A stretch of DNA of 64,000 nt from Bryobacterales bacterium. GTDB taxonomy: Bacteria; Acidobacteriota; Terriglobia; Bryobacterales; UBA6623. This document shows, one piece after another, positions 1 to 64,000 of the stretch. The DNA is taken from contig JAPPLB010000118.1 of the NCBI GenBank assembly GCA_028819575.1, forward strand, positions 1-64,000, given 5' to 3'. Made by a program: the position numbers and the translations under genes. The notes beneath the pieces are model-generated. The model did not search any database, was not told where the DNA came from, and was given only the letters and a program-made list of their open reading frames with translations. Numbering within the stretch: the first letter of the stretch is position 1; each line of letters begins with the position of its first letter.

Positions 1-81
1 GCGCGCCAAGCGGCTCGCGCCTCGTCCTGACGGCCCTCTCACGCACTTCGCCTCCCCACGTGGTGAGACATGCAGGCTAGT
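1..81 (+). repeat. MITE-like dispersed repeat, right-hand part (copy 1)
   Basis: This is the right-hand part of the repeat seen in full at 19614-19800, cut by the window edge. It contains the same GC-rich core and ends in the same inverted-repeat arm, GTGGTGAGA...GCAGGCTAGT. The element stops at about position 81, and an IS3 transposase reading frame starts in the next base on the other strand. The copy therefore sits inside or against that broken IS. Confidence 0.75.
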
Positions 82-600
82 GCTTCGAGCCGTTTACGCT
101 TTCGTCGGCGCACTGCTAACACCTGTTCACGGTAGAAGCGCTCGATTCTCTTGTAGTTCACCGTTTGGCCTTCGCGCTGCAGCAGCGCGCACAAGCGCCG
201 CTAGCCGTAGCGCGGATGCGCCGCGGCGAGTTTATAGCAGAGCCGCGCGCACAACTCCTCGTGCCGCTTCTCTCGCGGCCTGTAGCGGTGGCTGGAGCGG
301 TCCAGCCCCAGTAGAAGACACGAACGCCGCTCGCTCATCAAGCAGCACTCGATGACGTGCCTCACCTCCTCGCGTCGTTCTACCGGCTCCATCCGTTTTT
401 TTATCACCGATTTGAGGGCAACCTTGTCCAGACTGAGATCTGCCACCAACGTCTTGAGTCGTCGATTCTCTTCTTCGAGCTCTTTGAGCCTCTTCAGTTG
501 GCTGACCTTCCTTCCCGCTGGAGAACTTCCAATCCTACTTGGTCGGGTTTTTCGGGGGCACGTCAGGGGGAGTGCTCCGACCTTACGATGGGGCAATCAC
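82..600 (-). pseudogene. IS3-family transposase remnant (OrfA end plus OrfB start)
   Basis: Reverse-strand translation shows the end of an IS3 OrfA (leucine-zipper piece QLKRLKELEEENRRLKTLV) running into the start of OrfB (MSERRSCLLLGLDRSS, then HPRYG). An in-frame TAG follows HPRYG near 210. The OrfB sequence continues past it (RRLCALLQREG, YKRIERFYREQ) to the MITE border at 82. The DDE catalytic core is missing, so this is a dead fragment. The OrfA start is also absent or frameshifted. I infer decay of an IS3 copy followed or accompanied by MITE insertion. Confidence 0.8.
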
Positions 601-872
601 CTTCAGGCAGCACTTACAATGAACACGGTTACGGCTGGCTTCTTTTCAGGGGCGACCTGACTTTGGATTTCGTTATCCCTAAAACAGTAAGTTTTTGTTC
701 TGCTCCGACTTACAATACGGCGGCGTAAAACCAGAACAGAGAGGCGGAGTAATAGTAGGCCATCTCGAAGAGCATTCGGTTGCTGGATGCGTCCCCGATC
801 GGCCTACGACCTATCGCAACTGCGGGTATATCCAACGGCCAACTGGATCGGGCTATCCGTCTACGACGACCT

Positions 873-3023
873 ATGCACAACAAAGTTGATCAACCTGAAA
901 CGCAGAGTACGGCGGCACTCTACCTTGGACATCTTGCTCTATGGTTCGGGCCTTTGTTTGCAACTCCATTGTTCGTAGCCGCACATAATTCGGCTGACGT
1001 CACAATCTCGTTGGGGACGCTCGCAGGGATCTGCGCTGTCTTCTCGATCATGCTCTCCGGGATCACATTTTCTCTCAGCACGTGGGCCGGGCGTGTATGG
1101 CACAAACGGATTTCGATCGCTTTCTTGGCGATGGCATTCGTCTTAGCCATTCAAGGTAATCTGATCCATGATCTTTTCTATTATGGCGATTTCAATGGAA
1201 GCCCTGTGAATTTTCGGGCCAACGGCTGGCAGTTCCATGCGGAGTGGATTGGGTTCCTGCTAGCGATTCCCTTGGTCAGTTGGGCATTAGCCCGTATCCG
1301 ACAGATTCCTGCCTGGATTCCGATGCTACCAATCGTTTCCTCTCTTCTGCTCGTCTCGCCAGTGCTGCTCACCCCAGTTGAAGGCGTATCGCCGAACACG
1401 GTCGGGGACGAAGTTGACTCAGCCGTGTTTCAGTTTTCAGATGCCTCGAATCTAATCCACTTACTTCCCGATGGCCTCCAGGGGGATATTGTAGAAGAAG
1501 TCCTGAATGAAGATTCCGATCTGGCGAGCCATTTCAAAGGCTTCACGCTGTTTGCGAACCATGTTGGGCGTTACCAGGGAACTGCTCCCGCAGTTGCAAC
1601 CCTCCTTACAGGCGAACCGTTCCAATTTGAGCGAGGGCACGATTACGCGTGGGTCATACCCTACCTCCAGGAAAACGCGTACCAGAACTCTCTCTCCGAA
1701 GCTGGATTCCGGGTGGACTTGGTCCCAGCTTCTGGACTTTACTGCATCGGTGAAGCCGATTCATGCCATCCGCGGTCTTTCAACGATATGAAAGCGCGAG
1801 GCTATACCCGGCAAGCGTTTGGCAGTGCCCTGCACTCGATTTATCTCGTCGCAGACTTGACGCTTTTCCGGCTTTTTCCAATGGCCGTGAAAGAGAAGAT
1901 TTACGATCAAGGCCACTGGTTTCTGTCAGATACGAACGCACATGGAACATCCCCTCATCCCGATCCCGTCATCCGCGAATGGACAAGCCAAATGGAAGTC
2001 ACTAGCGATAGGCCTGTCTACAAGTGGTACCACTACATTGGAACTCACATCCCACCGCACTGGGATTCCAACTGTAACTACATTCGTGAACTAGCTCACG
2101 AAAGGGAAAATTACAAGCAACAGACTGTCTGTGTCCTAACTGGAATTGCTGATTTCCTTCAGAAATTGAAGAGCGCTAACATTTACGATCAAACGGCCAT
2201 TGTCATCACAGGTGATCATGGCATCAATCTCCCTCCGTCCGACCAGTTGCAGCCGTCTTTCAATGCGAGTCTGTACGCGGGAATGAGTGGTTCAGCCCGA
2301 CCGGCCTTCCTTGTAAAGAGGAGGCATCAAGCAGGTCCCCTTCAGGTGAGTGAAGCTCCGACCGCGCTGGAGGATGTTGCAGCAACGGTCTTGGAGCTCG
2401 CCGGCCTTGATGAGGAGAATTACGGAAGGTCAGCCTTTTCTCTGGATGATGACGAAGACCGGCCAAGACTCTTCACCCCCTATTCCACCAGTCAGCTCTG
2501 GGGAACCAACCCGGTTCCCCACGATGTTTATGAGGTCAAGGGGAATATCCGTGACGGTCAGAACTGGATCCTCAAAGACATCCTGGTATACGAACCGGCG
2601 CCATCGAGCTACCCCGCCGTAAACTACGAATCAGCTCGCCAGTTCATGCGCGGAGCTAGTCTGAATCCTAACCAGCCCGGAGAAGAGTCCTCTTGGATCA
2701 GTGGCCACCAAGTTGCTTTTCTCGTGTCGCCGGATCCAGATGTGCGGAGAGGCATGGAGATGATTTTGACTCTCCATGTTCCGGAATGGGTAGGGCCACA
2801 GAGCTTCGAAGTGTCGGTCAACGATGAGCAGATCGGATCCACGATCGAAGTACCTGCTCGGAACGACCCATTCTGGCAGGAACTGGTTGTTCCTGTGCCC
2901 GCCAAGACGTTTCGGGAAGGAAACAACATAGTTTCAGTCGTCTTCGACACGGTAGCCCAATCGCCACAGTCTGAAACATTTAGAGCGTCGTCCCTTCTAA
3001 AGTCGGTGCACCTTCGACCATAG
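873..3023 (+). CDS. membrane-anchored alkaline-phosphatase/sulfatase-superfamily protein
   Basis: About 716 residues. The N-terminal third carries roughly five hydrophobic segments (for example around LGHLALWFGPLFATPLF and IPMLPIVSSLLLVSPVLL). A soluble domain of the sulfatase/phosphoethanolamine-transferase fold follows. Near residues 445-450 is the metal-ligand motif ITGDHG, and the preceding HYIGTHIPPHW also fits that fold. The classical sulfatase C-x-P-x-R cysteine motif is not seen, and a T in ATLLTGEPF may be the nucleophile, as in LTA synthase/EptA-like enzymes. A beta-sandwich-like C-terminus (residues 620-716) is unassigned. The substrate is unknown; transfer to or removal from a surface glycan is an inference. 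ATG 873 was chosen; an in-frame start at 780 is possible. Base composition looks more AT-rich than downstream genes, consistent with transfer. Confidence 0.7.
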   Translation: MHNKVDQPETQSTAALYLGHLALWFGPLFATPLFVAAHNSADVTISLGTLAGICAVFSIMLSGITFSLSTWAGRVWHKRISIAFLAMAFVLAIQGNLIHDLFYYGDFNGSPVNFRANGWQFHAEWIGFLLAIPLVSWALARIRQIPAWIPMLPIVSSLLLVSPVLLTPVEGVSPNTVGDEVDSAVFQFSDASNLIHLLPDGLQGDIVEEVLNEDSDLASHFKGFTLFANHVGRYQGTAPAVATLLTGEPFQFERGHDYAWVIPYLQENAYQNSLSEAGFRVDLVPASGLYCIGEADSCHPRSFNDMKARGYTRQAFGSALHSIYLVADLTLFRLFPMAVKEKIYDQGHWFLSDTNAHGTSPHPDPVIREWTSQMEVTSDRPVYKWYHYIGTHIPPHWDSNCNYIRELAHERENYKQQTVCVLTGIADFLQKLKSANIYDQTAIVITGDHGINLPPSDQLQPSFNASLYAGMSGSARPAFLVKRRHQAGPLQVSEAPTALEDVAATVLELAGLDEENYGRSAFSLDDDEDRPRLFTPYSTSQLWGTNPVPHDVYEVKGNIRDGQNWILKDILVYEPAPSSYPAVNYESARQFMRGASLNPNQPGEESSWISGHQVAFLVSPDPDVRRGMEMILTLHVPEWVGPQSFEVSVNDEQIGSTIEVPARNDPFWQELVVPVPAKTFREGNNIVSVVFDTVAQSPQSETFRASSLLKSVHLRP

Positions 3024-3129
3024 ATGCTGCCTTCTTGACGACAGCAGGAAGAATTCATCCTGTCTGGCGGCCCACTTCCTGATTGGCAATCAGAGACGCG
3101 GCGAAGCTCGGATGGGCCAATGAACGAGG

Positions 3130-3387
3130 AGTCCGGTAAGCAATGAAACGAAACCCTCGTGTTTTCGCGTCGTTCCGGAGGAAATTTGAGTGGGCGAGGA
3201 AGGCGCCCAAGAAACGAAACGTGCCCCGTTGGACAGTGAAACCGAACTTGTTGGGGTTTCGGTGATGGCGGGTGATGCGCCGTCATTCGGTCTCATCGAG
3301 ATGGAAGTACTTGGCGAGTTGCTCCTGGGTGGGCTCGTCGGAGAAGCGACCGTAGCATTGCCCCTGCTCAAGGCGAAGTCCCGCCAT
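3130..3387 (-). pseudogene. Tn3-family transposase N-terminal remnant
   Basis: The reverse-strand translation reads GRFSDEPTQEQLAKYFHLDETE, a stop, then RRITRHHRNPNKFGFTVQRGTFRFLGAFL. This matches the DUF4158-type N-terminal domain of Tn3-family TnpA (pattern: GRF-x-EPT-x-EELARYF-LD, R-x-HNRLGFA-QL-T-RFLG). One TGA interrupts the frame near 3283 and similarity fades below 3180, so it is a decayed fragment. A matching C-terminal piece lies at 4080-4260 on the opposite strand. Confidence 0.7.
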
Positions 3388-4079
3388 TGAAACCTACGGA
3401 CGGCCGATGTATGCCGTACATGGGGACACTGACGCGGTTTCTCGAATCGGCGTCACTTGCACTGGCGGCGGCGGGCGGTGACGGGGAAGCCAGCGAGAAC
3501 ATCCAAGTAAAATGGCGCTTATGTTCCTGGCGAGGAAACAGACGATGGGTCCATCAAGTTTATAGTCCTTGTCGTGGAAGATGACTCGGGCGCGCTGCAT
3601 TGGAACGGTGACGCCGGGAGTGCGCTCCCGGTAGCCGCCTAGGACCATGCGGTACTGCGCATGTGGGAGATGAACCCGGGTTTCCAGGGCTACCTGTTGA
3701 CGCGATGCAACTTCAAAAGGGTCCTGGGCTATGCATATATCACGGATTCCTAGGGGCAACCGCAGAGCTACCTAGCCATAGTGGATCCGAATTGAGACGA
3801 GCCGCTAGCGAGATTCGTAAACCCAACTTGTGAAACGCCGTGCTGAGTCGGATTGTTGCGCAAGTCTGGGGTGACTGACCTCTCTCTCGGCCCCTTACAG
3901 GCGTGGCTTGGAAGCAGCACCAGCCTGGGCCAGAGGAGTCTTGGACATCGATTCAAGGGGATTCTAGCGGCTTGAGTGACAACCGGAATACTCCTTAACC
4001 AAGCCGCCAGCCTGTCCGACTATCCGAAGCCACTTCAATGATCGCTTTGTGTTCGTTGAGTACTGAGGCGACGGAACGA
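3388..4079. other. degenerate intergenic stretch, no gene recognised
   Basis: Between the two Tn3 transposase pieces no credible gene is seen. An open reverse frame at 3394-3759 (about 121 codons) gives a protein I do not recognise and has no convincing ribosome site. A forward frame near 3660-3780 (FQGYLLTRCNFKRVLGYAYITDS) is broken by stops. The stretch is best read as decayed insertion debris. Confidence 0.5.
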
Positions 4080-4260
4080 CCAGTTCCTCAAACGGGCAAC
4101 GAGCCGGGCGCGACGTTCACCACTCACATCTCTGACCAGTACGCCCCATTCCACATCAAGCTCAACAGCGTGGCCGGGCGGGAAGGCATACACGTGCCGG
4201 ACGGGCTGCTGTATCATGAATCCAATCTCCACATCAAAGAGCACTACAGGCATCGTTTGC
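4080..4260 (+). pseudogene. Tn3-family transposase C-terminal (DDE domain) remnant
   Basis: The forward frame reads EPGATFTTHISDQYAPFHIK, then VPDGLLYHESNLHIKEHY. This is the conserved DDE-domain stretch of Tn3 TnpA (pattern THVSDQYAPFHTK ... VLDGLLYHES-L-I-EHYTDT). Similarity ends at EHYRH, where the TDTAG continuation is lost. It lies opposite in strand to the N-terminal piece at 3130-3387, so the transposon has been rearranged as well as truncated. Confidence 0.75.
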
Positions 4261-4348
4261 GGGTCAGACGGGAAAGAACCATATTTACACAGCACGGGGA
4301 CGGAGAATTTCCGCCACTTCCTTCCCGAGGCGCGAGCGTGGAGGAAGA

Positions 4349-4582
4349 ATGAATCTGAACAGGATCTCCCGGACGGCACTCCTGATGGCAACGCCTCTCC
4401 TCTTGTTCCCCCGGGAGGCACATGCCTACCTGGACCCCGGCAGCGGGAGCCTGATCGTGCAGGCTCTGGTGGCCGCCTTCTTTGCCCTCTCCCTGGCCAT
4501 CAAGGGCTACTGGCGAAAAATCAAATTGTTCTTGGGGGGGTTCTTCCTCACTGGTCCGGAAGTGCGGGACGGGGATGAATAG
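4349..4582 (+). CDS. small membrane protein of the AYLDPGSGS family
   Basis: 77 residues. An N-terminal signal or anchor (RTALLMATPLLLFP) is followed by the signature AYLDPGSGSLIVQAL and one transmembrane helix (LVAAFFALSLAIKGYWRKI). Short proteins with this Y-L-D-P-G-S-G-S motif are common next to surface-glycan, sulfatase or methyltransferase genes, but I know of no assigned function. The start is supported by GAGGAAGA just upstream. It lies 73 bp before the methyltransferase gene on the same strand, so the two probably form an operon. Confidence 0.75.
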   Translation: MNLNRISRTALLMATPLLLFPREAHAYLDPGSGSLIVQALVAAFFALSLAIKGYWRKIKLFLGGFFLTGPEVRDGDE

Positions 4583-4655
4583 TTCGTCTCTCTCATCTCA
4601 ACCCGTCGCCAGCGCTTACACGAAAAAGAACCCAGTGTCAGGGGGGTGAGAAGAG

Positions 4656-6050
4656 ATGGAGGTTAGCGGCACCTCCCGGCTGGGCTCCTCTTTCAGAGAC
4701 CCCAGCGGTTTCGTCTTCGTGCACGGTCGACAGATCCATCGGCAAGTCAATCTCAGCTATCGGGAGAACTACGATCACCTGATGAGTTCCGGCCTCTATC
4801 AGGAGCTGGCCGGCCGGCTGCTCATCTCCCACCAGGAGGTCAGCGATCCGCCCCCTCCGGATGGAGAGCAGGCCTACAAGGTGCTGAGGCCTGAGCAGGT
4901 TCCCTTTCTGTCCTATCCCTATGAGTGGTGCTTCAGTCAGCTGAAGGACGCCGCCCTGGCTACCCTGAAGATTCAGAGCCGGGCTTTGCACTTTGACATG
5001 ACCTTGAAGGATGCCAGCGCCTACAACATCCAGTTCCTGAAGGGCAAACCTATCCTGATCGACACCCTATCCTTCGAGAAATACCGTGAAGGACAGCCAT
5101 GGGTCGCCTACCGGCAATTCTGCCAGCACTTCCTGGCACCGCTTCTGCTGATGGCCTACCGTGATGTTCGCCTCAACCAGTTGCTGCGGATTCACCTGGA
5201 CGGGGTCCCGCTGGATCTGGCCCGTACGCTCCTCCCCTTCCGCGCTCTGGTCCGGCCATCGGTGCTGGCTCACATCCAGCTCCACTCCAGGGGCCAGCAG
5301 CACTTCGCTGCCAAGGGCGGAGCGGCCAAAGGGTGGCGTGTGAGCAGGAGAGGGATGGCGGGCCTGCTGGAGAATCTGGAGGCCCTGGTCAAGGGGCTCA
5401 CTTGGCGGGGCCAGAAGACGGAGTGGGGCGGCTACTATTCAGACACTAACTACACAGCACAGGCTCTGCACAAAAAGAAAAGCTTGGTGAGGCAGTTTTT
5501 AAGCCGCAGCCTAGAAGGGATGGTCTGGGACCTGGGAGCCAACCGGGGCCTTTTCAGCCGAATCGCGAGCCAGCAGGCAGAGGTGACTATCTCCTTTGAC
5601 ATGGATCCGGCGGCTGTTGAGAACAACTACCTGGAAGTGGTCACACGCAAGGAGACAGGGCTGCTTCCGCTGCTGGTGGATCTGACCAGCCCCAGCCCGG
5701 CCATCGGATGGCACAACCGGGAGCGCCAATCACTGCTGGAGCGCGGCCCAGCCCAGACGGTTCTGGCCCTGGCCCTCATCCATCACTTGGCCATCTCCAA
5801 CAACCTGCCCCTGGCCCGGCTGGCCGATTTCTTCGGCGCCATCTGTCACACGCTGATCATCGAATTCATCCCTAAGGAAGACTCCCAGGTGCAGCGACTC
5901 CTCTCCTCACGAAACGATGTTTTTCCAGACTACACGCGGGAGGCCTTCGAGAAACAGTTCAGCGTTCTTTTTGCTATACGGGAGAGCGCGGCCATCTCGG
6001 ATAGCGGGCGGGTTCTCTACCGGATGACTCGCCGCACTGCTGCCGGTTGA
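4656..6050 (+). CDS. NoeA-like class I SAM-dependent methyltransferase
   Basis: 464 residues. The N-terminal half has the features of NoeA/nodulation-type methyltransferases (RPEQVPFLSYPYEWCFSQLKDAAL, DASAYNIQFLKGKPILIDTLSFE). The C-terminal half is a Rossmann methyltransferase, with motif I VWDLGANRGLFSRIA near residues 288-302, the acidic motif II residue in SFDMDP, and LALIHHLAI at the motif IV position. The acceptor is unknown; a sugar or glycan target is suggested only by the family and by the small membrane protein upstream. Start ATG 4656 follows GGGGGGTGAGAAG. The gene is complete and sits within Tn3 debris. Confidence 0.8.
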   Translation: MEVSGTSRLGSSFRDPSGFVFVHGRQIHRQVNLSYRENYDHLMSSGLYQELAGRLLISHQEVSDPPPPDGEQAYKVLRPEQVPFLSYPYEWCFSQLKDAALATLKIQSRALHFDMTLKDASAYNIQFLKGKPILIDTLSFEKYREGQPWVAYRQFCQHFLAPLLLMAYRDVRLNQLLRIHLDGVPLDLARTLLPFRALVRPSVLAHIQLHSRGQQHFAAKGGAAKGWRVSRRGMAGLLENLEALVKGLTWRGQKTEWGGYYSDTNYTAQALHKKKSLVRQFLSRSLEGMVWDLGANRGLFSRIASQQAEVTISFDMDPAAVENNYLEVVTRKETGLLPLLVDLTSPSPAIGWHNRERQSLLERGPAQTVLALALIHHLAISNNLPLARLADFFGAICHTLIIEFIPKEDSQVQRLLSSRNDVFPDYTREAFEKQFSVLFAIRESAAISDSGRVLYRMTRRTAAG

Positions 6051-6149
6051 GTTCCCTCGGCCTGTTGGCGGGGGGAGGCTGTCCCCTGGATGTAGGATAG
6101 CGCTCAGGTTGTTATCAAAATGTCCTTTAGGCTCCTTGATCAACGGGCC

Positions 6150-6444
6150 AGGACTTACAAGTGTTTCTCGACTGATGCCAAACTGCGGGCTAGGGAGCCT
6201 TCCGCTCTCCAGCCTGCACTAGCTGCGCTGGCGTATCTGGGCCGCCTGCTCAGGCGATAGCAATTCTCTTGCGGGCCCGATAGGCCCCAAGCCGCTTGGC
6301 AAGAGCTATGCCCTCGCGCTGACGTTTGCGGATCAAGATCCATTTGAATTCGCCGAAGGCCCGCATGATCGACAGTATCAGGTTCGACAGCCGCAAGTCC
6401 TCAACAGCGAAGGCCAGATTTTCCTTGACGACCTTGATACGCAC
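6150..6444 (-). pseudogene. Tn3-type serine resolvase (TnpR) remnant
   Basis: The reverse strand encodes VVKENLAFAVEDLRLSNLILSIMRAFGEF, then LIRKRQREGIALAKRLGAYRARKR. This is the resolvase alpha-E/hinge region (family pattern M-A-x-LMLS-MGAFAEFER-LIRERQREGIALAK). After a TGA near 6250 the helix-turn-helix tail persists in shifted frames (PAQLVQAGERKAP, then FGISRETL). Stops and a frameshift show that it is inactive. Together with the tnpA pieces at 3.1 and 4.1 kb it marks an old Tn3-family insertion. Confidence 0.75.
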
Positions 6445-6449
6445 GCCAC

Positions 6450-7325
6450 TTATGGGTGGAGAGAAGAGGAGGGCCGGTCGCCGGCTGCAGCATCAGCGGT
6501 GGATTCGGCGCCGTTGACAGCCACAAGCTCCGGGTCCGGTTCGGGAGCTTGAGTCGAGTCACTCAAGCCTCCGTAGCGGCGCTCGCGTTTCTGGTAGTCC
6601 AGAAGAGCTTCGAGCAAGTCCATCGTACAAAAATCAGGCCAGAACTTGTCGGTCACGAATATCTCGGCATAGGCGATCTGCCAGAGAAGAAAATTACTGA
6701 CACGCATCTCGCCGGAAGTTCGGATCAACAAATCGGGGTCAGGCAGACCCGCCGTGTACAGATGCTCACTGAGAATCTGCTCGTTAATCTTGAAGAGTCC
6801 GTCCAGCTTGCGAGCCCGCGCCAGCAGACTGTTCACCGCGTCGACGATCTCGGCGCGTCCGCCGTAGTTCAGTGCGATGGTCAACTGCAGACCCGAGTTC
6901 GCGGCGGTCTCAACCATCGCCATGTCGAGGTCATCTCGCACCGAGGCCGGCAGGCCGTCGATGCGGCCGATCACTTGCATACGAACACCGTTGCGTTTGA
7001 GTTCCGGCAATTCGCGGTGGAGGTAGTGCTGTAGCAGTCCCCAGAGAGTCTCCACTTCGGCCTGCGGGCGCTTCCAGTTCTCCATCGAGAAGGCATATAG
7101 GGTGAGCGCACGGATTTGCAGGCGGCAAGAAGCCTCGATGATCTCCCGGACCGATTTTACGCCGGCGCGATGACCGGCAACCCGCGGTAAATGACGCTTG
7201 CGAGCCCAGCGCCCGTTACCGTCCATGATCACGGCTATGTGTCGGGGAAAGGCGCTTGGATCCAGAAGCGAAGCGAGCCGGGCTTCCCCGCTCCCCGGCT
7301 TCGCCCATTCGAGGAAGTCCTTCAT
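6450..7325 (-). CDS. uppS: isoprenyl (undecaprenyl) diphosphate synthase
   Basis: 291 residues. It condenses isopentenyl diphosphate onto farnesyl diphosphate to give the C55 lipid carrier for peptidoglycan and glycan export. The catalytic block IAVIMDGNGRWA puts the magnesium/proton-handling Asp at residue 35. LYAFSMENWKRP and the C-terminal signature RTSGEMRVSNFLLWQIAYAE are intact. The last 35 residues (STQAPEPDPELVAVNGAES...) are a nonconserved tail that runs to the resolvase remnant, so the C-terminus may have been extended by the old insertion. No rseP, dxr or cdsA neighbour is visible, although these often follow uppS in other bacteria. Confidence 0.95.
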   Translation of the reverse strand: MKDFLEWAKPGSGEARLASLLDPSAFPRHIAVIMDGNGRWARKRHLPRVAGHRAGVKSVREIIEASCRLQIRALTLYAFSMENWKRPQAEVETLWGLLQHYLHRELPELKRNGVRMQVIGRIDGLPASVRDDLDMAMVETAANSGLQLTIALNYGGRAEIVDAVNSLLARARKLDGLFKINEQILSEHLYTAGLPDPDLLIRTSGEMRVSNFLLWQIAYAEIFVTDKFWPDFCTMDLLEALLDYQKRERRYGGLSDSTQAPEPDPELVAVNGAESTADAAAGDRPSSSLHP

Positions 7326-7406
7326 TTCGGCAAAGATACACTCTATCCTACAACGCCTCCGAAGAGCCGTCCAGGAAGGTCCGTCGTGCGGGAGAATCGC
7401 ATGGGC

Positions 7407-7640
7407 TCACTGAAGCACGGCCTCTTTCAGCAATTCATCTAGCATCCACATATCGCTGGTGATTCCCACCACGATAGCCGGTGTGACCCTCAGTGTGCCG
7501 TGAAACTGTCAGAAGTTGTAACAGGCGAAGTGTAGCGCCAAGGCAGCAAAGCACCAATTAACTCCGCGTACCTTGGGATCGTCGGAGGGGCGCAAACGCC
7601 TCAGTTTCTTTCCAGCGAAGGTCCCACCTTGACAAGTTTC
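7407..7640 (-). pseudogene. IS1-like transposase C-terminal remnant
   Basis: Reverse-strand translation gives GVNWCFAALALHFACYNF, an in-frame TGA where a cysteine is expected, then QFHGTLRVTPAI and VVGITSDMWMLDELL. This resembles the C-terminus of IS1-type DDE transposases (pattern HFA-YNFCR-H-TLRVTPAM-AGIT-H-W-L-ELL). Upstream (KKLRRLRPSDDPKVR) it fades. It is a dead fragment just upstream of uppS. Confidence 0.55.
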
Positions 7641-7937
7641 TAACGGAGGAAAGTAAGGGTTTTTGTACATCCTGAGGGATCGGTGTAGGGAAGAACTTGT
7701 AGGGGCAGACGGTTTCTTGACGTAGACCAGCCGAGTGCGCTACAACATTCCCCGCAATCCTGGTGCGGAGACACCGTTGCGTCGGGTCTCCTGCCGAATA
7801 CAACAGCCATTTACCAGGCTTGGGGTAGCTCCCCACGCCTTTGGCGAACAAGCAGGGTCTCACCACGTCTCCGTGCGAGGATTGCAAGGCCCGGCACCTG
7901 CGTGCCACGGCCGTGTTGATCGCACGGAACACGACTA
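7641..7937. other. intergenic, no gene recognised
   Basis: About 300 bp between the IS1-like remnant and the astacin gene. A long reverse frame runs through it, but its translation is not recognisable. On the reverse strand several G/C-rich complementary stretches (GTGGTGAGACCC, GGGGAGCTACCCC, GGTGTCTCCGCACC) hint at a structured RNA or a group II intron fragment. I cannot fold it here. Confidence 0.3.
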
Positions 7938-10109
7938 ATGAAAGCAATCGTTCTGTTGGTGGCCGCGGTGCTGCCTGCATCCGCCCAGCCCATCATCACA
8001 GAAAGCACTCCCGACATACGCACCGGCATCTACAACGGCAAACGCGTGACCTTCGAGGTCGTTGACGGTCTGGCCGTTGTGGAAGGTGACATCATTCTCG
8101 GAACCGCTGAGGATCTGAAACTTCCTGAGAGCGGACAGCAGGTCATCGAGAAGCCGAAGGACTATCAACCGAAAGCGCTCGTGATTGCAGATGATTTCTC
8201 GGAGCGGCTGTGGCCCGAAGGCGCCATCCCTTATGCGATCGACGACAGCCTGCCCAACCCGCAGCGCGTCCTCGATGCCATCGAGCACTGGAACGATAAC
8301 ACCGTGATTCGACTGGTGGAAAGGACTCGCGAGAAAGACTGGGTGAACTTCGTCAAGCATGAAGACAGATGTGCTTCCTGGATAGGCAAGAAAGGCGGCG
8401 AGCAGGAGATTACTGTTCCCGAAAGGTGCGGCACCGGCGGGATCATCCACGAGATCGGTCACGCGGCCGGTCTCTATCACGAGCAGTCACGAGAAGACCG
8501 CGACAGCCATGTGGAGGTGCTGTTCGACAACATCGACAAGCGTTATATATTCGCCTCCAACCAACGTATCAGGACAGCAGATGATATTGGCCCGTACGAC
8601 TACGGGTCGATCATGCACTACTCCGCGTTTGGCTTTTCGAGAAACTATCAACCTACTATCGAAACCATCCCGCCCGGCATCCCGATCGGACAGCGGGAAG
8701 GTCTCTCTCCAGGGGACATTGACGGAATAGCCGAGATGTACGGCGAGCCGCCTCTGACGACCACGATCTCCACGAACCCCGAAGGCTTGAGGGTCAAGGT
8801 GGATGGACGGACCATCAGGACGCCCAAGAGCTTCGACTGGCCGGAAGGGACACGCCATACCATTTCCGTTCCTGAATCTCAGGGTGACAACGAGGAACGC
8901 TTCCTGTTTGTCAAATGGAGCGATGGAGGAGAGCGGGAACACGACATAGAGGCCTCTTCCGAGACGAGAGTGTTTACGGCTCACATGATTCAACAGTTCA
9001 AGCTGCAATCAGGTGCTCAACCTTCCGAAGGAGGAGAGGTGATCTTAGTCCCCGCATCGCCTGACGGTTTCTACACGAACCGTTCCTATGTTGTGGTCAA
9101 TGCGGTCCCCGGAAATGGCTACTCGTTTGCCTGGTGGCAAGGTCGAGTCTGGGCCGGGTTACACGGGTACTCGGGGAATCCATTAGAAGTTCCCGTTAGG
9201 GTGGACGGTTTGAACTATACGGCCCTTTTCACAAGGCGGCCGCTCACCACCATCTCCACGAACGCGCCCGGTCGTAGAGCAGTAATCGACGGCAAGGAAT
9301 GGTGGCTTCCGATGAACTTCCTCTGGGATGCCAGCAGCATTCACTCCATCGGAGTCACCGATGTCGTTCAATCGGGGCCTTCCAGAGCCAGCCGATGGGT
9401 CTTCAGGGATTGGAGCGACGGCGGCGGTATGACGCATACCATCAGGGTTCCCGATCAACCCTCTACCTTTACCGCATACTTCGGCGAACAGCATCTGCTG
9501 ACGAAGGAGATATTGCTCTCGGAGGAAAGAGGGTCTATCTACGCGAGCCCGGCTTCGGACGATGGCTTTTATGATGCGGGAACGCCTTTGCAGTTGACCG
9601 CGATCCCTAAAACCGGATACGAGTTCTCGTTCTGGGCCAATTGGAACGATGGAGGCCTCAGCGCGCACACATCTGAGAATCCCACAACCCTGACGATGGA
9701 TGAGCAAGGGTGGATAGCAGCCGGTTTCACGCTATCCAGGATGCTTATCTCGGGAGCGGCTCCCCGGGAGTTTTCTCTTCCGTCCGTCGAAAGACCGATC
9801 TTCTTCAGTGGGCGCTACAGTTACACGGTGAATGTTCCCGAGGACGCAACCGGACTGCGGGTGAACCTGAAAACGAAAACCGCCGACGTAGATGTGGACC
9901 TGCATGTCAACCACGGTTCGGATGCAATTCTGTCTGACGGAAGAGTCGTCTCCGACCACTCCTCGGAGGGTCCCTTCGGCGATGAATCCGTCTACATCAC
10001 CCGCAGCACCGACCCCCCGTTGCGTGCGGGAACGTACTTCATCTCCTTCACGCTGTGGACAACCGGCAAGAGAGTAGAAGCGACTATATCCGCGACTGTG
10101 GAGGAGTGA
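7938..10109 (+). CDS. secreted astacin-family (M12A) metalloprotease with C-terminal repeat and PPC domains
   Basis: 723 residues. A signal peptide (MKAIVLLVAAVLPASA) is followed by a propeptide-like region and an astacin domain. The zinc motif HEIGHAAGLYHE starts at residue 171 (ligands H171, H175, H181, catalytic E172), and the Met-turn SIMHY has its Met at about 226. Two PEGA-like segments (ISTNPEGLRVKVDG, ISTNAPGRRAVIDG) alternate with InlB/'bacterial repeat' segments (GGEVILVPASPDGFY, GSIYASPASDDGFY). The last about 80 residues look like a PPC domain. It probably acts outside the cell on proteins. The conserved astacin Tyr following SIMHY is present. No operon partner is seen. Confidence 0.9.
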   Translation: MKAIVLLVAAVLPASAQPIITESTPDIRTGIYNGKRVTFEVVDGLAVVEGDIILGTAEDLKLPESGQQVIEKPKDYQPKALVIADDFSERLWPEGAIPYAIDDSLPNPQRVLDAIEHWNDNTVIRLVERTREKDWVNFVKHEDRCASWIGKKGGEQEITVPERCGTGGIIHEIGHAAGLYHEQSREDRDSHVEVLFDNIDKRYIFASNQRIRTADDIGPYDYGSIMHYSAFGFSRNYQPTIETIPPGIPIGQREGLSPGDIDGIAEMYGEPPLTTTISTNPEGLRVKVDGRTIRTPKSFDWPEGTRHTISVPESQGDNEERFLFVKWSDGGEREHDIEASSETRVFTAHMIQQFKLQSGAQPSEGGEVILVPASPDGFYTNRSYVVVNAVPGNGYSFAWWQGRVWAGLHGYSGNPLEVPVRVDGLNYTALFTRRPLTTISTNAPGRRAVIDGKEWWLPMNFLWDASSIHSIGVTDVVQSGPSRASRWVFRDWSDGGGMTHTIRVPDQPSTFTAYFGEQHLLTKEILLSEERGSIYASPASDDGFYDAGTPLQLTAIPKTGYEFSFWANWNDGGLSAHTSENPTTLTMDEQGWIAAGFTLSRMLISGAAPREFSLPSVERPIFFSGRYSYTVNVPEDATGLRVNLKTKTADVDVDLHVNHGSDAILSDGRVVSDHSSEGPFGDESVYITRSTDPPLRAGTYFISFTLWTTGKRVEATISATVEE

Positions 10110-10457
10110 ACCCCTGCCAAGCGACGAACGTAGGTATTAGTTGTCCCACGCGATTCTGACTCACTACCTGAGCTCAGCGAGGTCAACATTGAGCCAGAGA
10201 TCGGCGTGCGCGAGTGACCTGTTCTGCTGTTGGTGCCCCTTGCCCTTTTGCCCCACCACGGAAGACCCTGTATCCATCCACATGCATCAGTCTCCACCAA
10301 CACGACGCCTCGCCCCATGCCCCTCTCCAGGGATGGATAATGTCAGGAGTGTGTCACACAGGAGCCCAAAGACCCTGTCTAGGGCTTCAGCCTGGGGAGG
10401 CATCAGAAGCAGTAAACGTTAGAATAGGAACCCTATGGGGCAACCGAAAAGTCGATA
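10110..10457. other. intergenic upstream of the helicase operon
   Basis: About 350 bp without a supported gene. Open frames here are short and unrecognised. The stretch probably contains the promoter of the helicase operon. TTAGAAT near 10420-10426 could be a -10 element, but no convincing -35 partner is seen. Confidence 0.4.
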
Positions 10458-12614
10458 GTGAACAAACACGAAGAAAAGGTGGGCATCTTTACCGCCATGG
10501 ACCGCCTCCGTTTGCTTCAACTCATGACCCGACGTGCAATGGCGGAACGGCGCGCGAGGGCTTGTAAGCAAGAAGATGAGGGATCTGATGCCCCGCGTGA
10601 CGAAAGCAAGGGCTTACAAACCGGCATTATTCCTGATCGCTGGTGCCTAGTCCCCGAAGGAGTCTCGCTCTATGACTGGCAGCGCATGTGTTTACCTCTC
10701 TGGCTGGCGCACGGTCGTGGAACCGTCAAAGTGGCGACAGGCGGCGGAAAGACTCTGTTTGCCCTAGCGGTAGCGCAGCAACTCCAAAATGAGCGGGAGC
10801 CCGATCTGCGCTTTGTGGTGGTCGTACCGACAATCCCTCTAATGTACCAGTGGCGTGACGAAGTGCGTCTCGGGAATCTTCCGCATTCCGCGATCGCCTT
10901 GATGGGTGGAGGCGAAGAACTGCCCTCGCTATCAGGGGTTCGTGTCCTAATTTGCGTCTTGAACTCCGCTCGCAAGAAGCTTGCTGCACTTGTCAAGAAG
11001 GCAGACTGGAGGCAGCGGATGCTTCTTGTCGTTGATGAGTGTCACCGCTCCAACGCGACGCAGGCGCGTCAAATCTTCGATGCGGCGCCACAGTACACCC
11101 TCGGCCTTTCGGCGACGCCGGAGCAGGAACTGGAGGCGGAGAATCTGCCTACCGACGAAGCCTATGAGAAAAGCTTTGTCGGCCAAGCTTTGGGGCCAAT
11201 CATCTACGACTTCACGATTAGTCAGAGTCTAGCCGCCGGATTACTCACGCCCTTCCAAGTGTGGCACATTGCATTGTCGTTGGCTCCAGGGGAGGCCAAA
11301 GAACACAGTCGGCTGAGCCGGGAAATCAGCGACCTTCGCAAGGTTCTACAGGCTCGTCACAGCAAGAGCAGATCTCACCAGGGGTTTCTCGCTTGGTGCC
11401 AGTCGCAGGCTAGTCGAGGCGGGCCTGCTGCGATCGAGGCTGAGCGCTTCGTCGGACTTGCCAACCGGCGCAAGCGGCTCCTTTACCGAGCCACAGCGCG
11501 AGCGGATGTGACGCTAGCAATCCTCTCGGAATCGGTCTCCAATCCCGATGGGCGCACCATCGTGTTTCACGAATCTATTGAGGAGATCGAAGCCCTATTC
11601 CTCCGTGCGACCGAGCAGAGCATTCCGGCTGTGCTTGAGCATAGCCAGCTACCGGGCAGCCTTCGCGCTGAGAATATTGAGGCATTTCGACAAGGGACTG
11701 CCCAAGTGATCATTAGCGCCAAGTCTCTTATTGAGGGCTTCAACGTGCCCTCGGCTGACTTAGGAATCATCGCCGCATCCTCCGGCTCGGTGCGGCAGAG
11801 GATTCAGAGCCTCGGTCGAATGCTGCGTCGGAAGCCCAGTGGCCGTGGGGCACGCATCGTCGTGCTCTACGTACGAGACACTGAGGACGAAGCCATCTAT
11901 GAGAAGGCCGCTTGGGAGGATGTGGTCGGCACGGAACGCAATCGGTACTTTGTCTGGCGCGGTCCAGTTGACGGAAAAGGCTGGACCATGGGACTTGAGG
12001 AAGCCCCGGGGCCGCCCCGTTGCTACAGACCTTCATCACGGGAAGTCGATGTCGATAGCCTCAAAAAGGGAGACCCTTACCCGGGCAAGCCAGATGGGTT
12101 GGACCTGCGGGTAGATCAAGACGGCAACCTTCGCACAGAGGGCAATGCTCTGGTTCCAGTTGCAAGTGAAATCATTGAGGCCATCCTAGAACACAATCCA
12201 TACCGCCGTGCCAAGCGTACACCAGCTGGGCACTTGATCGTGCGCATAGATCCTCATAACTCGAAAGGAGTGGAATGGCGCTATCTCGGTAAAATCGAAC
12301 TCACGGACGATGGCAACGAGGAGACGGCCATCAGGCTTCAGCTCAAACAAATATCCGGGCGGCGGGTAATTGCCCATGAGGATGAGCGCCGGAAGGGAAT
12401 CGTACCTTTCGCTCTGGGCCCTGAGGCAAGTTGCTCGCCAGAGGCCGGTGAGGCGCGGAACCGGCTCCTCGAATGGGTTCGCGGCGTCGAAAAGAGCAAG
12501 GGCATCAAAGCCCGGGAACTCTACTGGGATAAGAATACCCGATACTGGCTAGAGATCAGTGGCCAGCGGATCGAGTATCACGGCCCCCTCGCCCCTTTGG
12601 AGTTCAGGACATGA
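10458..12614 (+). CDS. SF2 (XPB/Ssl2-like) DECH-box helicase with C-terminal shared module
   Basis: 718 residues from GTG 10458. ATG 10497, 13 residues in, has AAAGGTGGG upstream and may be the true start. Motifs: Q-motif-like LYDWQRMCLPLW, Walker A TGGGKT at 94-99, DECH at 193-196, LSATP near 217 and the motif VI-like QSLGRMLRRKP near 450. These define a complete two-RecA ATP-dependent helicase of the COG1061 type. Residues about 538-620 carry GDPYPGKPDGLDLRVDQDGNL followed by GHLIVRID...WRYLGKIEL. By eye this module recurs in both downstream proteins. The stop overlaps the next start (ATGA). A role in defence or nucleic-acid processing is inference only. Confidence 0.85.
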   Translation: MNKHEEKVGIFTAMDRLRLLQLMTRRAMAERRARACKQEDEGSDAPRDESKGLQTGIIPDRWCLVPEGVSLYDWQRMCLPLWLAHGRGTVKVATGGGKTLFALAVAQQLQNEREPDLRFVVVVPTIPLMYQWRDEVRLGNLPHSAIALMGGGEELPSLSGVRVLICVLNSARKKLAALVKKADWRQRMLLVVDECHRSNATQARQIFDAAPQYTLGLSATPEQELEAENLPTDEAYEKSFVGQALGPIIYDFTISQSLAAGLLTPFQVWHIALSLAPGEAKEHSRLSREISDLRKVLQARHSKSRSHQGFLAWCQSQASRGGPAAIEAERFVGLANRRKRLLYRATARADVTLAILSESVSNPDGRTIVFHESIEEIEALFLRATEQSIPAVLEHSQLPGSLRAENIEAFRQGTAQVIISAKSLIEGFNVPSADLGIIAASSGSVRQRIQSLGRMLRRKPSGRGARIVVLYVRDTEDEAIYEKAAWEDVVGTERNRYFVWRGPVDGKGWTMGLEEAPGPPRCYRPSSREVDVDSLKKGDPYPGKPDGLDLRVDQDGNLRTEGNALVPVASEIIEAILEHNPYRRAKRTPAGHLIVRIDPHNSKGVEWRYLGKIELTDDGNEETAIRLQLKQISGRRVIAHEDERRKGIVPFALGPEASCSPEAGEARNRLLEWVRGVEKSKGIKARELYWDKNTRYWLEISGQRIEYHGPLAPLEFRT

Positions 12615-13312
12615 CAACCTTCATGTATGAACCCGAACGGCGGCCCTATCCACGTTGGATGGGCCCGTTTTCACCAGCACGGGGAACTCGGTCGGGATTT
12701 CGTTTTCACCGAGGTCGGTTAGGGACATGGGTACAGGACGAGTTCAAGAGAAGTTTTTGGCCCGTGCTCGATTGTCGTGGAACGAAACTGTTAACTAACC
12801 TCGTTAGGCGTGAGTGGGGTGGCGGCCGCATACTCCTGTTGCCGACCGGTTTGGTGGTGAAACCACTTCAAGGGGATGACGAAGTCGGGCGTCGTGTCGT
12901 CATTGGGCGGTTTCGCGGCCCTGTTGTTCTCCAGAGACCGGATGGGAGGACCTTCAACCTCAATTATCCTGGCGATCTCCAGCCTGGAGACCCATGGACG
13001 GGGCCCAAGACGACCGGACTGGAATGCGCTATCCAGTCAGACGGTTCGCTCGTCTGCAAGTGGTACCACCCGACCCGACTCGGAAAGGAAACCATTACAG
13101 AACAGTTGCATGGGGCCGATCACACCTTGGCAAGCGGATTTAGAAGGGTGCGGCCCATAGATGTTGGCGGTCGCGTCCGCGTCACTGCAAATGGACACGT
13201 CATCACGAACCGTCAAACGTGGACCGAAGAATGGATAGCATTCTATGTCGGTCGAATTGATCCTACCTCGTGGACGAACTGGAATAGGTGGACAGGGAGA
13301 ACCAGCACATGA
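12611..13312 (+). CDS. unrecognised protein with the shared module, helicase partner B
   Basis: 233 residues, family not recognised. The start codon overlaps the helicase stop (ATGA), implying translational coupling. No signal peptide or membrane segment is seen, and the composition suggests beta-rich soluble domains. Around residues 68-105 it has GGGRILLLPTGLVVKP...VVIGRF. From residue 126 it has GDPWTGPKTTGLECAIQSDG, and near 188-220 GGRVRVTANGHVI...FYVGRID...W. The second and third segments line up, in the same order, with the helicase C-terminus and with the next protein. Function is unknown; substrate or target recognition for the helicase is my inference. Confidence 0.75.
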   Translation: MTTFMYEPERRPYPRWMGPFSPARGTRSGFRFHRGRLGTWVQDEFKRSFWPVLDCRGTKLLTNLVRREWGGGRILLLPTGLVVKPLQGDDEVGRRVVIGRFRGPVVLQRPDGRTFNLNYPGDLQPGDPWTGPKTTGLECAIQSDGSLVCKWYHPTRLGKETITEQLHGADHTLASGFRRVRPIDVGGRVRVTANGHVITNRQTWTEEWIAFYVGRIDPTSWTNWNRWTGRTST

Positions 13313-14049
13313 CCACGCCGAAAATCTATCGTGGCGTCTGGCCGCGGAACGTCAGCAGGCTGGCCAAATACGCTGTCCGGATCGTCGGCGGAGAGTGGAA
13401 GATCACCGTTCTCTATGAGGTGGAGGCAGGTCTGCGCTATCTGGCTGTTGAAGGTGATGGCACTGACATCGTCGAGCGAATTAATGCTGTGAAGACGGGG
13501 CTCGGAGATAGGCTGGGCGGAGGTGCCTTCTATGTCAACGAGTACAGGCACGTGCTTGTCCCCGTCTCGAGCCATTCCTCGGGCCCCTCGCCCCACTACT
13601 ACTATGCGGGGCGACTCCAAGGAGACCTCAGCTTTGAGTTCGAGGGCCAGCCGTTGATAACCAGACCGCTTCATCCGAACGGCACGCCGTTGAATGCAGG
13701 AGAACGCTGGGTGGGACCCCGCCCAGGGATTCCCTATGTGCTCGCCGCCGGTGGCGACGATATCTATTATGAGACACCAGCGTTAACCGACGAGAATCCG
13801 CCGCGCGTACGCGCCTTAGTGACCCAGCGTGTCAAACTATCGAAGGTCTTACACAACCCGGCACTACTGGGCCACGCTGTTCGGCCAATTGCAAACATTC
13901 GTGGCCACCAAGGCGGGCGCTTCTACGTCAACGAGCACGGCGTAATGTTCACACCAGTGGACGCCGGGGATGGCAACGGCATGGATTACGTCTACTGCGG
14001 ACAGATTGACCGATCTGCATGGTTTCCAGAGCCGCCCATAGAAGATTAG
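13309..14049 (+). CDS. unrecognised protein with the shared module, helicase partner C
   Basis: 246 residues from ATG 13309, which overlaps the previous stop as ATGA; an in-frame start at 13288 would lengthen the overlap. It is apparently a paralogue of the preceding gene. Residues about 72-112 contain GGGAFYVNEYRHVLVPV...YYYAGRL, residue 131 onward GERWVGPRPGIPYVLAAGGD, and about 205-238 GGRFYVNEHGVMFTPVD...YVYCGQID. It is soluble, with no signal peptide or transmembrane segment. It closes the three-gene operon; the next gene, a pilin, lies 235 bp away with its own likely promoter. Function is unknown. Confidence 0.75.
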   Translation: MTTPKIYRGVWPRNVSRLAKYAVRIVGGEWKITVLYEVEAGLRYLAVEGDGTDIVERINAVKTGLGDRLGGGAFYVNEYRHVLVPVSSHSSGPSPHYYYAGRLQGDLSFEFEGQPLITRPLHPNGTPLNAGERWVGPRPGIPYVLAAGGDDIYYETPALTDENPPRVRALVTQRVKLSKVLHNPALLGHAVRPIANIRGHQGGRFYVNEHGVMFTPVDAGDGNGMDYVYCGQIDRSAWFPEPPIED

Positions 14050-14234
14050 CGACGCTTCGACGTTAGCTACACCTCTGAGCTTCGCTGCAAGCGCAAAGAT
14101 CCCATCCGTATCAGGCTGATTCGTGGGGCCAACTCCACTACACGCCGCATAACCTCTTCGCCGTCGAACAGGAACGCATAGATTGGCTCGACGTCGAGTA
14201 GTCCTCCACAGCACCCGGAATTGTTTTGCACTGA

Positions 14235-14262
14235 TTGGCTCCTTCAAACGTCTGACTACAAT
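14235..14262 (+). promoter_or_regulatory. likely sigma70 promoter for the pilin-like gene
   Basis: TTGGCT at 14235-14240, a 16-bp spacer and TACAAT at 14257-14262, followed by GGAGG at about 14275 just before ATG 14285. The match is moderate and not tested. Confidence 0.45.
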
Positions 14263-14284
14263 AGGAGAACGCAGGAGGTATTGC

Positions 14285-14749
14285 ATGCGGATTCGTCGCC
14301 GACGTGGATTCTCATTGATCGAATTGCTCATCGTGATAGCGATCATCCTGATCATCGCCGCGATCGCGATCCCCAAACTCACGAGCGCACGCATGGCGGC
14401 GTACGAGATGGCCGCGATTCGGGCGCTGCACACCATCAACACCGCACAGATCCAGTACTTCTCGACGTACGGCAGATACGCACAGTCGCTGATGGAACTC
14501 GGCCCTCCTGTCGGCAACGCCTCCTCTTCTCCGGCAGCCTCCGACCTCATTCCCGGCGACCTCTCTACGGGCATCAAATCAGGCTACGTCTTCACGATGG
14601 TCGGAACGCCTGGCGGATACACCGTCAACGCCGACCCTCAAACCTATGACGTGACGGGTTCGAGAACGTTCTACACCGACCACACCAACGTCATCAGGAA
14701 CCACTTCGGCAACGAACCCGCCAGCGAAAACGACGCCGAAATCCAGTAG
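14285..14749 (+). CDS. type IV pilin-like (prepilin) protein
   Basis: 154 residues. The type III signal MRIRRRRG|FSLIELLIVIAIILIIAAIAI is clear: prepilin peptidase would cut after Gly8, leaving Phe at +1 and Glu at +5, before a hydrophobic N-terminal helix. The globular part (AAIRALHTINTAQIQYFSTYGRYA, GYVFTMVGTPGGYTVNADP) matches the short pilins/pseudopilins common in Acidobacteria. GCAGGAGG precedes ATG 14285. No pilus assembly genes are in the window, so it may be an orphan or minor pilin. Confidence 0.9.
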   Translation: MRIRRRRGFSLIELLIVIAIILIIAAIAIPKLTSARMAAYEMAAIRALHTINTAQIQYFSTYGRYAQSLMELGPPVGNASSSPAASDLIPGDLSTGIKSGYVFTMVGTPGGYTVNADPQTYDVTGSRTFYTDHTNVIRNHFGNEPASENDAEIQ

Positions 14750-14849
14750 CCGACCCTCTGAGGATCTCTCGATCGAACTGCGGCGCGGGAGGCGCAGACA
14801 AGCTGTCCGAAAAGCAGCTCGAAAGGCCCATCAGAGCCAGAAAGCTATC

Positions 14850-15581
14850 ATGAAATCCGTGGGCGTCAACAAGGCCGTCATCCTCGCCGCCGGCCGTGGC
14901 ACACGCATGAAAGACCTCACCGTCGAGTGCCCCAAGCCCCTGCTGCCGCTGAACGGACGGCCGATGCTGGCCCACGTCATCGAAGCCATTGAGTCCACGG
15001 GCATTACCGAGATCCTTCTCATCGTTCGCTACAAGGCCGAGATGATCAAAGACTTCTTTCGTGACCACCCTCCGGCCCAGGCCTGCCTTACCTACAAGCA
15101 TCAGCCCGCGCAGGACGGAACCGGGAGTGCCACGTTACAGGCGCGCGAGTTCATTGGAGATGAGCCCTTCCTGCTCACCTTTGGAGACATCATCGTCGAA
15201 CCCTCGATCTACTCCCGTCTGATCGAGTTCGCCGAAGACGCCGCAGCCGTTCTCGCGCTCAAGAGCATGGACGACCCCTACCGCGGGGCGGCCGTATACG
15301 TTGAAGGCCGGCGCGTCACCCGGATCATCGAGAAGCCGCCTCGGGGCGCGTCGACCACGCCTTGGGGCAACGCCGGGATCTACTTCTTCCGGTCATCGAT
15401 CTTCACCGAACTGGAACGGATTCCGCTATCGCCCAGGGGCGAATATGAGCTTACGGATGCAATCGACCAACTCTTGGCGGCCGGTCAAACCTTGCACTGG
15501 GTGGAGATTCGAGGCCACTGGCGGGACGTAGGGCGTCCAGAAGATCTCACGGCGGCAGAGCACGCGCTAACCGGAAGGTAA
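14850..15581 (+). CDS. nucleotidyltransferase for sugar-1-phosphates (RmlA/GalU/HddC type)
   Basis: 243 residues. The N-terminal signature KAVILAAGRGTRMKDLT-x-x-CPKPLLPLNGRPM holds the nucleotide-binding GxGTRM loop and catalytic Lys. LLTFGDIIVEP supplies the metal-binding Asp, and the end HWRDVGRPEDLTAAEH is typical. It should make an NDP-sugar from NTP and sugar-1-phosphate for glycan synthesis. The exact sugar cannot be told from the sequence. It stands alone, converging on the F0 operon. Confidence 0.85.
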   Translation: MKSVGVNKAVILAAGRGTRMKDLTVECPKPLLPLNGRPMLAHVIEAIESTGITEILLIVRYKAEMIKDFFRDHPPAQACLTYKHQPAQDGTGSATLQAREFIGDEPFLLTFGDIIVEPSIYSRLIEFAEDAAAVLALKSMDDPYRGAAVYVEGRRVTRIIEKPPRGASTTPWGNAGIYFFRSSIFTELERIPLSPRGEYELTDAIDQLLAAGQTLHWVEIRGHWRDVGRPEDLTAAEHALTGR

Positions 15582-15742
15582 CCAGCTTGGCGCGACTTTG
15601 AACGCCGCTTCAAGCGAAACCAAGAGAACCATATTGATCGGCTTGAGCGAGTAATACTCCCGGCTGAGCGAGACGGAAGAGGAGGAGAAAACGGTCTTCC
15701 GCCTGCAACCGCCAAGCGGAGGGTCTGACCTCCCGCCCTGGT

Positions 15743-16282
15743 TCACTGGACCGATTCTCCCGGCAGCTCGTTGAGGAAGCGCTCGACCACTTCGCGCTGC
15801 TGACGCTCGGTCAGGGAGGATTGAATCAAACGTCCGGCGGCTCGGATCGCCAGGTCCGCTACGGTTTGGCGGATCTCCTGCAAGGCGGCTCGCCGCTCAG
15901 CTTCGAGCCGCTGCAGTCCCTGGTCGATACTCCGCTGCGACTCGGCCCGGGCGTCATCGAGGATCTGCCGACGCGACTCGTCCGCCTCTTCCCGTGCCCG
16001 CTGCACGATCTGCTGCGCCTGCTGCACCGCTTCGTCGATCTTGCGCTGGGTCTCTTCGGCGGCGCTCGCTGATTCGGCCCGCACCTTCTCCGCCTGCTTC
16101 AGAGCATCGTCGATCTTTAGCTCGCGCTCGTCGAGCATCTTGAGAATCGGTCCCCACGCGATCTTGTACAACGCGACCAGCAAAAAGAAGAACGAGAGGA
16201 CCGTCCAAATCATCAGCCCGGGCTCGAACCGCAGTAGCGGGTTCTCGCCGGACGCCAACAACAGGGCGTACAGATTCAACAT
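15743..16282 (-). CDS. atpF: F0F1 ATP synthase subunit b
   Basis: 179 residues. One N-terminal membrane helix (MIWTVLSFFFLLVALYKIAW) leads into the conserved PIL-x-ML-x-ER and a long charged amphipathic coiled coil rich in E/A/R/Q up to the C-terminus (LTERQQREVVERFLNEL). This is the peripheral stalk joining F0 to F1. It is the last gene of the reverse-strand F0 operon. No delta subunit or F1 gene follows; a convergent nucleotidyltransferase occupies the next locus. Confidence 0.93.
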   Translation of the reverse strand: MLNLYALLLASGENPLLRFEPGLMIWTVLSFFFLLVALYKIAWGPILKMLDERELKIDDALKQAEKVRAESASAAEETQRKIDEAVQQAQQIVQRAREEADESRRQILDDARAESQRSIDQGLQRLEAERRAALQEIRQTVADLAIRAAGRLIQSSLTERQQREVVERFLNELPGESVQ

Positions 16283-16296
16283 CTGTCGCTCCCCCC

Positions 16297-16623
<327 letters not shown>

Positions 16624-16658
16624 CTATCTCCTCTGGTAAACCTTGGACTGCTCTTCCT

Positions 16659-17486
16659 CTAATGAGTGGAATGAACCATCATCCCAATGAAAATCGCAGA
16701 CAGCAGCGTGAACACATACGCTTGGATGAACGCCACGATCAACTCCAACAAGCTGACCGCCACCGCCATCGGAACTGACACGAACAGGCCGACGAAGACG
16801 TTCTGAAAGATGAACACGAACGACAGCATCACCAGAATCACAATGTGGCCCGCCGTCATGTTGGCGCCAAGACGAATCGTCAGAGCGATCGGCTTGACGA
16901 AGGTGCCGATCACCTCGATCACGATCATCAGCGGCGCAATCACCAGCGGCGTACCCGGCGGCACCATGTGCTTGCAGTAGCCCACCGGCCCCATCACAAT
17001 GATCCCGGAAAGAATCATCGTCAGCAGCGTGATCAGCGCCAGCGTGCCCGTCACGTTCAAGTTGCTCGTCGCCGTATAGCCGCCCGGTACCATCCCGAGC
17101 AGATTGCACGTCAGGATGAAGAAGAACAACGTGCACAGGAACGGCGTGAACTTCCGGCCATACTTCTTGCCCATGTTCGCAATCGCGATGTTGTCGCGGA
17201 CGAAAACCACCACCGACTCCATGGCGTTCGTCAAACCCTTGGGGGCCGCCCCGCTGTTGATCCGCGACCGTCGGAAAGCATAGCCGAGCAGCAGGATCAG
17301 CACGCCCGCCGCGATCAACATGAACAACGCCGCTTTCGAGAACGGCGCGACCAGATCAAACGGCCACAGATGAAGGTCGGCGTTCGAGATGTGATGCATC
17401 ACCACATCCGCAATGGTTTCATCGCCTTCCCCGTGACCGCCCTCGGCGGCCGCGGCAGGATGCATGAATGGGATGGTCAGGCTCAT
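16659..17486 (-). CDS. atpB: F0F1 ATP synthase subunit a
   Basis: 275 residues with several membrane helices. The key half-channel motif is present: TFVKPIALTIRLGANMTAGHIVI, with the essential Arg in RLGANM, and the C-terminal LELIVAFIQAYVFTLLSAIFIG. The N-terminus has a His/Glu-rich stretch (EGGHGEGDETIADVVMHHISNADLHLWP). It overlaps the upstream atpI-like gene by 4 bp, so translation is probably coupled. Confidence 0.95.
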   Translation of the reverse strand: MSLTIPFMHPAAAAEGGHGEGDETIADVVMHHISNADLHLWPFDLVAPFSKAALFMLIAAGVLILLLGYAFRRSRINSGAAPKGLTNAMESVVVFVRDNIAIANMGKKYGRKFTPFLCTLFFFILTCNLLGMVPGGYTATSNLNVTGTLALITLLTMILSGIIVMGPVGYCKHMVPPGTPLVIAPLMIVIEVIGTFVKPIALTIRLGANMTAGHIVILVMLSFVFIFQNVFVGLFVSVPMAVAVSLLELIVAFIQAYVFTLLSAIFIGMMVHSTH

Positions 17487-17773
17487 TTGGATCGAATCAC
17501 CTGCCGATGCCGGAACGTCTCCACCAGAAGAACAACGAAGTAACTGCCGAGCAGCGCCGGCGTGAACAAACGCCCGTCAAGCGAACCGCTCGCGAGCACC
17601 GCGCCAAGCAGGCTCAAAACGAGTAGCGTGCGCACCACTGTGCTCAACAAACCGAGTTTCCAGAAGGTATGCACCGGCCGCGGCCGCCACCATCGCAACA
17701 GCACTTCCGACACGCCCAACGTGGCAAGTCCCCCCAGCAGTCCCCAGAACACGGCGTTCATTGCTTCCGCCAC
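17483..17773 (-). CDS. AtpI-like small membrane protein
   Basis: 96 residues with three to four predicted membrane segments (FWGLLGGLATLGVSEVLL, LLSTVVRTLLVLSLLGAVLA, LFTPALLGSYFVVLLVETF). Position between atpZ and atpB fits the AtpI/UncI role, which in other bacteria assists c-ring assembly or Mg2+ supply. Sequence similarity alone is weak. It overlaps atpB by 4 bp and the upstream gene by 16 bp. Confidence 0.7.
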   Translation of the reverse strand: MAEAMNAVFWGLLGGLATLGVSEVLLRWWRPRPVHTFWKLGLLSTVVRTLLVLSLLGAVLASGSLDGRLFTPALLGSYFVVLLVETFRHRQVIRSK

Positions 17774-17976
17774 ATGATTTTCGCGATGTTATACATCCCC
17801 ACCACGATCCCGATCAACAGGCCGATCAAAGTTGCCGCCGGATTCACATCGAAATAGATGCCCAACATGTATCCGATCAGCAGGCAACCGATAACACTCC
17901 CGCTCAGCGTCCAACCGGCGTCCGCCGCCGGTCCGTAACGCTTGATCCAAGACCCGCGCCCTTCAGTGTCTTTCAT
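17758..17976 (-). CDS. atpZ: AtpZ/AtpI family F0F1-associated protein
   Basis: 72 residues. It has the two-helix pattern of the AtpZ family: WTLSGSVIGCLLIGYMLGIYFD, then NPAATLIGLLIGIVVGMYNI ending in IAKIMWRK. This family sits first in F0 operons and is proposed to help c-ring assembly or divalent-cation transport. It is the first gene of the reverse-strand operon and overlaps the next gene by 16 bp. Confidence 0.85.
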   Translation of the reverse strand: MKDTEGRGSWIKRYGPAADAGWTLSGSVIGCLLIGYMLGIYFDVNPAATLIGLLIGIVVGMYNIAKIMWRKQ

Positions 17977-18305
17977 CCGAAAGCACCCGCCGCGGATACC
18001 GCATCAAACTGATCTTTCGGGATCTTACAGGCGAGGCGTAGCCTCGAGAAACAAGCCGCTGGCTAGAGATTCAAGATAGCAGGCGCAGGCGAGCCGAAGC
18101 AACTTCGAGCTACGCTTTGTCCCGTTATGAAGTGGTCCTTGCCGCCTCTCAAGAGCAAGTCGGAACAGCGGCTCTCATGCCCCGGAACGGTGAGGACTCG
18201 ATGATCCGCCGCCAGAAGCGGCCGAGTCTGGTTCGCCAAGGATGGCGCTCCCTTCGGCTTCGGCCGCGATCGTGTCCTGGTATACCCTGACCTTCTTCCG
18301 ACACA
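17977..18305. other. intergenic upstream of the F0 operon
   Basis: About 330 bp separating the F0 operon from the D-threonine-aldolase-like gene; both read leftward. It should contain the ATP synthase promoter. An inverted-repeat-like stretch (GGCGAGGCGTAGCCTCG) lies near 18030-18046. No gene is supported. Confidence 0.4.
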
Positions 18306-19487
18306 TCACTGCACACGCCCCCGTCCGGCCACTTTCCAGACGTCTTCGATGAGTCCCTTGCGGACGGCATAGGCCTCGTCGTGATGGTTGATCGTGATGC
18401 CCTGATGATCGGGGATGACCGAAAGACGTTCGCCGACGCGGAACTTGTGACTGACGGCGCTGACGTCGACATGGCCATGCTCGACCGACATGCCGTAGAT
18501 GACGGCGTCGGGGTGCTCGACGATGTGTCCGTAGCCCCTGCGCGGACCCCGCTGGAAGGTTTTTTGCCCGCCGTCGATGATGATGCGGTCGGGCGTGGGG
18601 GTGCTGACTACCGTGGCGATCATTCGCGTCGCGCAGGTATCCGGGTTGGGCGGGTTCCGGGAGGCGCTGATGCGCTTGAGGCCTTCAAACACGTACGACC
18701 CGCTACGGTGGACGGTGCAACCGATTTCCTTCGAGCGGGCTTCGGCGCCGGTGCCGCCGCCGCTGATCTCTTCGATCGGCAGGCCGGCCTTCCGGAAGAG
18801 AGCAACGGTCTCTTCGATGAAGGCTTTCGCTTCCAGGCGGCTGGGGTAGGTCATGACTCCCCGCAGCTCGAGGTTCGGCAGCTTCGAGACTTTTCCTGCA
18901 AGTTCGACGGCGGCCTGGGGCGATTGGACGCCGGTTCTCTTGCCGCCGGTATCCAACTCGACGAATACGCGGACTGACGCGCCGTCCTTGCGGAGTTGCT
19001 CGGAGATACCCTTGGCCGTGATCTCGGAATCGACGGCGACGGTCATGCGGGCACGCTTCGCCAGTCGCGCCAGGCGGACGAGCTTGGGCCTGCCGACGAT
19101 GTTGTAGGGAATGAGGACGTCGCCGTCGATGCCCGCAGCGACCATGACCTCGGCCTCGCCGAGCTTCTGGCAGCAAATGCCGACAGCACCGGCACGGAGC
19201 TGCATGTGGGCAATCTGGGGAACCTTGTGGGTCTTGATATGGACCATCAGGTCGATGCCGGCGTCGTGACAGACTTGCTGCATCCCGTTGATGTTCTTTT
19301 CGAGGACATCGAGGTCGATGACCACGGCGGGCGTATCGACGTCGTCGATGGTGTGGACATTGCCCTCACGGGTGACGGTGGCGGAAGCACGGGATGCCGC
19401 GAGACCGGCGGTTGGAAAGAGGCTCGCGGCCCGCAGGCAGGCGCGGCGGCTGATGCGTCTACGGAGATTGGGAATGAAGTTTTTCAT
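18306..19487 (-). CDS. D-threonine aldolase/alanine racemase-fold PLP enzyme, Tat-type leader
   Basis: 393 residues from ATG 19487; the frame is open further upstream without similarity. The N-terminus RRRISRRACLRAASLFPTAGLAASRASA looks like a twin-arginine export signal. The rest is the DSD1/D-threonine aldolase family: DTPAVVIDLDVLEKNI, VHIKTHKVPQIA (PLP-binding Lys region), GEAEVMVAAGI, a GGGTG phosphate-binding loop, and near the C-terminus SVEHGHV and IPDHQGITINHHDEAY, with the family's metal-binding His region. Family members cleave D-3-hydroxy amino acids or dehydrate D-serine. Export of a PLP enzyme is unusual. A cytoplasmic paralogue is at 46327-47430. Confidence 0.85.
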   Translation of the reverse strand: MKNFIPNLRRRISRRACLRAASLFPTAGLAASRASATVTREGNVHTIDDVDTPAVVIDLDVLEKNINGMQQVCHDAGIDLMVHIKTHKVPQIAHMQLRAGAVGICCQKLGEAEVMVAAGIDGDVLIPYNIVGRPKLVRLARLAKRARMTVAVDSEITAKGISEQLRKDGASVRVFVELDTGGKRTGVQSPQAAVELAGKVSKLPNLELRGVMTYPSRLEAKAFIEETVALFRKAGLPIEEISGGGTGAEARSKEIGCTVHRSGSYVFEGLKRISASRNPPNPDTCATRMIATVVSTPTPDRIIIDGGQKTFQRGPRRGYGHIVEHPDAVIYGMSVEHGHVDVSAVSHKFRVGERLSVIPDHQGITINHHDEAYAVRKGLIEDVWKVAGRGRVQ

Positions 19488-19613
19488 CGGTTGTGCCCTC
19501 GGGTTGACGGACTGCGGGATACAGGTTGCTACGGCCCGCATGGTACACGTAGTCCAGGGGCGGAAGCAAACGAGACAGCGGGTTGGGCAGATGGTTTCGA
19601 CTCGCAACCAGGC

Positions 19614-19800
19614 ACTAGCCCGTATTTCTCACCACTCGACGGTCGAAGCACACGATACGACCGCCATGACTTCGTTGCGCTTGCTTGCCGTGCTCAACGT
19701 ACTGTTCAAGTACGCCTGCGCGCGCCAAGCGGCTCGCGCCTCGTCCTGACGGCCCTCTCACGCACTTCGCCTCGCCGCGTGGTGAGATATGCAGGCTAGT
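19614..19800 (+). repeat. MITE-like element, complete copy 2 (187 bp)
   Basis: The ends form about 22-nt imperfect inverted repeats: ACTAGCCCGTATTTCTCACCAC would pair with the far end, with three mismatches. The core includes CGGTCGAAGCACACGATACG and GCGCGCCAAGCGGCTCGCGC, both repeated in the copy at 30257-30478, and the right half also recurs at 1-81. No transposase is inside. Flanking CTAG/TA suggests insertion at TA-type targets, as for IS630/Tc1-like MITEs (inference). It lies between the reverse-strand PLP-enzyme gene and rhlE. Confidence 0.8.
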
Positions 19801-19933
19801 CATCGATCAGCGGCCACGGGCGGTTGCGAAAAAAAAACCGCGCGCCGGCCCACCTCTGCTCGATTCCGGATATGAGGAAAGCCGGGGCCGCAAGCCGTCG
19901 AGCCGGCGGGAGTGAATCTTCAACAACCCTTTG

Positions 19934-21220
19934 CTATGTGGCGGTCTCGTTATGCTTGCGCGGCGACCGACGGGATCCGCTACGCCTTCGCCGCCGCCGG
20001 GAGCGATTCATCGGGTCGGGCGACGAAGACTCCACTTTCGCCATCCGTTCCCGCGGTTCGTGCGTGACCCCCGTTGCTAGAGAAAGCTCGGGAGCGTCGC
20101 GCCGCGGGATCTTTGACTTCAGTTTGCGCTCGATCGCGTGGACCGCCGGCAGCTCATCGACCGCGGCAAAGGTATACGCCGTTCCGCTCCGCTCCGCACG
20201 GCCCGTGCGTCCGACGCGGTGGGTGTAGTCGTCGGGAGTTCCTGGAACATCGAAGTTGATGACGTGCGAAACATCCTCGACATCGATGCCCCGGGCCGCG
20301 ATGTCGGTAGCCACGAGAACGTCGTACTTTCCGCTGCGAAAACCATTCATGGCGCGGTCGCGCTGCGACTGCGTCATGTTGCCTTCGAGCCCCACGGCTT
20401 GATGCCCTGCCCGGCTGAGTTGTTGGGCGAGCCGCTTGGCGCGATACTTGGTGCGAAGGAAAACGATCGCGGAGCGGAAGTCGTCGCCCGCCAGCAGGTG
20501 TCGCAGAAGGTAGGGCTTCTGCGTAGCCCGCACGATGTAGAGGGCATGTTCGATCGTCGAGGCAGGCATGGAGTGCGCCAGCTCGACCACATGGGGATCC
20601 TGCAGCACCTCGTCGGCCAGCGCGCGCACTTCGCGCGGCATCGTAGCCGAGAACATCAGGTTCTGCCGCTTCTCGGGCAGCAACTGGAGAATCCGTTTGA
20701 GGTCGGGAAGAAAACCCATGTCGAACATGCGATCGGCTTCATCGAGCACGAGGGTCTCGATACCGTCGAGCGGAACATGCCCCTGCCCATAGAGATCGAG
20801 CAGCCGGCCAGGACAGACAATCAAGATATCCGGCCGCTGCTCCAGGCCGCGAATCTGCGGAGGGCTCGGGACGCCGCCGTAGATCGTGATTGCGGTCACC
20901 TCGGTAAACTTCGCCAAGGCCCTGAATTCGGTGTGAATCTGCATCGCCAGTTCCCTTGTGGGAACGACAATCAGCGCTCTCGGACCGCGTTTAGGGTCCG
21001 CCAGCAGGCGCTCGAGAATCGGCAGGGCAAACGCCGCTGTCTTGCCGGTTCCGGTTTGGGCCAGACCCAGCACATCACGACCGGCGAGACCCGCCGGAAT
21101 CGTCTCTGCCTGAACCGGCCACGGCTCGACGAACCCAAGCCCCTCGATGCCTTTTTGGAGACTGCTTCGCAGATCGAACTGCGAGAACCCGGCGCGCGGC
21201 CGGGAAGATACTTCTTTCAT
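19934..21220 (-). CDS. rhlE: DEAD-box ATP-dependent RNA helicase, RhlE type
   Basis: 428 residues from ATG 21220; GTG 21232 is an alternative start, with GAAAGG upstream of both. All DEAD-box motifs are present in order: FSQFDL and the Q motif (PWPVQAETIP), AQTGTGKTAAF, PTRELA, VLDEADRMFDMGF, SATMP, the ATDIAARGIDV region and HRVGRTGRAERSG. The C-terminal tail is basic (RSRRRRRRSGSRRSPRKH), typical of RNA-binding tails. It probably unwinds RNA in ribosome assembly or decay. About 150-200 nt of untranslated leader is suggested by a possible -10 (TATACT) near 21395. Confidence 0.92.
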   Translation of the reverse strand: MKEVSSRPRAGFSQFDLRSSLQKGIEGLGFVEPWPVQAETIPAGLAGRDVLGLAQTGTGKTAAFALPILERLLADPKRGPRALIVVPTRELAMQIHTEFRALAKFTEVTAITIYGGVPSPPQIRGLEQRPDILIVCPGRLLDLYGQGHVPLDGIETLVLDEADRMFDMGFLPDLKRILQLLPEKRQNLMFSATMPREVRALADEVLQDPHVVELAHSMPASTIEHALYIVRATQKPYLLRHLLAGDDFRSAIVFLRTKYRAKRLAQQLSRAGHQAVGLEGNMTQSQRDRAMNGFRSGKYDVLVATDIAARGIDVEDVSHVINFDVPGTPDDYTHRVGRTGRAERSGTAYTFAAVDELPAVHAIERKLKSKIPRRDAPELSLATGVTHEPRERMAKVESSSPDPMNRSRRRRRRSGSRRSPRKHNETAT

Positions 21221-21232
21221 GTGGAAAGACAC

Positions 21233-21665
21233 CTTTCAGTGGCCGTCGCGCTTTGCGCTGACGAACACTGCACCCCGTTCAAACCCATACAACAGCGACA
21301 GGAGTGAGAGAGAACCAACAGGCGCGATCTGTTGTCAGGAGACCCTGTTGTGCGCCGGGGCCGCCGAGCGGCGGCCGATAGATATCGTGTCTTCAGTATA
21401 GTACGGACTTCACATCGCCCGCGCCGCCTTCTCGCGGCAGCGGCCGGGTGATGAACGGGACAACGGTCCCGGAGTGTAATCCCATCGAGCGGATTGCCCG
21501 CAGATTCACTGGACCTGGGGACGAAGAGAGGTTCATCGATACCGGTGTGGGGGAGCACTACGGTGGCACGACAACACGGCTTGAAGATCTGCTTGACGCG
21601 CGGCCAGGATCGCTTCCTTCACCATTACGTCCGGAACAGCCTCACGGGTCCCGCGGAACGAACAC
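21233..21665. other. intergenic between rhlE and the propeller hydrolase gene
   Basis: About 430 bp. The reverse strand near 21380-21410 has TACTATACTGAAG, a plausible -10 for rhlE. The part at 21530-21660 has a reverse frame (VKEAILAARQADLQAVLSC) that is unrecognised and lacks a start. No gene is supported. Confidence 0.4.
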
Positions 21666-23252
21666 TCACTCCCTGCCTCCAAACCGGAACGAATACAGCT
21701 TTGCGCCGAAACGCAACTCGAACCGCAGGCGAATCTCTCTGCCCATGAGCTCAGCCAGGCTCGACTCTCCACGCCACTGAACGGTCTTGCTCGTCGAGTT
21801 CGTCGTGTGGATACGGTCGCAATCGTCCAACGAAAACCCTGGTATCGGCTTTCCCTGCTGATCTTGCACCTCCACTCGCAGCAGCCCCAGCGCCGAGGTG
21901 TCGACGTTGACGTGCAGCCCGCCACCCTCGAACTCCAGCGGCGGCGTCGTGAACTCTCCCCCGGTGTAATCGGCCTCGACGGCCGTGAAACCGTCTCTGC
22001 GAAAAACCGTGCGCGAGACCGTCGGGCGGAATCCGATGCCGTCCCTGGGTGACAAGTGGCTGTCCCACGTCACGAAGTACAGCCACATCTCGTCGCCGCG
22101 AAAAATCAAACCTCGCACCGGGTAGAGGCCGCGAGAGTCGAAAGCCCCCGTCGGACCCAGCGGGATCAGGGGTTTCCGATCGTAACGCTCCCAGTGAATG
22201 CCGTCTCGACTCGAAGCGAAACCGATGTCCAGCGGGCCGATGTTGAGTCGGCCGCCTTCCGGCGCGTAGACGCTCAAGTCATCGGCGATGAACCAGGGCC
22301 GGTAATGCAGGTAGCGGTTCTGGAACATCACGTAAGCGTCTTGCGCATGCGGATACTTCAGCACCTGCGGCATATAGAAGTCCGACTCGGCAAGACCGTC
22401 AAAGCGAGGGTCTCGCTCATCCGCTTCCAAGACGATCTCCGGCATCGGAAACGAAGCGAGATCGGTGGTGACGGAGCGGCCGACAGCCCGCAGAAAGCAC
22501 CTTCCGAATTCTCCACAGCGATCTTTAAGCTGTGGTGCAACTTCGATGAGGTCGTTCACGCGAACATAGGCTACGTAGCCACCCTGCGCCGCGTCATGGA
22601 AGGCAATGTTCTGGCTGTCCATGCCGTCGGGATAGAGAGCTGCCTTCGGAAAGACGTTGTCATGCACTGCCGTCCATTCCCGGCCGTCCGCTGAAGCGAA
22701 CACCTTGTTCCGCCAGCCGCTGACGATCTTGTAGCGCTGTTGGGGGAGCGCATGAGGATCGCGAAAAACGACGCCGTAAGCAGTGAGCCTGGGGTGCACA
22801 CTATCGCGCATGCCGTAAGCGAAATCTCCCGCGTCGAGCAGTTCCTTCGTTGCCCACTGCCAGTCCACGCCGTTCTTCGAGATGTAGCGAAATCCTCGGA
22901 ATACCCCGTCGTTTTCCATCACCTGGAGATAGGGGGAGGATTCCGGCCCATCCGTGACGGTCAGGGGCTCGCCGGCAACCATCTTGTGGACTCCGGCGAC
23001 GATGTTTCGCTCACCGGTCTTGCGAGGCGGCTGGACCACAATCCTGACGTTCTCGCGCTCGGCCAGAAAACGACCGTCGAGGAAGATTTGATTGCTGCTC
23101 CCGATGTCGTAGGCCTGTTGGCCTTCAGCCGGCAACGGACCGAACATCGTCACCAGCGTGAGTGCGACGAGCCTAACGCAGGAGCGGGCCGCCGTGCCCG
23201 GCCGCATGCGATTACATTGCGCGAACGAACGAATTCCCCGGAAACCGGTCAT
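21666..23252 (-). CDS. secreted beta-propeller glycoside-hydrolase-like protein
   Basis: 528 residues. ATG 23252 follows AAGGAGAAG. A signal sequence (VRLVALTLVTMFGPLPAEG) precedes a five-bladed-propeller-like region with repeated W/Y-rich blades (VFASADGREWTAVHDNV, IGFASSRDGIHWERYDRKP, GDEMWLYFVTWDSH). The pattern recalls GH32/43/117-like enzymes from Planctomycetes and Acidobacteria. The last about 110 residues (LHVNVDTSALGLLRVEVQDQQGKPI, IRLRFELRFGAKLYSF) look like a carbohydrate-binding beta-sandwich. Catalytic acids cannot be assigned with confidence and the substrate is unknown. Confidence 0.7.
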   Translation of the reverse strand: MTGFRGIRSFAQCNRMRPGTAARSCVRLVALTLVTMFGPLPAEGQQAYDIGSSNQIFLDGRFLAERENVRIVVQPPRKTGERNIVAGVHKMVAGEPLTVTDGPESSPYLQVMENDGVFRGFRYISKNGVDWQWATKELLDAGDFAYGMRDSVHPRLTAYGVVFRDPHALPQQRYKIVSGWRNKVFASADGREWTAVHDNVFPKAALYPDGMDSQNIAFHDAAQGGYVAYVRVNDLIEVAPQLKDRCGEFGRCFLRAVGRSVTTDLASFPMPEIVLEADERDPRFDGLAESDFYMPQVLKYPHAQDAYVMFQNRYLHYRPWFIADDLSVYAPEGGRLNIGPLDIGFASSRDGIHWERYDRKPLIPLGPTGAFDSRGLYPVRGLIFRGDEMWLYFVTWDSHLSPRDGIGFRPTVSRTVFRRDGFTAVEADYTGGEFTTPPLEFEGGGLHVNVDTSALGLLRVEVQDQQGKPIPGFSLDDCDRIHTTNSTSKTVQWRGESSLAELMGREIRLRFELRFGAKLYSFRFGGRE

Positions 23253-23390
23253 GGCTTCTCCTTGAGCCGAAGCAGAGCCGCTCGAGCAACAACAAGGGGG
23301 CTCACGGTCTCAACTGCCGCGTCCTCATGACAGTACCTCATCCACTCGTCGGAACAGCCACCCGCCATTCCGTGCTCGTCGATATCGATA

Positions 23391-24773
23391 TCAATTCTTC
23401 AGCAATACCACGCCCTCACGTTCGATGCGGGCAAACATTTGCTTGTACTCGGAAGAGCCGTCGTCGTCCCAGTATTCGGTGCTGAGGGGGAGATCGTAGC
23501 GCAACGGGATCAGGCGCCGGCGGTCCGGGCGGACCATGAAGATGGAGTCCTCGGGATTGGCGATATTGAACATCCTTGTGCCGTTGTCGAACGTCGTTTT
23601 GATGATCCACTTGGGTTGTTTCGGGAGTTGCAGCTTCTTCAGCCTGTCCAGTTCGGCGGCGTTCAGGGTCACGCCCAGGCCGGGCTTTTCGGGAACCCGG
23701 ATCAACCCGTTGATCGGCTCGAGACGCTCGTTCACGATGTCCGACTTCCATTGCTCCGATGAATCGATGAAGTGAAAGCTCGCCGCCTTGAAAGCGCACT
23801 GCATGTGCGTCGTCATGGCGCGCGTCATGTTCCCGCCCACGTTTTGGAGCATGAAGGGCATTTCCGCGGCCTCGAACAACCCGGCGCTGCGCATCGCCTT
23901 ACCGATCCGGCTGTGCCCCATCATGTAGGCGTCGGCGGCCCGGTGCAGAACCGAATACGTAAAGCGCATCGCGGAGTGGTGCAGCACGACAGGGAGTTTC
24001 ACCCGCTTGCGCAACTCGATATATCCGTCGATCTCGTGTGGTTCGAGCGGGTCTTCGAAGCAGCCGGCGATGGGGTATTCGGCGAGGCGCTCGAGTAGGT
24101 CGAACATGTGGTCTTCCGTGCCGCCCATCGTGATGTCGTAGTGGATCTTGAAATCCTTCGGCGCGACCGCCTGCATGGCTTCGGTCTGATCCAACACGTT
24201 CTCGAATGGCGAGAGATGAAACTTCATCCAGGTATAGCCCTGCGAGGAGTAGCGTTGCACTGCCTCCACCATGCGCTTGGGGTGCGTCGATACGGTCCAC
24301 GAGCAGACCGGCGCCAGGCGCCGGTACCGCTGCCCGAACAGCTTGTAGACGGGCACACCCGCCGCCTTGCCCATCAAGTCGTACATCGCCGTGCCGAGCG
24401 GCAGGGATGTCTCGTCGCCGACCCAATCGAACGGGTTCGTACCGACATACTTCTCGACGGTGTCCCCTGCTTCTTTCTGTCCTTCGCCTAACCCGGTGAT
24501 GCCCTTGTTCGTATGGACCACATAGACCGTGCGCCCGCGAGGCCCGTAGTAATGATTCAGTTGGTATGCGATCCAGTCGTGGTACTCCAGAGTGATGTCG
24601 TGAGTCTCGATCTCGGTAATGCGAATGTCGCCAAACACCGAATCGGCCGTTTTCTTCGCTGCGTAGGTGGATTCAGCCGTCGAAGCAAGGAGACCGCCGA
24701 ACGCGGAAGCGCCCGCGGCGGCCTGCAGGAAGTCTCTCCGGCTGAAGGACGGGAAGTTGCGTCGCGATTTCAT
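23391..24773 (-). CDS. enolase-superfamily (mandelate racemase/muconate lactonizing type) protein, Tat signal
   Basis: 460 residues from ATG 24773, preceded by GGAGGAGAACCTC; its ATGA overlaps the upstream epimerase stop. A Tat signal, FSRRDFLQAAAGASAFGGLLAST, precedes the enolase fold: an N-terminal capping domain (IRITEIETHDITLEY) and a barrel with metal-ligand strands YDITMG, CFEDPL and VVLHHS. The family abstracts the alpha-proton of carboxylate sugars. The reaction here is unknown; acid-sugar dehydration is plausible. Position in a cluster with two epimerases suggests sugar catabolism. Confidence 0.8.
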   Translation of the reverse strand: MKSRRNFPSFSRRDFLQAAAGASAFGGLLASTAESTYAAKKTADSVFGDIRITEIETHDITLEYHDWIAYQLNHYYGPRGRTVYVVHTNKGITGLGEGQKEAGDTVEKYVGTNPFDWVGDETSLPLGTAMYDLMGKAAGVPVYKLFGQRYRRLAPVCSWTVSTHPKRMVEAVQRYSSQGYTWMKFHLSPFENVLDQTEAMQAVAPKDFKIHYDITMGGTEDHMFDLLERLAEYPIAGCFEDPLEPHEIDGYIELRKRVKLPVVLHHSAMRFTYSVLHRAADAYMMGHSRIGKAMRSAGLFEAAEMPFMLQNVGGNMTRAMTTHMQCAFKAASFHFIDSSEQWKSDIVNERLEPINGLIRVPEKPGLGVTLNAAELDRLKKLQLPKQPKWIIKTTFDNGTRMFNIANPEDSIFMVRPDRRRLIPLRYDLPLSTEYWDDDGSSEYKQMFARIEREGVVLLKN

Positions 24774-25501
24774 GAGGTTCTCCTCCACTGAACGGATAGA
24801 TCATCCTTCGGTTGGAAACCGAGGATGCGTTTCGTCTTGTCGTTGTTGAATTTGCCGTGGGGCATGTCTCCGAAGCAGCAGAAGGCCTCGCACTTCGAAG
24901 GCAGATCCTCGAGGTCGATCGCGAGGCCCAGACGGAAGATCTCGCCGGCGTCCGCCCAGGAGATCTGGAACGGCGCGCCGCCCGAGCCCGGCTTCAGCAT
25001 GGCCGGATCACGGAAGTTGTAGAAGAGATACTCCTGCACCCAGATGTCGTGATGTTCGGTGAAAAGGCGGCAAATTTCCTGTCCCAGGGACTTTGATTGC
25101 GCGTAGAGATTGATGCCCGACTGCGACGGGACATCCGGCCGGATGTCGAAGTCGAACCCTTCGTAAGGCGGCCCGGTGATGGTGAAATGCGGCCCCGTGT
25201 TGATCACGCGACGGATGCCGTGCTCCACCGCCGCGAGCATCATGTTGTAGCAGCCCATCATGTTCACGCCGAACGCCAGCACGCGATGCGGGCGGACGAC
25301 GGAGAGATTGAGGATCGTGTCCATCCCTTCGGCGGCCTGCATGACCTGCTCAAGGTTGGTGACGTCGACCTTGCGGTACTCATGCGGAGTCTCCGAAGGA
25401 GGCGGCTTGATATCGGTGATGAGCAACTCGTGCTCCCCTTCGAGCGCTTTGACGACGTGCGGGCCGAGATAACCGTTCGCGCCGAGGATCAGGGCTTTCA
25501 T
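24770..25501 (-). CDS. NAD-dependent epimerase/dehydratase (extended SDR)
   Basis: 243 residues from ATG 25501, with AAAGGAG 9 bp upstream; the open frame beyond that start is not coding-like. The intact dinucleotide motif ILGANGYLGPHVV is at the N-terminus. Then come the acidic strand-2 end LLITDIK and the dehydrogenase core LNLSVVRPHRV, with YAQSKSLGQEICRLF supplying the catalytic YxxxK. It lies between a second epimerase-like gene (gap 32 bp) and the enolase-superfamily gene (4-bp overlap), so all three are probably one transcript. Confidence 0.85.
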   Translation of the reverse strand: MKALILGANGYLGPHVVKALEGEHELLITDIKPPPSETPHEYRKVDVTNLEQVMQAAEGMDTILNLSVVRPHRVLAFGVNMMGCYNMMLAAVEHGIRRVINTGPHFTITGPPYEGFDFDIRPDVPSQSGINLYAQSKSLGQEICRLFTEHHDIWVQEYLFYNFRDPAMLKPGSGGAPFQISWADAGEIFRLGLAIDLEDLPSKCEAFCCFGDMPHGKFNNDKTKRILGFQPKDDLSVQWRRTS

Positions 25502-25533
25502 CGCGATTCTCCTTTCTGCTCTGCTTTGCCGTC

Positions 25534-26322
25534 TCAGCCGTTGTGGACGGGCTCGTAACCGAGAACGCGCTTGGCACGGTTCGAGTCGAAGCGCGCTAGC
25601 GGCGAACCGGCCGAAACATGTAGCACCGACCAATGTGCAAGGGTGGAAGGGCTTTCCTCGCCTTGCGCTTCGAGTGCCAAGCGGACAGCCTGGGCGGCAT
25701 CCTCTTCGGCTACGGCCATCGGATCGCCAGAGACTTCGGACGCAGGAACCACCTTCCCGAGCCGCAGAGTGACGACCGCAAGTTTGCCGACTCGCGCAAA
25801 CTCCCGACAGGTGAATTCGCCGAGATACTTCGGTAGAGAGCGGCCCTTCAGATCCGGACGGGGACGCCATGTTTCGTTGACGAGAAAGTCCGAATCATAC
25901 GCCGTCATCATCTCGAGAGTGCTGAGGTAGACCACCTTCCGCACCCCGGCGTTGGCGGCTGCCAGCAGCAGGTTATAAGTCCGCCGCGTGAGGTAATCGA
26001 TCTGCTCGTGCATGTCGTCATCCGCAAGAGGCTCGGCGACATGGACAATCGCGTCGATTCCGGCGACAAGTTGGTCGGTCGGTTCCTCGTGGTCGAGATC
26101 GCATTGGCGAAAAGGGTGCTCGGTTTCGATCGCGTTGCGGCTCGTCTGCAGGACCTCGTAGCTTCCGCTGAGGTGATCCGCCAACATGCCGGCCAGAGCG
26201 TGTTCGGCCGATGTGATCAACACGCGTCGAATTTCGCCTGCACTACTGTCAGATGCGGAGCAGGCGGTTGCGCCTGCGGCAGCCGCCAGAGCGCTGTTTC
26301 TCAAGAAAGATCTGCGTTGCAT
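25534..26322 (-). CDS. exported epimerase-like protein with altered nucleotide-binding loop
   Basis: 262 residues. The N-terminus MQRRSFLRNSALAAAAGATACSASDSSAGE looks like a Tat leader with a lipobox-like Ala-Cys. An extended-SDR body follows: VLITSAEHALAGMLADHL, IDAIVHVAEPLADDD, VVYLSTLEMM, and LPKYLGEFTCREFAR with a YxxxxxC/E arrangement instead of a clear YxxxK. The glycine-rich GxxGxxG loop is replaced by TSAEHALAG, so classical NAD binding and catalysis are doubtful. It is the first gene of the operon that continues with the intact epimerase and the enolase-superfamily protein. Confidence 0.75.
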   Translation of the reverse strand: MQRRSFLRNSALAAAAGATACSASDSSAGEIRRVLITSAEHALAGMLADHLSGSYEVLQTSRNAIETEHPFRQCDLDHEEPTDQLVAGIDAIVHVAEPLADDDMHEQIDYLTRRTYNLLLAAANAGVRKVVYLSTLEMMTAYDSDFLVNETWRPRPDLKGRSLPKYLGEFTCREFARVGKLAVVTLRLGKVVPASEVSGDPMAVAEEDAAQAVRLALEAQGEESPSTLAHWSVLHVSAGSPLARFDSNRAKRVLGYEPVHNG

Positions 26323-26801
26323 AGGGATTCACCGCAGCCCGGAAACTTCGGAAGACATCCCGCAAAGCCGGCCGCGTCAACCGAAGTGTACGCCTCCGTC
26401 CGGCGCCGCGTCCAGTGGGGAAATCAGCAAGCTGCGCACGGACAGCACGTCTGCGTAAATTGAGGCGCTCCTGTATTGGACGCCGCGGTGTCCAGTGCAC
26501 AAGCATCCAACAACTTGTTGCGACACCTTTCAAACATGGCCGTGGCAGCAACCAACATCAACAAACCGTCAGAACACCCTCCCGTCAAGCGGGCCAAGCC
26601 GTTGTCGTCGTGAGCGGAAACATATGCCCTGAAAACCACGTAACGTCAACATTATTAAGGAGTTGTCGGAATATCGTGGGGGATGCCCCCTTGCCTCAAG
26701 GTCCGCCGAGCGCTTACACTGACACCGTCGAAAGGCCGGCTCGGGCGGCTCCGTCGAGGGTCTCCGCATACCGGCCCGAGGCAGGGAGGGAGGTCCGGTT
26801 C
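26323..26801. other. divergent intergenic region
   Basis: About 480 bp between the reverse-strand epimerase operon and the forward sensor gene. It should hold promoters for both. Open frames cross it but have no recognisable translation. A strong GGGAGGGAGG ribosome site for the sensor is at 26785-26793. Confidence 0.4.
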
Positions 26802-27929
26802 ATGCCTAAACCTCTGGTGTTTCACATAGCCGGCCGCAAGCTCATCATCGCCTTGCTGCTGACCGTGGTTCCGATCAGTCTGGCGGCACTGTACGCCGCC
26901 ACGCGGGCCGGTGAGACGACCGCCGCGGCGGCTGGCCGGCACCTGGAAGCGGTCGCCCAAGCGGCCGCCGGCAGCATCGAACAGCAGATCGAGGCGAAGG
27001 TGGTGGAAGCCGCTTTGATGGCCTCGGACGCGGCCGTGCTGGAGGTGGTTCGCAACTCGAACCGGCAATATTTCCGGGTGCGGCAGGAGGTGATCCGGGA
27101 GCGTTTGCTGGCGAAGGACAAGACCTGGGTGACGCCGCAGGGCGAGGCGCTGGTGGAGCAGACGATGTCGAACGCGGGCTCGCAGGCGCTGCGGCGCAAG
27201 CTGACGGTGGACCCGAGCTTTCTACGCATCACGGTGACGGATCTGGAAGGGGCGACGGTGGCGGCGACGCACAAGACGCTGGACTACTACCAGGCCGACG
27301 AGGAGTACTGGCAGGACATCTACTTTTACGGTCGCGGGGTGGTGAGTCTGACGGACGTGCTGTACGACGAGGCGACGAAGAACTACTACATCGGGGTAGG
27401 GGTGCCGGTGGTACGGGAGACCAACCAGATCATGGGGACGCTGGATGCGCTGGTGCAGGTGGCGTCGCTGTTGCCGGCGTTGCACCGCGCTGAGTTGGGG
27501 GTGGGCGGCAAGGTGTATCTGGCGAAGAAGGACGGGGCGGTGATCTTCGGGACGGACGGGTTGACGCTGGCGGACGAGGAGCGGTCGGCGGAGGTGGATG
27601 CGGTGGTGGACGCGCAGGGCAATTACGAGGGCCGCACGTCGGGTTCGTTCGATGCGACGTTTCCGGGGGGGCGGCGAGCGCGGCTGGCGTTTGCGCACTT
27701 GGGATTGCAGGAGCAGTATCCGAAGCTGGACTGGATGGTGGTGGCGGTGGAGGAAGAGGCGGGGGCGATGGGGACGGTCTCGATGGCGACGGTGCTGATC
27801 ATGGGGATCGCGCTGCTGTCGCTGGCGTGCGTGGTGTTCTTGATCGTGTACTTTGCGTTGCACCAGCCGAGCGAGATCGAGGAAGTCGAGGAGGAGATGG
27901 GCGCGACCATCAAGGGCGCCGCCGGCTGA
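26802..27929 (+). CDS. dual-Cache (dCache-type) membrane sensor without output domain
   Basis: 375 residues. ATG 26802 is preceded by GGGAGGGAGG. An N-terminal membrane helix (LIIALLLTVVPISLAALYAA) and a C-terminal one (VSMATVLIMGIALLSLACVVFLIVYFAL) bracket an extracytoplasmic region of about 300 residues. That region has the Cache pattern: FLRITVTDLEGATVAATHK, YYIGVGVPVVRETNQIMGTLDALV, VYLAKKDGAVIFGTDG. Only about 25 acidic residues follow the second helix. No HAMP, kinase, GGDEF or MCP domain is fused, so signalling would need a separate partner. None is adjacent. Confidence 0.82.
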   Translation: MPKPLVFHIAGRKLIIALLLTVVPISLAALYAATRAGETTAAAAGRHLEAVAQAAAGSIEQQIEAKVVEAALMASDAAVLEVVRNSNRQYFRVRQEVIRERLLAKDKTWVTPQGEALVEQTMSNAGSQALRRKLTVDPSFLRITVTDLEGATVAATHKTLDYYQADEEYWQDIYFYGRGVVSLTDVLYDEATKNYYIGVGVPVVRETNQIMGTLDALVQVASLLPALHRAELGVGGKVYLAKKDGAVIFGTDGLTLADEERSAEVDAVVDAQGNYEGRTSGSFDATFPGGRRARLAFAHLGLQEQYPKLDWMVVAVEEEAGAMGTVSMATVLIMGIALLSLACVVFLIVYFALHQPSEIEEVEEEMGATIKGAAG

Positions 27930-27964
27930 GATGTGGCTCGCCGGGATCAACACCTGTCTCCAAC

Positions 27965-27990
27965 AGGGCCATCGAGGCCCTTTCGTCTTT
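27965..27990 (+). terminator. probable intrinsic terminator after the Cache sensor gene
   Basis: A 6-bp perfect stem AGGGCC/GGCCCT with loop ATCGA (27965-27981) is followed by TTCGTCTTT. It lies 36 bp after the sensor stop and before the S9 peptidase start. Confidence 0.5.
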
Positions 27991-28023
27991 CCAAGACCTG
28001 CGGCATGAGGTAGAGTCAAGTGG

Positions 28024-30261
28024 ATGACTCGGGCCTTGTTGTGTTTGGGCTTGCTGCTGTCAGCGCCGCTCCCCGCGCAGACCGAATCCGGGCAACCCTT
28101 TGACATCTGGGCGCTGCAGCGGATCACGCGCATCTCCGATCCGCAGCTTTCCCCCGACGGCTCGACGGTGGCCTTCGTCGGCGAGAAGACCCTGCTTTCC
28201 GAGAACGCCAAGCGGAAGCACATCTACACGCTTCCGATCGACGGCGGCCAAGCCCGGCAACTGACGTTCGAAGGCAAGTCGAACAGCCGGCCGCGGTGGT
28301 CGCCCGATTCTTCTCAGATCGCCTTCCTTTCCGACCGCGAGGACTCATCGCAGATTTGGCTGATGGCCGCCGACGGCGACGACAAGCGTCGTGTGACGGA
28401 CCTCCCTACGGAAGCCTCGGGTGTGAAGTTTTTCCCGGACGGGGGACGGCTGCTGTTCGCCAGCCGCGTATTTCAGGAATGCGGGGCGGACATGGAATGC
28501 AACCAGCGGCGATTGCAGGAGCGGGAGGACAACCCCGTCCGGGCGCGCTCCTACGACGAGCTTCTGTATCGGCGCTGGGACGAATGGGACGACGGGCGGG
28601 TCGGTCATTTGTTCATCAAAGACCTTGCGACCGGCGAACTGCGCGACCTGACACCGGGGGGTTATGACGTACCACCCTTTTCTCTGGGTGGCATGGATGC
28701 TTATGACATCGCACCGGATGGCCAAACCGTCTGTTTCGCGGTGGCGGTGGGCAACAAGCCGGCGGTCAGCACCAACCTGGATCTCTACGTGGTGAACGTA
28801 GAGGAGAGTGGTAGACCGGCTGCGCTGACAGAGGGTCCGGCGACGGAGACCTCGCCGCTCTACTCGCCGGACGGGCGCTATCTCGCCTACCGTGCGCAAG
28901 AGCGGGCGGGGTATGAGTCCGACCGCTACCGGCTGATGTTGCTCGACCTCATGGCTGACAAAGACTCGGAAGAAGACCCGGTTGTGAGCCTGACGGAGAA
29001 CCTCGACCGCTGGGTGTCGGAGATTGCCTGGGCGCCGGATTCGTCGCGGCTTTTCTTCACGGCGGAAGACCGCGGACGGGCGCCGATCTTCACGGTTGCG
29101 GCGCAAGGCGGAGGCATGCAGGCGGTGGTCTTCGGTGACGCGCACCATGGCGATGTGCAGTTGACGCCGGATGCAAGGTCGATGATCTACAGCGTTCACA
29201 GCGCGTCGCATCCGGTGGAGATTTATCGGGGCTTCTCCTCGGGCGGGCCGCCGATTCAACTCACGCACCTGAACGACGATGTCATGGAGGCGTACGAATC
29301 GGGAGAAGTCGAGGAGATTACTTACGAAAGCATAGACGGCACGTCGATCAGCGGGTTTCTCGTGCAACCGCCGAACTTCGACTTCGAGCGGAAGTATCCC
29401 CTGCTGTTGCTGATTCACGGCGGGCCGCAGGGTGCCTGGGGTGAGGCTTGGAGCTACCGTTGGAACCCGCAGGTGTTCGCTTCGGCAGGGTACCTCGTGT
29501 TCATGCCGAACCCGCGGGGATCAACGGGATACGGGCAGGCGCTGACCGATGCGATCAACGGAGATTGGGGCGGGTTGGTGTACGAAGACATCATGGCCGG
29601 TGTCGACTATGTGCTGCGGCGGCCCTACGTCGATTCCAACAAGCTCGTTGCGGCGGGCGGGTCCTTCGGCGGCTACATGATCAACTGGATGCTCGGCCGC
29701 ACGACTCGCTTCCGAGCTTTCGTCTCTCACGCCGGTGTCTACGATCTGCGCAGCATGTTCGGTTCGACCGAAGAGTTGTTCTTCCCGATTTGGGAGTTTG
29801 ACGGCACGCCTTGGGAGAACCCCGAGTCGTACGAGCGCTGGTCGCCCAGCCGTTTCGTCACGAAGTTTCAGACGCCGACGCTGGTGATCCATGGGGAAAA
29901 CGACTTCCGTGTGCCGTTCACGCAGAGCATGCAGTTGTTCACGGCGCTTCAGTTGCGCGAGGTGCCGTCGAAGTTCCTGTATTTCCCGGACGAGGGGCAT
30001 TGGATTCTCAAGCCGCGCAACAGCATCCACTGGTACGAGACCGTGATCGGCTGGTTCGACCAGTGGATCGAGCGGGTTCACCGGCCCCGCACCCCTCCCA
30101 TGTACATGCGTCCGGTGGTGGACCCGAGCGAGACCGAAGAGACGGAAGAGACCGAAGACGCCGAGGAAGAAGCCGAGCCCGTCAGCCCGGTGCGGCCTGA
30201 CGAGCCGCGGCCCAGCCCGCTGCAGCCCGATAAACCGCGCCCCAGCCCGATTCCGCGCTAG
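28024..30261 (+). CDS. S9 family (acylaminoacyl-peptidase/DPP-like) serine peptidase
   Basis: 745 residues. A signal peptide (MTRALLCLGLLLSAPLPAQT) precedes an N-terminal seven-bladed propeller of WD40-like PD40 repeats (DPQLSPDGSTVAFVG, RWSPDSSQIAFLSDR, LYSPDGRYLAYRAQ). The alpha/beta-hydrolase domain has catalytic Ser about 547 (GGSFGGY), Asp about 627 (GENDFRVP) and His about 659 (DEGHW). It probably trims peptides in the periplasm. The C-terminal 45 residues are a low-complexity acidic, then proline-rich tail (TEETEETED, RPSPLQPDKPRPSP). The TAG stop lies exactly in the border of the MITE at 30257. Confidence 0.93.
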   Translation: MTRALLCLGLLLSAPLPAQTESGQPFDIWALQRITRISDPQLSPDGSTVAFVGEKTLLSENAKRKHIYTLPIDGGQARQLTFEGKSNSRPRWSPDSSQIAFLSDREDSSQIWLMAADGDDKRRVTDLPTEASGVKFFPDGGRLLFASRVFQECGADMECNQRRLQEREDNPVRARSYDELLYRRWDEWDDGRVGHLFIKDLATGELRDLTPGGYDVPPFSLGGMDAYDIAPDGQTVCFAVAVGNKPAVSTNLDLYVVNVEESGRPAALTEGPATETSPLYSPDGRYLAYRAQERAGYESDRYRLMLLDLMADKDSEEDPVVSLTENLDRWVSEIAWAPDSSRLFFTAEDRGRAPIFTVAAQGGGMQAVVFGDAHHGDVQLTPDARSMIYSVHSASHPVEIYRGFSSGGPPIQLTHLNDDVMEAYESGEVEEITYESIDGTSISGFLVQPPNFDFERKYPLLLLIHGGPQGAWGEAWSYRWNPQVFASAGYLVFMPNPRGSTGYGQALTDAINGDWGGLVYEDIMAGVDYVLRRPYVDSNKLVAAGGSFGGYMINWMLGRTTRFRAFVSHAGVYDLRSMFGSTEELFFPIWEFDGTPWENPESYERWSPSRFVTKFQTPTLVIHGENDFRVPFTQSMQLFTALQLREVPSKFLYFPDEGHWILKPRNSIHWYETVIGWFDQWIERVHRPRTPPMYMRPVVDPSETEETEETEDAEEEAEPVSPVRPDEPRPSPLQPDKPRPSPIPR

Positions 30262-30478
30262 CCTGTATGTCTCACCACGTGGCGAGGCGAAGTTCGTGAG
30301 AGGGCCGTCAGGACGAGGCGCAAGCCGGGCGGAGGGAAAAGGCGCGAGCCGCTTGGCGCGCGCAGGCGTACTTGAACAGTACGTCGAGCACGGCAAGCAA
30401 GCGTCGCGAAGGCAAAGCGAAGTCCTGGCGGTCGTATCGCGTGCTTCGACCGTCGGGTGGTGAGAAAAGCAGGTTAAC
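30257..30478 (-). repeat. MITE-like element, complete copy 3 (about 222 bp)
   Basis: Reverse-oriented copy of the element at 19614-19800. The ends GCTAGCCTGTATGTCTCACC and GGTGGTGAGAAAAGCAGG form the same terminal inverted repeats, and the cores align closely. Two short insertions of about 16 and 24 bp explain the greater length. Its left border contains the stop codon of the S9 peptidase gene, and its right border ends within about two bases of the SDR start codon. Confidence 0.8.
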
Positions 30479-30479
30479 C

Positions 30480-31229
30480 ATGGGTTTGCTCGAAAACAAG
30501 GTCACGGTCGTCACCGGCGCTGCCGCAGGTATTGGGCGTGGAGTCGCTGATCTGTTCGCTCGGGAAGGAGCGGTCGTCTATCTGCTGGACGTGGATGGAG
30601 CCGGAGCGGAAGCCGCCGCCGCCGCAATTTGCAAGGGCGGCTCGACGGCCCATGCCTTCGCGGCGGACGTGAGCCGGCGGGAGACGATCGAGCCGGCCAT
30701 CAATGACGCGCTGGAGCGTTACGGCCGGATCGATGCCGTCGTCAACAACGCGGGGATCTATCCGCGCCGGACGTTCGAAGAGATGACCGAAGCCGAGTGG
30801 GACGAGACGCAGAACGTCAACGTCAAGGGTATGTTCCACATGACGAAGCTCGTGCTGCCGCACATGCGGGCCCGGCGGTCGGGGAAGATCGTCAACATCT
30901 CATCGGTGACGTTTTTTAAGGGGTTTGCCCGCTTGACGCACTACGTGGCGTCGAAGGGAGCGGTGTTGGGATTCACGCGCGCGCTGGCTCGGGAGATCGG
31001 TCCCGACCAGGTCTGTGTCAATGCGGTGACTCCCGGCGCGATCGAAACCGAGGGAGAGAAGATTCACGCCAACCCCGATGACATCGCCAAGATCATGGAG
31101 CAACAGTGCCTGCAACGCAGAATCCTTCCCATTGACGTGGCGCGGGTGTGCTTGTTCCTGGCCAGCGAGTTGAGCGACGGCATGACGGGACAGACCGTGA
31201 ACGTTGACGGTGGTCTGATAATGTACTGA
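30480..31229 (+). CDS. short-chain dehydrogenase/reductase (SDR)
   Basis: 249 residues of a classical SDR. The cofactor loop is VTGAAAGIG (TGxxxGIG, residues 12-19), with NNAG at 89-92, catalytic Ser141/142 in ISSV, and Tyr155 and Lys159 in YVASK. The C-terminal GQTVNVDGG is typical. Asp37 (LLDVDG) suggests NAD(H) preference. The ATG lies immediately after a MITE, so the ribosome site (AGCAGG) belongs to the element. The gene runs into the MlrC gene 4 bp later, so the two are probably co-transcribed. The substrate is unknown. Confidence 0.88.
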   Translation: MGLLENKVTVVTGAAAGIGRGVADLFAREGAVVYLLDVDGAGAEAAAAAICKGGSTAHAFAADVSRRETIEPAINDALERYGRIDAVVNNAGIYPRRTFEEMTEAEWDETQNVNVKGMFHMTKLVLPHMRARRSGKIVNISSVTFFKGFARLTHYVASKGAVLGFTRALAREIGPDQVCVNAVTPGAIETEGEKIHANPDDIAKIMEQQCLQRRILPIDVARVCLFLASELSDGMTGQTVNVDGGLIMY

Positions 31230-31233
31230 GTCG

Positions 31234-32712
31234 ATGCGCGTCGGGCTCGGTTACCTTCTTCAGGAAACGAACACCTTCTCCCCGGTCGAGACGCGGGTTC
31301 ACGATTTCCACCCGCTTTTCGGCGAAGCCCTGTTGGATCAATGGCAGGGCAGCCGAACCGAGATCGGCGCCTTCCTCGATACGCTGGGCCCCACAAATCA
31401 CGAGGCGGTTCCCTTGTTTGCCGGCTGGGCGATGACCGCGGGCTGCATGTCTGCCGGGACGTTTGCGGGCCTGAAGCAATCGGTGGTTGATCAGGTTCGC
31501 GCCTCCGGCCCCTATGACGGACTGCTCCTCGCGCTGCATGGCGCGCTGTCGGCTGAAGGCACCGACGACTGCGACGGCGTGCTGCTGAATGAGATTCGCG
31601 GAGTTGTCGGCAGGGACATCCCGATTGTCGTCACGCTCGACTTGCACGCCAATGTGACGGCGAAGATCACCGCCATGGCCGATGCCGTGATCGGCTACCG
31701 CACCTACCCGCATGTCGACATGTACGAGGCGGGGCAAGAGGCGGCCGAACTGATGCTGCGGGTTCTGAACGGCGAGGTGCGGCCGGTGACCGTCATGCGG
31801 AAGCTGCCGCTCATCGTGCCGCCGGAGAATCAGCAGACGACCCACGGTCCCATGAGGGAAGTCTGGGACACGGCGCGGGCCTGCCAGCGGGCGAATGCAG
31901 AGGTTCTGTCCGTTTCGGTGTTCGGCGTGCAGCCCTGGCTCGACATCGACGAGATGGGCTGCGCAACCCTGGCGGTGACGGATGCCAACCCGGACTCCGC
32001 GCGGCGTTGTGTCGGGGAGTCTGCCCGGAAGCTCTGGGCTCTGAAGGGAGAGATGGAGGTTGGGCGGACCGCGCCACGGCAGGCGGTACGCGATGCGCTC
32101 GCGATCGAAGGCGGGCCGGTCGTGCTCGCGGATACCGGAGACGCGCCGACGTCGGGAGCGCCGGGCGACAGCGCGGAGCTGCTGCGGTTGTTGTTGCAAG
32201 AAGCACCGGATGCGCCCTCGCTGGCTTGGGTGCGCGACCCCGCGGCCGTTGCCGCCGCCTGGAAGCTGCGGCCCGGAGATTCGATTCGTACCCGCGTCGG
32301 CGGCATGTTCTCCAAAGAGCTGTTCCGGCCTGTCGAGATTGAGGGCCGCGTTCGCTCGCTCTCCGATGGGCGGTTTGTTTTCCGTGGCGCTTACAACCAC
32401 GGGATGCTGAATGAGATGGGTCGCACCGCCGTGATCGACGTGGGCCGGATTTCGATTGTTGTTTCCGAAGAAGCCGCCAGTGGCATCGGCACTGAGGTTT
32501 TCCGCAGCCAGGGGCTCGAGCCGGAGTACCGCAAGATGATCGTGGTGAAATCCGCGAACAGTTTTCGGTCGGAGTACGGCCCGTTCATGGTGGAGGCGAT
32601 CATTGTGGATAGCCCGGGGCTCAGTTCGTCCAACCTGAGGTCATTGCCCTACAAGCGCGTATCCCGGCCGATTCATCCGCTGGATGATATCGAAGACCCG
32701 TTTAGCGTCTGA
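31234..32712 (+). CDS. M81-family metallopeptidase-like protein (MlrC homologue)
   Basis: 492 residues. The sequence follows the MlrC family from its first residues: MRVGLGYLLQETNTFSP (QE-TNTFSP signature), LLALHGALSAEGTDDCDG, VTLDLHANVT, GYRTYPHVDMYEAG, and the C-terminal domain with VLADTGDAPTSGAPGDS. His and Asp residues in LHGA, DLHANVT and PHVDMYE are the likely zinc ligands. MlrC opens linear microcystin in sphingomonads, but most homologues have unknown roles in amide or peptide breakdown. It starts 4 bp after the SDR gene and ends 10 bp before the PVC-type dehydrogenase. Confidence 0.88.
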   Translation: MRVGLGYLLQETNTFSPVETRVHDFHPLFGEALLDQWQGSRTEIGAFLDTLGPTNHEAVPLFAGWAMTAGCMSAGTFAGLKQSVVDQVRASGPYDGLLLALHGALSAEGTDDCDGVLLNEIRGVVGRDIPIVVTLDLHANVTAKITAMADAVIGYRTYPHVDMYEAGQEAAELMLRVLNGEVRPVTVMRKLPLIVPPENQQTTHGPMREVWDTARACQRANAEVLSVSVFGVQPWLDIDEMGCATLAVTDANPDSARRCVGESARKLWALKGEMEVGRTAPRQAVRDALAIEGGPVVLADTGDAPTSGAPGDSAELLRLLLQEAPDAPSLAWVRDPAAVAAAWKLRPGDSIRTRVGGMFSKELFRPVEIEGRVRSLSDGRFVFRGAYNHGMLNEMGRTAVIDVGRISIVVSEEAASGIGTEVFRSQGLEPEYRKMIVVKSANSFRSEYGPFMVEAIIVDSPGLSSSNLRSLPYKRVSRPIHPLDDIEDPFSV

Positions 32713-32721
32713 ACCTGCGTC

Positions 32722-35700
32722 ATGAGAGTGGGCGATGGATGGCGTTTCATCACAGCGCCCCGGCCGGAGCTCACGCGGTTTGAGCGAAGCCTGCCGCTGC
32801 TGCGCGTGGCTTTATGGTCGATTCTGTTCCTGCTGCCGGCGTGCGCTCCCCGTCTTCCTGAAAGCGACCCGATTGAACCCCAGGAGGCTCTGAAAACCTT
32901 CGAGGTCGCCGAAGGCTTCCGCATCGAAATGGTGGCGGCCGAGCCGATCGTGCTTGATCCGGTGGAGATCGCGTTTGATGAAAACGGCGGACTCTATGTG
33001 GCCGAGCTGGTCGACAATCCGGACGACCCTCCCGAGGGCGAGCCGGCACGCAGCCGCATCGCCTATCTCGAGGACACCGATGGCGACGGCGCGATGGACC
33101 GGCGCACCGTCTTCGCGGAGAACGTGCTGACCGCCGAAGGTGTCCAGCCCTGGAAGGGCGGAGTGATCGTGACGGCCGCCCCGGACATTCTGTACCTGAA
33201 GGACACCGACGGCGATCGCAAGGCCGATATCCGGCAGGTGCTCTATACCGGCTTCGCGATGGAGAATCCCGAGGGGCGTGTCAGCAACCCCCGATTCGGT
33301 CTGGACAACTGGATCTACATCCTTAACCACGGCTATCCCGGCGAGATTCGCTCGCCGGACCATGCCGATCGGCCACCGGTTCAGGTTCGCGGCTGGGATT
33401 TTCGGTTCCACACGGAACGAGGGGAAGCGGGACCGGCGTCAGGCGATGGGCAGTTCGGGATGTCGTTCGACGATTGGGGTAATCGCTACGTCTCGCACAA
33501 CACCACCCACATTCGGCAGGCCGTGATCCCGGCTCGATACCTGATGCGGAATCCGTTCCTGACGCTCACGGGAGCGGATCAGGATATTTCCGATCACGGC
33601 CGGCCGGCGCGGATCTATCCGATCAGTCAGCCGCAGCAGTGGAGGATCGATCGCACTACGGCACGGCAGAAACGCTACCAGGAAACGCGGCCCGGCCGCA
33701 TCGAGCGCTTGGCGGGCTACTTCACCGCCTCGTGCGGCGCGACGGTGTTCACGGGAGACGCCTTTCCGGCGGACTTCGCGAACAACGTGATCGTCAGCGA
33801 CGGGAATGGAAATCTGGTGCACCGCGACGTCATTTCTCCCGGCGTCTCGACGATGAAGGCAAGCCGTTGGCCGCAGGAGGAGGATTTTGTGCGATCGACG
33901 GATAGTTGGTTCCGGCCGGTGAACTTCGCCAACGGCCCGGATGGGAATCTCTACGTCGTCGACTACTACCGGCAGTATCTGGAGCATCCGGATTTCATCC
34001 CCGACGCCGTGCAAGAGCGGCTGCGGATGGATTTCTATCGCGGTTACACGCGGGGAAGAATCTACCGCATCGTCCCGGAAGAGCCGCGGACGGTTCGGAA
34101 GGAGAAGCCGAATCTCGGATCGGCGTCCACCGAAGCGCTGGTGGCTCTGCTCGATCACTCGAACGGCTGGCATCGCCGCACGGCGCATCGATTGTTGTTT
34201 GAGCGGCAGGACGAAGCGGCGGCGCCGCTTCTGCGGGAGATGGCCGTGCGGGCCGGGACGCCGCAGGGACGGATTCATGCGCTGTGGGTGCTCGAAGGGT
34301 TGTCGGCGCTCGACGCTTCGCTCGTGGAAGCGGCCCTGGAGGCCCCGCACCCCGGCGTCCGGCGGAACGCTGTGCAGCTCGCCGAGTATTTCTTGCCGGA
34401 GTTGACGCCCAGCTTGATTGCGCTTGTGGATGATGACTCGCCGCAGGTCCGGTTGCAGTTGGCGTTGACGTTGGGCGAGGTCAGCAGCGACGCGCGAGTG
34501 GTTCGCGTGATGGCCAGGCTGGCGGCGCGTCATGCCGGCGATCAGTGGTTCCGCATGGCGCTGGCGAGCGCGCCGCCGCAGACGGCGATGCCTTTGCTGA
34601 CAACATTGGTGAGGCAAGAGAGGGATTTTCTCGCGTCGCCGTCCGACGATGCCGCTGCGCTGCTGAGCGAGCTGAGCCGCGTCGTTGGCGCTCGGCGTGA
34701 GATGGCCGAGATCAGCCGTTGGCTGGGGGCGCTGACGGAGACCCGAGCCCTGCGGCATCCAATATGGCGGGCGGCGTCACTGAAGGCCCTGGCCGCGGGG
34801 CTCAAGCTGGAAGGCCGCACGGGCCGGCGTTCTCGGGCAATCGAGAAGGCCATCGTCGCAATGCTCGACGATTCCGAGGGCGACGTGCGGTCAGCGGCGC
34901 TCGATGTGGCGCAGTACTTCGAGTTGCCGGCGCTGATTGACAAGGCGCTGACCGAGGCTGCCAACGACGATCTGCCCCAGGACGTTCGCGCATCTGCGGT
35001 TCGGGCCCTGCGCGGCGCCTCGTTCGCGGCGGCGCGGCCGGTCTTGGTAGCGATCTTGACTTCGCCGAGCCCGCAGGAAGTGCAGACAGCGGCGGCCCTC
35101 ACGGTGGCTTCGTTCGACGACGAGGGGGTGGCGGAGACGCTGCTCGGCGGATGGCGCGGCTATGGCCCGACGGTGCGAATCGCCGTGATCGAGGCGCTGC
35201 TCGCGCGGCCTTCGCAGGTGCTGGCCTTGCTCGACGCCATCGAGTCCGGTCAAGTGGAGCTGGGCTCTCTCGATGCCGTGACACGCATCAAGCTGGCGCA
35301 GTATCCCGATGTCGATGTTCGGAGAAGGTCGGCAGAGGTCCTCGAGAGTGCAATGTCGGACCGCGCGCAGGTGCTTGCGGACTACCGTGACGTCCTCGAT
35401 TTGGAGAATGATCCGCAACGGGGCGAGCCGGTGTTCGAGCGCGAGTGTGCGAAATGCCACCTTCCGAGCGGTGAGCGGGGACGGCTCGGGCCGAACCTCT
35501 CCGGCGTCAACAATCGCGATGCCGAAACCCTGCTCAGCCATATCCTCGACCCCAGCGCGGCAATCCGGGCCAGGTACGCCAACTACGTCCTGGTCACGAA
35601 CAACGGCTACGTCCATGACGGGTTGCTCGCCGGCGAAACCGCCGGTACAGTGACCCTGCGCGGTGAGCGGGAAGATGTGACGGTGTTGCGGCGAAACATC

Positions 35701-35808
35701 GCGGAACTGCGGGCCTCGACCGTGTCGCTGATGCCGGAGGGGTTGGAAGAGACGATGACGCGCCAGGAACTGGCGGATGTGATTGCCTATCTGCGGGCCG
35801 GGCTATGA
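32722..35808 (+). CDS. PVC-type membrane-bound dehydrogenase with HEAT repeats and C-terminal c-type heme domain
   Basis: 1028 residues. It is a lipoprotein, with a hydrophobic stretch ending LLPA|C41. The N-terminal half is an NHL/glucose-dehydrogenase-like propeller (GFRIEMVAAEPIVLDPVEIAFDENGGLYVAE, HNTTHIRQAVIPARYLMRNPF, NFANGPDGNLYVVDYYRQYLEHP). The middle has HEAT-like repeats (LLDHSNGWHRRTAHRLLFERQ, DDSPQVRLQLALTLGEVS). The C-terminal cytochrome domain has C909-AK-C-H913 and a distal Met probably in LMPEGL. It likely oxidises a sugar or alcohol in the periplasm and passes electrons on. It heads a run with the PPC, DUF1549/1553 and DUF1501 genes. Confidence 0.9.
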   Translation: MRVGDGWRFITAPRPELTRFERSLPLLRVALWSILFLLPACAPRLPESDPIEPQEALKTFEVAEGFRIEMVAAEPIVLDPVEIAFDENGGLYVAELVDNPDDPPEGEPARSRIAYLEDTDGDGAMDRRTVFAENVLTAEGVQPWKGGVIVTAAPDILYLKDTDGDRKADIRQVLYTGFAMENPEGRVSNPRFGLDNWIYILNHGYPGEIRSPDHADRPPVQVRGWDFRFHTERGEAGPASGDGQFGMSFDDWGNRYVSHNTTHIRQAVIPARYLMRNPFLTLTGADQDISDHGRPARIYPISQPQQWRIDRTTARQKRYQETRPGRIERLAGYFTASCGATVFTGDAFPADFANNVIVSDGNGNLVHRDVISPGVSTMKASRWPQEEDFVRSTDSWFRPVNFANGPDGNLYVVDYYRQYLEHPDFIPDAVQERLRMDFYRGYTRGRIYRIVPEEPRTVRKEKPNLGSASTEALVALLDHSNGWHRRTAHRLLFERQDEAAAPLLREMAVRAGTPQGRIHALWVLEGLSALDASLVEAALEAPHPGVRRNAVQLAEYFLPELTPSLIALVDDDSPQVRLQLALTLGEVSSDARVVRVMARLAARHAGDQWFRMALASAPPQTAMPLLTTLVRQERDFLASPSDDAAALLSELSRVVGARREMAEISRWLGALTETRALRHPIWRAASLKALAAGLKLEGRTGRRSRAIEKAIVAMLDDSEGDVRSAALDVAQYFELPALIDKALTEAANDDLPQDVRASAVRALRGASFAAARPVLVAILTSPSPQEVQTAAALTVASFDDEGVAETLLGGWRGYGPTVRIAVIEALLARPSQVLALLDAIESGQVELGSLDAVTRIKLAQYPDVDVRRRSAEVLESAMSDRAQVLADYRDVLDLENDPQRGEPVFERECAKCHLPSGERGRLGPNLSGVNNRDAETLLSHILDPSAAIRARYANYVLVTNNGYVHDGLLAGETAGTVTLRGEREDVTVLRRNIAELRASTVSLMPEGLEETMTRQELADVIAYLRAGL

Positions 35809-35953
35809 AAACGGCCGAGACTGGCCTGCGCCCTGCTTCGGGTCTCGCGGCAACTCTCGAAGTGCAACCGAACGGCCTTGTTTCTGATTCGCCGCCCCGT
35901 CTCGATGAATATCGTCATTCCCTGGTGTAAACTAGTGCCAGCAGACTGGAAAG

Positions 35954-37798
35954 GTGTGTCCGGTGTTCTTTTTGAAGCGATGGACGCGGCGGCGGCGAGG
36001 AATGGTTTCCATAGCAGCCGTTCTGTTTCTCGCAGCCGGCAATCTCGCGGCCGAGAAGCCGTCCGAGCCGAGCCTGCTCTCCGTCTTTCCGCTGGGCGGA
36101 CAGGTCGGGACGACGTTCGAGACTACGGTTCGAGGCCGGTCGCTGGATGGGGCCTACGCGCTGTGGTTCCGGTCGGACGCGGTTCAGGCGCGGGTGCTCT
36201 CCATCGAAGAAGAACCGGTCGAGCCGTCCGCATCCGGCAACAGGAAGCGTAAGGGCGGCACGGTTCAGCACCTGCGGGTTGAGATCCAGGTGCGGGAAGA
36301 CTTGCCGATAGGCTCTCACCCTTTCCGGGTCGTCACGCCGCACGGGCTTTCGAATCCGCTGACGCTGCACGTGCACACGGAGCCGGTTCTGATCGAGCAG
36401 ACCGACGCGCATGAGCTTCCGCGGCAAGCGCAGCCGCTTCCCGAACACCCTCTGGCGGTTCATGGACGGATCCACGAAGTGGGCCAGGTGGACTACTACT
36501 CGTTTGACGCCCGGAAGGGCGAAGAACTCTTGTTTGAAGCCTTCTCGAGCGGTCCGCTGGACCCCGCCGTCTCACTCTATGCACTGACCGGAAGTTGGTT
36601 CGATGATGATCGCGCCGTGCGTCTCGCCTATCACGATGACGACGTGTCGTATCCCGGCCTTTCGACAGAGTCGGCGTTGCGCTACCGCTTTGCGAAGGAC
36701 GGGAACTTCCTCGTGCGCGTGAACGGTTTCTGGGGCTATGGGGGTCTGGACCACACGTACCTTCTACGGATCGTGCAGGTTGAGGCCGGGAGCACGCCGA
36801 AAACCGGGATAAGGTCGGAATGGAAGGAAAGGACGTGGACGCGCAGGCTCGATACCGAGCGCATGAAAACCCTGTGGTCCCGTTCGGTGCCTGATCTGGC
36901 GCCGAGCCTGACGGACGACGAGGGCAAACCCAAAGAAGGCGCGGTCGCTGCGATCCGGGAGATTCCCGTTGTCGACGCGGATGCCGAGCCGACCAGGCTC
37001 CCGGTTGAGCCTCCCGAGATTCCGCTGCCGGCGTTGATCGTCGGAACGATCGAGCGGCCCGGCGACGTCGACCGCGTGCGTTTTTCCACCAAGGAAGGCG
37101 ACAAGCTCATCCTCGAAGTGGAGACGCCGGAGAAAACGATCCCCGTGATGAACCCGTACTTGCGGGTTGTCGATGCCGCGGGTGTCGAGGCGTTCACGAA
37201 TGTGTACTCGAACGTCAATGTCAACGGCAATGCCTCGAAGCAGATCCGGCCCAAAACGGCTTTCGCCTTTTCGCGCGACGGCGATTTCACCCTGGATATT
37301 CGCGATATCACCGCGTCGTACGGCGATCGGGAGATGCGGTATCGCGTGCTGGTTCGCCCCTGGGTGCCGCACATGGGCGAAGTTCACATCGCGGAAGACC
37401 ATATCAACCTGGTTGCGGGCGAAGCGAAGAAGCTGAGTGTGACCACCGATCAGGAAGAGGGCTATGATGGCTTCGTGATCCTGTCGATCGAAGGCTTGCC
37501 GCAGGGCGTGCGGGCCGTCCCCGGAACGGAGGTCGAGCCGGACAGCCCGCCGCCCTTCAGCGTGGGTAAGATCGAGCGCTTCAGGACGAAGAGCCAGAAG
37601 GCGACCTTCGTGATCCTGCCGGCGCCCGACGCCCCCGCGACGCGCATGCCCGCGGTAGCCCAGGTCTACGCGCAGCCCGTGGTGGACGGGAAGTTAGGAG
37701 ACCGAATCCCCGTAAAAGATCTGCTGGTGATGGTGACACGGCAGCCGGAGAGTGTGAGCGAGAATCAGCGGAAACAAGCAACGGAGGCTTCGCGATGA
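35954..37798 (+). CDS. exported IPT/PPC-domain protein partnering DUF1549/DUF1501 genes
   Basis: 614 residues from GTG 35954, with GAAAGG just upstream. A basic N-terminus and hydrophobic helix (RRRRGMVSIAAVLFLAAGNLAA) export it. The next domain (LLSVFPLGGQVGTTFETTVRGRSLDGA) is IPT/TIG-like. Two PPC-type beta-sandwiches follow (HEVGQVDYYSFDARKGEELLFEAFS; ERPGDVDRVRFSTKEGDKLILEVET). Such proteins regularly precede DUF1549/DUF1553 genes and probably bind or scaffold polysaccharide. Its end overlaps the next start by 4 bp (ATGA). Confidence 0.82.
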   Translation: MCPVFFLKRWTRRRRGMVSIAAVLFLAAGNLAAEKPSEPSLLSVFPLGGQVGTTFETTVRGRSLDGAYALWFRSDAVQARVLSIEEEPVEPSASGNRKRKGGTVQHLRVEIQVREDLPIGSHPFRVVTPHGLSNPLTLHVHTEPVLIEQTDAHELPRQAQPLPEHPLAVHGRIHEVGQVDYYSFDARKGEELLFEAFSSGPLDPAVSLYALTGSWFDDDRAVRLAYHDDDVSYPGLSTESALRYRFAKDGNFLVRVNGFWGYGGLDHTYLLRIVQVEAGSTPKTGIRSEWKERTWTRRLDTERMKTLWSRSVPDLAPSLTDDEGKPKEGAVAAIREIPVVDADAEPTRLPVEPPEIPLPALIVGTIERPGDVDRVRFSTKEGDKLILEVETPEKTIPVMNPYLRVVDAAGVEAFTNVYSNVNVNGNASKQIRPKTAFAFSRDGDFTLDIRDITASYGDREMRYRVLVRPWVPHMGEVHIAEDHINLVAGEAKKLSVTTDQEEGYDGFVILSIEGLPQGVRAVPGTEVEPDSPPPFSVGKIERFRTKSQKATFVILPAPDAPATRMPAVAQVYAQPVVDGKLGDRIPVKDLLVMVTRQPESVSENQRKQATEASR

Positions 37799-40332
37799 CC
37801 AGGGTTCTATTGTCCTGCGCCCTTCTGTTCGGCGCGCTTTCCTTGTACGGCGCTGTCGAGGGCGAGTCGGAGATTGTCTCGATTCGGCTTGTGCCGGAAG
37901 CGCGGACGCTGTCGGGCAAGGCTGCTTCCCAGCAGTTCGTCGTGATGGCGAAAACGGCCGGAGGCAGGGAACTCGACTTGACCGAACAGGCGCGCTTCAC
38001 GCTCGCCGATCCGGAGTTGGCGGCGTTCAGGGAGACGGGGCGGGTGATCGCGGCCCGGGACGGCGAAACGAAGGTGCGAGCGGCCGTCGGGGCTCACGAA
38101 GCTGAGGCGTCGTTGCGGATCGAAGGGTCCTCTCAGCAGCGGCCGTTCAGCTTTTCGCGAGACATCGCTGGGATCTTTACCCGCCGCGGCTGCAATGGCA
38201 GCGGCTGTCATGGCGGCGTGAAGGGTCAGGCGGGGTTCAAGCTCTCCCACAACGCTGTCCACCCGCACGATGACTACCAGTGGATCGTCGAGGGTGGCGT
38301 GTTCCAGGTCACGACAAACGAGTCGGAAGACCCGAAGGAGCCTCGCATCAACCTCGAGCATCCCGAATCGAGCCTGCTTTTGCAGAAGGCGACCATGCAG
38401 GTGGCGCACGGCGGCGGGCCGCGTTTCGAGAAGGGCTCGGACGACTACGCGACGATCCTGAATTGGATCAAGGCCGGCGCGCCCTACGGAGAGGAGAGCG
38501 GCGAGGATTCCTCGAAAATCGTGAGGCTGGAGACGTTTCCCGCCGAAGTCGTGCTCGAACACGGTTCCAGGCAACGGATCCTCGTGACCGCCCACCTGTC
38601 GGACGGAACCCGGGAGGACTTCACGCATCAGGTCCTCTATGAAGTGAATGAGTCGGAGATTGCCGACGTGTCCGCGTCGGGCGTGATCGAGGCGGCCAAG
38701 CCGGGAGAGACGGCGGTGTCGATCAAGGCCGCGGGCCGCAATGCGCGGGTGGGTGTGGGCGTCGTGGCTCAGCCGCTGGAAAACTACCCTGATGTGCCGC
38801 GCAACAACTTCATCGACGAAGAGGTGTTCTCGAAGCTCCGCCGATTCAATATCGTCCCGTCGGAGCTGTCGAGTGATGAGGAGTTCCTGCGGCGGGTTTG
38901 CCTGGATCTGACAGGGCGTTTGCCTCCCCCCCGGCGTGTCCGCGAATTCGTCAAAGACAACGACCCGCGCAAGCGCGAGAAGCTGGTCGAGGTCTTGTTC
39001 GACTCGCCGGAATTCGTCGACTATTGGACATTCCGCTTCTCTGACCTGTACCGCGTGGCGATCTTTCCGATCGGCATCAACCCCAAGTGGACACAGATGT
39101 ATTCGGAGTGGATTCGCGACTTCATCGAGCGCGATCGGCCCTATGACGAGGTGGCTCGCGAGCGGATCGCAGCCCAGGGCTACGCCTCTCCGACGCGTCA
39201 CTATCTGCCGTATCTTCAGATTCCTCCTCCCGAGAACATGATGGGCGAGGAGGTGCGCGTGTACATGGGCCGGCGGCTCGACTGCGCGCAGTGCCACGAC
39301 CACCCCTACGAGGAGTGGACGCAGGATCAGTTCTGGGGGATGACGGCGTTCTTCGGGCCGATGTTCAAGCTCGGTGGAGGGGAAACGTCGGTGGTTTTTG
39401 ATTTCCCGGATGGCAAGGAGGTAGCTCCCGACGTGCCGAGCCCGAAGGAGTTGCGTGTCGTTCATCCACGTACGCAAGAGCCGGTGCAGCCCACCTTGCT
39501 CGACGGAACGGTGGTCGCGTTCTCCGATACCGGCCTGCCGCGGCGCAAGCTGGCGAAATGGATGACCTCCCATCCGTACTTCGCCGAAGCAACCGTCAAC
39601 CGTATATGGAGCCTCTTCTTCGGCCGCGGGTTCGTGAATCCGGTGGACGACTTCCGGAGCACCAACCCGCCGACGCACCCGAAACTGCTGACGCGCCTGG
39701 CGGAGGACTTCGCACGGAATGGCTTTCAGCTCAAACATCTGATGCGCACCATCGTGACGTCGAGGACGTATCAGCTATCGAGCGCCACGAACACCACCAA
39801 CGCCGCGGACAAGATCAACTATTCCCACGCGCTGCCCCGGCCCCTCGACGCCGAGATCCTCTTCGACGCCATCACCGATGTGACGGGCATCGAGGAGCGT
39901 TTCGAGGTCGGGACGAATCGAGGCGTCTGGAGGGGCGGCACCGCGCCGCTCGGCACGCGCGCCGTGCAGTTGAGGGAAACCGACATCTATCCCTCGGTGT
40001 TCCTGGACCTCTACGGTCGAGCCAACCGCTTCTCGGTGCCCGAGCGAGACGCCTCTCCGAAGCTGACGCAGGCGCTGCACATGCTCGCGGGTTCGACCTA
40101 CAACGACAAGCTATGGACCGAAGGGGCGCGGGTCTTCGATTGGTATCAGCAAGGCGCTTCCGACGAAGAGATCGTCCATGACCTGTATCTCGTGGCGCTC
40201 TCGCGGGAGCCGACGAAGCCCGAGCTTCAGAATGTGAAGCGCCTCATCGCGCGAACTCCCACTCGGGAACAGGCCTTGCGGGACTTGCAATGGGCGATTC
40301 TCAGTTCACGGGAATTTGCTGAGAACCATTGA
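37795..40332 (+). CDS. DUF1549/DUF1553 (PSCyt2/PSD1) protein with Ig-like domains and two heme-type motifs
   Basis: 845 residues. A signal peptide is followed by a bacterial Ig-like domain. The cytochrome-like segment GIFTRRGCNGSGCHGG has C133-x4-C138-H139, a CX4CH spacing rather than CXXCH. A second Ig-like domain comes next, then DUF1549 (FIDEEVFSKLRRFNIVPSELSSDEEFLRRVCLDLTGRLPP) with C497-AQ-C-H501 in CAQCHDHPYEEWTQDQF, and DUF1553 (LPRRKLAKWMTSHPYFAEATVNRIWSLFFGRGFV). The family is abundant in Planctomycetes and Acidobacteria and lacks a proven function. It is coupled to the PPC gene before and to DUF1501 after, 53 bp on. Confidence 0.9.
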   Translation: MTRVLLSCALLFGALSLYGAVEGESEIVSIRLVPEARTLSGKAASQQFVVMAKTAGGRELDLTEQARFTLADPELAAFRETGRVIAARDGETKVRAAVGAHEAEASLRIEGSSQQRPFSFSRDIAGIFTRRGCNGSGCHGGVKGQAGFKLSHNAVHPHDDYQWIVEGGVFQVTTNESEDPKEPRINLEHPESSLLLQKATMQVAHGGGPRFEKGSDDYATILNWIKAGAPYGEESGEDSSKIVRLETFPAEVVLEHGSRQRILVTAHLSDGTREDFTHQVLYEVNESEIADVSASGVIEAAKPGETAVSIKAAGRNARVGVGVVAQPLENYPDVPRNNFIDEEVFSKLRRFNIVPSELSSDEEFLRRVCLDLTGRLPPPRRVREFVKDNDPRKREKLVEVLFDSPEFVDYWTFRFSDLYRVAIFPIGINPKWTQMYSEWIRDFIERDRPYDEVARERIAAQGYASPTRHYLPYLQIPPPENMMGEEVRVYMGRRLDCAQCHDHPYEEWTQDQFWGMTAFFGPMFKLGGGETSVVFDFPDGKEVAPDVPSPKELRVVHPRTQEPVQPTLLDGTVVAFSDTGLPRRKLAKWMTSHPYFAEATVNRIWSLFFGRGFVNPVDDFRSTNPPTHPKLLTRLAEDFARNGFQLKHLMRTIVTSRTYQLSSATNTTNAADKINYSHALPRPLDAEILFDAITDVTGIEERFEVGTNRGVWRGGTAPLGTRAVQLRETDIYPSVFLDLYGRANRFSVPERDASPKLTQALHMLAGSTYNDKLWTEGARVFDWYQQGASDEEIVHDLYLVALSREPTKPELQNVKRLIARTPTREQALRDLQWAILSSREFAENH

Positions 40333-40385
40333 CGCATGGAGTAAACTGGTAGCGGTACCGTGCGGCTTTTCGAGGATTGATCGGC

Positions 40386-41723
40386 ATGCTCAAGAAAATC
40401 GGTTGTCTGACGGGAACGGATCGGCAGTGGAATCGACGGGACTTCGTGAAGGTCGGTTCGCTCGGTTTCCTGGGGATGAACCTGGCGCAGTCTCTCCGCC
40501 TGCAGGCGTCGTCGTCGGCGCGGCTCTCCTCGCAGGCCAAGGCGAAAGCCTGCATACTGCTCTGGCTCGAAGGCGGGCCGGCCCAGATGGACACCTGGGA
40601 CCCCAAGACGAACAGTTCGTTCCGCCCGATTTCCACCAACGTTGACGGCATTCAGGTCTCCGAGCTGCTTCCGAAACTCGCCAAACGCATGGACAAGTTG
40701 GCGCTGATCCGTTCGATGAGCTCATTCGGCGACGACCATCCGCAGGCGGTGCATTACGCGGCGACCGGACATCTTCACAACCCGGCGATGCAGTTCCCGA
40801 GCTTGGGCTCGATTGTCGGCGAGCGCATGGGTTCCGCCAACGGCCTGCCGCCCTATGTCATCGTGCCGCGCTGGGAGCGCAGCCAGCAGTACCAGGAGTC
40901 GTTCCGTTCCGCCTTCCTCGGCCCGGACTACGCGCCGATGCTGATTCGCGATCCTTCGAAAGAAGGGTTCGAGGTGACCGACCTGAGCCTGCCGAAGTCG
41001 GTGGCGCCCGCGGCGGTCGAGAATCGCCGCGCCTTCCTCGACGTCGTCGACCGCATGTATCGCGACCGCGTCAACAGCGCCGAGCATGCCAGGATGGACG
41101 CCTTCACTCAGAAGGCTTGGGAGATGCTCCTCACGCCCGGCGTCCGGAACGCCTTCGATCTCTCGAAGGAGTCCGAAAAAACCAAGGATGCCTACGGCCG
41201 TGATTCCGTGGGACAGAGCCTGCTGCTCGCCCGCCGGCTCGTCGAAGCCGGCACGCGGTTCGTGACCGCCGCGGGGTTCCACGGAAATTCATGGGATACG
41301 CACTCCTTCAACGACAAGGGGCATCGAGACCGTCTGACGCCTCCCCTGGACCATTCGTTGTCGGCTCTGATCGATGACATGTCGGCCCGCGGTCTCTATG
41401 ACGAGGTCATCGTCGTGGTGATGGGCGAGTTCGGCCGCACTCCGAACATCAACTCACGGCTGGGCCGTGACCACTGGCCCACATGCTGGTCGCTGGCCAT
41501 CGGCGGCGGCGGGTTGAAGACCGGCCTGACCGTCGGCAAGAGCGACGAAAGGTCCGCCTACGTCGTCGAGCGCAAGACCAGCATCGGCGACCTCTTCGCG
41601 ACCATCTACAAGGCCATGGGCATCGACTGGACCCACGAGTACATGACCCCCGTCGGCCGTCCCATCAAGATCGCCAACTCCTTCGAAGACGCCACCGGCG
41701 AGCCCGTCCACGAACTGGTCTGA
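40386..41723 (+). CDS. DUF1501 domain-containing protein, Tat-exported
   Basis: 445 residues from ATG 40386, with GAGGATTGATCGGC upstream. The Tat leader NRRDFVKVGSLGFLGMNLAQ is followed by the DUF1501 domain of the alkaline-phosphatase-like fold: CILLWLEGGPAQMDTWDPK near the start, GDDHPQAVHYAATGH, DTHSFNDKGHRDRLTPPLDHSLSALIDDM, and VVVMGEFGRTPNINSRLGRDHWP. Asp and His residues in these blocks would bind metal. It is usually encoded next to DUF1549/1553, as here. Its substrate is unknown; desulfation or dephosphorylation of polysaccharide is a common guess. Confidence 0.9.
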   Translation: MLKKIGCLTGTDRQWNRRDFVKVGSLGFLGMNLAQSLRLQASSSARLSSQAKAKACILLWLEGGPAQMDTWDPKTNSSFRPISTNVDGIQVSELLPKLAKRMDKLALIRSMSSFGDDHPQAVHYAATGHLHNPAMQFPSLGSIVGERMGSANGLPPYVIVPRWERSQQYQESFRSAFLGPDYAPMLIRDPSKEGFEVTDLSLPKSVAPAAVENRRAFLDVVDRMYRDRVNSAEHARMDAFTQKAWEMLLTPGVRNAFDLSKESEKTKDAYGRDSVGQSLLLARRLVEAGTRFVTAAGFHGNSWDTHSFNDKGHRDRLTPPLDHSLSALIDDMSARGLYDEVIVVVMGEFGRTPNINSRLGRDHWPTCWSLAIGGGGLKTGLTVGKSDERSAYVVERKTSIGDLFATIYKAMGIDWTHEYMTPVGRPIKIANSFEDATGEPVHELV

Positions 41724-42001
41724 GCCTGCACTTTTAACCACGCGTCGCGCTGAAGCCCGCTAAAGAGCAAGGCGGGTCGATGCGCTCCGTCCTTGCCCGA
41801 GGGCCGCGCGATCCTGCTGCACCGAGCCCGGCGGCGGCTCATTTCCGGCATATTCGCAGTGCGCACTGCTGACAGCGTGATGGTCAAGCTCGCTCGCAAA
41901 GACGGGAACTGGCTGGCTGCTGCTCAGCGGGCATCCGGCCCGGGAGCCGGTCCTTTGGCCGCGGCGCTGGGCGTTCCACGGCCGAATACTGCTAGGCAGG
42001 A

Positions 42002-42451
42002 TCAGTCCTTCGTCGTATAGAACGTCAGTTCTCTTTTCAGGCGGCCAGCAAGTCTGTCGGCGACCTTCCCAAGGCCGCGTCTAAGGCCCATACTGAAGAA
42101 ACCCGGTTTGTCGCCAGCATCGTCGGCCCAGACTTGCAGGTCCGTCTTCGTATCGAACAAAATGGCCCCGAACCTTGCATGCTCCTGAGGAGCCAGGAAG
42201 ATATCCTTGACTCCAGGGCTGCTTTCCCCGTCCCAATGCCCCGTTACCTCGAGCAGGTAGTCGGCCTTTTCCTTGTTCCGCGTAATTTGAAACGGAATCT
42301 TCCTTCTGCCAATCTGTCCGGCAAGAATACTGGTCATCTTCTCTTCAGTACACTCGATGAACAGAGTAGAGCCTGCTTTGATGCTCTCAGCCTGAACAGG
42401 GATGGTTGACAGAATCGCAACCACCGTGAACGACAGGATGCTCTTTTTCAT
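42002..42451 (-). CDS. small exported protein of unknown function
   Basis: 149 residues from ATG 42451, with GAAGGAGAG upstream. A signal peptide (MKKSILSFTVVAILSTIPVQAE) precedes a compact domain with alternating strands (STLFIECTEEKMTSILAGQI, ADYLLEVTGHW, RFGAILFDTKTDLQVWADD) and a C-terminal basic helix. The pattern IEC...ADYLLEV...LFD...VWAD recalls small periplasmic CsgG/GNA1162-like or DUF4136-like folds, but I cannot assign it. The base composition looks more AT-rich than the neighbours. It stands alone. Confidence 0.65.
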   Translation of the reverse strand: MKKSILSFTVVAILSTIPVQAESIKAGSTLFIECTEEKMTSILAGQIGRRKIPFQITRNKEKADYLLEVTGHWDGESSPGVKDIFLAPQEHARFGAILFDTKTDLQVWADDAGDKPGFFSMGLRRGLGKVADRLAGRLKRELTFYTTKD

Positions 42452-42826
42452 GCTTCTCTCTCCTTCAGCCAACAACTACCTTTTCCCCTCAATGTCGCAG
42501 GCAGACCGCACCATTTGGGAAAACAGACTCGCCCGTCAACGAGAATCGTTCGACTTGGTTCCTCTGACGGCATCTGTCTACACCCTCACCTGAAGTATGA
42601 CAATTATTTCCCGCTCGGAAGAGGCTGCGGATGAGTTCACGCGCAAGGCCCAGGCACGCTCGCCGGATACGCTGGCGGTCGAGTTTCCCGCAACGCGTCG
42701 GGTTGAGCAGATCGATTAATCCGCGACGGCCCGGAACGGGGCGGAGTTCGAGGACGAGATGGAGAAGCTGCGGCTCACCTTCCGGCGAGACTGATTACTG
42801 GTTCGTGAAGCTCCGCCGCCTGCTCC
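42452..42826. other. intergenic, possible gene debris
   Basis: About 375 bp. Near 42600-42780 two short frames (SEEAADEFTRKAQARSPDTLAVEFPATRRVEQI, then ATARNGAEFEDEMEKLRLTFRRD) are separated by a stop and look like remains of a coding sequence I do not recognise. No intact gene is seen. Confidence 0.35.
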
Positions 42827-44722
42827 TCAGCCGCCGCTCTCGGCTTCCAGGTGGATGCGCGCGAGGCCGTAGACCAGGAACTCCGGCACGTCGAATCGCA
42901 GTCGGCCGTCCGACTCCTCGAATGCGAGCTCCTGGGGTTCGGGCTTCTCGGGAGACAGCGCTTCGACCTTTACGGCGCGGTTCCCCTCGGGGACGATGAA
43001 ATCCACCTTGATGCTATCGACCGCGATCGGCTTCTCGTCAGCGATTCCCCTGCCCCGGTAGCCCTCCGGGCCGGGCTCGCGGTTGTAGTTCACGAAGTGC
43101 AGATCGATCTCGTTGCCCTGCGCCGGGCGGCTGGCTGAGACGCGCACCGTGGTGGGCGCTTCGAAGCGGCTGAGTTGATCGAAGCTCGCGTTGTCGATCG
43201 TCTGCGCGTGTCCGATGGCGTAGACCTCGCGATAGCTGTCCCTCTGTTCCGGCGTCACGATCTCATCGGGAGACACGTCGAAGAGAACATGCTCGTCCAT
43301 GAGCTTGTTGCCGACGTACTGGAATCTCGTCATGGCCGGGATCAACTGGCCCTGATGGTTCTGGCTGCGAGGATGCAACAGCAGCGCTTCGCCGTACGGC
43401 CGGTTGGCCTGGAATACGTCGTCATAGCGCTTGACGAACTGGTAATAGCGGACGAGTTCCTGTCGTGCGGCCGGGTCGGTGAAGTTGATGTACTTCGCCA
43501 TGGGCGCGCCGCCGTTGGCCATCAATTCCGCCATCGAAGCGCGGATCTTCACATTCTCGTAGTGGCACACCGTATAGGGTTTGTCATCGAAGCTGGCGCG
43601 CAGGTAACGTAGTTGCAGCGTCGGTTCCTGCTTGCCGAGGCAGTACCAGAGATAGCTTTCGTCCTTGCCCCACAGCTCGCTCGGCAGCATGGCTCGCTCA
43701 TCGTTCGAGCCGCGCGGCGGGTTGCCGAAATCGCCGGAGCTGTGACCCCACATGGATGTGATCAGATCCGGTTTGAGCGAGCGGCCGTATTCGTGGAGGA
43801 CCTCGTCGAAGGCTTCCTTGTTGATGATGTCCGAGTACCGCCGCATTTCGATCCGCAGCGGCGTTGTCTCGTTGGGGTTGTGGCGTGCAACGATTTCTGT
43901 GAATTGGTGTGTCTCGAGATCGTCAATCTCGAACTTCTGTTGCAGCTCCTCAGCCTCGTAGCGGTTACCCAGATATTCCTTGAATCGCCGCTCGCAGTGT
44001 TCGCCGAGGCAGTTCCTTCGATAGAAGTAGTTGACCTGGAATCCGTCGACGCCTCGTTCGATGCCGCGTTTGCACCAGGCCTTGAGCACCTCGCGCCAGT
44101 GAGGGTTCGCCAGACAGCCGTAATAGACGCCGAACGGCGCGGCGTCAGGGTCCGTCGTAAAGATCGGCGTGCCGTCGGCGTTCTTGGCGAGCAGGTCGAC
44201 CGGGTTTTCTACCGGTTTCGGTCCGAGTTCGTCCTCGTCCCACAGTTCGTTGTAGAAAGTGAAGAAGCCGCCGGTGGGGTTGTTCGGGTCTTCGGTGGTG
44301 CCCAGCAGATACTTGGCGATGTCGAAGTGCCCGATCGGGCGCGCGCCGCGCTTGCGAACCTCGGCATTGATCTTCTCGAAGTAATCCCCGCTCAGCCGCA
44401 ACCTCTCCGCGGGGTCTTCGGACTGGACCGCGCCCCCGTGACTGGGCATCACGGGCCCGGTGAGGCCCTTGTATTTGTCGGGCAGGTGCGCCAGCGTCCA
44501 GAAGTCGGCGCCGTAAAAGCCGACTTGTACGATCTCAGGTTCGGCCTCTTCGATGAATTCGAGGTATCCGGGCTCGAGATACTGCCGCCAGTGAACGATC
44601 ATGCGGGTGAATTCGAGCCTCTCCGCTTCGGCCTCCGGTTCCGGTTGGGGCATTTCGCAACCGAGCGGAAGAATCAACAGGACAAGCATGATGGATGCAA
44701 CGAGACGGGAATGGGTACGCAT
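42827..44722 (-). CDS. lipoprotein with TIM-barrel glycoside-hydrolase-like fold
   Basis: 631 residues from ATG 44722, with AGGAG upstream. A lipoprotein signal SIMLVLLILPLGC places Cys near residue 22. The body reads like a GH29/GH42/GH-A type barrel: MIVHWRQYLEPGYLEFIEEAEPEIVQVGFYGADFW, ARPIGHFDIAKYLLG, WCKRGIERGVDGFQVNYFYRRNCLGEHCERRFKEYL, ITSMWGHSSGDFG. The C-terminus (VYGLARIHLE) is a beta-sandwich. Similar proteins without proven activity occur in Planctomycetes and Acidobacteria. It is divergent from the sulfatase gene, suggesting shared action on a sulfated polysaccharide (inference). Confidence 0.7.
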   Translation of the reverse strand: MRTHSRLVASIMLVLLILPLGCEMPQPEPEAEAERLEFTRMIVHWRQYLEPGYLEFIEEAEPEIVQVGFYGADFWTLAHLPDKYKGLTGPVMPSHGGAVQSEDPAERLRLSGDYFEKINAEVRKRGARPIGHFDIAKYLLGTTEDPNNPTGGFFTFYNELWDEDELGPKPVENPVDLLAKNADGTPIFTTDPDAAPFGVYYGCLANPHWREVLKAWCKRGIERGVDGFQVNYFYRRNCLGEHCERRFKEYLGNRYEAEELQQKFEIDDLETHQFTEIVARHNPNETTPLRIEMRRYSDIINKEAFDEVLHEYGRSLKPDLITSMWGHSSGDFGNPPRGSNDERAMLPSELWGKDESYLWYCLGKQEPTLQLRYLRASFDDKPYTVCHYENVKIRASMAELMANGGAPMAKYINFTDPAARQELVRYYQFVKRYDDVFQANRPYGEALLLHPRSQNHQGQLIPAMTRFQYVGNKLMDEHVLFDVSPDEIVTPEQRDSYREVYAIGHAQTIDNASFDQLSRFEAPTTVRVSASRPAQGNEIDLHFVNYNREPGPEGYRGRGIADEKPIAVDSIKVDFIVPEGNRAVKVEALSPEKPEPQELAFEESDGRLRFDVPEFLVYGLARIHLEAESGG

Positions 44723-44904
44723 GGCTGATGCTCCTGAATGTGAAGTGCTGCCGGAAGCCGCTGTCTGCGCCGAGTATATCACTGCCGACTCCCCGGATTC
44801 GCTCGCCTGCGCCGGCCGCCGGATTGGCGCGGTCGCGGCCGGCCCGGACGCCTTTGACTGCCCAGGGGCCGGTTGCTAGAATCCACGCACCAAGGAGGTC
44901 TGCG

Positions 44905-46275
44905 ATGGAACGACGATCTTTTCTGGGAGGGCTGGCCGGCACGCCCCTGGCCGCTGGAAGTACGTCGGCGCAAACGGCGAAACCGCGGCGGCAGCCTCCC
45001 AACGTGCTCTTCATTCTGTTCGACAAGTGCCGCCGCGACGCCTTCGGCGCTTACGGGATGAAACCGGTTCACACGCCGAATATCGACGCGCTCGCGCAAG
45101 ACGGCGTCCGCTTCGACACCTACTATGCCCCGCAGGGCCTGTGCGGACCCTGCCGCGCTTCCATCATCACGGGTATGTATCCGAACGAGCACGGCATGCG
45201 CAAGAACTGCCACCCGACCCATGGGAGAGGCCAGAACTCGTACCACGGACGTAATCCCGACCCCTTCCACGACGAGCGCTTTCATCTCTGGGACAACTTC
45301 CCCTATGTCTTGCACAATGCCGGCTACCAGACGGCCCATGTCGGCAAGTGGCACCTGGGCCCCTCGAACCCCGGCTTTTTCGATACTTGGCGGACTTTCA
45401 ACTCCCAGATGTTCCACTGGATCGGCAAGCCGCACGAGTCCGTCTATCGTCCCGACATGCAGACCGACCGCGGCATCGAGTTCATCAACGCGAATGCGGA
45501 TCGGCCGTTCTTTCTTTATCAGTCCTTCTACCCACCGCATCCGCCATGGGACCCGCCCAGGAAATACTACGAGCCGTATCAGGGAAGGAACCTCGAGCCG
45601 AAGGGATACTACGAGACCGTTACGAGCCTGGACTGGAACGTCGGCCGGCTGGTGGAAACCCTCAGAAAGAGAAAGATCCTCGACAACACCCTGATCGTCG
45701 TCACGACCGAGCACGGAATGACCTTGCGGAAGTATCCCGGCACTGGAGTCCACGGCTATTCCAGCCCCTATGACGAGGTTTCGCGCATCCCGCTCGTGAT
45801 GCATTGGCCGGATGGGCTGCCGCGGGGCATGGTGTGGAATTCCGGCGTCGGCGCCGTGGATCTGGCCCCGACCATCATGGACGCCGCAGGGGCCGTGGGC
45901 CGCCTACAGGGGCGCTATATGCCGCTCGAAGAGCGCAGCTTGCTGCCTGATCTGCAGGCGAAGCGGGACCGCTGGCGGATGCCCCTCGTCATGATGAACC
46001 ACTGCCAGCGCTTGTACGAGGGCGCCTATTTCGAGGACCGCGCGATTCGTACGGAACGCTGGAAGCTGATCCTGCGCCGCTTCAAGGCGTTTTCGGAGGG
46101 TTCGCCGGGATCTCTCCACGACATGCAGGCCGACCCCGAAGAGAGAAACGATCTCTATGGGGACCCGGCCCATCAGGACACCGTGGCGGACCTGTCTCGT
46201 CAACTCATGGCCTGGGGCGAGCGTCATGGCGATCCAATCGCCATGGAATTGGCGAGCCGCGCGTTGATGGGATAG
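44905..46275 (+). CDS. type I (formylglycine) sulfatase
   Basis: 456 residues from ATG 44905, with AAGGAGGT upstream. A short Tat-like leader (MERRSFLGGLAGTPLAAGSTSAQ) precedes the sulfatase domain. NVLFILFDKCRRDAFGAYG gives the first metal ligand. The active-site motif is LCGPCRASIITG, with Cys80 as the CxPxR cysteine to be oxidised to formylglycine. Later come HVGKWHLG and VVTTEHGMTL (with Glu where Asp is usual before His). It removes sulfate esters, probably from polysaccharide. A formylglycine-generating enzyme is needed but not in the window. It is divergent from the barrel lipoprotein and convergent with the next gene. Confidence 0.9.
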   Translation: MERRSFLGGLAGTPLAAGSTSAQTAKPRRQPPNVLFILFDKCRRDAFGAYGMKPVHTPNIDALAQDGVRFDTYYAPQGLCGPCRASIITGMYPNEHGMRKNCHPTHGRGQNSYHGRNPDPFHDERFHLWDNFPYVLHNAGYQTAHVGKWHLGPSNPGFFDTWRTFNSQMFHWIGKPHESVYRPDMQTDRGIEFINANADRPFFLYQSFYPPHPPWDPPRKYYEPYQGRNLEPKGYYETVTSLDWNVGRLVETLRKRKILDNTLIVVTTEHGMTLRKYPGTGVHGYSSPYDEVSRIPLVMHWPDGLPRGMVWNSGVGAVDLAPTIMDAAGAVGRLQGRYMPLEERSLLPDLQAKRDRWRMPLVMMNHCQRLYEGAYFEDRAIRTERWKLILRRFKAFSEGSPGSLHDMQADPEERNDLYGDPAHQDTVADLSRQLMAWGERHGDPIAMELASRALMG

Positions 46276-46326
46276 CAGGCTTCACGGCGCGCCGCGCGCT
46301 GCTCCCGGGAGTCCGGTCCGGGACGT

Positions 46327-47430
46327 CTAGGCCAATCGGCCGCGGGCCACCAAAGGCCACACGGCTTCGAGCCGGTCGTCGCGCAGGCAATAGAACCGGT
46401 CGTGCAGGACGGTCGTGAAGTCGCCGTAGCCGGGTATCAGCTCAATCCGCTCGCCGACAGCCGGTCCGGATCCCCCGCTGACCTCGAGAATCCCATGCTC
46501 GGCGGAAAGGCTTTGGATGCGCAGATCGCTGCGGCCCTTCACTTCAGGCACGTGAACCTCCATGTTCATCGTTTTTCGCCCGGCGTCGATGATGGCGCGA
46601 TCGGGCGCCGGGCGGCTCGTAACGCTCGCCAGAATCGTAAGAGCGTATTCGAGGCTCCGGACACCGCATTGCTCGCGGTACATCAGGTCCATGAAGATCC
46701 CGCCGCCGGCCTGGATCTCGGTGAGGGCCGGTTGACGAGCCGTGATCTCGTACGATCCCGTCCCGCCGGCGCTCACGATGGGACACGGTAGGCCGGCTTG
46801 CAGCAGCGCCTGCTTCGTGACCGCGAGCAAGTCGATGGATTCCGCGATCGCCTTTTCCTTCTCACCGGGGCCTTCCACTCGGAGCAGGTGCCCCTCATAC
46901 CCCATGATCCCCGCGAACTCCAGGCTTGCTGTCCCGTCGATGAGGCGCGCCAGATCCACCGCCGCCTGACCCGGCTCGACGCCGCAGCGGCTCATGCCGA
47001 TGTCAACCTCGATCATGGCCCGCACCGGTCGTTCGGGTGGCAGAGCCGCTGAAAGTGCATCCACATGATCGGAGTGGTCGACCACGACGATGGGGTCGGC
47101 GATCTTCCGAAGCGCCGCCAGCCGCCGCAGCTTGAGACCGCCAACGAGCGGATTCGCGATCAGCAGATCCTTCACTCCCGCTGCTGCCATGACCTCGGCC
47201 TCGCCGAGCTTCGCGCAGGTCAGCCCGATCGCTCCGGCGGCCAACACCTTGTGCGCGATGTCGGGACTCTTGTGACACTTGGCGTGCGGGCGCCAGGCGA
47301 GGTCGTGCTCGGCGCAGTAGATGCTCATCTTCCTTACATTGCTCTCGAATACATCGAGGTCAATCAAAAGACAGGGGGTGTCGATGTCGTCGCGAGTCGC
47401 TCCGGGGGCGGGCTGGTTAAGGTCTGTCAT
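46327..47430 (-). CDS. D-threonine aldolase-like (DSD1 family) PLP enzyme
   Basis: 367 residues, cytoplasmic, no signal. It starts MTDLNQPAPGATRDDIDTPCLLIDLDVFESNVRKM. The PLP Lys region is RPHAKCHKSPDIAH, followed by GEAEVMAAAGVKDLLIANPLVG, the SAGGTGSYE loop and the C-terminal LSAEHGILEV...IPGYGDFTTVLHDRFYCLRDD. It is a paralogue of 18306-19487, which carries an export leader. It is likely a D-threonine aldolase or D-serine/3-hydroxyaspartate dehydratase; the precise substrate is not evident. Confidence 0.87.
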   Translation of the reverse strand: MTDLNQPAPGATRDDIDTPCLLIDLDVFESNVRKMSIYCAEHDLAWRPHAKCHKSPDIAHKVLAAGAIGLTCAKLGEAEVMAAAGVKDLLIANPLVGGLKLRRLAALRKIADPIVVVDHSDHVDALSAALPPERPVRAMIEVDIGMSRCGVEPGQAAVDLARLIDGTASLEFAGIMGYEGHLLRVEGPGEKEKAIAESIDLLAVTKQALLQAGLPCPIVSAGGTGSYEITARQPALTEIQAGGGIFMDLMYREQCGVRSLEYALTILASVTSRPAPDRAIIDAGRKTMNMEVHVPEVKGRSDLRIQSLSAEHGILEVSGGSGPAVGERIELIPGYGDFTTVLHDRFYCLRDDRLEAVWPLVARGRLA

Positions 47431-48365
47431 GTAGTTGATCGTCCAGGAACTTGTCCGGCATTCCTTTGAGACGCGCGGCTCTCGAAAGCTTGTAGTGTAC
47501 GCGGTCCGGGGCCGAGCCGGAGGTCGGCGTGGCGTTGCGGAAGGTAATCCTTCGGGTAGGCTTGATGCCGGATTTCTTGGGAAACCATGTTCCTGAACGG
47601 ATCGCGGTCATATCGGGATCAGGTTAGCGCAAACCGGCACGGCCGATGCCCCGGTCGAACAGGGCAACACGGGTCTGCATGATGCATTGCACCCTCTCGG
47701 TAAGGAATCCAACCCGCAGGTGAGGGTCGCATCCCGATGTCGGCGAAATGGGAGACGTCCCCCTGGAGAGCCAGACGGAGCGTTTCCCTTCGGCGGACCT
47801 GCATTTCTCACCACGTGGGGAAGCGAAGTGCGGAACAGGGACGGCAGGACGAGGTGCGAACCGCCCTCGCCGGTAACACGGCCCTTGGGGTTTTTCACGA
47901 AACACGGCTTTTTTTCGAAACACGTCCTTTACGGCCCTTCGGTGCGCCGTGGGTGCGCCGTGCGGAGAAAAAGCGGAATTGAAGGTGGCAGAACAAAAAA
48001 ACCGAAATCTGACGCCCACCCCGCAGTGCCCGCCATCACGTCACGGCTTGCCTGCCCGCCATTGGACGCGATTGGCTGGCTTTTTTGTTGCCCGGTCACG
48101 GCTTCCCCGGCGGCTGTTTCCCACTATTTCCCGTTATTTCTCGGGGGCTGGGGGAGCTGGGGGGGCTCCGGAGGAGATGTTCAAGCGCCGTTCGCTGGAA
48201 ATCCCGGAAAAGTGTACAAAGTCCCGCTTCTCCCAGGAAAATGCGTGAAACGCAGCGTCCGCCTCCTCTCCCGTCGCCCTCCGGGCTCGTTCCGTTTGCC
48301 GCAAATGGAACACCATGCCGAGAAAGGGGAACGATCTACGTTGCGAAGATCGGGTCGTATTCTGC
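47431..48365. other. long intergenic region with decayed repeat
   Basis: About 935 bp without a supported gene. A degraded MITE copy lies at 47797-47870. The rest has runs such as GGGGGAGCTGGGGGGGCTCC near 48150 and several short open frames (for example a 64-codon reverse frame at 47417-47611) with no recognisable product. It may be decayed mobile DNA upstream of the efflux operon. Confidence 0.4.
47797..47870 (-). repeat. MITE-like repeat, degraded partial copy 4
   Basis: ACCTGCATTTCTCACCACGT is followed by GGCAGGACGAGGTGCGAACC. These match, with several mismatches, the terminal arm and inner part of the elements at 1-81, 19614-19800 and 30257-30478. The other arm is not found. Confidence 0.6.
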
Positions 48366-48412
48366 TTGACAGCAGATTCAATTGGACGTATGATTAAAAC
48401 GTTCGTTTGAAT
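48366..48412 (+). promoter_or_regulatory. sigma70 promoter with overlapping palindromic operator for the efflux operon
   Basis: A perfect -35 TTGACA (48366-48371), exactly 17 bp, then TATGAT (48389-48394). A near-perfect palindrome centred on AAACGTTCGTTT covers 48393-48412, spanning the -10 edge and the expected transcription start. AAACG and CGTTT are exact mirror halves, with outer ATT/AAT arms. Its place suggests autorepression by the TetR protein encoded next. Confidence 0.75.
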
Positions 48413-48455
48413 TATGCGCCGGCCAAGCTGTCCGGCGCGTCAAGTTCGAGGCGAA

Positions 48456-49145
48456 ATGGCAACGGGGACGAAAGAACAGATTTTGGATGCCGCCGAGCGG
48501 ATGTTTGCCGAAAACGGCATCCACGCGGTGTCGTTGCGGGCGATTATTGCGGAAGCGGACGTGAATCTGGCGGCGGTTCACTATCACTTCGGGTCGAAGG
48601 ACGCTTTGGTCGAGGCCGTCTTCGAACGCCGTGTGGGGCCGGTGAACGAGGCGCGGTTGGCGTGGCTGGACAGGTTGGAGGCCGAATGGGACGGAGCACC
48701 ACCGGTGGAGGAAGTGCTGCGGGCGTTCGTGACCCCGGCGATTCAGCTTGCGATGGATTCGGAGCGCGGGCGGACGTTCATGAAGACATGCGGCCGCTTC
48801 TATACCGAGGCGGGGGACCAACTGCAGCCGATTTTCGACCGTTTGTTCCGCAAGATCATCGAGCGCTATGTGGCGGCCTTCCAGAAAGCTTGTCCTGAGC
48901 TGCCGCCGGCGGAGCTGCTTTGGCGGTTTCACTTCACGGTCGGAGTCATGGTGCATACGCTGCTTGACAGCGAGAAGCTTCGACGCATTTCGTGTGGCGC
49001 TTGCGACCCGAGCGACGTGGAAGCAGTGGTGGAACGCATGGTGAACTTCGCGGCGGCCGGGATGAAAACACCCCCGGCGACGCTGACGCACAAGGAGCAG
49101 GCCGCGGTGGAACCGGAGGGCATCGAAGTGGGGGTGAGTGCATGA
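48456..49145 (+). CDS. TetR/AcrR-family transcriptional regulator (CecR-like C-terminal domain)
   Basis: 229 residues from ATG 48456; an in-frame ATG at 48414 is less likely because it lies within the operator's 3' edge. The N-terminal helix-turn-helix is textbook: KEQILDAAERMFAENGIHAVSLRAIIAEADVNLAAVHYHFGSKDALVEAVFERR. The C-terminal ligand domain (FRKIIERYVAAFQKACPELPPAELLWRFHFTVGVM) resembles the CecR/DUF1956 type. Its stop overlaps the next start (ATGA). It should repress its own efflux operon via the palindrome at 48393-48412. Confidence 0.9.
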   Translation: MATGTKEQILDAAERMFAENGIHAVSLRAIIAEADVNLAAVHYHFGSKDALVEAVFERRVGPVNEARLAWLDRLEAEWDGAPPVEEVLRAFVTPAIQLAMDSERGRTFMKTCGRFYTEAGDQLQPIFDRLFRKIIERYVAAFQKACPELPPAELLWRFHFTVGVMVHTLLDSEKLRRISCGACDPSDVEAVVERMVNFAAAGMKTPPATLTHKEQAAVEPEGIEVGVSA

Positions 49146-50602
49146 AGCCTGCTCTCTGGGCGGTCATCGTCAGCGCGAGCTTGATGGCATCCGGCTGCGG
49201 CAACAAGTTTCAGGCGCCGCCGCACCCGCTCAGCATCCAGGCTCCCGAGGAGTGGTCGGGAGGCAGGTCCATCACGGGCATATCGGACGCTCGTTGGTGG
49301 AGCTACCTGGGTGACGACGGACTCGACACCGCGATCGATACGGCTCTCGAGCACAACTATGACCTTCGGGCGGCGGCGGCGCGGGTGGAAGCGGCTCTGG
49401 CCGAGGCGCTCGCAGCGGGAGCGGACCTGCGTCCCACGATCGACCTGAATCTGGCGCGTGGACGGCAGCGGCAGAACTTCGTCGGGTTGCCGATTCCGGG
49501 GCGGGAAGGCAGCGTGCTCTCGACGACGTACTCCAACGCCGGCGTGAACCTGGCGCTGAGTTGGGAGCCCGACTTTTGGGGACGGATCAAGAGTGGTGAA
49601 GCGGCGGCGGTAGCCGCGGTGGGGGTTCGTGAAGAGGACCTGTCGGCTTCTCGCTTGTCGCTTTCCGGGCAGGTGGCGAAGGCCTGGTTCGCCGCGGTCG
49701 AGGCGCGGCGGCAAGTGGGGTTGGCTCGGGCAACGCTCGAGAGCTACCACACCTCGGTCGCGCGCGTGCGGGAACGGTTTGAACGCGGCTTGCGGCCTTC
49801 TCTTGACCTGCGGCTGGCGCTGACCGAAGTGGATAGGGCCAAGGCGCTCGTCGCGCAGCGGCAGGCGCAAGTCGACTCCTCGATTCGGCAGATCGAGATT
49901 TTGTTGGGGCGCTATCCGTCCGGCGCATACGCACTCGCTGAGGATCTTCCCGATCTGCCGGTTCACGTCCCCGGTGGCTTGCCGTCGGAACTCGTTCATC
50001 GCCGCCCGGATCTGAAGACGGCCGAACAGGAGCTGTTGGCGTCGGATGCGCGAGTGGCGCAGTCGCGAGCCAATTTGCGTCCACGTTTCAACCTGACGTC
50101 GCAGTTCGGGACCGCCAGCAATCAGTTGCAAGACTTGATGAACGGCAATCTGATGGCTTGGAATCTGATTGGCGGGTTGCTCCACCCGATCTACAACCGC
50201 GGACGTTTGAAAGCGGGGATCGCCCGTGACGAAGCGCTGGTGATGGAGACGATGGCGCGCTACGAGAGTTCTCTTCTGCGCGCATACGGCGAAGTCGAAA
50301 TCTCGCTCGCCGCGGAGGACATTCTGGCGCGGCAGGAAGACGCACTCGTAGCGGCGACCGAGAAGTCTCTGGCCGCGCGCGACTTGGCGGAAGATCGTTA
50401 TCGGCGCGGCTTGGCGGACATCATTACGGTGCTTTCATCGCAAAGGACGGCCCTCGATTCCGAAAGCCAACTGCTCGCCTTGCGCCGGCAGCGGCTCGAC
50501 AACCGCGTCGATCTGCATCTTGCGCTGGGTGGCGGTTTCGAATCACCTGCGCCGGAACCGGCAATCGGGGTACCGCAGTTGTCAGCGGCGGAGGATTTAT
50601 GA
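49142..50602 (+). CDS. RND efflux outer-membrane factor, NodT family lipoprotein
   Basis: 486 residues. The lipoprotein signal MKPALWAVIVSASLMASGC has Cys19. Two OEP repeats follow, with the NodT hallmarks WWSYLGDDGLDTAIDTALEHNYDLRAAAARVEAA, WEPDFWGRIKSGEAAA, LPDLPVHVPGGLPSELVHRRPDLKTAEQELLASDARV and LTSQFGTAS. It forms the TolC-like exit duct of the pump. It is coupled to the regulator upstream and to the adaptor downstream through ATGA overlaps. Confidence 0.93.
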   Translation: MKPALWAVIVSASLMASGCGNKFQAPPHPLSIQAPEEWSGGRSITGISDARWWSYLGDDGLDTAIDTALEHNYDLRAAAARVEAALAEALAAGADLRPTIDLNLARGRQRQNFVGLPIPGREGSVLSTTYSNAGVNLALSWEPDFWGRIKSGEAAAVAAVGVREEDLSASRLSLSGQVAKAWFAAVEARRQVGLARATLESYHTSVARVRERFERGLRPSLDLRLALTEVDRAKALVAQRQAQVDSSIRQIEILLGRYPSGAYALAEDLPDLPVHVPGGLPSELVHRRPDLKTAEQELLASDARVAQSRANLRPRFNLTSQFGTASNQLQDLMNGNLMAWNLIGGLLHPIYNRGRLKAGIARDEALVMETMARYESSLLRAYGEVEISLAAEDILARQEDALVAATEKSLAARDLAEDRYRRGLADIITVLSSQRTALDSESQLLALRRQRLDNRVDLHLALGGGFESPAPEPAIGVPQLSAAEDL

Positions 50603-51792
50603 AAGTCGTAAGGATCGTGCTTCAGATTCTGTTGCCGCTGGTGATTCTTGGCATCGGCTGGTATGTGGCGGTGACGTTGGTCGAGGCTCGGCAGGAGCCT
50701 GAAACGGAGCCGATCGAAATACCGCTGCCGCTGGTTCAGGTGCTCGAGGTCAAGCCGAAGGGCCAACGGCTGACCGTGAGGGCGGAAGGGACGGTGGTTC
50801 CGCGTACGCAGACCGAGCTGGTGCCCGAGATTTCGGGGCGTGTTGTTTGGGTGTCGCCTTCGCTCGCTTCGGGCGGTTTCTTCGAGAAGGATGAGGAACT
50901 GTTGAAGGTGGATCGGCGCGAATACGAGTTGGCGGTCGTGCGGGCTCGGTCTGCGGTGGCGCAAGCGGAGCTGGTGCTGGCTACGGAGCAGGAAGAGGCG
51001 GACTTGGCGCGGCGAGAGTGGGAGAGTCTGGGTAAGGGCGAACCGACCGCGTTGACGTTCCGCGAGCCGCAGGTCGCCCAGGCCCAAGCTGCCCTCGCTT
51101 CGGCACGGGCGGCGTTGGCGCAGGCCGAGTATGACCTTGAGCGCACGGTCGTGAAGGCGCCGTACGCAGGTCGGATTCGGTCGAAGAGCGTGGACGTCGG
51201 GCAGTTCGTTAGCCGCGGCGCGCCGGTGGCGCGCGTCTATGCGGTGGATTATGCGGAAGTGCGGCTCCCGATCCCGGATGCGGAACTCGCGTACGTCGAC
51301 TTGCCTTTGGCGTTTCGCGGACAAGTGGGGGATGCGAACGGACCGAAAGTGATGCTGCGCGCGCAGTTCGCCGGCAGCGAGCACACCTGGCAAGGGCGCA
51401 TCGTTCGCACCGAAGCTGAGATTGATCCGCAGAGCCGCATGGTGCAAGCGGTGGCCCGTGTCGCTAATCCATATGGTCAGGGGGGACGACCCGGACGGCC
51501 TCCGTTGGCTGTGGGAATGTTCGTCGAAGCCGAAATCGAGGGCAGGTGGTCATCGTCGGTGGTGCTGCCTCGCGCGGCGCTGCGTGACGGGCACACGGTG
51601 TATGTCATCGATGATGACGGCCGCTTGGAGTTCCGCGCCGTCAACGTGCTGCGGGCGGAGCGAGAGCGCGTGCTCGTGCGTTCCGGCTTGCAAGAGGGCG
51701 AGCGGGTCTGTATTTCGAACATCGAGACGGCCGTCGAAGGAATGAAGGTGGAAGTCGTCGCAACAGAAGGGGAAGCCGTTCCTGTGTCGTAG
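50599..51792 (+). CDS. RND efflux periplasmic adaptor (membrane fusion protein)
   Basis: 397 residues. An N-terminal anchor helix (IVLQILLPLVILGIGWYVAVTLV) is followed by the barrel-sandwich/lipoyl half (VRAEGTVVPRTQTELVPEISGRVVWV), an alpha-hairpin coiled coil (ARSAVAQAELVLATEQEEADLARREW), the second lipoyl half (VKAPYAGRIRSKSVDVGQFVSRGAPVARVY), and beta-barrel and membrane-proximal parts (VVLPRAALRDGHTVYVIDDDG). It bridges pump and duct. Its start overlaps the outer-membrane gene stop. Confidence 0.92.
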   Translation: MKVVRIVLQILLPLVILGIGWYVAVTLVEARQEPETEPIEIPLPLVQVLEVKPKGQRLTVRAEGTVVPRTQTELVPEISGRVVWVSPSLASGGFFEKDEELLKVDRREYELAVVRARSAVAQAELVLATEQEEADLARREWESLGKGEPTALTFREPQVAQAQAALASARAALAQAEYDLERTVVKAPYAGRIRSKSVDVGQFVSRGAPVARVYAVDYAEVRLPIPDAELAYVDLPLAFRGQVGDANGPKVMLRAQFAGSEHTWQGRIVRTEAEIDPQSRMVQAVARVANPYGQGGRPGRPPLAVGMFVEAEIEGRWSSSVVLPRAALRDGHTVYVIDDDGRLEFRAVNVLRAERERVLVRSGLQEGERVCISNIETAVEGMKVEVVATEGEAVPVS

Positions 51793-51811
51793 TGGGGAAG
51801 CGGAGCTGTCC

Positions 51812-54800
51812 ATGCACGGATTGATCTCTTGGTTTGCCCGTAACGGGGTTGCCGCCAACCTGTTGATGATCGTGATCATCGTGATGGGAGCGATGACGAT
51901 CCCGAGGTTGAAGAAGGAAGTCTTTCCCGAGTACGCAATCGACATGGTGACCGTGTCGGTGGATTTCCGCGGCGGCACGCCGGAGGAGATCGAGGAGACG
52001 GTCTGCATCCGGATCGAGGAGGAAATTCAGGATCTGGACGGCATCAAGAAGATCACCTCGACAGCGGCGGAAGGCAATGGGACGGTAAGTGTGGAAGTGG
52101 CGCCGGGTTATGATTCCCGCCGGCTGCTCGACGACGTCAAGTCGCGGGTGGATTCGATCGACACTTTCCCCGACGAAACGGAGAAGCCGGTGGTGCGGGA
52201 AATTCTGAACCGCCGGCAGGTGATCAACGTTTCGATCTCCGGGGACACGGATGAGAAGACGCTGAAGCAACTGGGCAAACAGGTGCGTGACGAGATCATC
52301 GACCTCCCGGGGATCACGCACGCCGAACTGGTCAATGCGCGGGACTACGAGATATCGATCGAGGTTTCGGAGGAGGCGCTGCGGCGTCACAACCTGACAT
52401 TCGATTTCGTGGCGCAGAGGGTGCGGCGTTTTTCGCTGGACTTGCCGGGTGGTTCGCTGAAGACCGAGACGGGCGATATTCTGCTGCGGACAAAGGGGCA
52501 GGCCTATGTCGGGCAGGACTTCGAAAAGCTCCCGCTGTTGACGAAACCGGACGGCACGAAGCTGTATCTCGAAGACGTCGCCACCGTGGTGGACGGCTTC
52601 ACGGATACGGACGAGTGGGCGTTTTTCAATGGCAAGCCGTCGATGATGGTGTCCGTGTATCGAGTGGGGGATCAGAACGCCATCACGGTGTCGGAGACCA
52701 TTCACGACTACGTTGAGCAGGCGCATGCACGTTTGCCGGAAGGCATTGCCATCGAGATCTGGAAAGACAATGCGTCTTTCCTGCGAGGCCGTATCGATTT
52801 GCTGCTGCGGAATGCCGCGAACGGGCTGGTCCTTGTGTTCATCGTTCTGGCGCTGTTCTTACGGATGCAGCTCGCGTTTTGGGTGACGATCGGGATTCCG
52901 ATTTCGTTCCTGGGGGCGTTGGCTCTGATGCCGTTGTACGGCGGTTCGATCAACATGATTTCGCTGTTCGCGATGATTCTGGTGCTGGGCATCGTTGTGG
53001 ACGATGCCATCGTCGTGGGCGAGAGTATCTTTACCGAGCAACGACGCGGGAACAAAGGCGTGGAAGGGTCGATTCGGGGGACGCGGACCGTCGGAGTACC
53101 GGTAATTTTCGGTGTGCTGACGACCGTAGCCGCGTTCTCGCCGATGTTGTTCCTGCCGGGGTACATGGGCAAGATCTGGAGGATGATTCCGCTAGCGGTG
53201 ATTCCGGCTTTGCTGTTCTCGTTGATTGAATCGCAGCTCGTGCTGCCGCATCACCTGTCGTGGACACGGGCGCACAGCGATCAGGGCCGGCGTCGGAATC
53301 TGCCGGCGAGAATGTGGATCGCGTTTTTCGGATTCTTCGACGAGGCGCTGCAGTGGTTCATCCGGAACATCTACGGGCCGGCGCTCAGACGTATGCTGAA
53401 CTGGCGCTATGTGACGATGGCGGTGGCCGCAACGGCGCTCATGTTGACCCTGGGGTTGGTCGGCGGCGGCTTCGTGGAGTTCACGTTCTTCCCGCAAGTC
53501 GAGGCGGACTATGTCATCGCAACGGTCACGTTTCCCCTGGAAACTCCGGCGACGGTAACCGAACGGGCGGTAAAGAAAATACAGGCGGCGGCGGAGCGTC
53601 TGCAGCGGCAGATTGATGCCGAATCGGGAGAGAAAGTGTTTCGTCACCTGCTGGCGTCGGTGGGAAATCAGCCCGTAACGACGGAGAACCGTCAAAACAC
53701 AGGTGAGAGAACAGCGGGCGACGGCGGTTCCCACATCGGTGAAATCGGAATCGAGCTGACTCCGTCGGAAAGCCGTACGATCCCGAGCGGTGAATTGGCC
53801 AACCGCTGGCGAGACTTGACAGGGCCGATTCCGGGCGCCGTCGAGTTGAAGTTCTCGGCGGACATGCTGGCGGCGGGCTCCGACATTGACTTTCAGCTCC
53901 GCGGACGCGACACCAAGGCGTTGCGCCAGGTGGCGGAGAAACTCAAGGCCAAATTGGCTGAGTACCCGGGTGTCTATGACATTACGGACTCTTTCCGGGG
54001 CGGCAAACCGGAGGTCAAGCTGGCGCTGAACTCGGAAGGAGAGGCGCTGGGGTTGACGCTTCAGGATCTCGCGAATCAAGTGCGGCAGGGATTCTATGGC
54101 GAAGAAGCGCAGAGAATTCAGCGGGGACGCGATGACATTCGGGTCATGGTGCGCTATCCCAGGGAGGAGCGGAACTCTCTGGGCGATCTCGAGTCGATGC
54201 GGATCCGGACGCCAAGCGGGAACGAGGTGCCGTTCTCGACGGTTGCGGACGCTTCATTGGGCCGCGGGTTCGCAAAAATCCGGCGGGTCGACCGGCAACG
54301 CGTCATCAACGTGACGGCGGATGTCGATGCGTCACAGACGAATGAGAACACGGTCATTGAAGACGTGAGCCGCACCTTCCTGGAGCCGCTGATCGCGACG
54401 CAATACTCGAATGTCAGCTTCTCGCTGGAAGGACAGCAGCGCGAGCAGATGGAGTTGCTGAGCGAATTGGCGACGGGTTTCGCAGTAGCTCTATTCGTGA
54501 TCTATGCATTGATGGCAATCCCGTTCAAGTCATATACCCAGCCGTTGATCGTGATGATCGCGGTGCCGTTCGGGATTGTAGGTGCGGTTTGGGGACATGC
54601 GGTTATGGGGTATGAGTTGAGCATCATGTCGCTGCTGGGTCTCGTCGCGTTGACGGGCGTAGTCGTCAACGACAGTCTCGTGTTGGTCCACTACGTCAAT
54701 CATCAGCGCAACGAAGGAAAGGGTCTATACGATGCAGTGCGCACAGCGGGGCTGGTGCGTTTCCGGCCGATTCTGTTGACGTCTCTCACGACAGCGGCAG

Positions 54801-55165
54801 GCATTACACCGCTGATGCTGGAAGAGAGCGTGCAAGCGAAATTCTTGATCCCGATGGCCGTGGCACTCGCTTTCGGTGTGTTGTTCGCGACCGTGATTTC
54901 GCTTGTTCTGGTGCCGTCGTTGTATCTGATTATCGAGGACATCAAGCAGGCGGGGCGTTGGGTGTTGCGAGGGCTGGTGTGGCTCTATCGTCCTCTGCCG
55001 GAGCCTTCGATGGCAGCCGGGAAAGACTCTCCGTCCTTATCCGGGACATCACTGCTCGAAACGAACGGAGCGTCCGGCCCTCATCGAGTCGGAGCGGTTT
55101 CGAGCGGCACGGGCGGCATCGGCAGCGGCGTTTCGCCGCTCGCTGTCCAGCGCAAGGATGAGTAA
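51812..55165 (+). CDS. RND-family multidrug efflux permease (HAE1-like)
   Basis: 1117 residues, with the twelve-helix, two-porter-domain layout of AcrB-type proteins. The first helix is WFARNGVAANLLMIVIIVMGAMTIPRL. The TM4 proton-relay motif GIVVDDAIVVGESIF has paired Asp residues. The second half repeats the fold (LSIMSLLGLVALTGVVVNDSLVLVHYVNHQR). VRFRPILLTSLTTAAG and PLMLEESVQAKFLIPMA are typical. A nonconserved Ser/Gly-rich tail of about 55 residues ends the protein. It starts 19 bp after the adaptor gene and completes the tripartite pump. The drug or metabolite is unknown. Confidence 0.93.
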   Translation: MHGLISWFARNGVAANLLMIVIIVMGAMTIPRLKKEVFPEYAIDMVTVSVDFRGGTPEEIEETVCIRIEEEIQDLDGIKKITSTAAEGNGTVSVEVAPGYDSRRLLDDVKSRVDSIDTFPDETEKPVVREILNRRQVINVSISGDTDEKTLKQLGKQVRDEIIDLPGITHAELVNARDYEISIEVSEEALRRHNLTFDFVAQRVRRFSLDLPGGSLKTETGDILLRTKGQAYVGQDFEKLPLLTKPDGTKLYLEDVATVVDGFTDTDEWAFFNGKPSMMVSVYRVGDQNAITVSETIHDYVEQAHARLPEGIAIEIWKDNASFLRGRIDLLLRNAANGLVLVFIVLALFLRMQLAFWVTIGIPISFLGALALMPLYGGSINMISLFAMILVLGIVVDDAIVVGESIFTEQRRGNKGVEGSIRGTRTVGVPVIFGVLTTVAAFSPMLFLPGYMGKIWRMIPLAVIPALLFSLIESQLVLPHHLSWTRAHSDQGRRRNLPARMWIAFFGFFDEALQWFIRNIYGPALRRMLNWRYVTMAVAATALMLTLGLVGGGFVEFTFFPQVEADYVIATVTFPLETPATVTERAVKKIQAAAERLQRQIDAESGEKVFRHLLASVGNQPVTTENRQNTGERTAGDGGSHIGEIGIELTPSESRTIPSGELANRWRDLTGPIPGAVELKFSADMLAAGSDIDFQLRGRDTKALRQVAEKLKAKLAEYPGVYDITDSFRGGKPEVKLALNSEGEALGLTLQDLANQVRQGFYGEEAQRIQRGRDDIRVMVRYPREERNSLGDLESMRIRTPSGNEVPFSTVADASLGRGFAKIRRVDRQRVINVTADVDASQTNENTVIEDVSRTFLEPLIATQYSNVSFSLEGQQREQMELLSELATGFAVALFVIYALMAIPFKSYTQPLIVMIAVPFGIVGAVWGHAVMGYELSIMSLLGLVALTGVVVNDSLVLVHYVNHQRNEGKGLYDAVRTAGLVRFRPILLTSLTTAAGITPLMLEESVQAKFLIPMAVALAFGVLFATVISLVLVPSLYLIIEDIKQAGRWVLRGLVWLYRPLPEPSMAAGKDSPSLSGTSLLETNGASGPHRVGAVSSGTGGIGSGVSPLAVQRKDE

Positions 55166-55197
55166 CCGTTCAGAGATGGTGGAGTAAGTCTGGTTTC

Positions 55198-56046
55198 GTG
55201 CTCGACATGATCTTGCCCAAGAAGCTCACCGCTAGGCTCCTGTTCGTCTTTCTGACGACGTTTCCCTTTGCGAGTGCCCAGAACGGCGCCACGGATGCGC
55301 TTCCGCCTATCAAAAAAATCATCGAAAAGGCCCTCGCAAGGGCCGAGTGGCAGAAGAAGTTGGAGATCAGCCGCACCTCCGTAGCTGAATTGATCAAGGT
55401 GACTGAGCGTCTTGACGATGAGGGCTCAACCGAATCCAAGGAAGAAATCGTCTTTCGAGAAAGCCTGCACGACGGTCACTATTTCCATGAGAAGATTCTC
55501 GTCAACGGCCGTAAGTTGACGGAAAGAGAAGCAAATGACGAGAAAGCCCGCAAGGAGAAGTTCCTGAGGGAAATCGAGCGCAACCGAGGCAACAAGTCCT
55601 ACAAACCGAAGAATGATCGAGTCGAGTTCAATCGCGAATTGGTCGAGCGCTATCAGGCGAAGCTGGCTGGCCGGGAAACCGTTCACGGCCGAGAAGCCTA
55701 TGTGATCGAGTTCGAACCCAGGTACGGGAAACTACCTGTGAGAAGGCGGATGGATTATGCGCTGAACAAGTCGAATGGCCGCGTATGGATCGACTCCGAA
55801 GACTATGGCATCGCGCGCGTCGAGTTCCACTTGATGGAGCCCGTGCGTCTATGGTACGGGATCCTCGGGAACGTGACGGTCGCCGACGGACTCGTAGAGA
55901 CGAGCCGGAACGAGGAAGGCTTTTGGCTACCCCGCGAGATGAAAATCTATATGGACGGCCGTATTCTCTTCACGTCTCTCCACCACAGGTCTCTCAGAAG
56001 ATGGCGCTACCCCGATGAGGGTGAATCGCTGTCCGTGGGCCACTGA
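55198..56046 (+). CDS. exported LolA-like (outer-membrane lipoprotein-sorting-fold) protein
   Basis: 282 residues. A signal peptide (KLTARLLFVFLTTFPFASAQ) precedes a helical charged part (IIEKALARAEWQKKLEISR, NDEKARKEKFLREIERNRGNK) and a LolA/LolB-type beta half-barrel (RETVHGREAYVIEFEPRYGKLPVRRRMDYALNKSNGRVWIDSEDYGIARVEFHL). Homologues are annotated as outer-membrane lipoprotein-sorting-like proteins of unknown role in Acidobacteria. It lies 32 bp after the RND permease and may be read through from that operon. GTG 55198 is the first start; ATG 55207 is possible. Confidence 0.75.
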   Translation: MLDMILPKKLTARLLFVFLTTFPFASAQNGATDALPPIKKIIEKALARAEWQKKLEISRTSVAELIKVTERLDDEGSTESKEEIVFRESLHDGHYFHEKILVNGRKLTEREANDEKARKEKFLREIERNRGNKSYKPKNDRVEFNRELVERYQAKLAGRETVHGREAYVIEFEPRYGKLPVRRRMDYALNKSNGRVWIDSEDYGIARVEFHLMEPVRLWYGILGNVTVADGLVETSRNEEGFWLPREMKIYMDGRILFTSLHHRSLRRWRYPDEGESLSVGH

Positions 56047-56166
56047 ACGTTTTCGGTTTTTCCCGTGGCTTCCTTCTCGACAGCTCGGCCGGCATGCCGA
56101 CGGTAGCGGACTTCGCCAGTAGCCGCAACCTGGCAACCCTGATCCCTGACTGCAACTTGGCGTGAG

Positions 56167-58263
<2,097 letters not shown>

Positions 58264-58268
<5 letters not shown>

Positions 58269-58292
58269 ATTTCAGGCTGATCTTGGGACAAT
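58264..58292 (+). promoter_or_regulatory. transposase promoter, -35 inside the terminal repeat
   Basis: TTGACA at 58264-58269, a 17-bp spacer and GACAAT at 58287-58292. The expected start of transcription falls at or next to the ATG at 58299, so the transcript may be leaderless. The -35 overlaps the left terminal repeat, so transposase binding there could shut off its own transcription (inference). Confidence 0.6.
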
Positions 58293-58298
58293 GTAGGT

Positions 58299-59174
58299 AT
58301 GAACTTGATGACGATTCACTCACGGTTCCCGGATCAAGAAGCCTGCATCGAGCACTTGGAGAGGGTACGCTGGGGCGATGAGCCCTGGTGTCCGTTGTGC
58401 GGTTGTCTGAACGTCAAGCCCAAAGCGGACGGCGACCGCGTGGGACGCTGGAACTGCCACGATTGCAAGTCCAGCTTCAACGTGCTGTCGGGCACGATCT
58501 TCGAGAAGACGCGCATCGAACTCCCCTACTGGTTCATGGCGATCGGCCTGATCGTCAACGCCAAGAAGAGCTTGTCGAGCTGCCAGCTTGCGCGCGACCT
58601 GGACATTACACAACAGTCCGCGCACTACATGCAAATCCGCATCCGTGCGGCGATGGCGACCGAGCAGCTTCCCATGCTGCAAGGCATCATCGAAGCCGAT
58701 GAGACCTACATCGGCGGCCGTCCGCGCAAGGGAAACAAGCGCAAAGACGACAAGCCGCGGCCGCGTGGCCGGGGAACGGACAAGACGCCGGTTATCGGCG
58801 TAGTCGAGCGCGGCGGCAAGGTGGTAGCCCAAGTCGCCAACAAGGTGAACGGCAAGCGCATTCTGAAGTTCGTCAAAAGCGCCGTCGATCCTACGGGATC
58901 GCTGCTCATCACTGACGAGTTCAAAGCGTACCGGGCCGTCCGGCCTCTGATGAGCCACGCCGTCATCAAGCACCGGAAGCAGTACGTTGACGGCCTGACG
59001 CACACCAACACGATTGAGGGCTTTTGGAGCCTGCTGAAACGCGCTTGGTACGGCTCGCACCACCACTACGGCGATCGGTTCATGCCGCTCTACGTGGCGG
59101 AAGCCTGCTGGAAATACAACCACCGCAAGAGCGACAACGCCTTTGGCGACTTCATCGGGGAATGCTTCGCATGA
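58299..59174 (+). CDS. IS1595-family transposase
   Basis: 291 residues. An N-terminal zinc ribbon (C31-PLC34 ... C53-HDC56) is followed by a helix-turn-helix-like region (SLSSCQLARDLDITQQSAHYMQIRIR) and the DDE/DDN-type catalytic domain: D134 in EADETYIGG, D206 in ITDEF, and N237/E240 in HTNTIEGFWSLLKR with Lys247. The Arg/Lys-rich insert after YIGG (RPRKGNKRKDDKPRPRGRG) is typical. The last codons overlap the passenger gene start (ATGA), coupling transposase and methyltransferase translation. The gene is complete with no stops, so probably active. Confidence 0.95.
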   Translation: MNLMTIHSRFPDQEACIEHLERVRWGDEPWCPLCGCLNVKPKADGDRVGRWNCHDCKSSFNVLSGTIFEKTRIELPYWFMAIGLIVNAKKSLSSCQLARDLDITQQSAHYMQIRIRAAMATEQLPMLQGIIEADETYIGGRPRKGNKRKDDKPRPRGRGTDKTPVIGVVERGGKVVAQVANKVNGKRILKFVKSAVDPTGSLLITDEFKAYRAVRPLMSHAVIKHRKQYVDGLTHTNTIEGFWSLLKRAWYGSHHHYGDRFMPLYVAEACWKYNHRKSDNAFGDFIGECFA

Positions 59175-60784
59175 ACCGCCTCTACTACGGCGACAACCTG
59201 ACCATCATGCAGGATATGCGGGTCGGGTCTGTGGACTTGATCTATCTCGATCCGCCGTTCAACTCGAACCGTGAATACAACGCCATCTACAAGGATGAGA
59301 CGGGCCGGCCTTTGCCGGATCAAATAGAGGCGTTCTGCGACCTGTGGGAGCTAACCGAGGAACGCGAGCGCGCCTTGCGCAATATGCCGGTTCTCATGCG
59401 CGAAAGCGGCATTGACGATGCAACGGTCGAGTTCTGGCGGCTATGGATGAACGCCTTGCGGGGAACGCAGCCGCGCCTGCTCGCATACCTCAGCTACATG
59501 GTCGAGCGGCTCTTGCAGATGAAGGTGATTCTCAAGCCCACGGGGAGCCTCTACCTGCATTGCGATCCGACCGCCTCCCACTACATCAAAGCGATGCTGG
59601 ACGCGATCTTTGGGCATAAGAACTTCCGCAATGAGATCGTGTGGCAGAAGATCAGGTCATCCAAGGCGCAAAAGTCAGGATTCGGGGCAGTTCACGACAC
59701 GATATTTCTGTATCGCAGGAGCGCCAATTCGCTGTTCAACAAGCTCTACACATCACTACCTGACAAGCGGGTGAAAACGCACTACGGAAAGGTCGAGCCC
59801 GAAACCGGCAGGCGATACGGGCTTTACGACTTCACCCAAGCTGGGCCGGGTAAACCGAGAAGGTTTGGAGATCGTGAAATTGCGCCTCCAAGGGGTAAGC
59901 ATTGGATTTGGAGCCAAGATCGGATTGACGATGCTATGGAAGATGGCCGACTTGTTTTCACGGGCGAAAACATGGTCCGCGTCAAGCGTTACCTGGACGA
60001 ATCACGGGGAAACCCTGTAGAGGATATCTGGACCGACATTCCCCCGATCAACTCCATGGCTAAGGAGCGCATGGGCTACGCCACCCAAAAGCCGCTTGCA
60101 TTGATGGAGCGCATCATCCAGGCGAGCTCGAACCCTGGGGACGTAGTGCTTGATCCGTTCTGCGGCTGCGCAACCACGCTGGAAGCAGCCGAGCGCCTGG
60201 GGCGCAAGTGGATCGGCATAGACATAGCCATTCACGCCATCAAGCGCGTCGCCAAGATACGCTTGCAGGATCGCCTGGGGCTTGTCGAGGGTACGGACTT
60301 CACCGTCGAAGGCGTACCGCGCAACCTGGAAGGCGCCCGCGACCTATGGGAGCGCGACAAGTACCACTTTCAGAAGTGGGCCGTCGAGCAGGTGGACGGA
60401 TTTGTCACCACGCGGCGGACGGCGGACGGCGGCATCGACGGGCGGCTCTACTTCCGAATCCCCGGCGAGCGCGACCTGCAAAGCATGGCGCTGGAAGTGA
60501 AGGGCGGGTCAAGCGTCAACATCTCGGTCGTGCGAGACTTGCGGGGCGTGCTGGAACGCGACAACGCACTCATGGCCGGATTGATCGTCATGGAGCCGCT
60601 AAGCCATCGGAAGAGCATGAACTTCGTGCGGGAAATGTCATCAGCCGGGGATCTGATGATCGAAGGGCTGCCCTATCCCAAAATGCAGATGCTCACCGTT
60701 CAAGACATCCTGGACGGCAAGCGATTCAAGACTCCCGGCGCGGTCGGACGCGGCGAGCGGCAGCCAGCCCTGCCATTTGGGTGA
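59171..60784 (+). CDS. DNA methyltransferase fused to a PD-(D/E)xK (Mrr-like) nuclease domain, transposon passenger
   Basis: 537 residues from ATG 59171, which overlaps the transposase stop. The N-terminal two thirds is a beta-class amino methyltransferase: catalytic YLDPPFNSN (D27-P-P-F30) first, and the SAM-binding block DPFCGCATTLEAAERLGRKWIGID near 328 last. That order is typical for N6-adenine or N4-cytosine enzymes of the DPPF type. The C-terminal part (about 385-520) has ADGGIDGRLYF (D423) and LEVKGGSSVNISVVRDLRGVL (E442, K444), matching a PD-(D/E)xK core of the Mrr type. One polypeptide could thus methylate and cut. Recognition sequence and nuclease activity are unknown. Confidence 0.88.
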   Translation: MNRLYYGDNLTIMQDMRVGSVDLIYLDPPFNSNREYNAIYKDETGRPLPDQIEAFCDLWELTEERERALRNMPVLMRESGIDDATVEFWRLWMNALRGTQPRLLAYLSYMVERLLQMKVILKPTGSLYLHCDPTASHYIKAMLDAIFGHKNFRNEIVWQKIRSSKAQKSGFGAVHDTIFLYRRSANSLFNKLYTSLPDKRVKTHYGKVEPETGRRYGLYDFTQAGPGKPRRFGDREIAPPRGKHWIWSQDRIDDAMEDGRLVFTGENMVRVKRYLDESRGNPVEDIWTDIPPINSMAKERMGYATQKPLALMERIIQASSNPGDVVLDPFCGCATTLEAAERLGRKWIGIDIAIHAIKRVAKIRLQDRLGLVEGTDFTVEGVPRNLEGARDLWERDKYHFQKWAVEQVDGFVTTRRTADGGIDGRLYFRIPGERDLQSMALEVKGGSSVNISVVRDLRGVLERDNALMAGLIVMEPLSHRKSMNFVREMSSAGDLMIEGLPYPKMQMLTVQDILDGKRFKTPGAVGRGERQPALPFG

Positions 60785-60792
60785 TATACTGA

Positions 60793-60817
60793 GTCAAGCC
60801 CATAACTTGTAATTGCG
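60793..60817 (-). repeat. right terminal inverted repeat
   Basis: A 25-bp perfect inverted copy of 58244-58268, eight bases after the methyltransferase stop. Confidence 0.95.
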
Positions 60818-60825
60818 TAGAAATT
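60818..60825. repeat. target-site duplication, right copy
   Basis: TAGAAATT, identical to 58236-58243, directly follows the right terminal repeat. Only eight bases separate it from the next start codon at 60834. Confidence 0.92.
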
Positions 60826-60833
60826 TATCTTTC

Positions 60834-61811
60834 ATGCACTTTCGACAAGCGGTACTGATTTACAACCCGGCCTCCGGGAGAAAGCGCAACAAGCGGGAAA
60901 GGACCGTCCTCCGAGCTCGCGACGCTATGAAGCCGTCGGTGGAAAAGGTGTATTTGGCGCGGACTTCCTGCCAAGGCGAAGCCACGCGTCTCGCTGCAAA
61001 GGCCGTCGCCGATGGCTGTGACCTGGTTGCGTCTTGCGGCGGCGATGGCACCATCAACGAATCCATCCGCGGCATGGCGGGATCCGACGTACCCCTGCTC
61101 GCTCTCCCGGCGGGAACCGCAAACGTCCTGGCCGAAGAGGTCTCTTTTCCGGTCGATCCCGCCAAGACGGCGGCTTTGCTTCCCTCGCTTGTCGCCGTGA
61201 AAGTGCCGCTCGGCCGCGTCCGGCGGCTGAGCGTGGATGAGAGCTCGCGCGTTTTCCTGCTCATGTGCGGCGTCGGCGTCGACGCCGATATCGTTTATCA
61301 CCTGAACACTCGCCTCAAGAAATATCTCGGCAAGGGCGCCTATGTAATCGGCTCACTGGAGCAGTTGCAGCAACGCAGGTTCCAGCACTTCGATGTCCGC
61401 ATCAACGGCGAAATCCACGACTGCACCTTCGCGCTCATCAGTAAAAGCCGCCGCTACGCCGGAAAGCTGATCATCGCTTCCGGAGCACACTTGCTCGCCC
61501 GGCACTTTCAGGTCGTCCTCTTCCACGGCGAGACGCCTCTGCGCTATGTCGGTTATCTGGCCCAAGTCGCCACCGGCACGCTCGATCAATTCGAAGGCGT
61601 GACCTTCCATCGCACCGATTGCGTAGAGCTCCTCCCCCGCTCTGGCGGTCAAGTTCACATCGAAGTCGACGGGGAATATGCCGGTCGTCTCCCTGCGACC
61701 GTCGAAACCGTTCCCGACGCGCTGACGCTGTTGCTTCCCCGTGAATACGTCGAACGCCGACCGTCGGTTCCGCTTCGTTCAGAAGCCGTGTCGAGCGTCT
61801 CCCGGCTGTAG
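60834..61811 (+). CDS. diacylglycerol kinase family lipid kinase
   Basis: 325 residues from ATG 60834; an upstream in-frame start would lie inside the transposon end and is rejected. The family pattern is intact: AVLIYNPASGRKR at the N-terminus, the ATP-binding ASCGGDGTINESIRGMAGSDVPLLALPAGTANVLA, and a C-terminal beta-sandwich (VHIEVDGEYAGRLPATVETVPDALTLLLP). It probably phosphorylates a diacylglycerol- or sphingoid-type lipid (YegS/BmrU group). Its upstream region was split by the transposon insertion. It is followed 3 bp later by the YdjM-like gene, so the two are co-transcribed. Confidence 0.9.
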   Translation: MHFRQAVLIYNPASGRKRNKRERTVLRARDAMKPSVEKVYLARTSCQGEATRLAAKAVADGCDLVASCGGDGTINESIRGMAGSDVPLLALPAGTANVLAEEVSFPVDPAKTAALLPSLVAVKVPLGRVRRLSVDESSRVFLLMCGVGVDADIVYHLNTRLKKYLGKGAYVIGSLEQLQQRRFQHFDVRINGEIHDCTFALISKSRRYAGKLIIASGAHLLARHFQVVLFHGETPLRYVGYLAQVATGTLDQFEGVTFHRTDCVELLPRSGGQVHIEVDGEYAGRLPATVETVPDALTLLLPREYVERRPSVPLRSEAVSSVSRL

Positions 61812-61814
61812 CCG

Positions 61815-62882
61815 ATGGAGAACCTGACTCATACCCTGGTCGGAGTTCTCCTGGCACGAGCCGGTCTCGATCGGTGGACACCCCGCGCCACGGCCCTCTG
61901 TGTCGTCGCGGCCAACCTGCCCGACATCGACATCGTCACGGCCGGATCGTCCATCAATTACCTCACATACCACCGGCACATCACGCACTCTCTCCCGGCT
62001 GTGCCCGTGATGGCTGCCTTGACGGTGCTAATCGTCGAGGGTGTTCGCCGCGTTGTTCGACGCGGCGGCGACCGAATCCGCTGGAGACCCGCTTTCGCGG
62101 TCTCCCTTATCGCAACACTCTCTCATGCAGCGCTCGATATGACGAACGCTTACGGAACGCGCCTCTGGCTCCCGTTCGATGGTCGCTGGTCAAGCTGGGA
62201 TCTCCTTTTCATTGTCGATCTCTGGGTCTGGGCGATTCTATTGGCTCCACTGTTGATCCTGTTTGCCCTGCGTGTCATCCGCCGCCGAGTGGGTCCGGGG
62301 TATGCCCCGAAACTCGCCTGCGCCGGGCTGGCGATCCTCGTCGCCTATATCGGATTCCGAGCGGTTCTACATGACCGCGTCATCACGGACCTCAACAAAG
62401 GGATGTACGCCGGCGGACCGCCGGTCCGCGTAGCCGCGTTCCCTCTGCCGCTGGAGATCTTCCGATGGAGCGCCTTCGTCGAGACCGAGCGGTTTTTTCT
62501 GACCAGGATCTCCGACGCTCGCCGCTCATCGGCGTCTCAGAAGTGGCGATGCATCGACAAGGCGGAAGAGGCCGTACTGCTGAAAAAAGCGCGCTCCGGG
62601 CCCGTCGCGCAACAGTATCTCGACTTCGCCGAGTATGCCCGCGCCGAGGTTACGCCCCTTCCCACCGGCCATCGCATCCAGTTCAGCGACTTCCGCTTTC
62701 GCCGCGGTGAGGCCGCCGGCTTCCTCTGCACCGTTGAACTCGACCACGACCACAACATCATCAACGAGGAGTTTCGCTTCTGGGGCGGCTCCGGCCTCTT
62801 CTCCTTTTCCCAACGCCTGCTCCCATCGCTCTTCTCGGCCCACACCGATCCGGAATACATCCGCAGCGGCCTTCCGCAGTAG
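61815..62882 (+). CDS. membrane-bound metal-dependent hydrolase, YdjM/DUF457 family
   Basis: 355 residues. The start MENLTHTLVGVLLARAGLD has the family's early His. NLPDIDIV and HRHITHSLPAVPVM follow, with a later SHAALDMTNAYGTRLWLPFDGR; together these give the His/Asp metal-binding pattern. About five membrane helices (RPAFAVSLIATLSHA, LLFIVDLWVWAILLAPLLILFAL) anchor it. The C-terminal third is soluble and beta-rich (AEVTPLPTGHRIQFSDFRFRRGEAAGF). Homologues are poorly characterised inner-membrane hydrolases; one is induced by SOS in E. coli. It follows the kinase gene by 3 bp. Confidence 0.85.
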   Translation: MENLTHTLVGVLLARAGLDRWTPRATALCVVAANLPDIDIVTAGSSINYLTYHRHITHSLPAVPVMAALTVLIVEGVRRVVRRGGDRIRWRPAFAVSLIATLSHAALDMTNAYGTRLWLPFDGRWSSWDLLFIVDLWVWAILLAPLLILFALRVIRRRVGPGYAPKLACAGLAILVAYIGFRAVLHDRVITDLNKGMYAGGPPVRVAAFPLPLEIFRWSAFVETERFFLTRISDARRSSASQKWRCIDKAEEAVLLKKARSGPVAQQYLDFAEYARAEVTPLPTGHRIQFSDFRFRRGEAAGFLCTVELDHDHNIINEEFRFWGGSGLFSFSQRLLPSLFSAHTDPEYIRSGLPQ

Positions 62883-63054
62883 CGACCTGCTGATGGGTAA
62901 TCTCATGCGGCGATGGGATCGATGCACAGGTTCGGCATCGAGGCGGCCTCGAACAACGTCAACTCCCAGGCGCAGCCCGAAAAACTCACTCTGAGCCTGC
63001 CGGCAAAGAGCTATTGAGGTCTCTGACTATAATGACCGTAGCCCTTCTACCCGC

Positions 63055-63144
63055 GGTGAGGTGCGAGAGTGGTTGAATCGGGCGGTCTCGAAAACCGTTG
63101 AGGTCTTGCGGCCTCCGTGGGTTCGAATCCCACCCTCACCGCCA
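63055..63144 (+). tRNA. tRNA-Ser (anticodon CGA)
   Basis: The acceptor stem GGTGAGG (63055-63061) pairs with CCTCACC (63134-63140), followed by discriminator G and an encoded CCA. The anticodon stem GCGGT/ACCGT closes the loop CTCGAAA, so the anticodon is CGA, reading UCG serine codons. A long variable arm (class II, as expected for tRNA-Ser) and the T-arm GTGGG-TTCGAAT-CCCAC are present. TATAAT at 63028-63033 may be its -10 element. Confidence 0.95.
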
Positions 63145-63201
63145 TCATTTCGTTCGGTCCGACCCGGACACATGGGTTACAGAACGTACCGGAGACATAG
63201 G

Positions 63202-63380
63202 TTACAACTTCGCGCCGAATGGGTTGTCGATGGTCTGCAGTGATCTCTGCTCTAGGTCAATGTAACCCAGATCATAGTGCATGAAACTGACGAGCCAGAT
63301 GGCGTCGTCGACTTGCTTGAGGCCGACACTCTGGCCGGCCATCACGGTTGAGATGTTGACCTTCTTGCGATGAATGGCGG
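63202..63380 (-). pseudogene. IS481-like transposase C-terminal remnant
   Basis: The reverse strand encodes HRKKVNISTVMAGQSVGLKQ, then VDDAIWLVSFMHYDLGYIDL and ending NPFGAKL before a TAA. This is the C-terminal tail common to a group of IS481-type integrase-core transposases. Just outside lies the often-seen end sequence ACATAGGTTACA near 63195. Upstream the frame is cut off at about 63380 against the neighbouring PQQ-propeller gene, so only the last about 55 residues remain. Confidence 0.7.
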
Positions 63381-63387
63381 AGCGGCG

Positions 63388-64000
63388 TTATGGCTTGCTT
63401 GCGATCCGCACCAGCCGATTCCCCGTCCGGACTACAAACGACCCGTCTGCAGCCGCCACGCCGTAGACCCGGCCCTCCGTGCTGAGTTGGCTCGTGGCAA
63501 CCATTTCTCCACTGAATTGGGAAAGGACTGCGGCCGTACCGTCGACTCCGAAGAAGTAAAGGCGTTCTCCGTCCGTTATCCCTGTCGCCCAGCATCCGGA
63601 CGGAAGCCGCCTCGTCGAGACTTGCTGCCCAGTCTGCAGATCCACTTCGAAGAGGACGCCGACGGAATTGACGAGCCACACGCGCTCTCCTGCGATCAAC
63701 GGAGAGCTGAACTCGGTCGTGGCCTTGTCAGCCGTCCACAGGGTCTCGTCCGGAGCATCCAGCCGGAAGGCGTGCGTCCCGCCGGCTTCGCCCGAGGCAA
63801 TCACTACCAGGCTCCCGGCCACGCCGGCCGATGGAACAGCGTATCCGCGGCCGCCGCGGGCCGGACGGCGGAAGACCTCCTCTCCGTTGTCACTGCCGTA
63901 TGCCGCCACCCCACCCCCAGCAGTGGTCAGCAAGAGCGAGCGGCCCTGGTGCTGAATCATCACGGGCGTTGAAAAGGACGGAGCCGGGGGCAGGTCACGC
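63388..64000 (-). CDS. PQQ-like beta-propeller protein (BamB/PQQ-dehydrogenase-like), 5' end beyond window
   Basis: The last about 203 residues of a reverse-strand gene that runs off the right edge; the frame stays open through 64000. It shows the PQQ/quinoprotein propeller repeat pattern, each blade with a G-x-L/V-x-A-x-D-x-x-x-G-x-x-L-W theme: AYGSDNGEEVFRRPARGGRGYAVPS, AFRLDAPDETLWTADKATTEFSSPLI, LFEVDLQTGQQVSTRRL, VYGVAAADGSFVVRTGNRLVRIA. It is probably periplasmic. Its stop is immediately beside the IS481-like remnant, so the C-terminus could have been altered. Confidence 0.8.
   Translation of the reverse strand, partial: RDLPPAPSFSTPVMIQHQGRSLLLTTAGGGVAAYGSDNGEEVFRRPARGGRGYAVPSAGVAGSLVVIASGEAGGTHAFRLDAPDETLWTADKATTEFSSPLIAGERVWLVNSVGVLFEVDLQTGQQVSTRRLPSGCWATGITDGERLYFFGVDGTAAVLSQFSGEMVATSQLSTEGRVYGVAAADGSFVVRTGNRLVRIASKP

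What the first reader, a model, noticed from the sequence alone, without database searches (positions are those of the whole stretch)
10458..14049. Three-gene helicase operon whose helicase and both partners share one unrecognised module
Seen: the helicase C-terminus (residues about 538-620) reads GDPYPGKPDGL...GHLIV...WRYLGKIEL. Partner B reads GDPWTGPKTTGL...GGRVRVTANG...FYVGRID. Partner C reads GERWVGPRPGI...GGRFYVNEHG...YVYCGQID. The order is the same in all three, and B and C each have an additional GG-x-V ... Y/V-x-G-R half near residues 70-110. The genes are joined by two ATGA overlaps. I know of no named system with this layout. Inferred: a nucleoprotein machine in which shared modules assemble the complex or recognise the substrate. 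Its setting among IS remnants fits a defence or genome-maintenance cassette.
Basis: partly seen in the sequence, partly recalled or inferred. Interest (0 to 1): 0.85.

Follow-up and report, generated by a model that had tools for sequence, protein, structure and literature searches.

The report
Helicase operon sharing a repeated module
A rare three-gene unit, found in distantly related bacteria and with relatives on plasmids of salt-loving archaea, couples a DNA-unwinding motor to two companion proteins built from the same previously undescribed building block as the motor's tail, and its company of nuclease and phage-defence genes in other genomes suggests an uncharacterised defence against invading DNA.

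Summary
Gene A (10458-12614) is an intact XPB-like SF2 helicase. Genes B (12611-13312) and C (13309-14049) follow through two 4-bp ATGA overlaps. A's C-terminus, B and C share a homologous module of about 90 residues: two copies in B, two in C, one clear and one more diverged copy in A.

A profile built only from archaeal copies finds C, B and A as the top three of 3978 ORFs (4.7e-8, 2.6e-7, 0.03). Of six other bacterial loci, four have A-B-C in that order (two cut by contig ends), one has A plus one partner, and one has A alone. In 399 genomes of the class, partner genes occur only in the three genomes with the module-bearing helicase. Among 72,556 plasmid records, the two archaeal partner genes occur near full length only in the five with that helicase. 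The helicases group together in a tree (97/98), crossing phyla.

No Pfam, PADLOC, NCBIfam, PHROGs, PDB or literature match found here covers the module. Other copies lie beside SspBCD-SspF, Tiamat-like, Mrr-like, CARF/GapS1-like and Piwi genes. Best reading: an undescribed, horizontally moving helicase complex of anti-invader defence. The function is inferred, not shown.

The parts
10458..12614 (+). Gene A: SF2 (XPB-like) helicase, 718 aa, with intact motifs ATGGGKT, DECH, SAT, QRIQSLGRMLRR
   Evidence: Pfam ResIII 2.6e-21 and Helicase_C 7.6e-14; nearest solved structures archaeal XPB, 6p4f 4e-22; motifs read in the sequence and invariant in 7 relatives
12060..12317 (+). Module copy A1 at helicase residues about 535-620 (GDPYPGKPDGL...GHLIV...WRYLGKIEL)
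12330..12605 (+). Second, diverged module copy A2 at helicase residues about 625-716
   Evidence: alignment with clearer second copies in relatives; detectable without training only in A of G357 and G946, about 0.01
12611..13312 (+). Gene B, 233 aa, basic (pI 10.6), two module copies
12656..12928 (+). Module copy B1
12974..13273 (+). Module copy B2 (GDPWTGPKTTGL...GGRVRVTANGHVIT...FYVGRID)
13309..14049 (+). Gene C, 246 aa from ATG 13309 (253 aa from an upstream GTG at 13288), two module copies
13327..13635 (+). Module copy C1 (GGAFYVNEYRHVLVPV...YYYAGRLQG)
13690..14025 (+). Module copy C2 (GERWVGPRPGI...GGRFYVNEHG...YVYCGQID)

Best explanation
A-B-C encodes an undescribed anti-invader (defence) complex that moves horizontally. 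A is an ATP-driven double-stranded DNA translocase/unwinder of the XPB/Pbe-helicase kind. Its C-terminal tail and the two partners B and C are built from one beta-rich module (two copies each), and these modules assemble the partners onto the motor and/or hold DNA, so that the motor engages invading DNA (inferred). The bacterial operon has no nuclease of its own: either it blocks or remodels invader DNA without cutting, or it hands DNA to a nuclease encoded elsewhere; in other genomes the same core sits beside several different nuclease or defence genes, which look like exchangeable effectors. Shown: helicase homology with intact motifs, module homology, gene linkage, co-occurrence, cross-phylum spread, defence neighbours in other genomes. 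Inferred: complex formation, DNA engagement, defence function, effector exchange.
For: Module homology across A, B and C and across archaea and bacteria. Overlapping genes in the same order A-B-C in the window, G493 (two loci: L005/L118 and L117), G077 (L019) and G447 (L018), with L118 and L018 cut by contig ends; G946 has A plus one overlapping two-module partner. Co-occurrence: 399 class genomes, partners in exactly the 3 with the module-bearing helicase; 72,556 plasmids, both archaeal partners near full length in exactly the 5 with the long helicase match. Sparse, patchy spread: 3 of 396 genomes of the phylum, 1 of 396 of the phylum of G493; the window's A groups with an Actinomycetota MAG at 54-56% identity rather than with copies from its own phylum. 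Defence neighbours elsewhere: SspB, SspC, SspD, DndB-like and SspF in the operon divergent from A in G946; a TmtA/Tiamat-like sacsin ATPase upstream of A in L117; CARF/GapS1-like nuclease in two haloarchaeal plasmids, Mrr-type nuclease next to a module gene in a third, Piwi gene in a fourth. Closest annotated helicases are those of phosphorothioate-linked defence (PADLOC PbeA 1.6e-53, TIGR04095 3.9e-38).
Against: No defence gene was recognised next to the operon in the window, and SspC is absent from five of six carrier genomes. G357 carries A without B or C. The nuclease neighbours differ from locus to locus, so some may be bystanders in plasmid variable regions; the Mrr- and Piwi-type genes are not in one operon with A. 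No fold could be assigned to the module. No experiment exists.
Confidence: 0.58

Rival explanations
1. A DNA repair / genome-maintenance complex: an XPB-like helicase with dedicated partners B and C, comparable to archaeal XPB with its nuclease partner Bax1 (DUF790), acting on host DNA damage or stalled replication.
For: The nearest solved structures are archaeal XPB proteins. The next relatives on plasmids are XPB-DUF790 pairs. The window neighbours are housekeeping genes such as undecaprenyl diphosphate synthase, a nucleotidyltransferase and ATP synthase.
Against: About 1% of genomes of the class carry it, it crosses phyla and sits on plasmids, unlike a core repair factor. No DUF790 partner in the module-bearing loci; XPB-DUF790 helicases form a separate clade without the module.
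Confidence: 0.2
2. A function serving a mobile element itself (plasmid or integrative-element replication, transfer or counter-defence), carried as cargo and left in the chromosome in the window.
For: Five haloarchaeal copies lie on plasmids. Patchy distribution.
Against: No mobile-element hallmark genes recognised beside the window's operon; no copy in 50,697 phage records and none in the viral-contig scans; neighbours elsewhere are defence genes rather than replication or transfer genes.
Confidence: 0.12
3. A phosphorothioate-dependent restriction arm, a relative of PbeABCD or SspFGH that acts only with an Ssp/Dnd modification system.
For: Helicase core closest to PbeA and TIGR04095; one locus (G946) next to SspBCD and SspF.
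Against: SspC is missing from five of six carrier genomes including the window's own; PbeA's nuclease half, PbeC and PbeD were not found at the loci; the helicase scores far below the TIGR04095 cutoff (131.6 against 600).
Confidence: 0.08

Closest known systems
PbeABCD / CxC-ABC-ATPase systems (PbeA helicase; PMC6459918, PMC10853773)
   Same: Best PADLOC match of the SF2 helicase core (E 1.6e-53); helicase with small dedicated partner genes; patchy, cross-domain distribution.
   Different: No HKD/PLD nuclease half in A, no CxC ABC-ATPase or DndE cognate at the locus, partners made of the new module, which the PbeA relatives fetched here lack.
TIGR04095 dnd_restrict_1 (DNA phosphorothioation system restriction enzyme)
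   Same: Best NCBIfam match over the helicase core, 3.9e-38.
   Different: Score 131.6 against a curated cutoff of 600; dnd/ssp genes not next to the window's operon and SspC absent from its genome.
Archaeal XPB with Bax1 (DUF790)
   Same: Same SF2 helicase branch; nearest solved structures.
   Different: No DUF790 partner, a C-terminal module tail instead; separate clade in the tree.
SspFGH (PMC8092258)
   Same: Three-gene cassette; SspF and SspBCD are neighbours of the G946 copy.
   Different: A has no SspF, SspG or SspH match in PADLOC; SspH is FtsK-like per the paper; SspC missing from most carriers.

Membership tests
PbeA / PbeABCD | SF2 helicase core of the PbeA type | tested here: met
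   PADLOC PbeA 1.6e-53 over residues 34-478
PbeA / PbeABCD | N-terminal HKD/PLD nuclease domain in PbeA | tested here: not met
   Profile positions 1-229 unmatched; only about 60 residues precede the helicase core; no PLD domain in Pfam
PbeA / PbeABCD | PbeC (CxC ABC-ATPase) and PbeD (DndE) in the operon | tested here: not met
   B and C match no Pfam, PADLOC or NCBIfam family and consist of the shared module
TIGR04095 dnd_restrict_1 | Score above curated cutoff 600 | tested here: not met
   131.6 bits
XPB-Bax1 | XPB-type SF2 helicase core | tested here: met
   6p4f/5tnu about 4e-22; ERCC3_RAD25_C only marginal, 0.004
XPB-Bax1 | Bax1 (DUF790) partner gene | tested here: not met
   Partners are module proteins; Pfam finds no DUF790 in B or C
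SspFGH | Components match SspF, SspG, SspH | tested here: not met
   No such hit for A, B or C
SspFGH | Linked to SspBCD modification genes | tested here: not met
   SspC in 1 of 6 carrier genomes only, not in the window's
Anti-invader defence system (function) | Protects against phage or plasmid | not testable with these tools
   Needs an experiment

The most novel reading that the evidence does not exclude
A previously undescribed defence system with its own domain family: a helicase whose tail and two partners, with two like modules each, form a hetero-trimeric, six-module pseudo-symmetric assembly around DNA, into which different lineages plug different nucleases. A clamp-like ring is a further, much less likely form of this: Foldseek lists PCNA among its top hits, but none is significant (best E 0.27, TM about 0.25).
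Probability: 0.35. Interest if true: 0.82.

Novelty: new variant of a known kind. Interest (0 to 1): 0.66.

Why it matters
If true, this adds a defence system absent from the catalogues searched here, and a beta-rich module family with no match in Pfam or the PDB that links a helicase to its own partners. It gives a compact three-gene test case for how a helicase without a nuclease of its own can block invading DNA, and for how different nucleases may be plugged into one helicase core across bacteria and archaea.

Tried and rejected
Transposase or IS genes near the operon: none in 10 flanking ORFs or the 5 flanking genes tested with Pfam. Viral-contig scans: relatives of the helicase core only, no module; the one partner hit, L123, is a 19-residue chance match in a phage gene. 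Solved-structure profile hits to designed 'Cake' propellers and JetA: short or insignificant, no stretch passing for Cake. Foldseek against PDB and viral models: nothing below E 0.09. AF2 of full-length C: pLDDT 43, unusable. A suspected B remnant downstream of A in G357: weak hit 0.015, not credible on reading, so A counted as solitary. Alignment A4 misregistered the two A copies and was replaced by A5 and A6.

Full report
What is there. Gene A (10458-12614, 718 aa) is an SF2 helicase with intact motifs (ATGGGKT, DECH, SAT, QRIQSLGRMLRR in the sequence; ResIII and Helicase_C in Pfam). Its nearest solved relatives are archaeal XPB proteins. B (12611-13312) and C (13309-14049) follow through two ATGA overlaps. 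B and C match nothing in Pfam, PADLOC, NCBIfam or PHROGs.

The module. Thirty-six copies were cut from the helicase tails and partner proteins and aligned. The pattern is G-D-P-W/Y-x-G ... G-x-x-Y-S-V ... G ... helix ... G-G-x-F/V-x-V-x-x-x-G-x-V ... V-Y-V-G-x-I/L. Conserved columns are glycines, aromatics and aliphatics, with one acidic position in the opening GD motif; no set of catalytic-looking residues is conserved, so the module is more likely a binding or assembly unit than an enzyme (inference). B and C have two copies each. A has one clear copy and, by comparison with relatives, a second diverged copy.

More than chance. Profiles trained on copies from other organisms or other genes recover the window proteins: archaeal copies only give C 4.7e-8, B 2.6e-7, A 0.03, the top three of 3978 ORFs; B copies alone give C 2e-9; helicase-tail copies give C 2e-6 and B 5e-6. 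C copies alone did not recover A or B. Without any A copy in training, A proteins of relatives score 7e-10 to 5e-3 and the window's A 0.037 at the right place.

Relatives. L005/L118 and L117 (both in G493, an Actinomycetota MAG) and L019 (G077) have A-B-C; L118 ends inside C and in L117 part of C is masked. L018 (G447) has A-B and the start of C before the contig ends. L130 (G946) has A with one overlapping two-module partner. L017 (G357) has A alone. Five haloarchaeal plasmids carry a longer helicase with one tail copy and two partner proteins; in three the partners lie directly upstream of the helicase, in two one of them lies apart on the other strand.

Co-occurrence. In 399 genomes of the window's class, the module-bearing helicase is in G000, G077 and G946, and the partner profile hits exactly those three; two module-less relatives (G006, G931) have no partner. 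Among 72,556 plasmid records the two archaeal partner families are each found near full length only in the same five records, which are the five where the helicase match extends beyond the core; a sixth record holds a 46-residue fragment of one partner.

History. In a maximum-likelihood tree the 12 module-bearing helicases fall together (97/98), apart from XPB-DUF790 and Pbe helicases; one long-branched module-less relative (G006) lies within the same group. The window's A sits with the Actinomycetota copies, not with copies from its own phylum. The system is rare: 3 of 396 genomes of the phylum, 1 of 396 of the phylum of G493. Rarity with cross-phylum kinship points to horizontal transfer.

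Setting. In the window the neighbours are housekeeping or unassigned genes. Elsewhere they are defence-like: SspB, SspC, SspD, a DndB-like gene and SspF divergent from A in G946; a TmtA-like sacsin ATPase upstream of A in L117; CARF/GapS1-like nuclease genes in L008 and L010 (PADLOC for L008), an Mrr-type nuclease next to a module gene in Haloferax, and a Piwi gene in Natrinema. SspC is in only one of six carrier genomes, so phosphorothioation is not a constant partner.

Structure. AF2 on a nine-row alignment of single modules from the window and L005 predicts three strands, a helical segment and three strands at moderate confidence (pLDDT 63, pTM 0.57); the full-length C model is unusable. 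No structural neighbour is significant. Whether the copies in A, B and C share one fold could not be tested by superposition.

Mechanism. Most likely an ATP-driven DNA motor carrying a multi-module scaffold made of its own tail and two partners, acting on invading DNA, with cutting supplied by exchangeable nucleases or not needed at all. PbeABCD, whose helicase is the closest annotated one, was reported to stop virus replication without cleaving viral DNA (PMC6459918), a point disputed in PMC10853773. The homology, linkage and distribution are shown; the complex, the DNA action and the defence role are inferred. No paper describing this operon was found, within an open-access library.

Noticed in passing
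L130:12607-13446 (G946): A 279-aa ORF directly after the module partner reads like a PD-(D/E)XK nuclease (TPDFRVF...YCEAKHV) by eye but has no Pfam match.
   Followed up: partly
L006:3967-5094, L008:5033-6160, L010:5032-6159: A 375-aa protein with a Walker-A-like GESNGGKGT, without Pfam match, precedes the two module genes in three haloarchaeal plasmids; it may be a further component there.
   Followed up: partly
L117:3696-5228 and the 5' end of L005: A 510-aa ORF without Pfam match lies between the Tiamat-like gene and A in L117; L005 ends in the same C-terminal sequence upstream of A.
   Followed up: no
L137:5914-8886 and L138:5743-8373: Actinobacterial plasmid helicases (one annotated as sigma-70 family) are the next relatives (30-33% identity) with long C-terminal extensions but no module.
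   Followed up: partly
window 7938-10109: Astacin-like metallopeptidase with two divergent InlB B-repeats and a pre-peptidase C-terminal domain just upstream of the operon.
   Followed up: no
L003 (G006): A shorter module-less relative of the helicase sits next to a likely DNA methyltransferase ORF (by eye).
   Followed up: no
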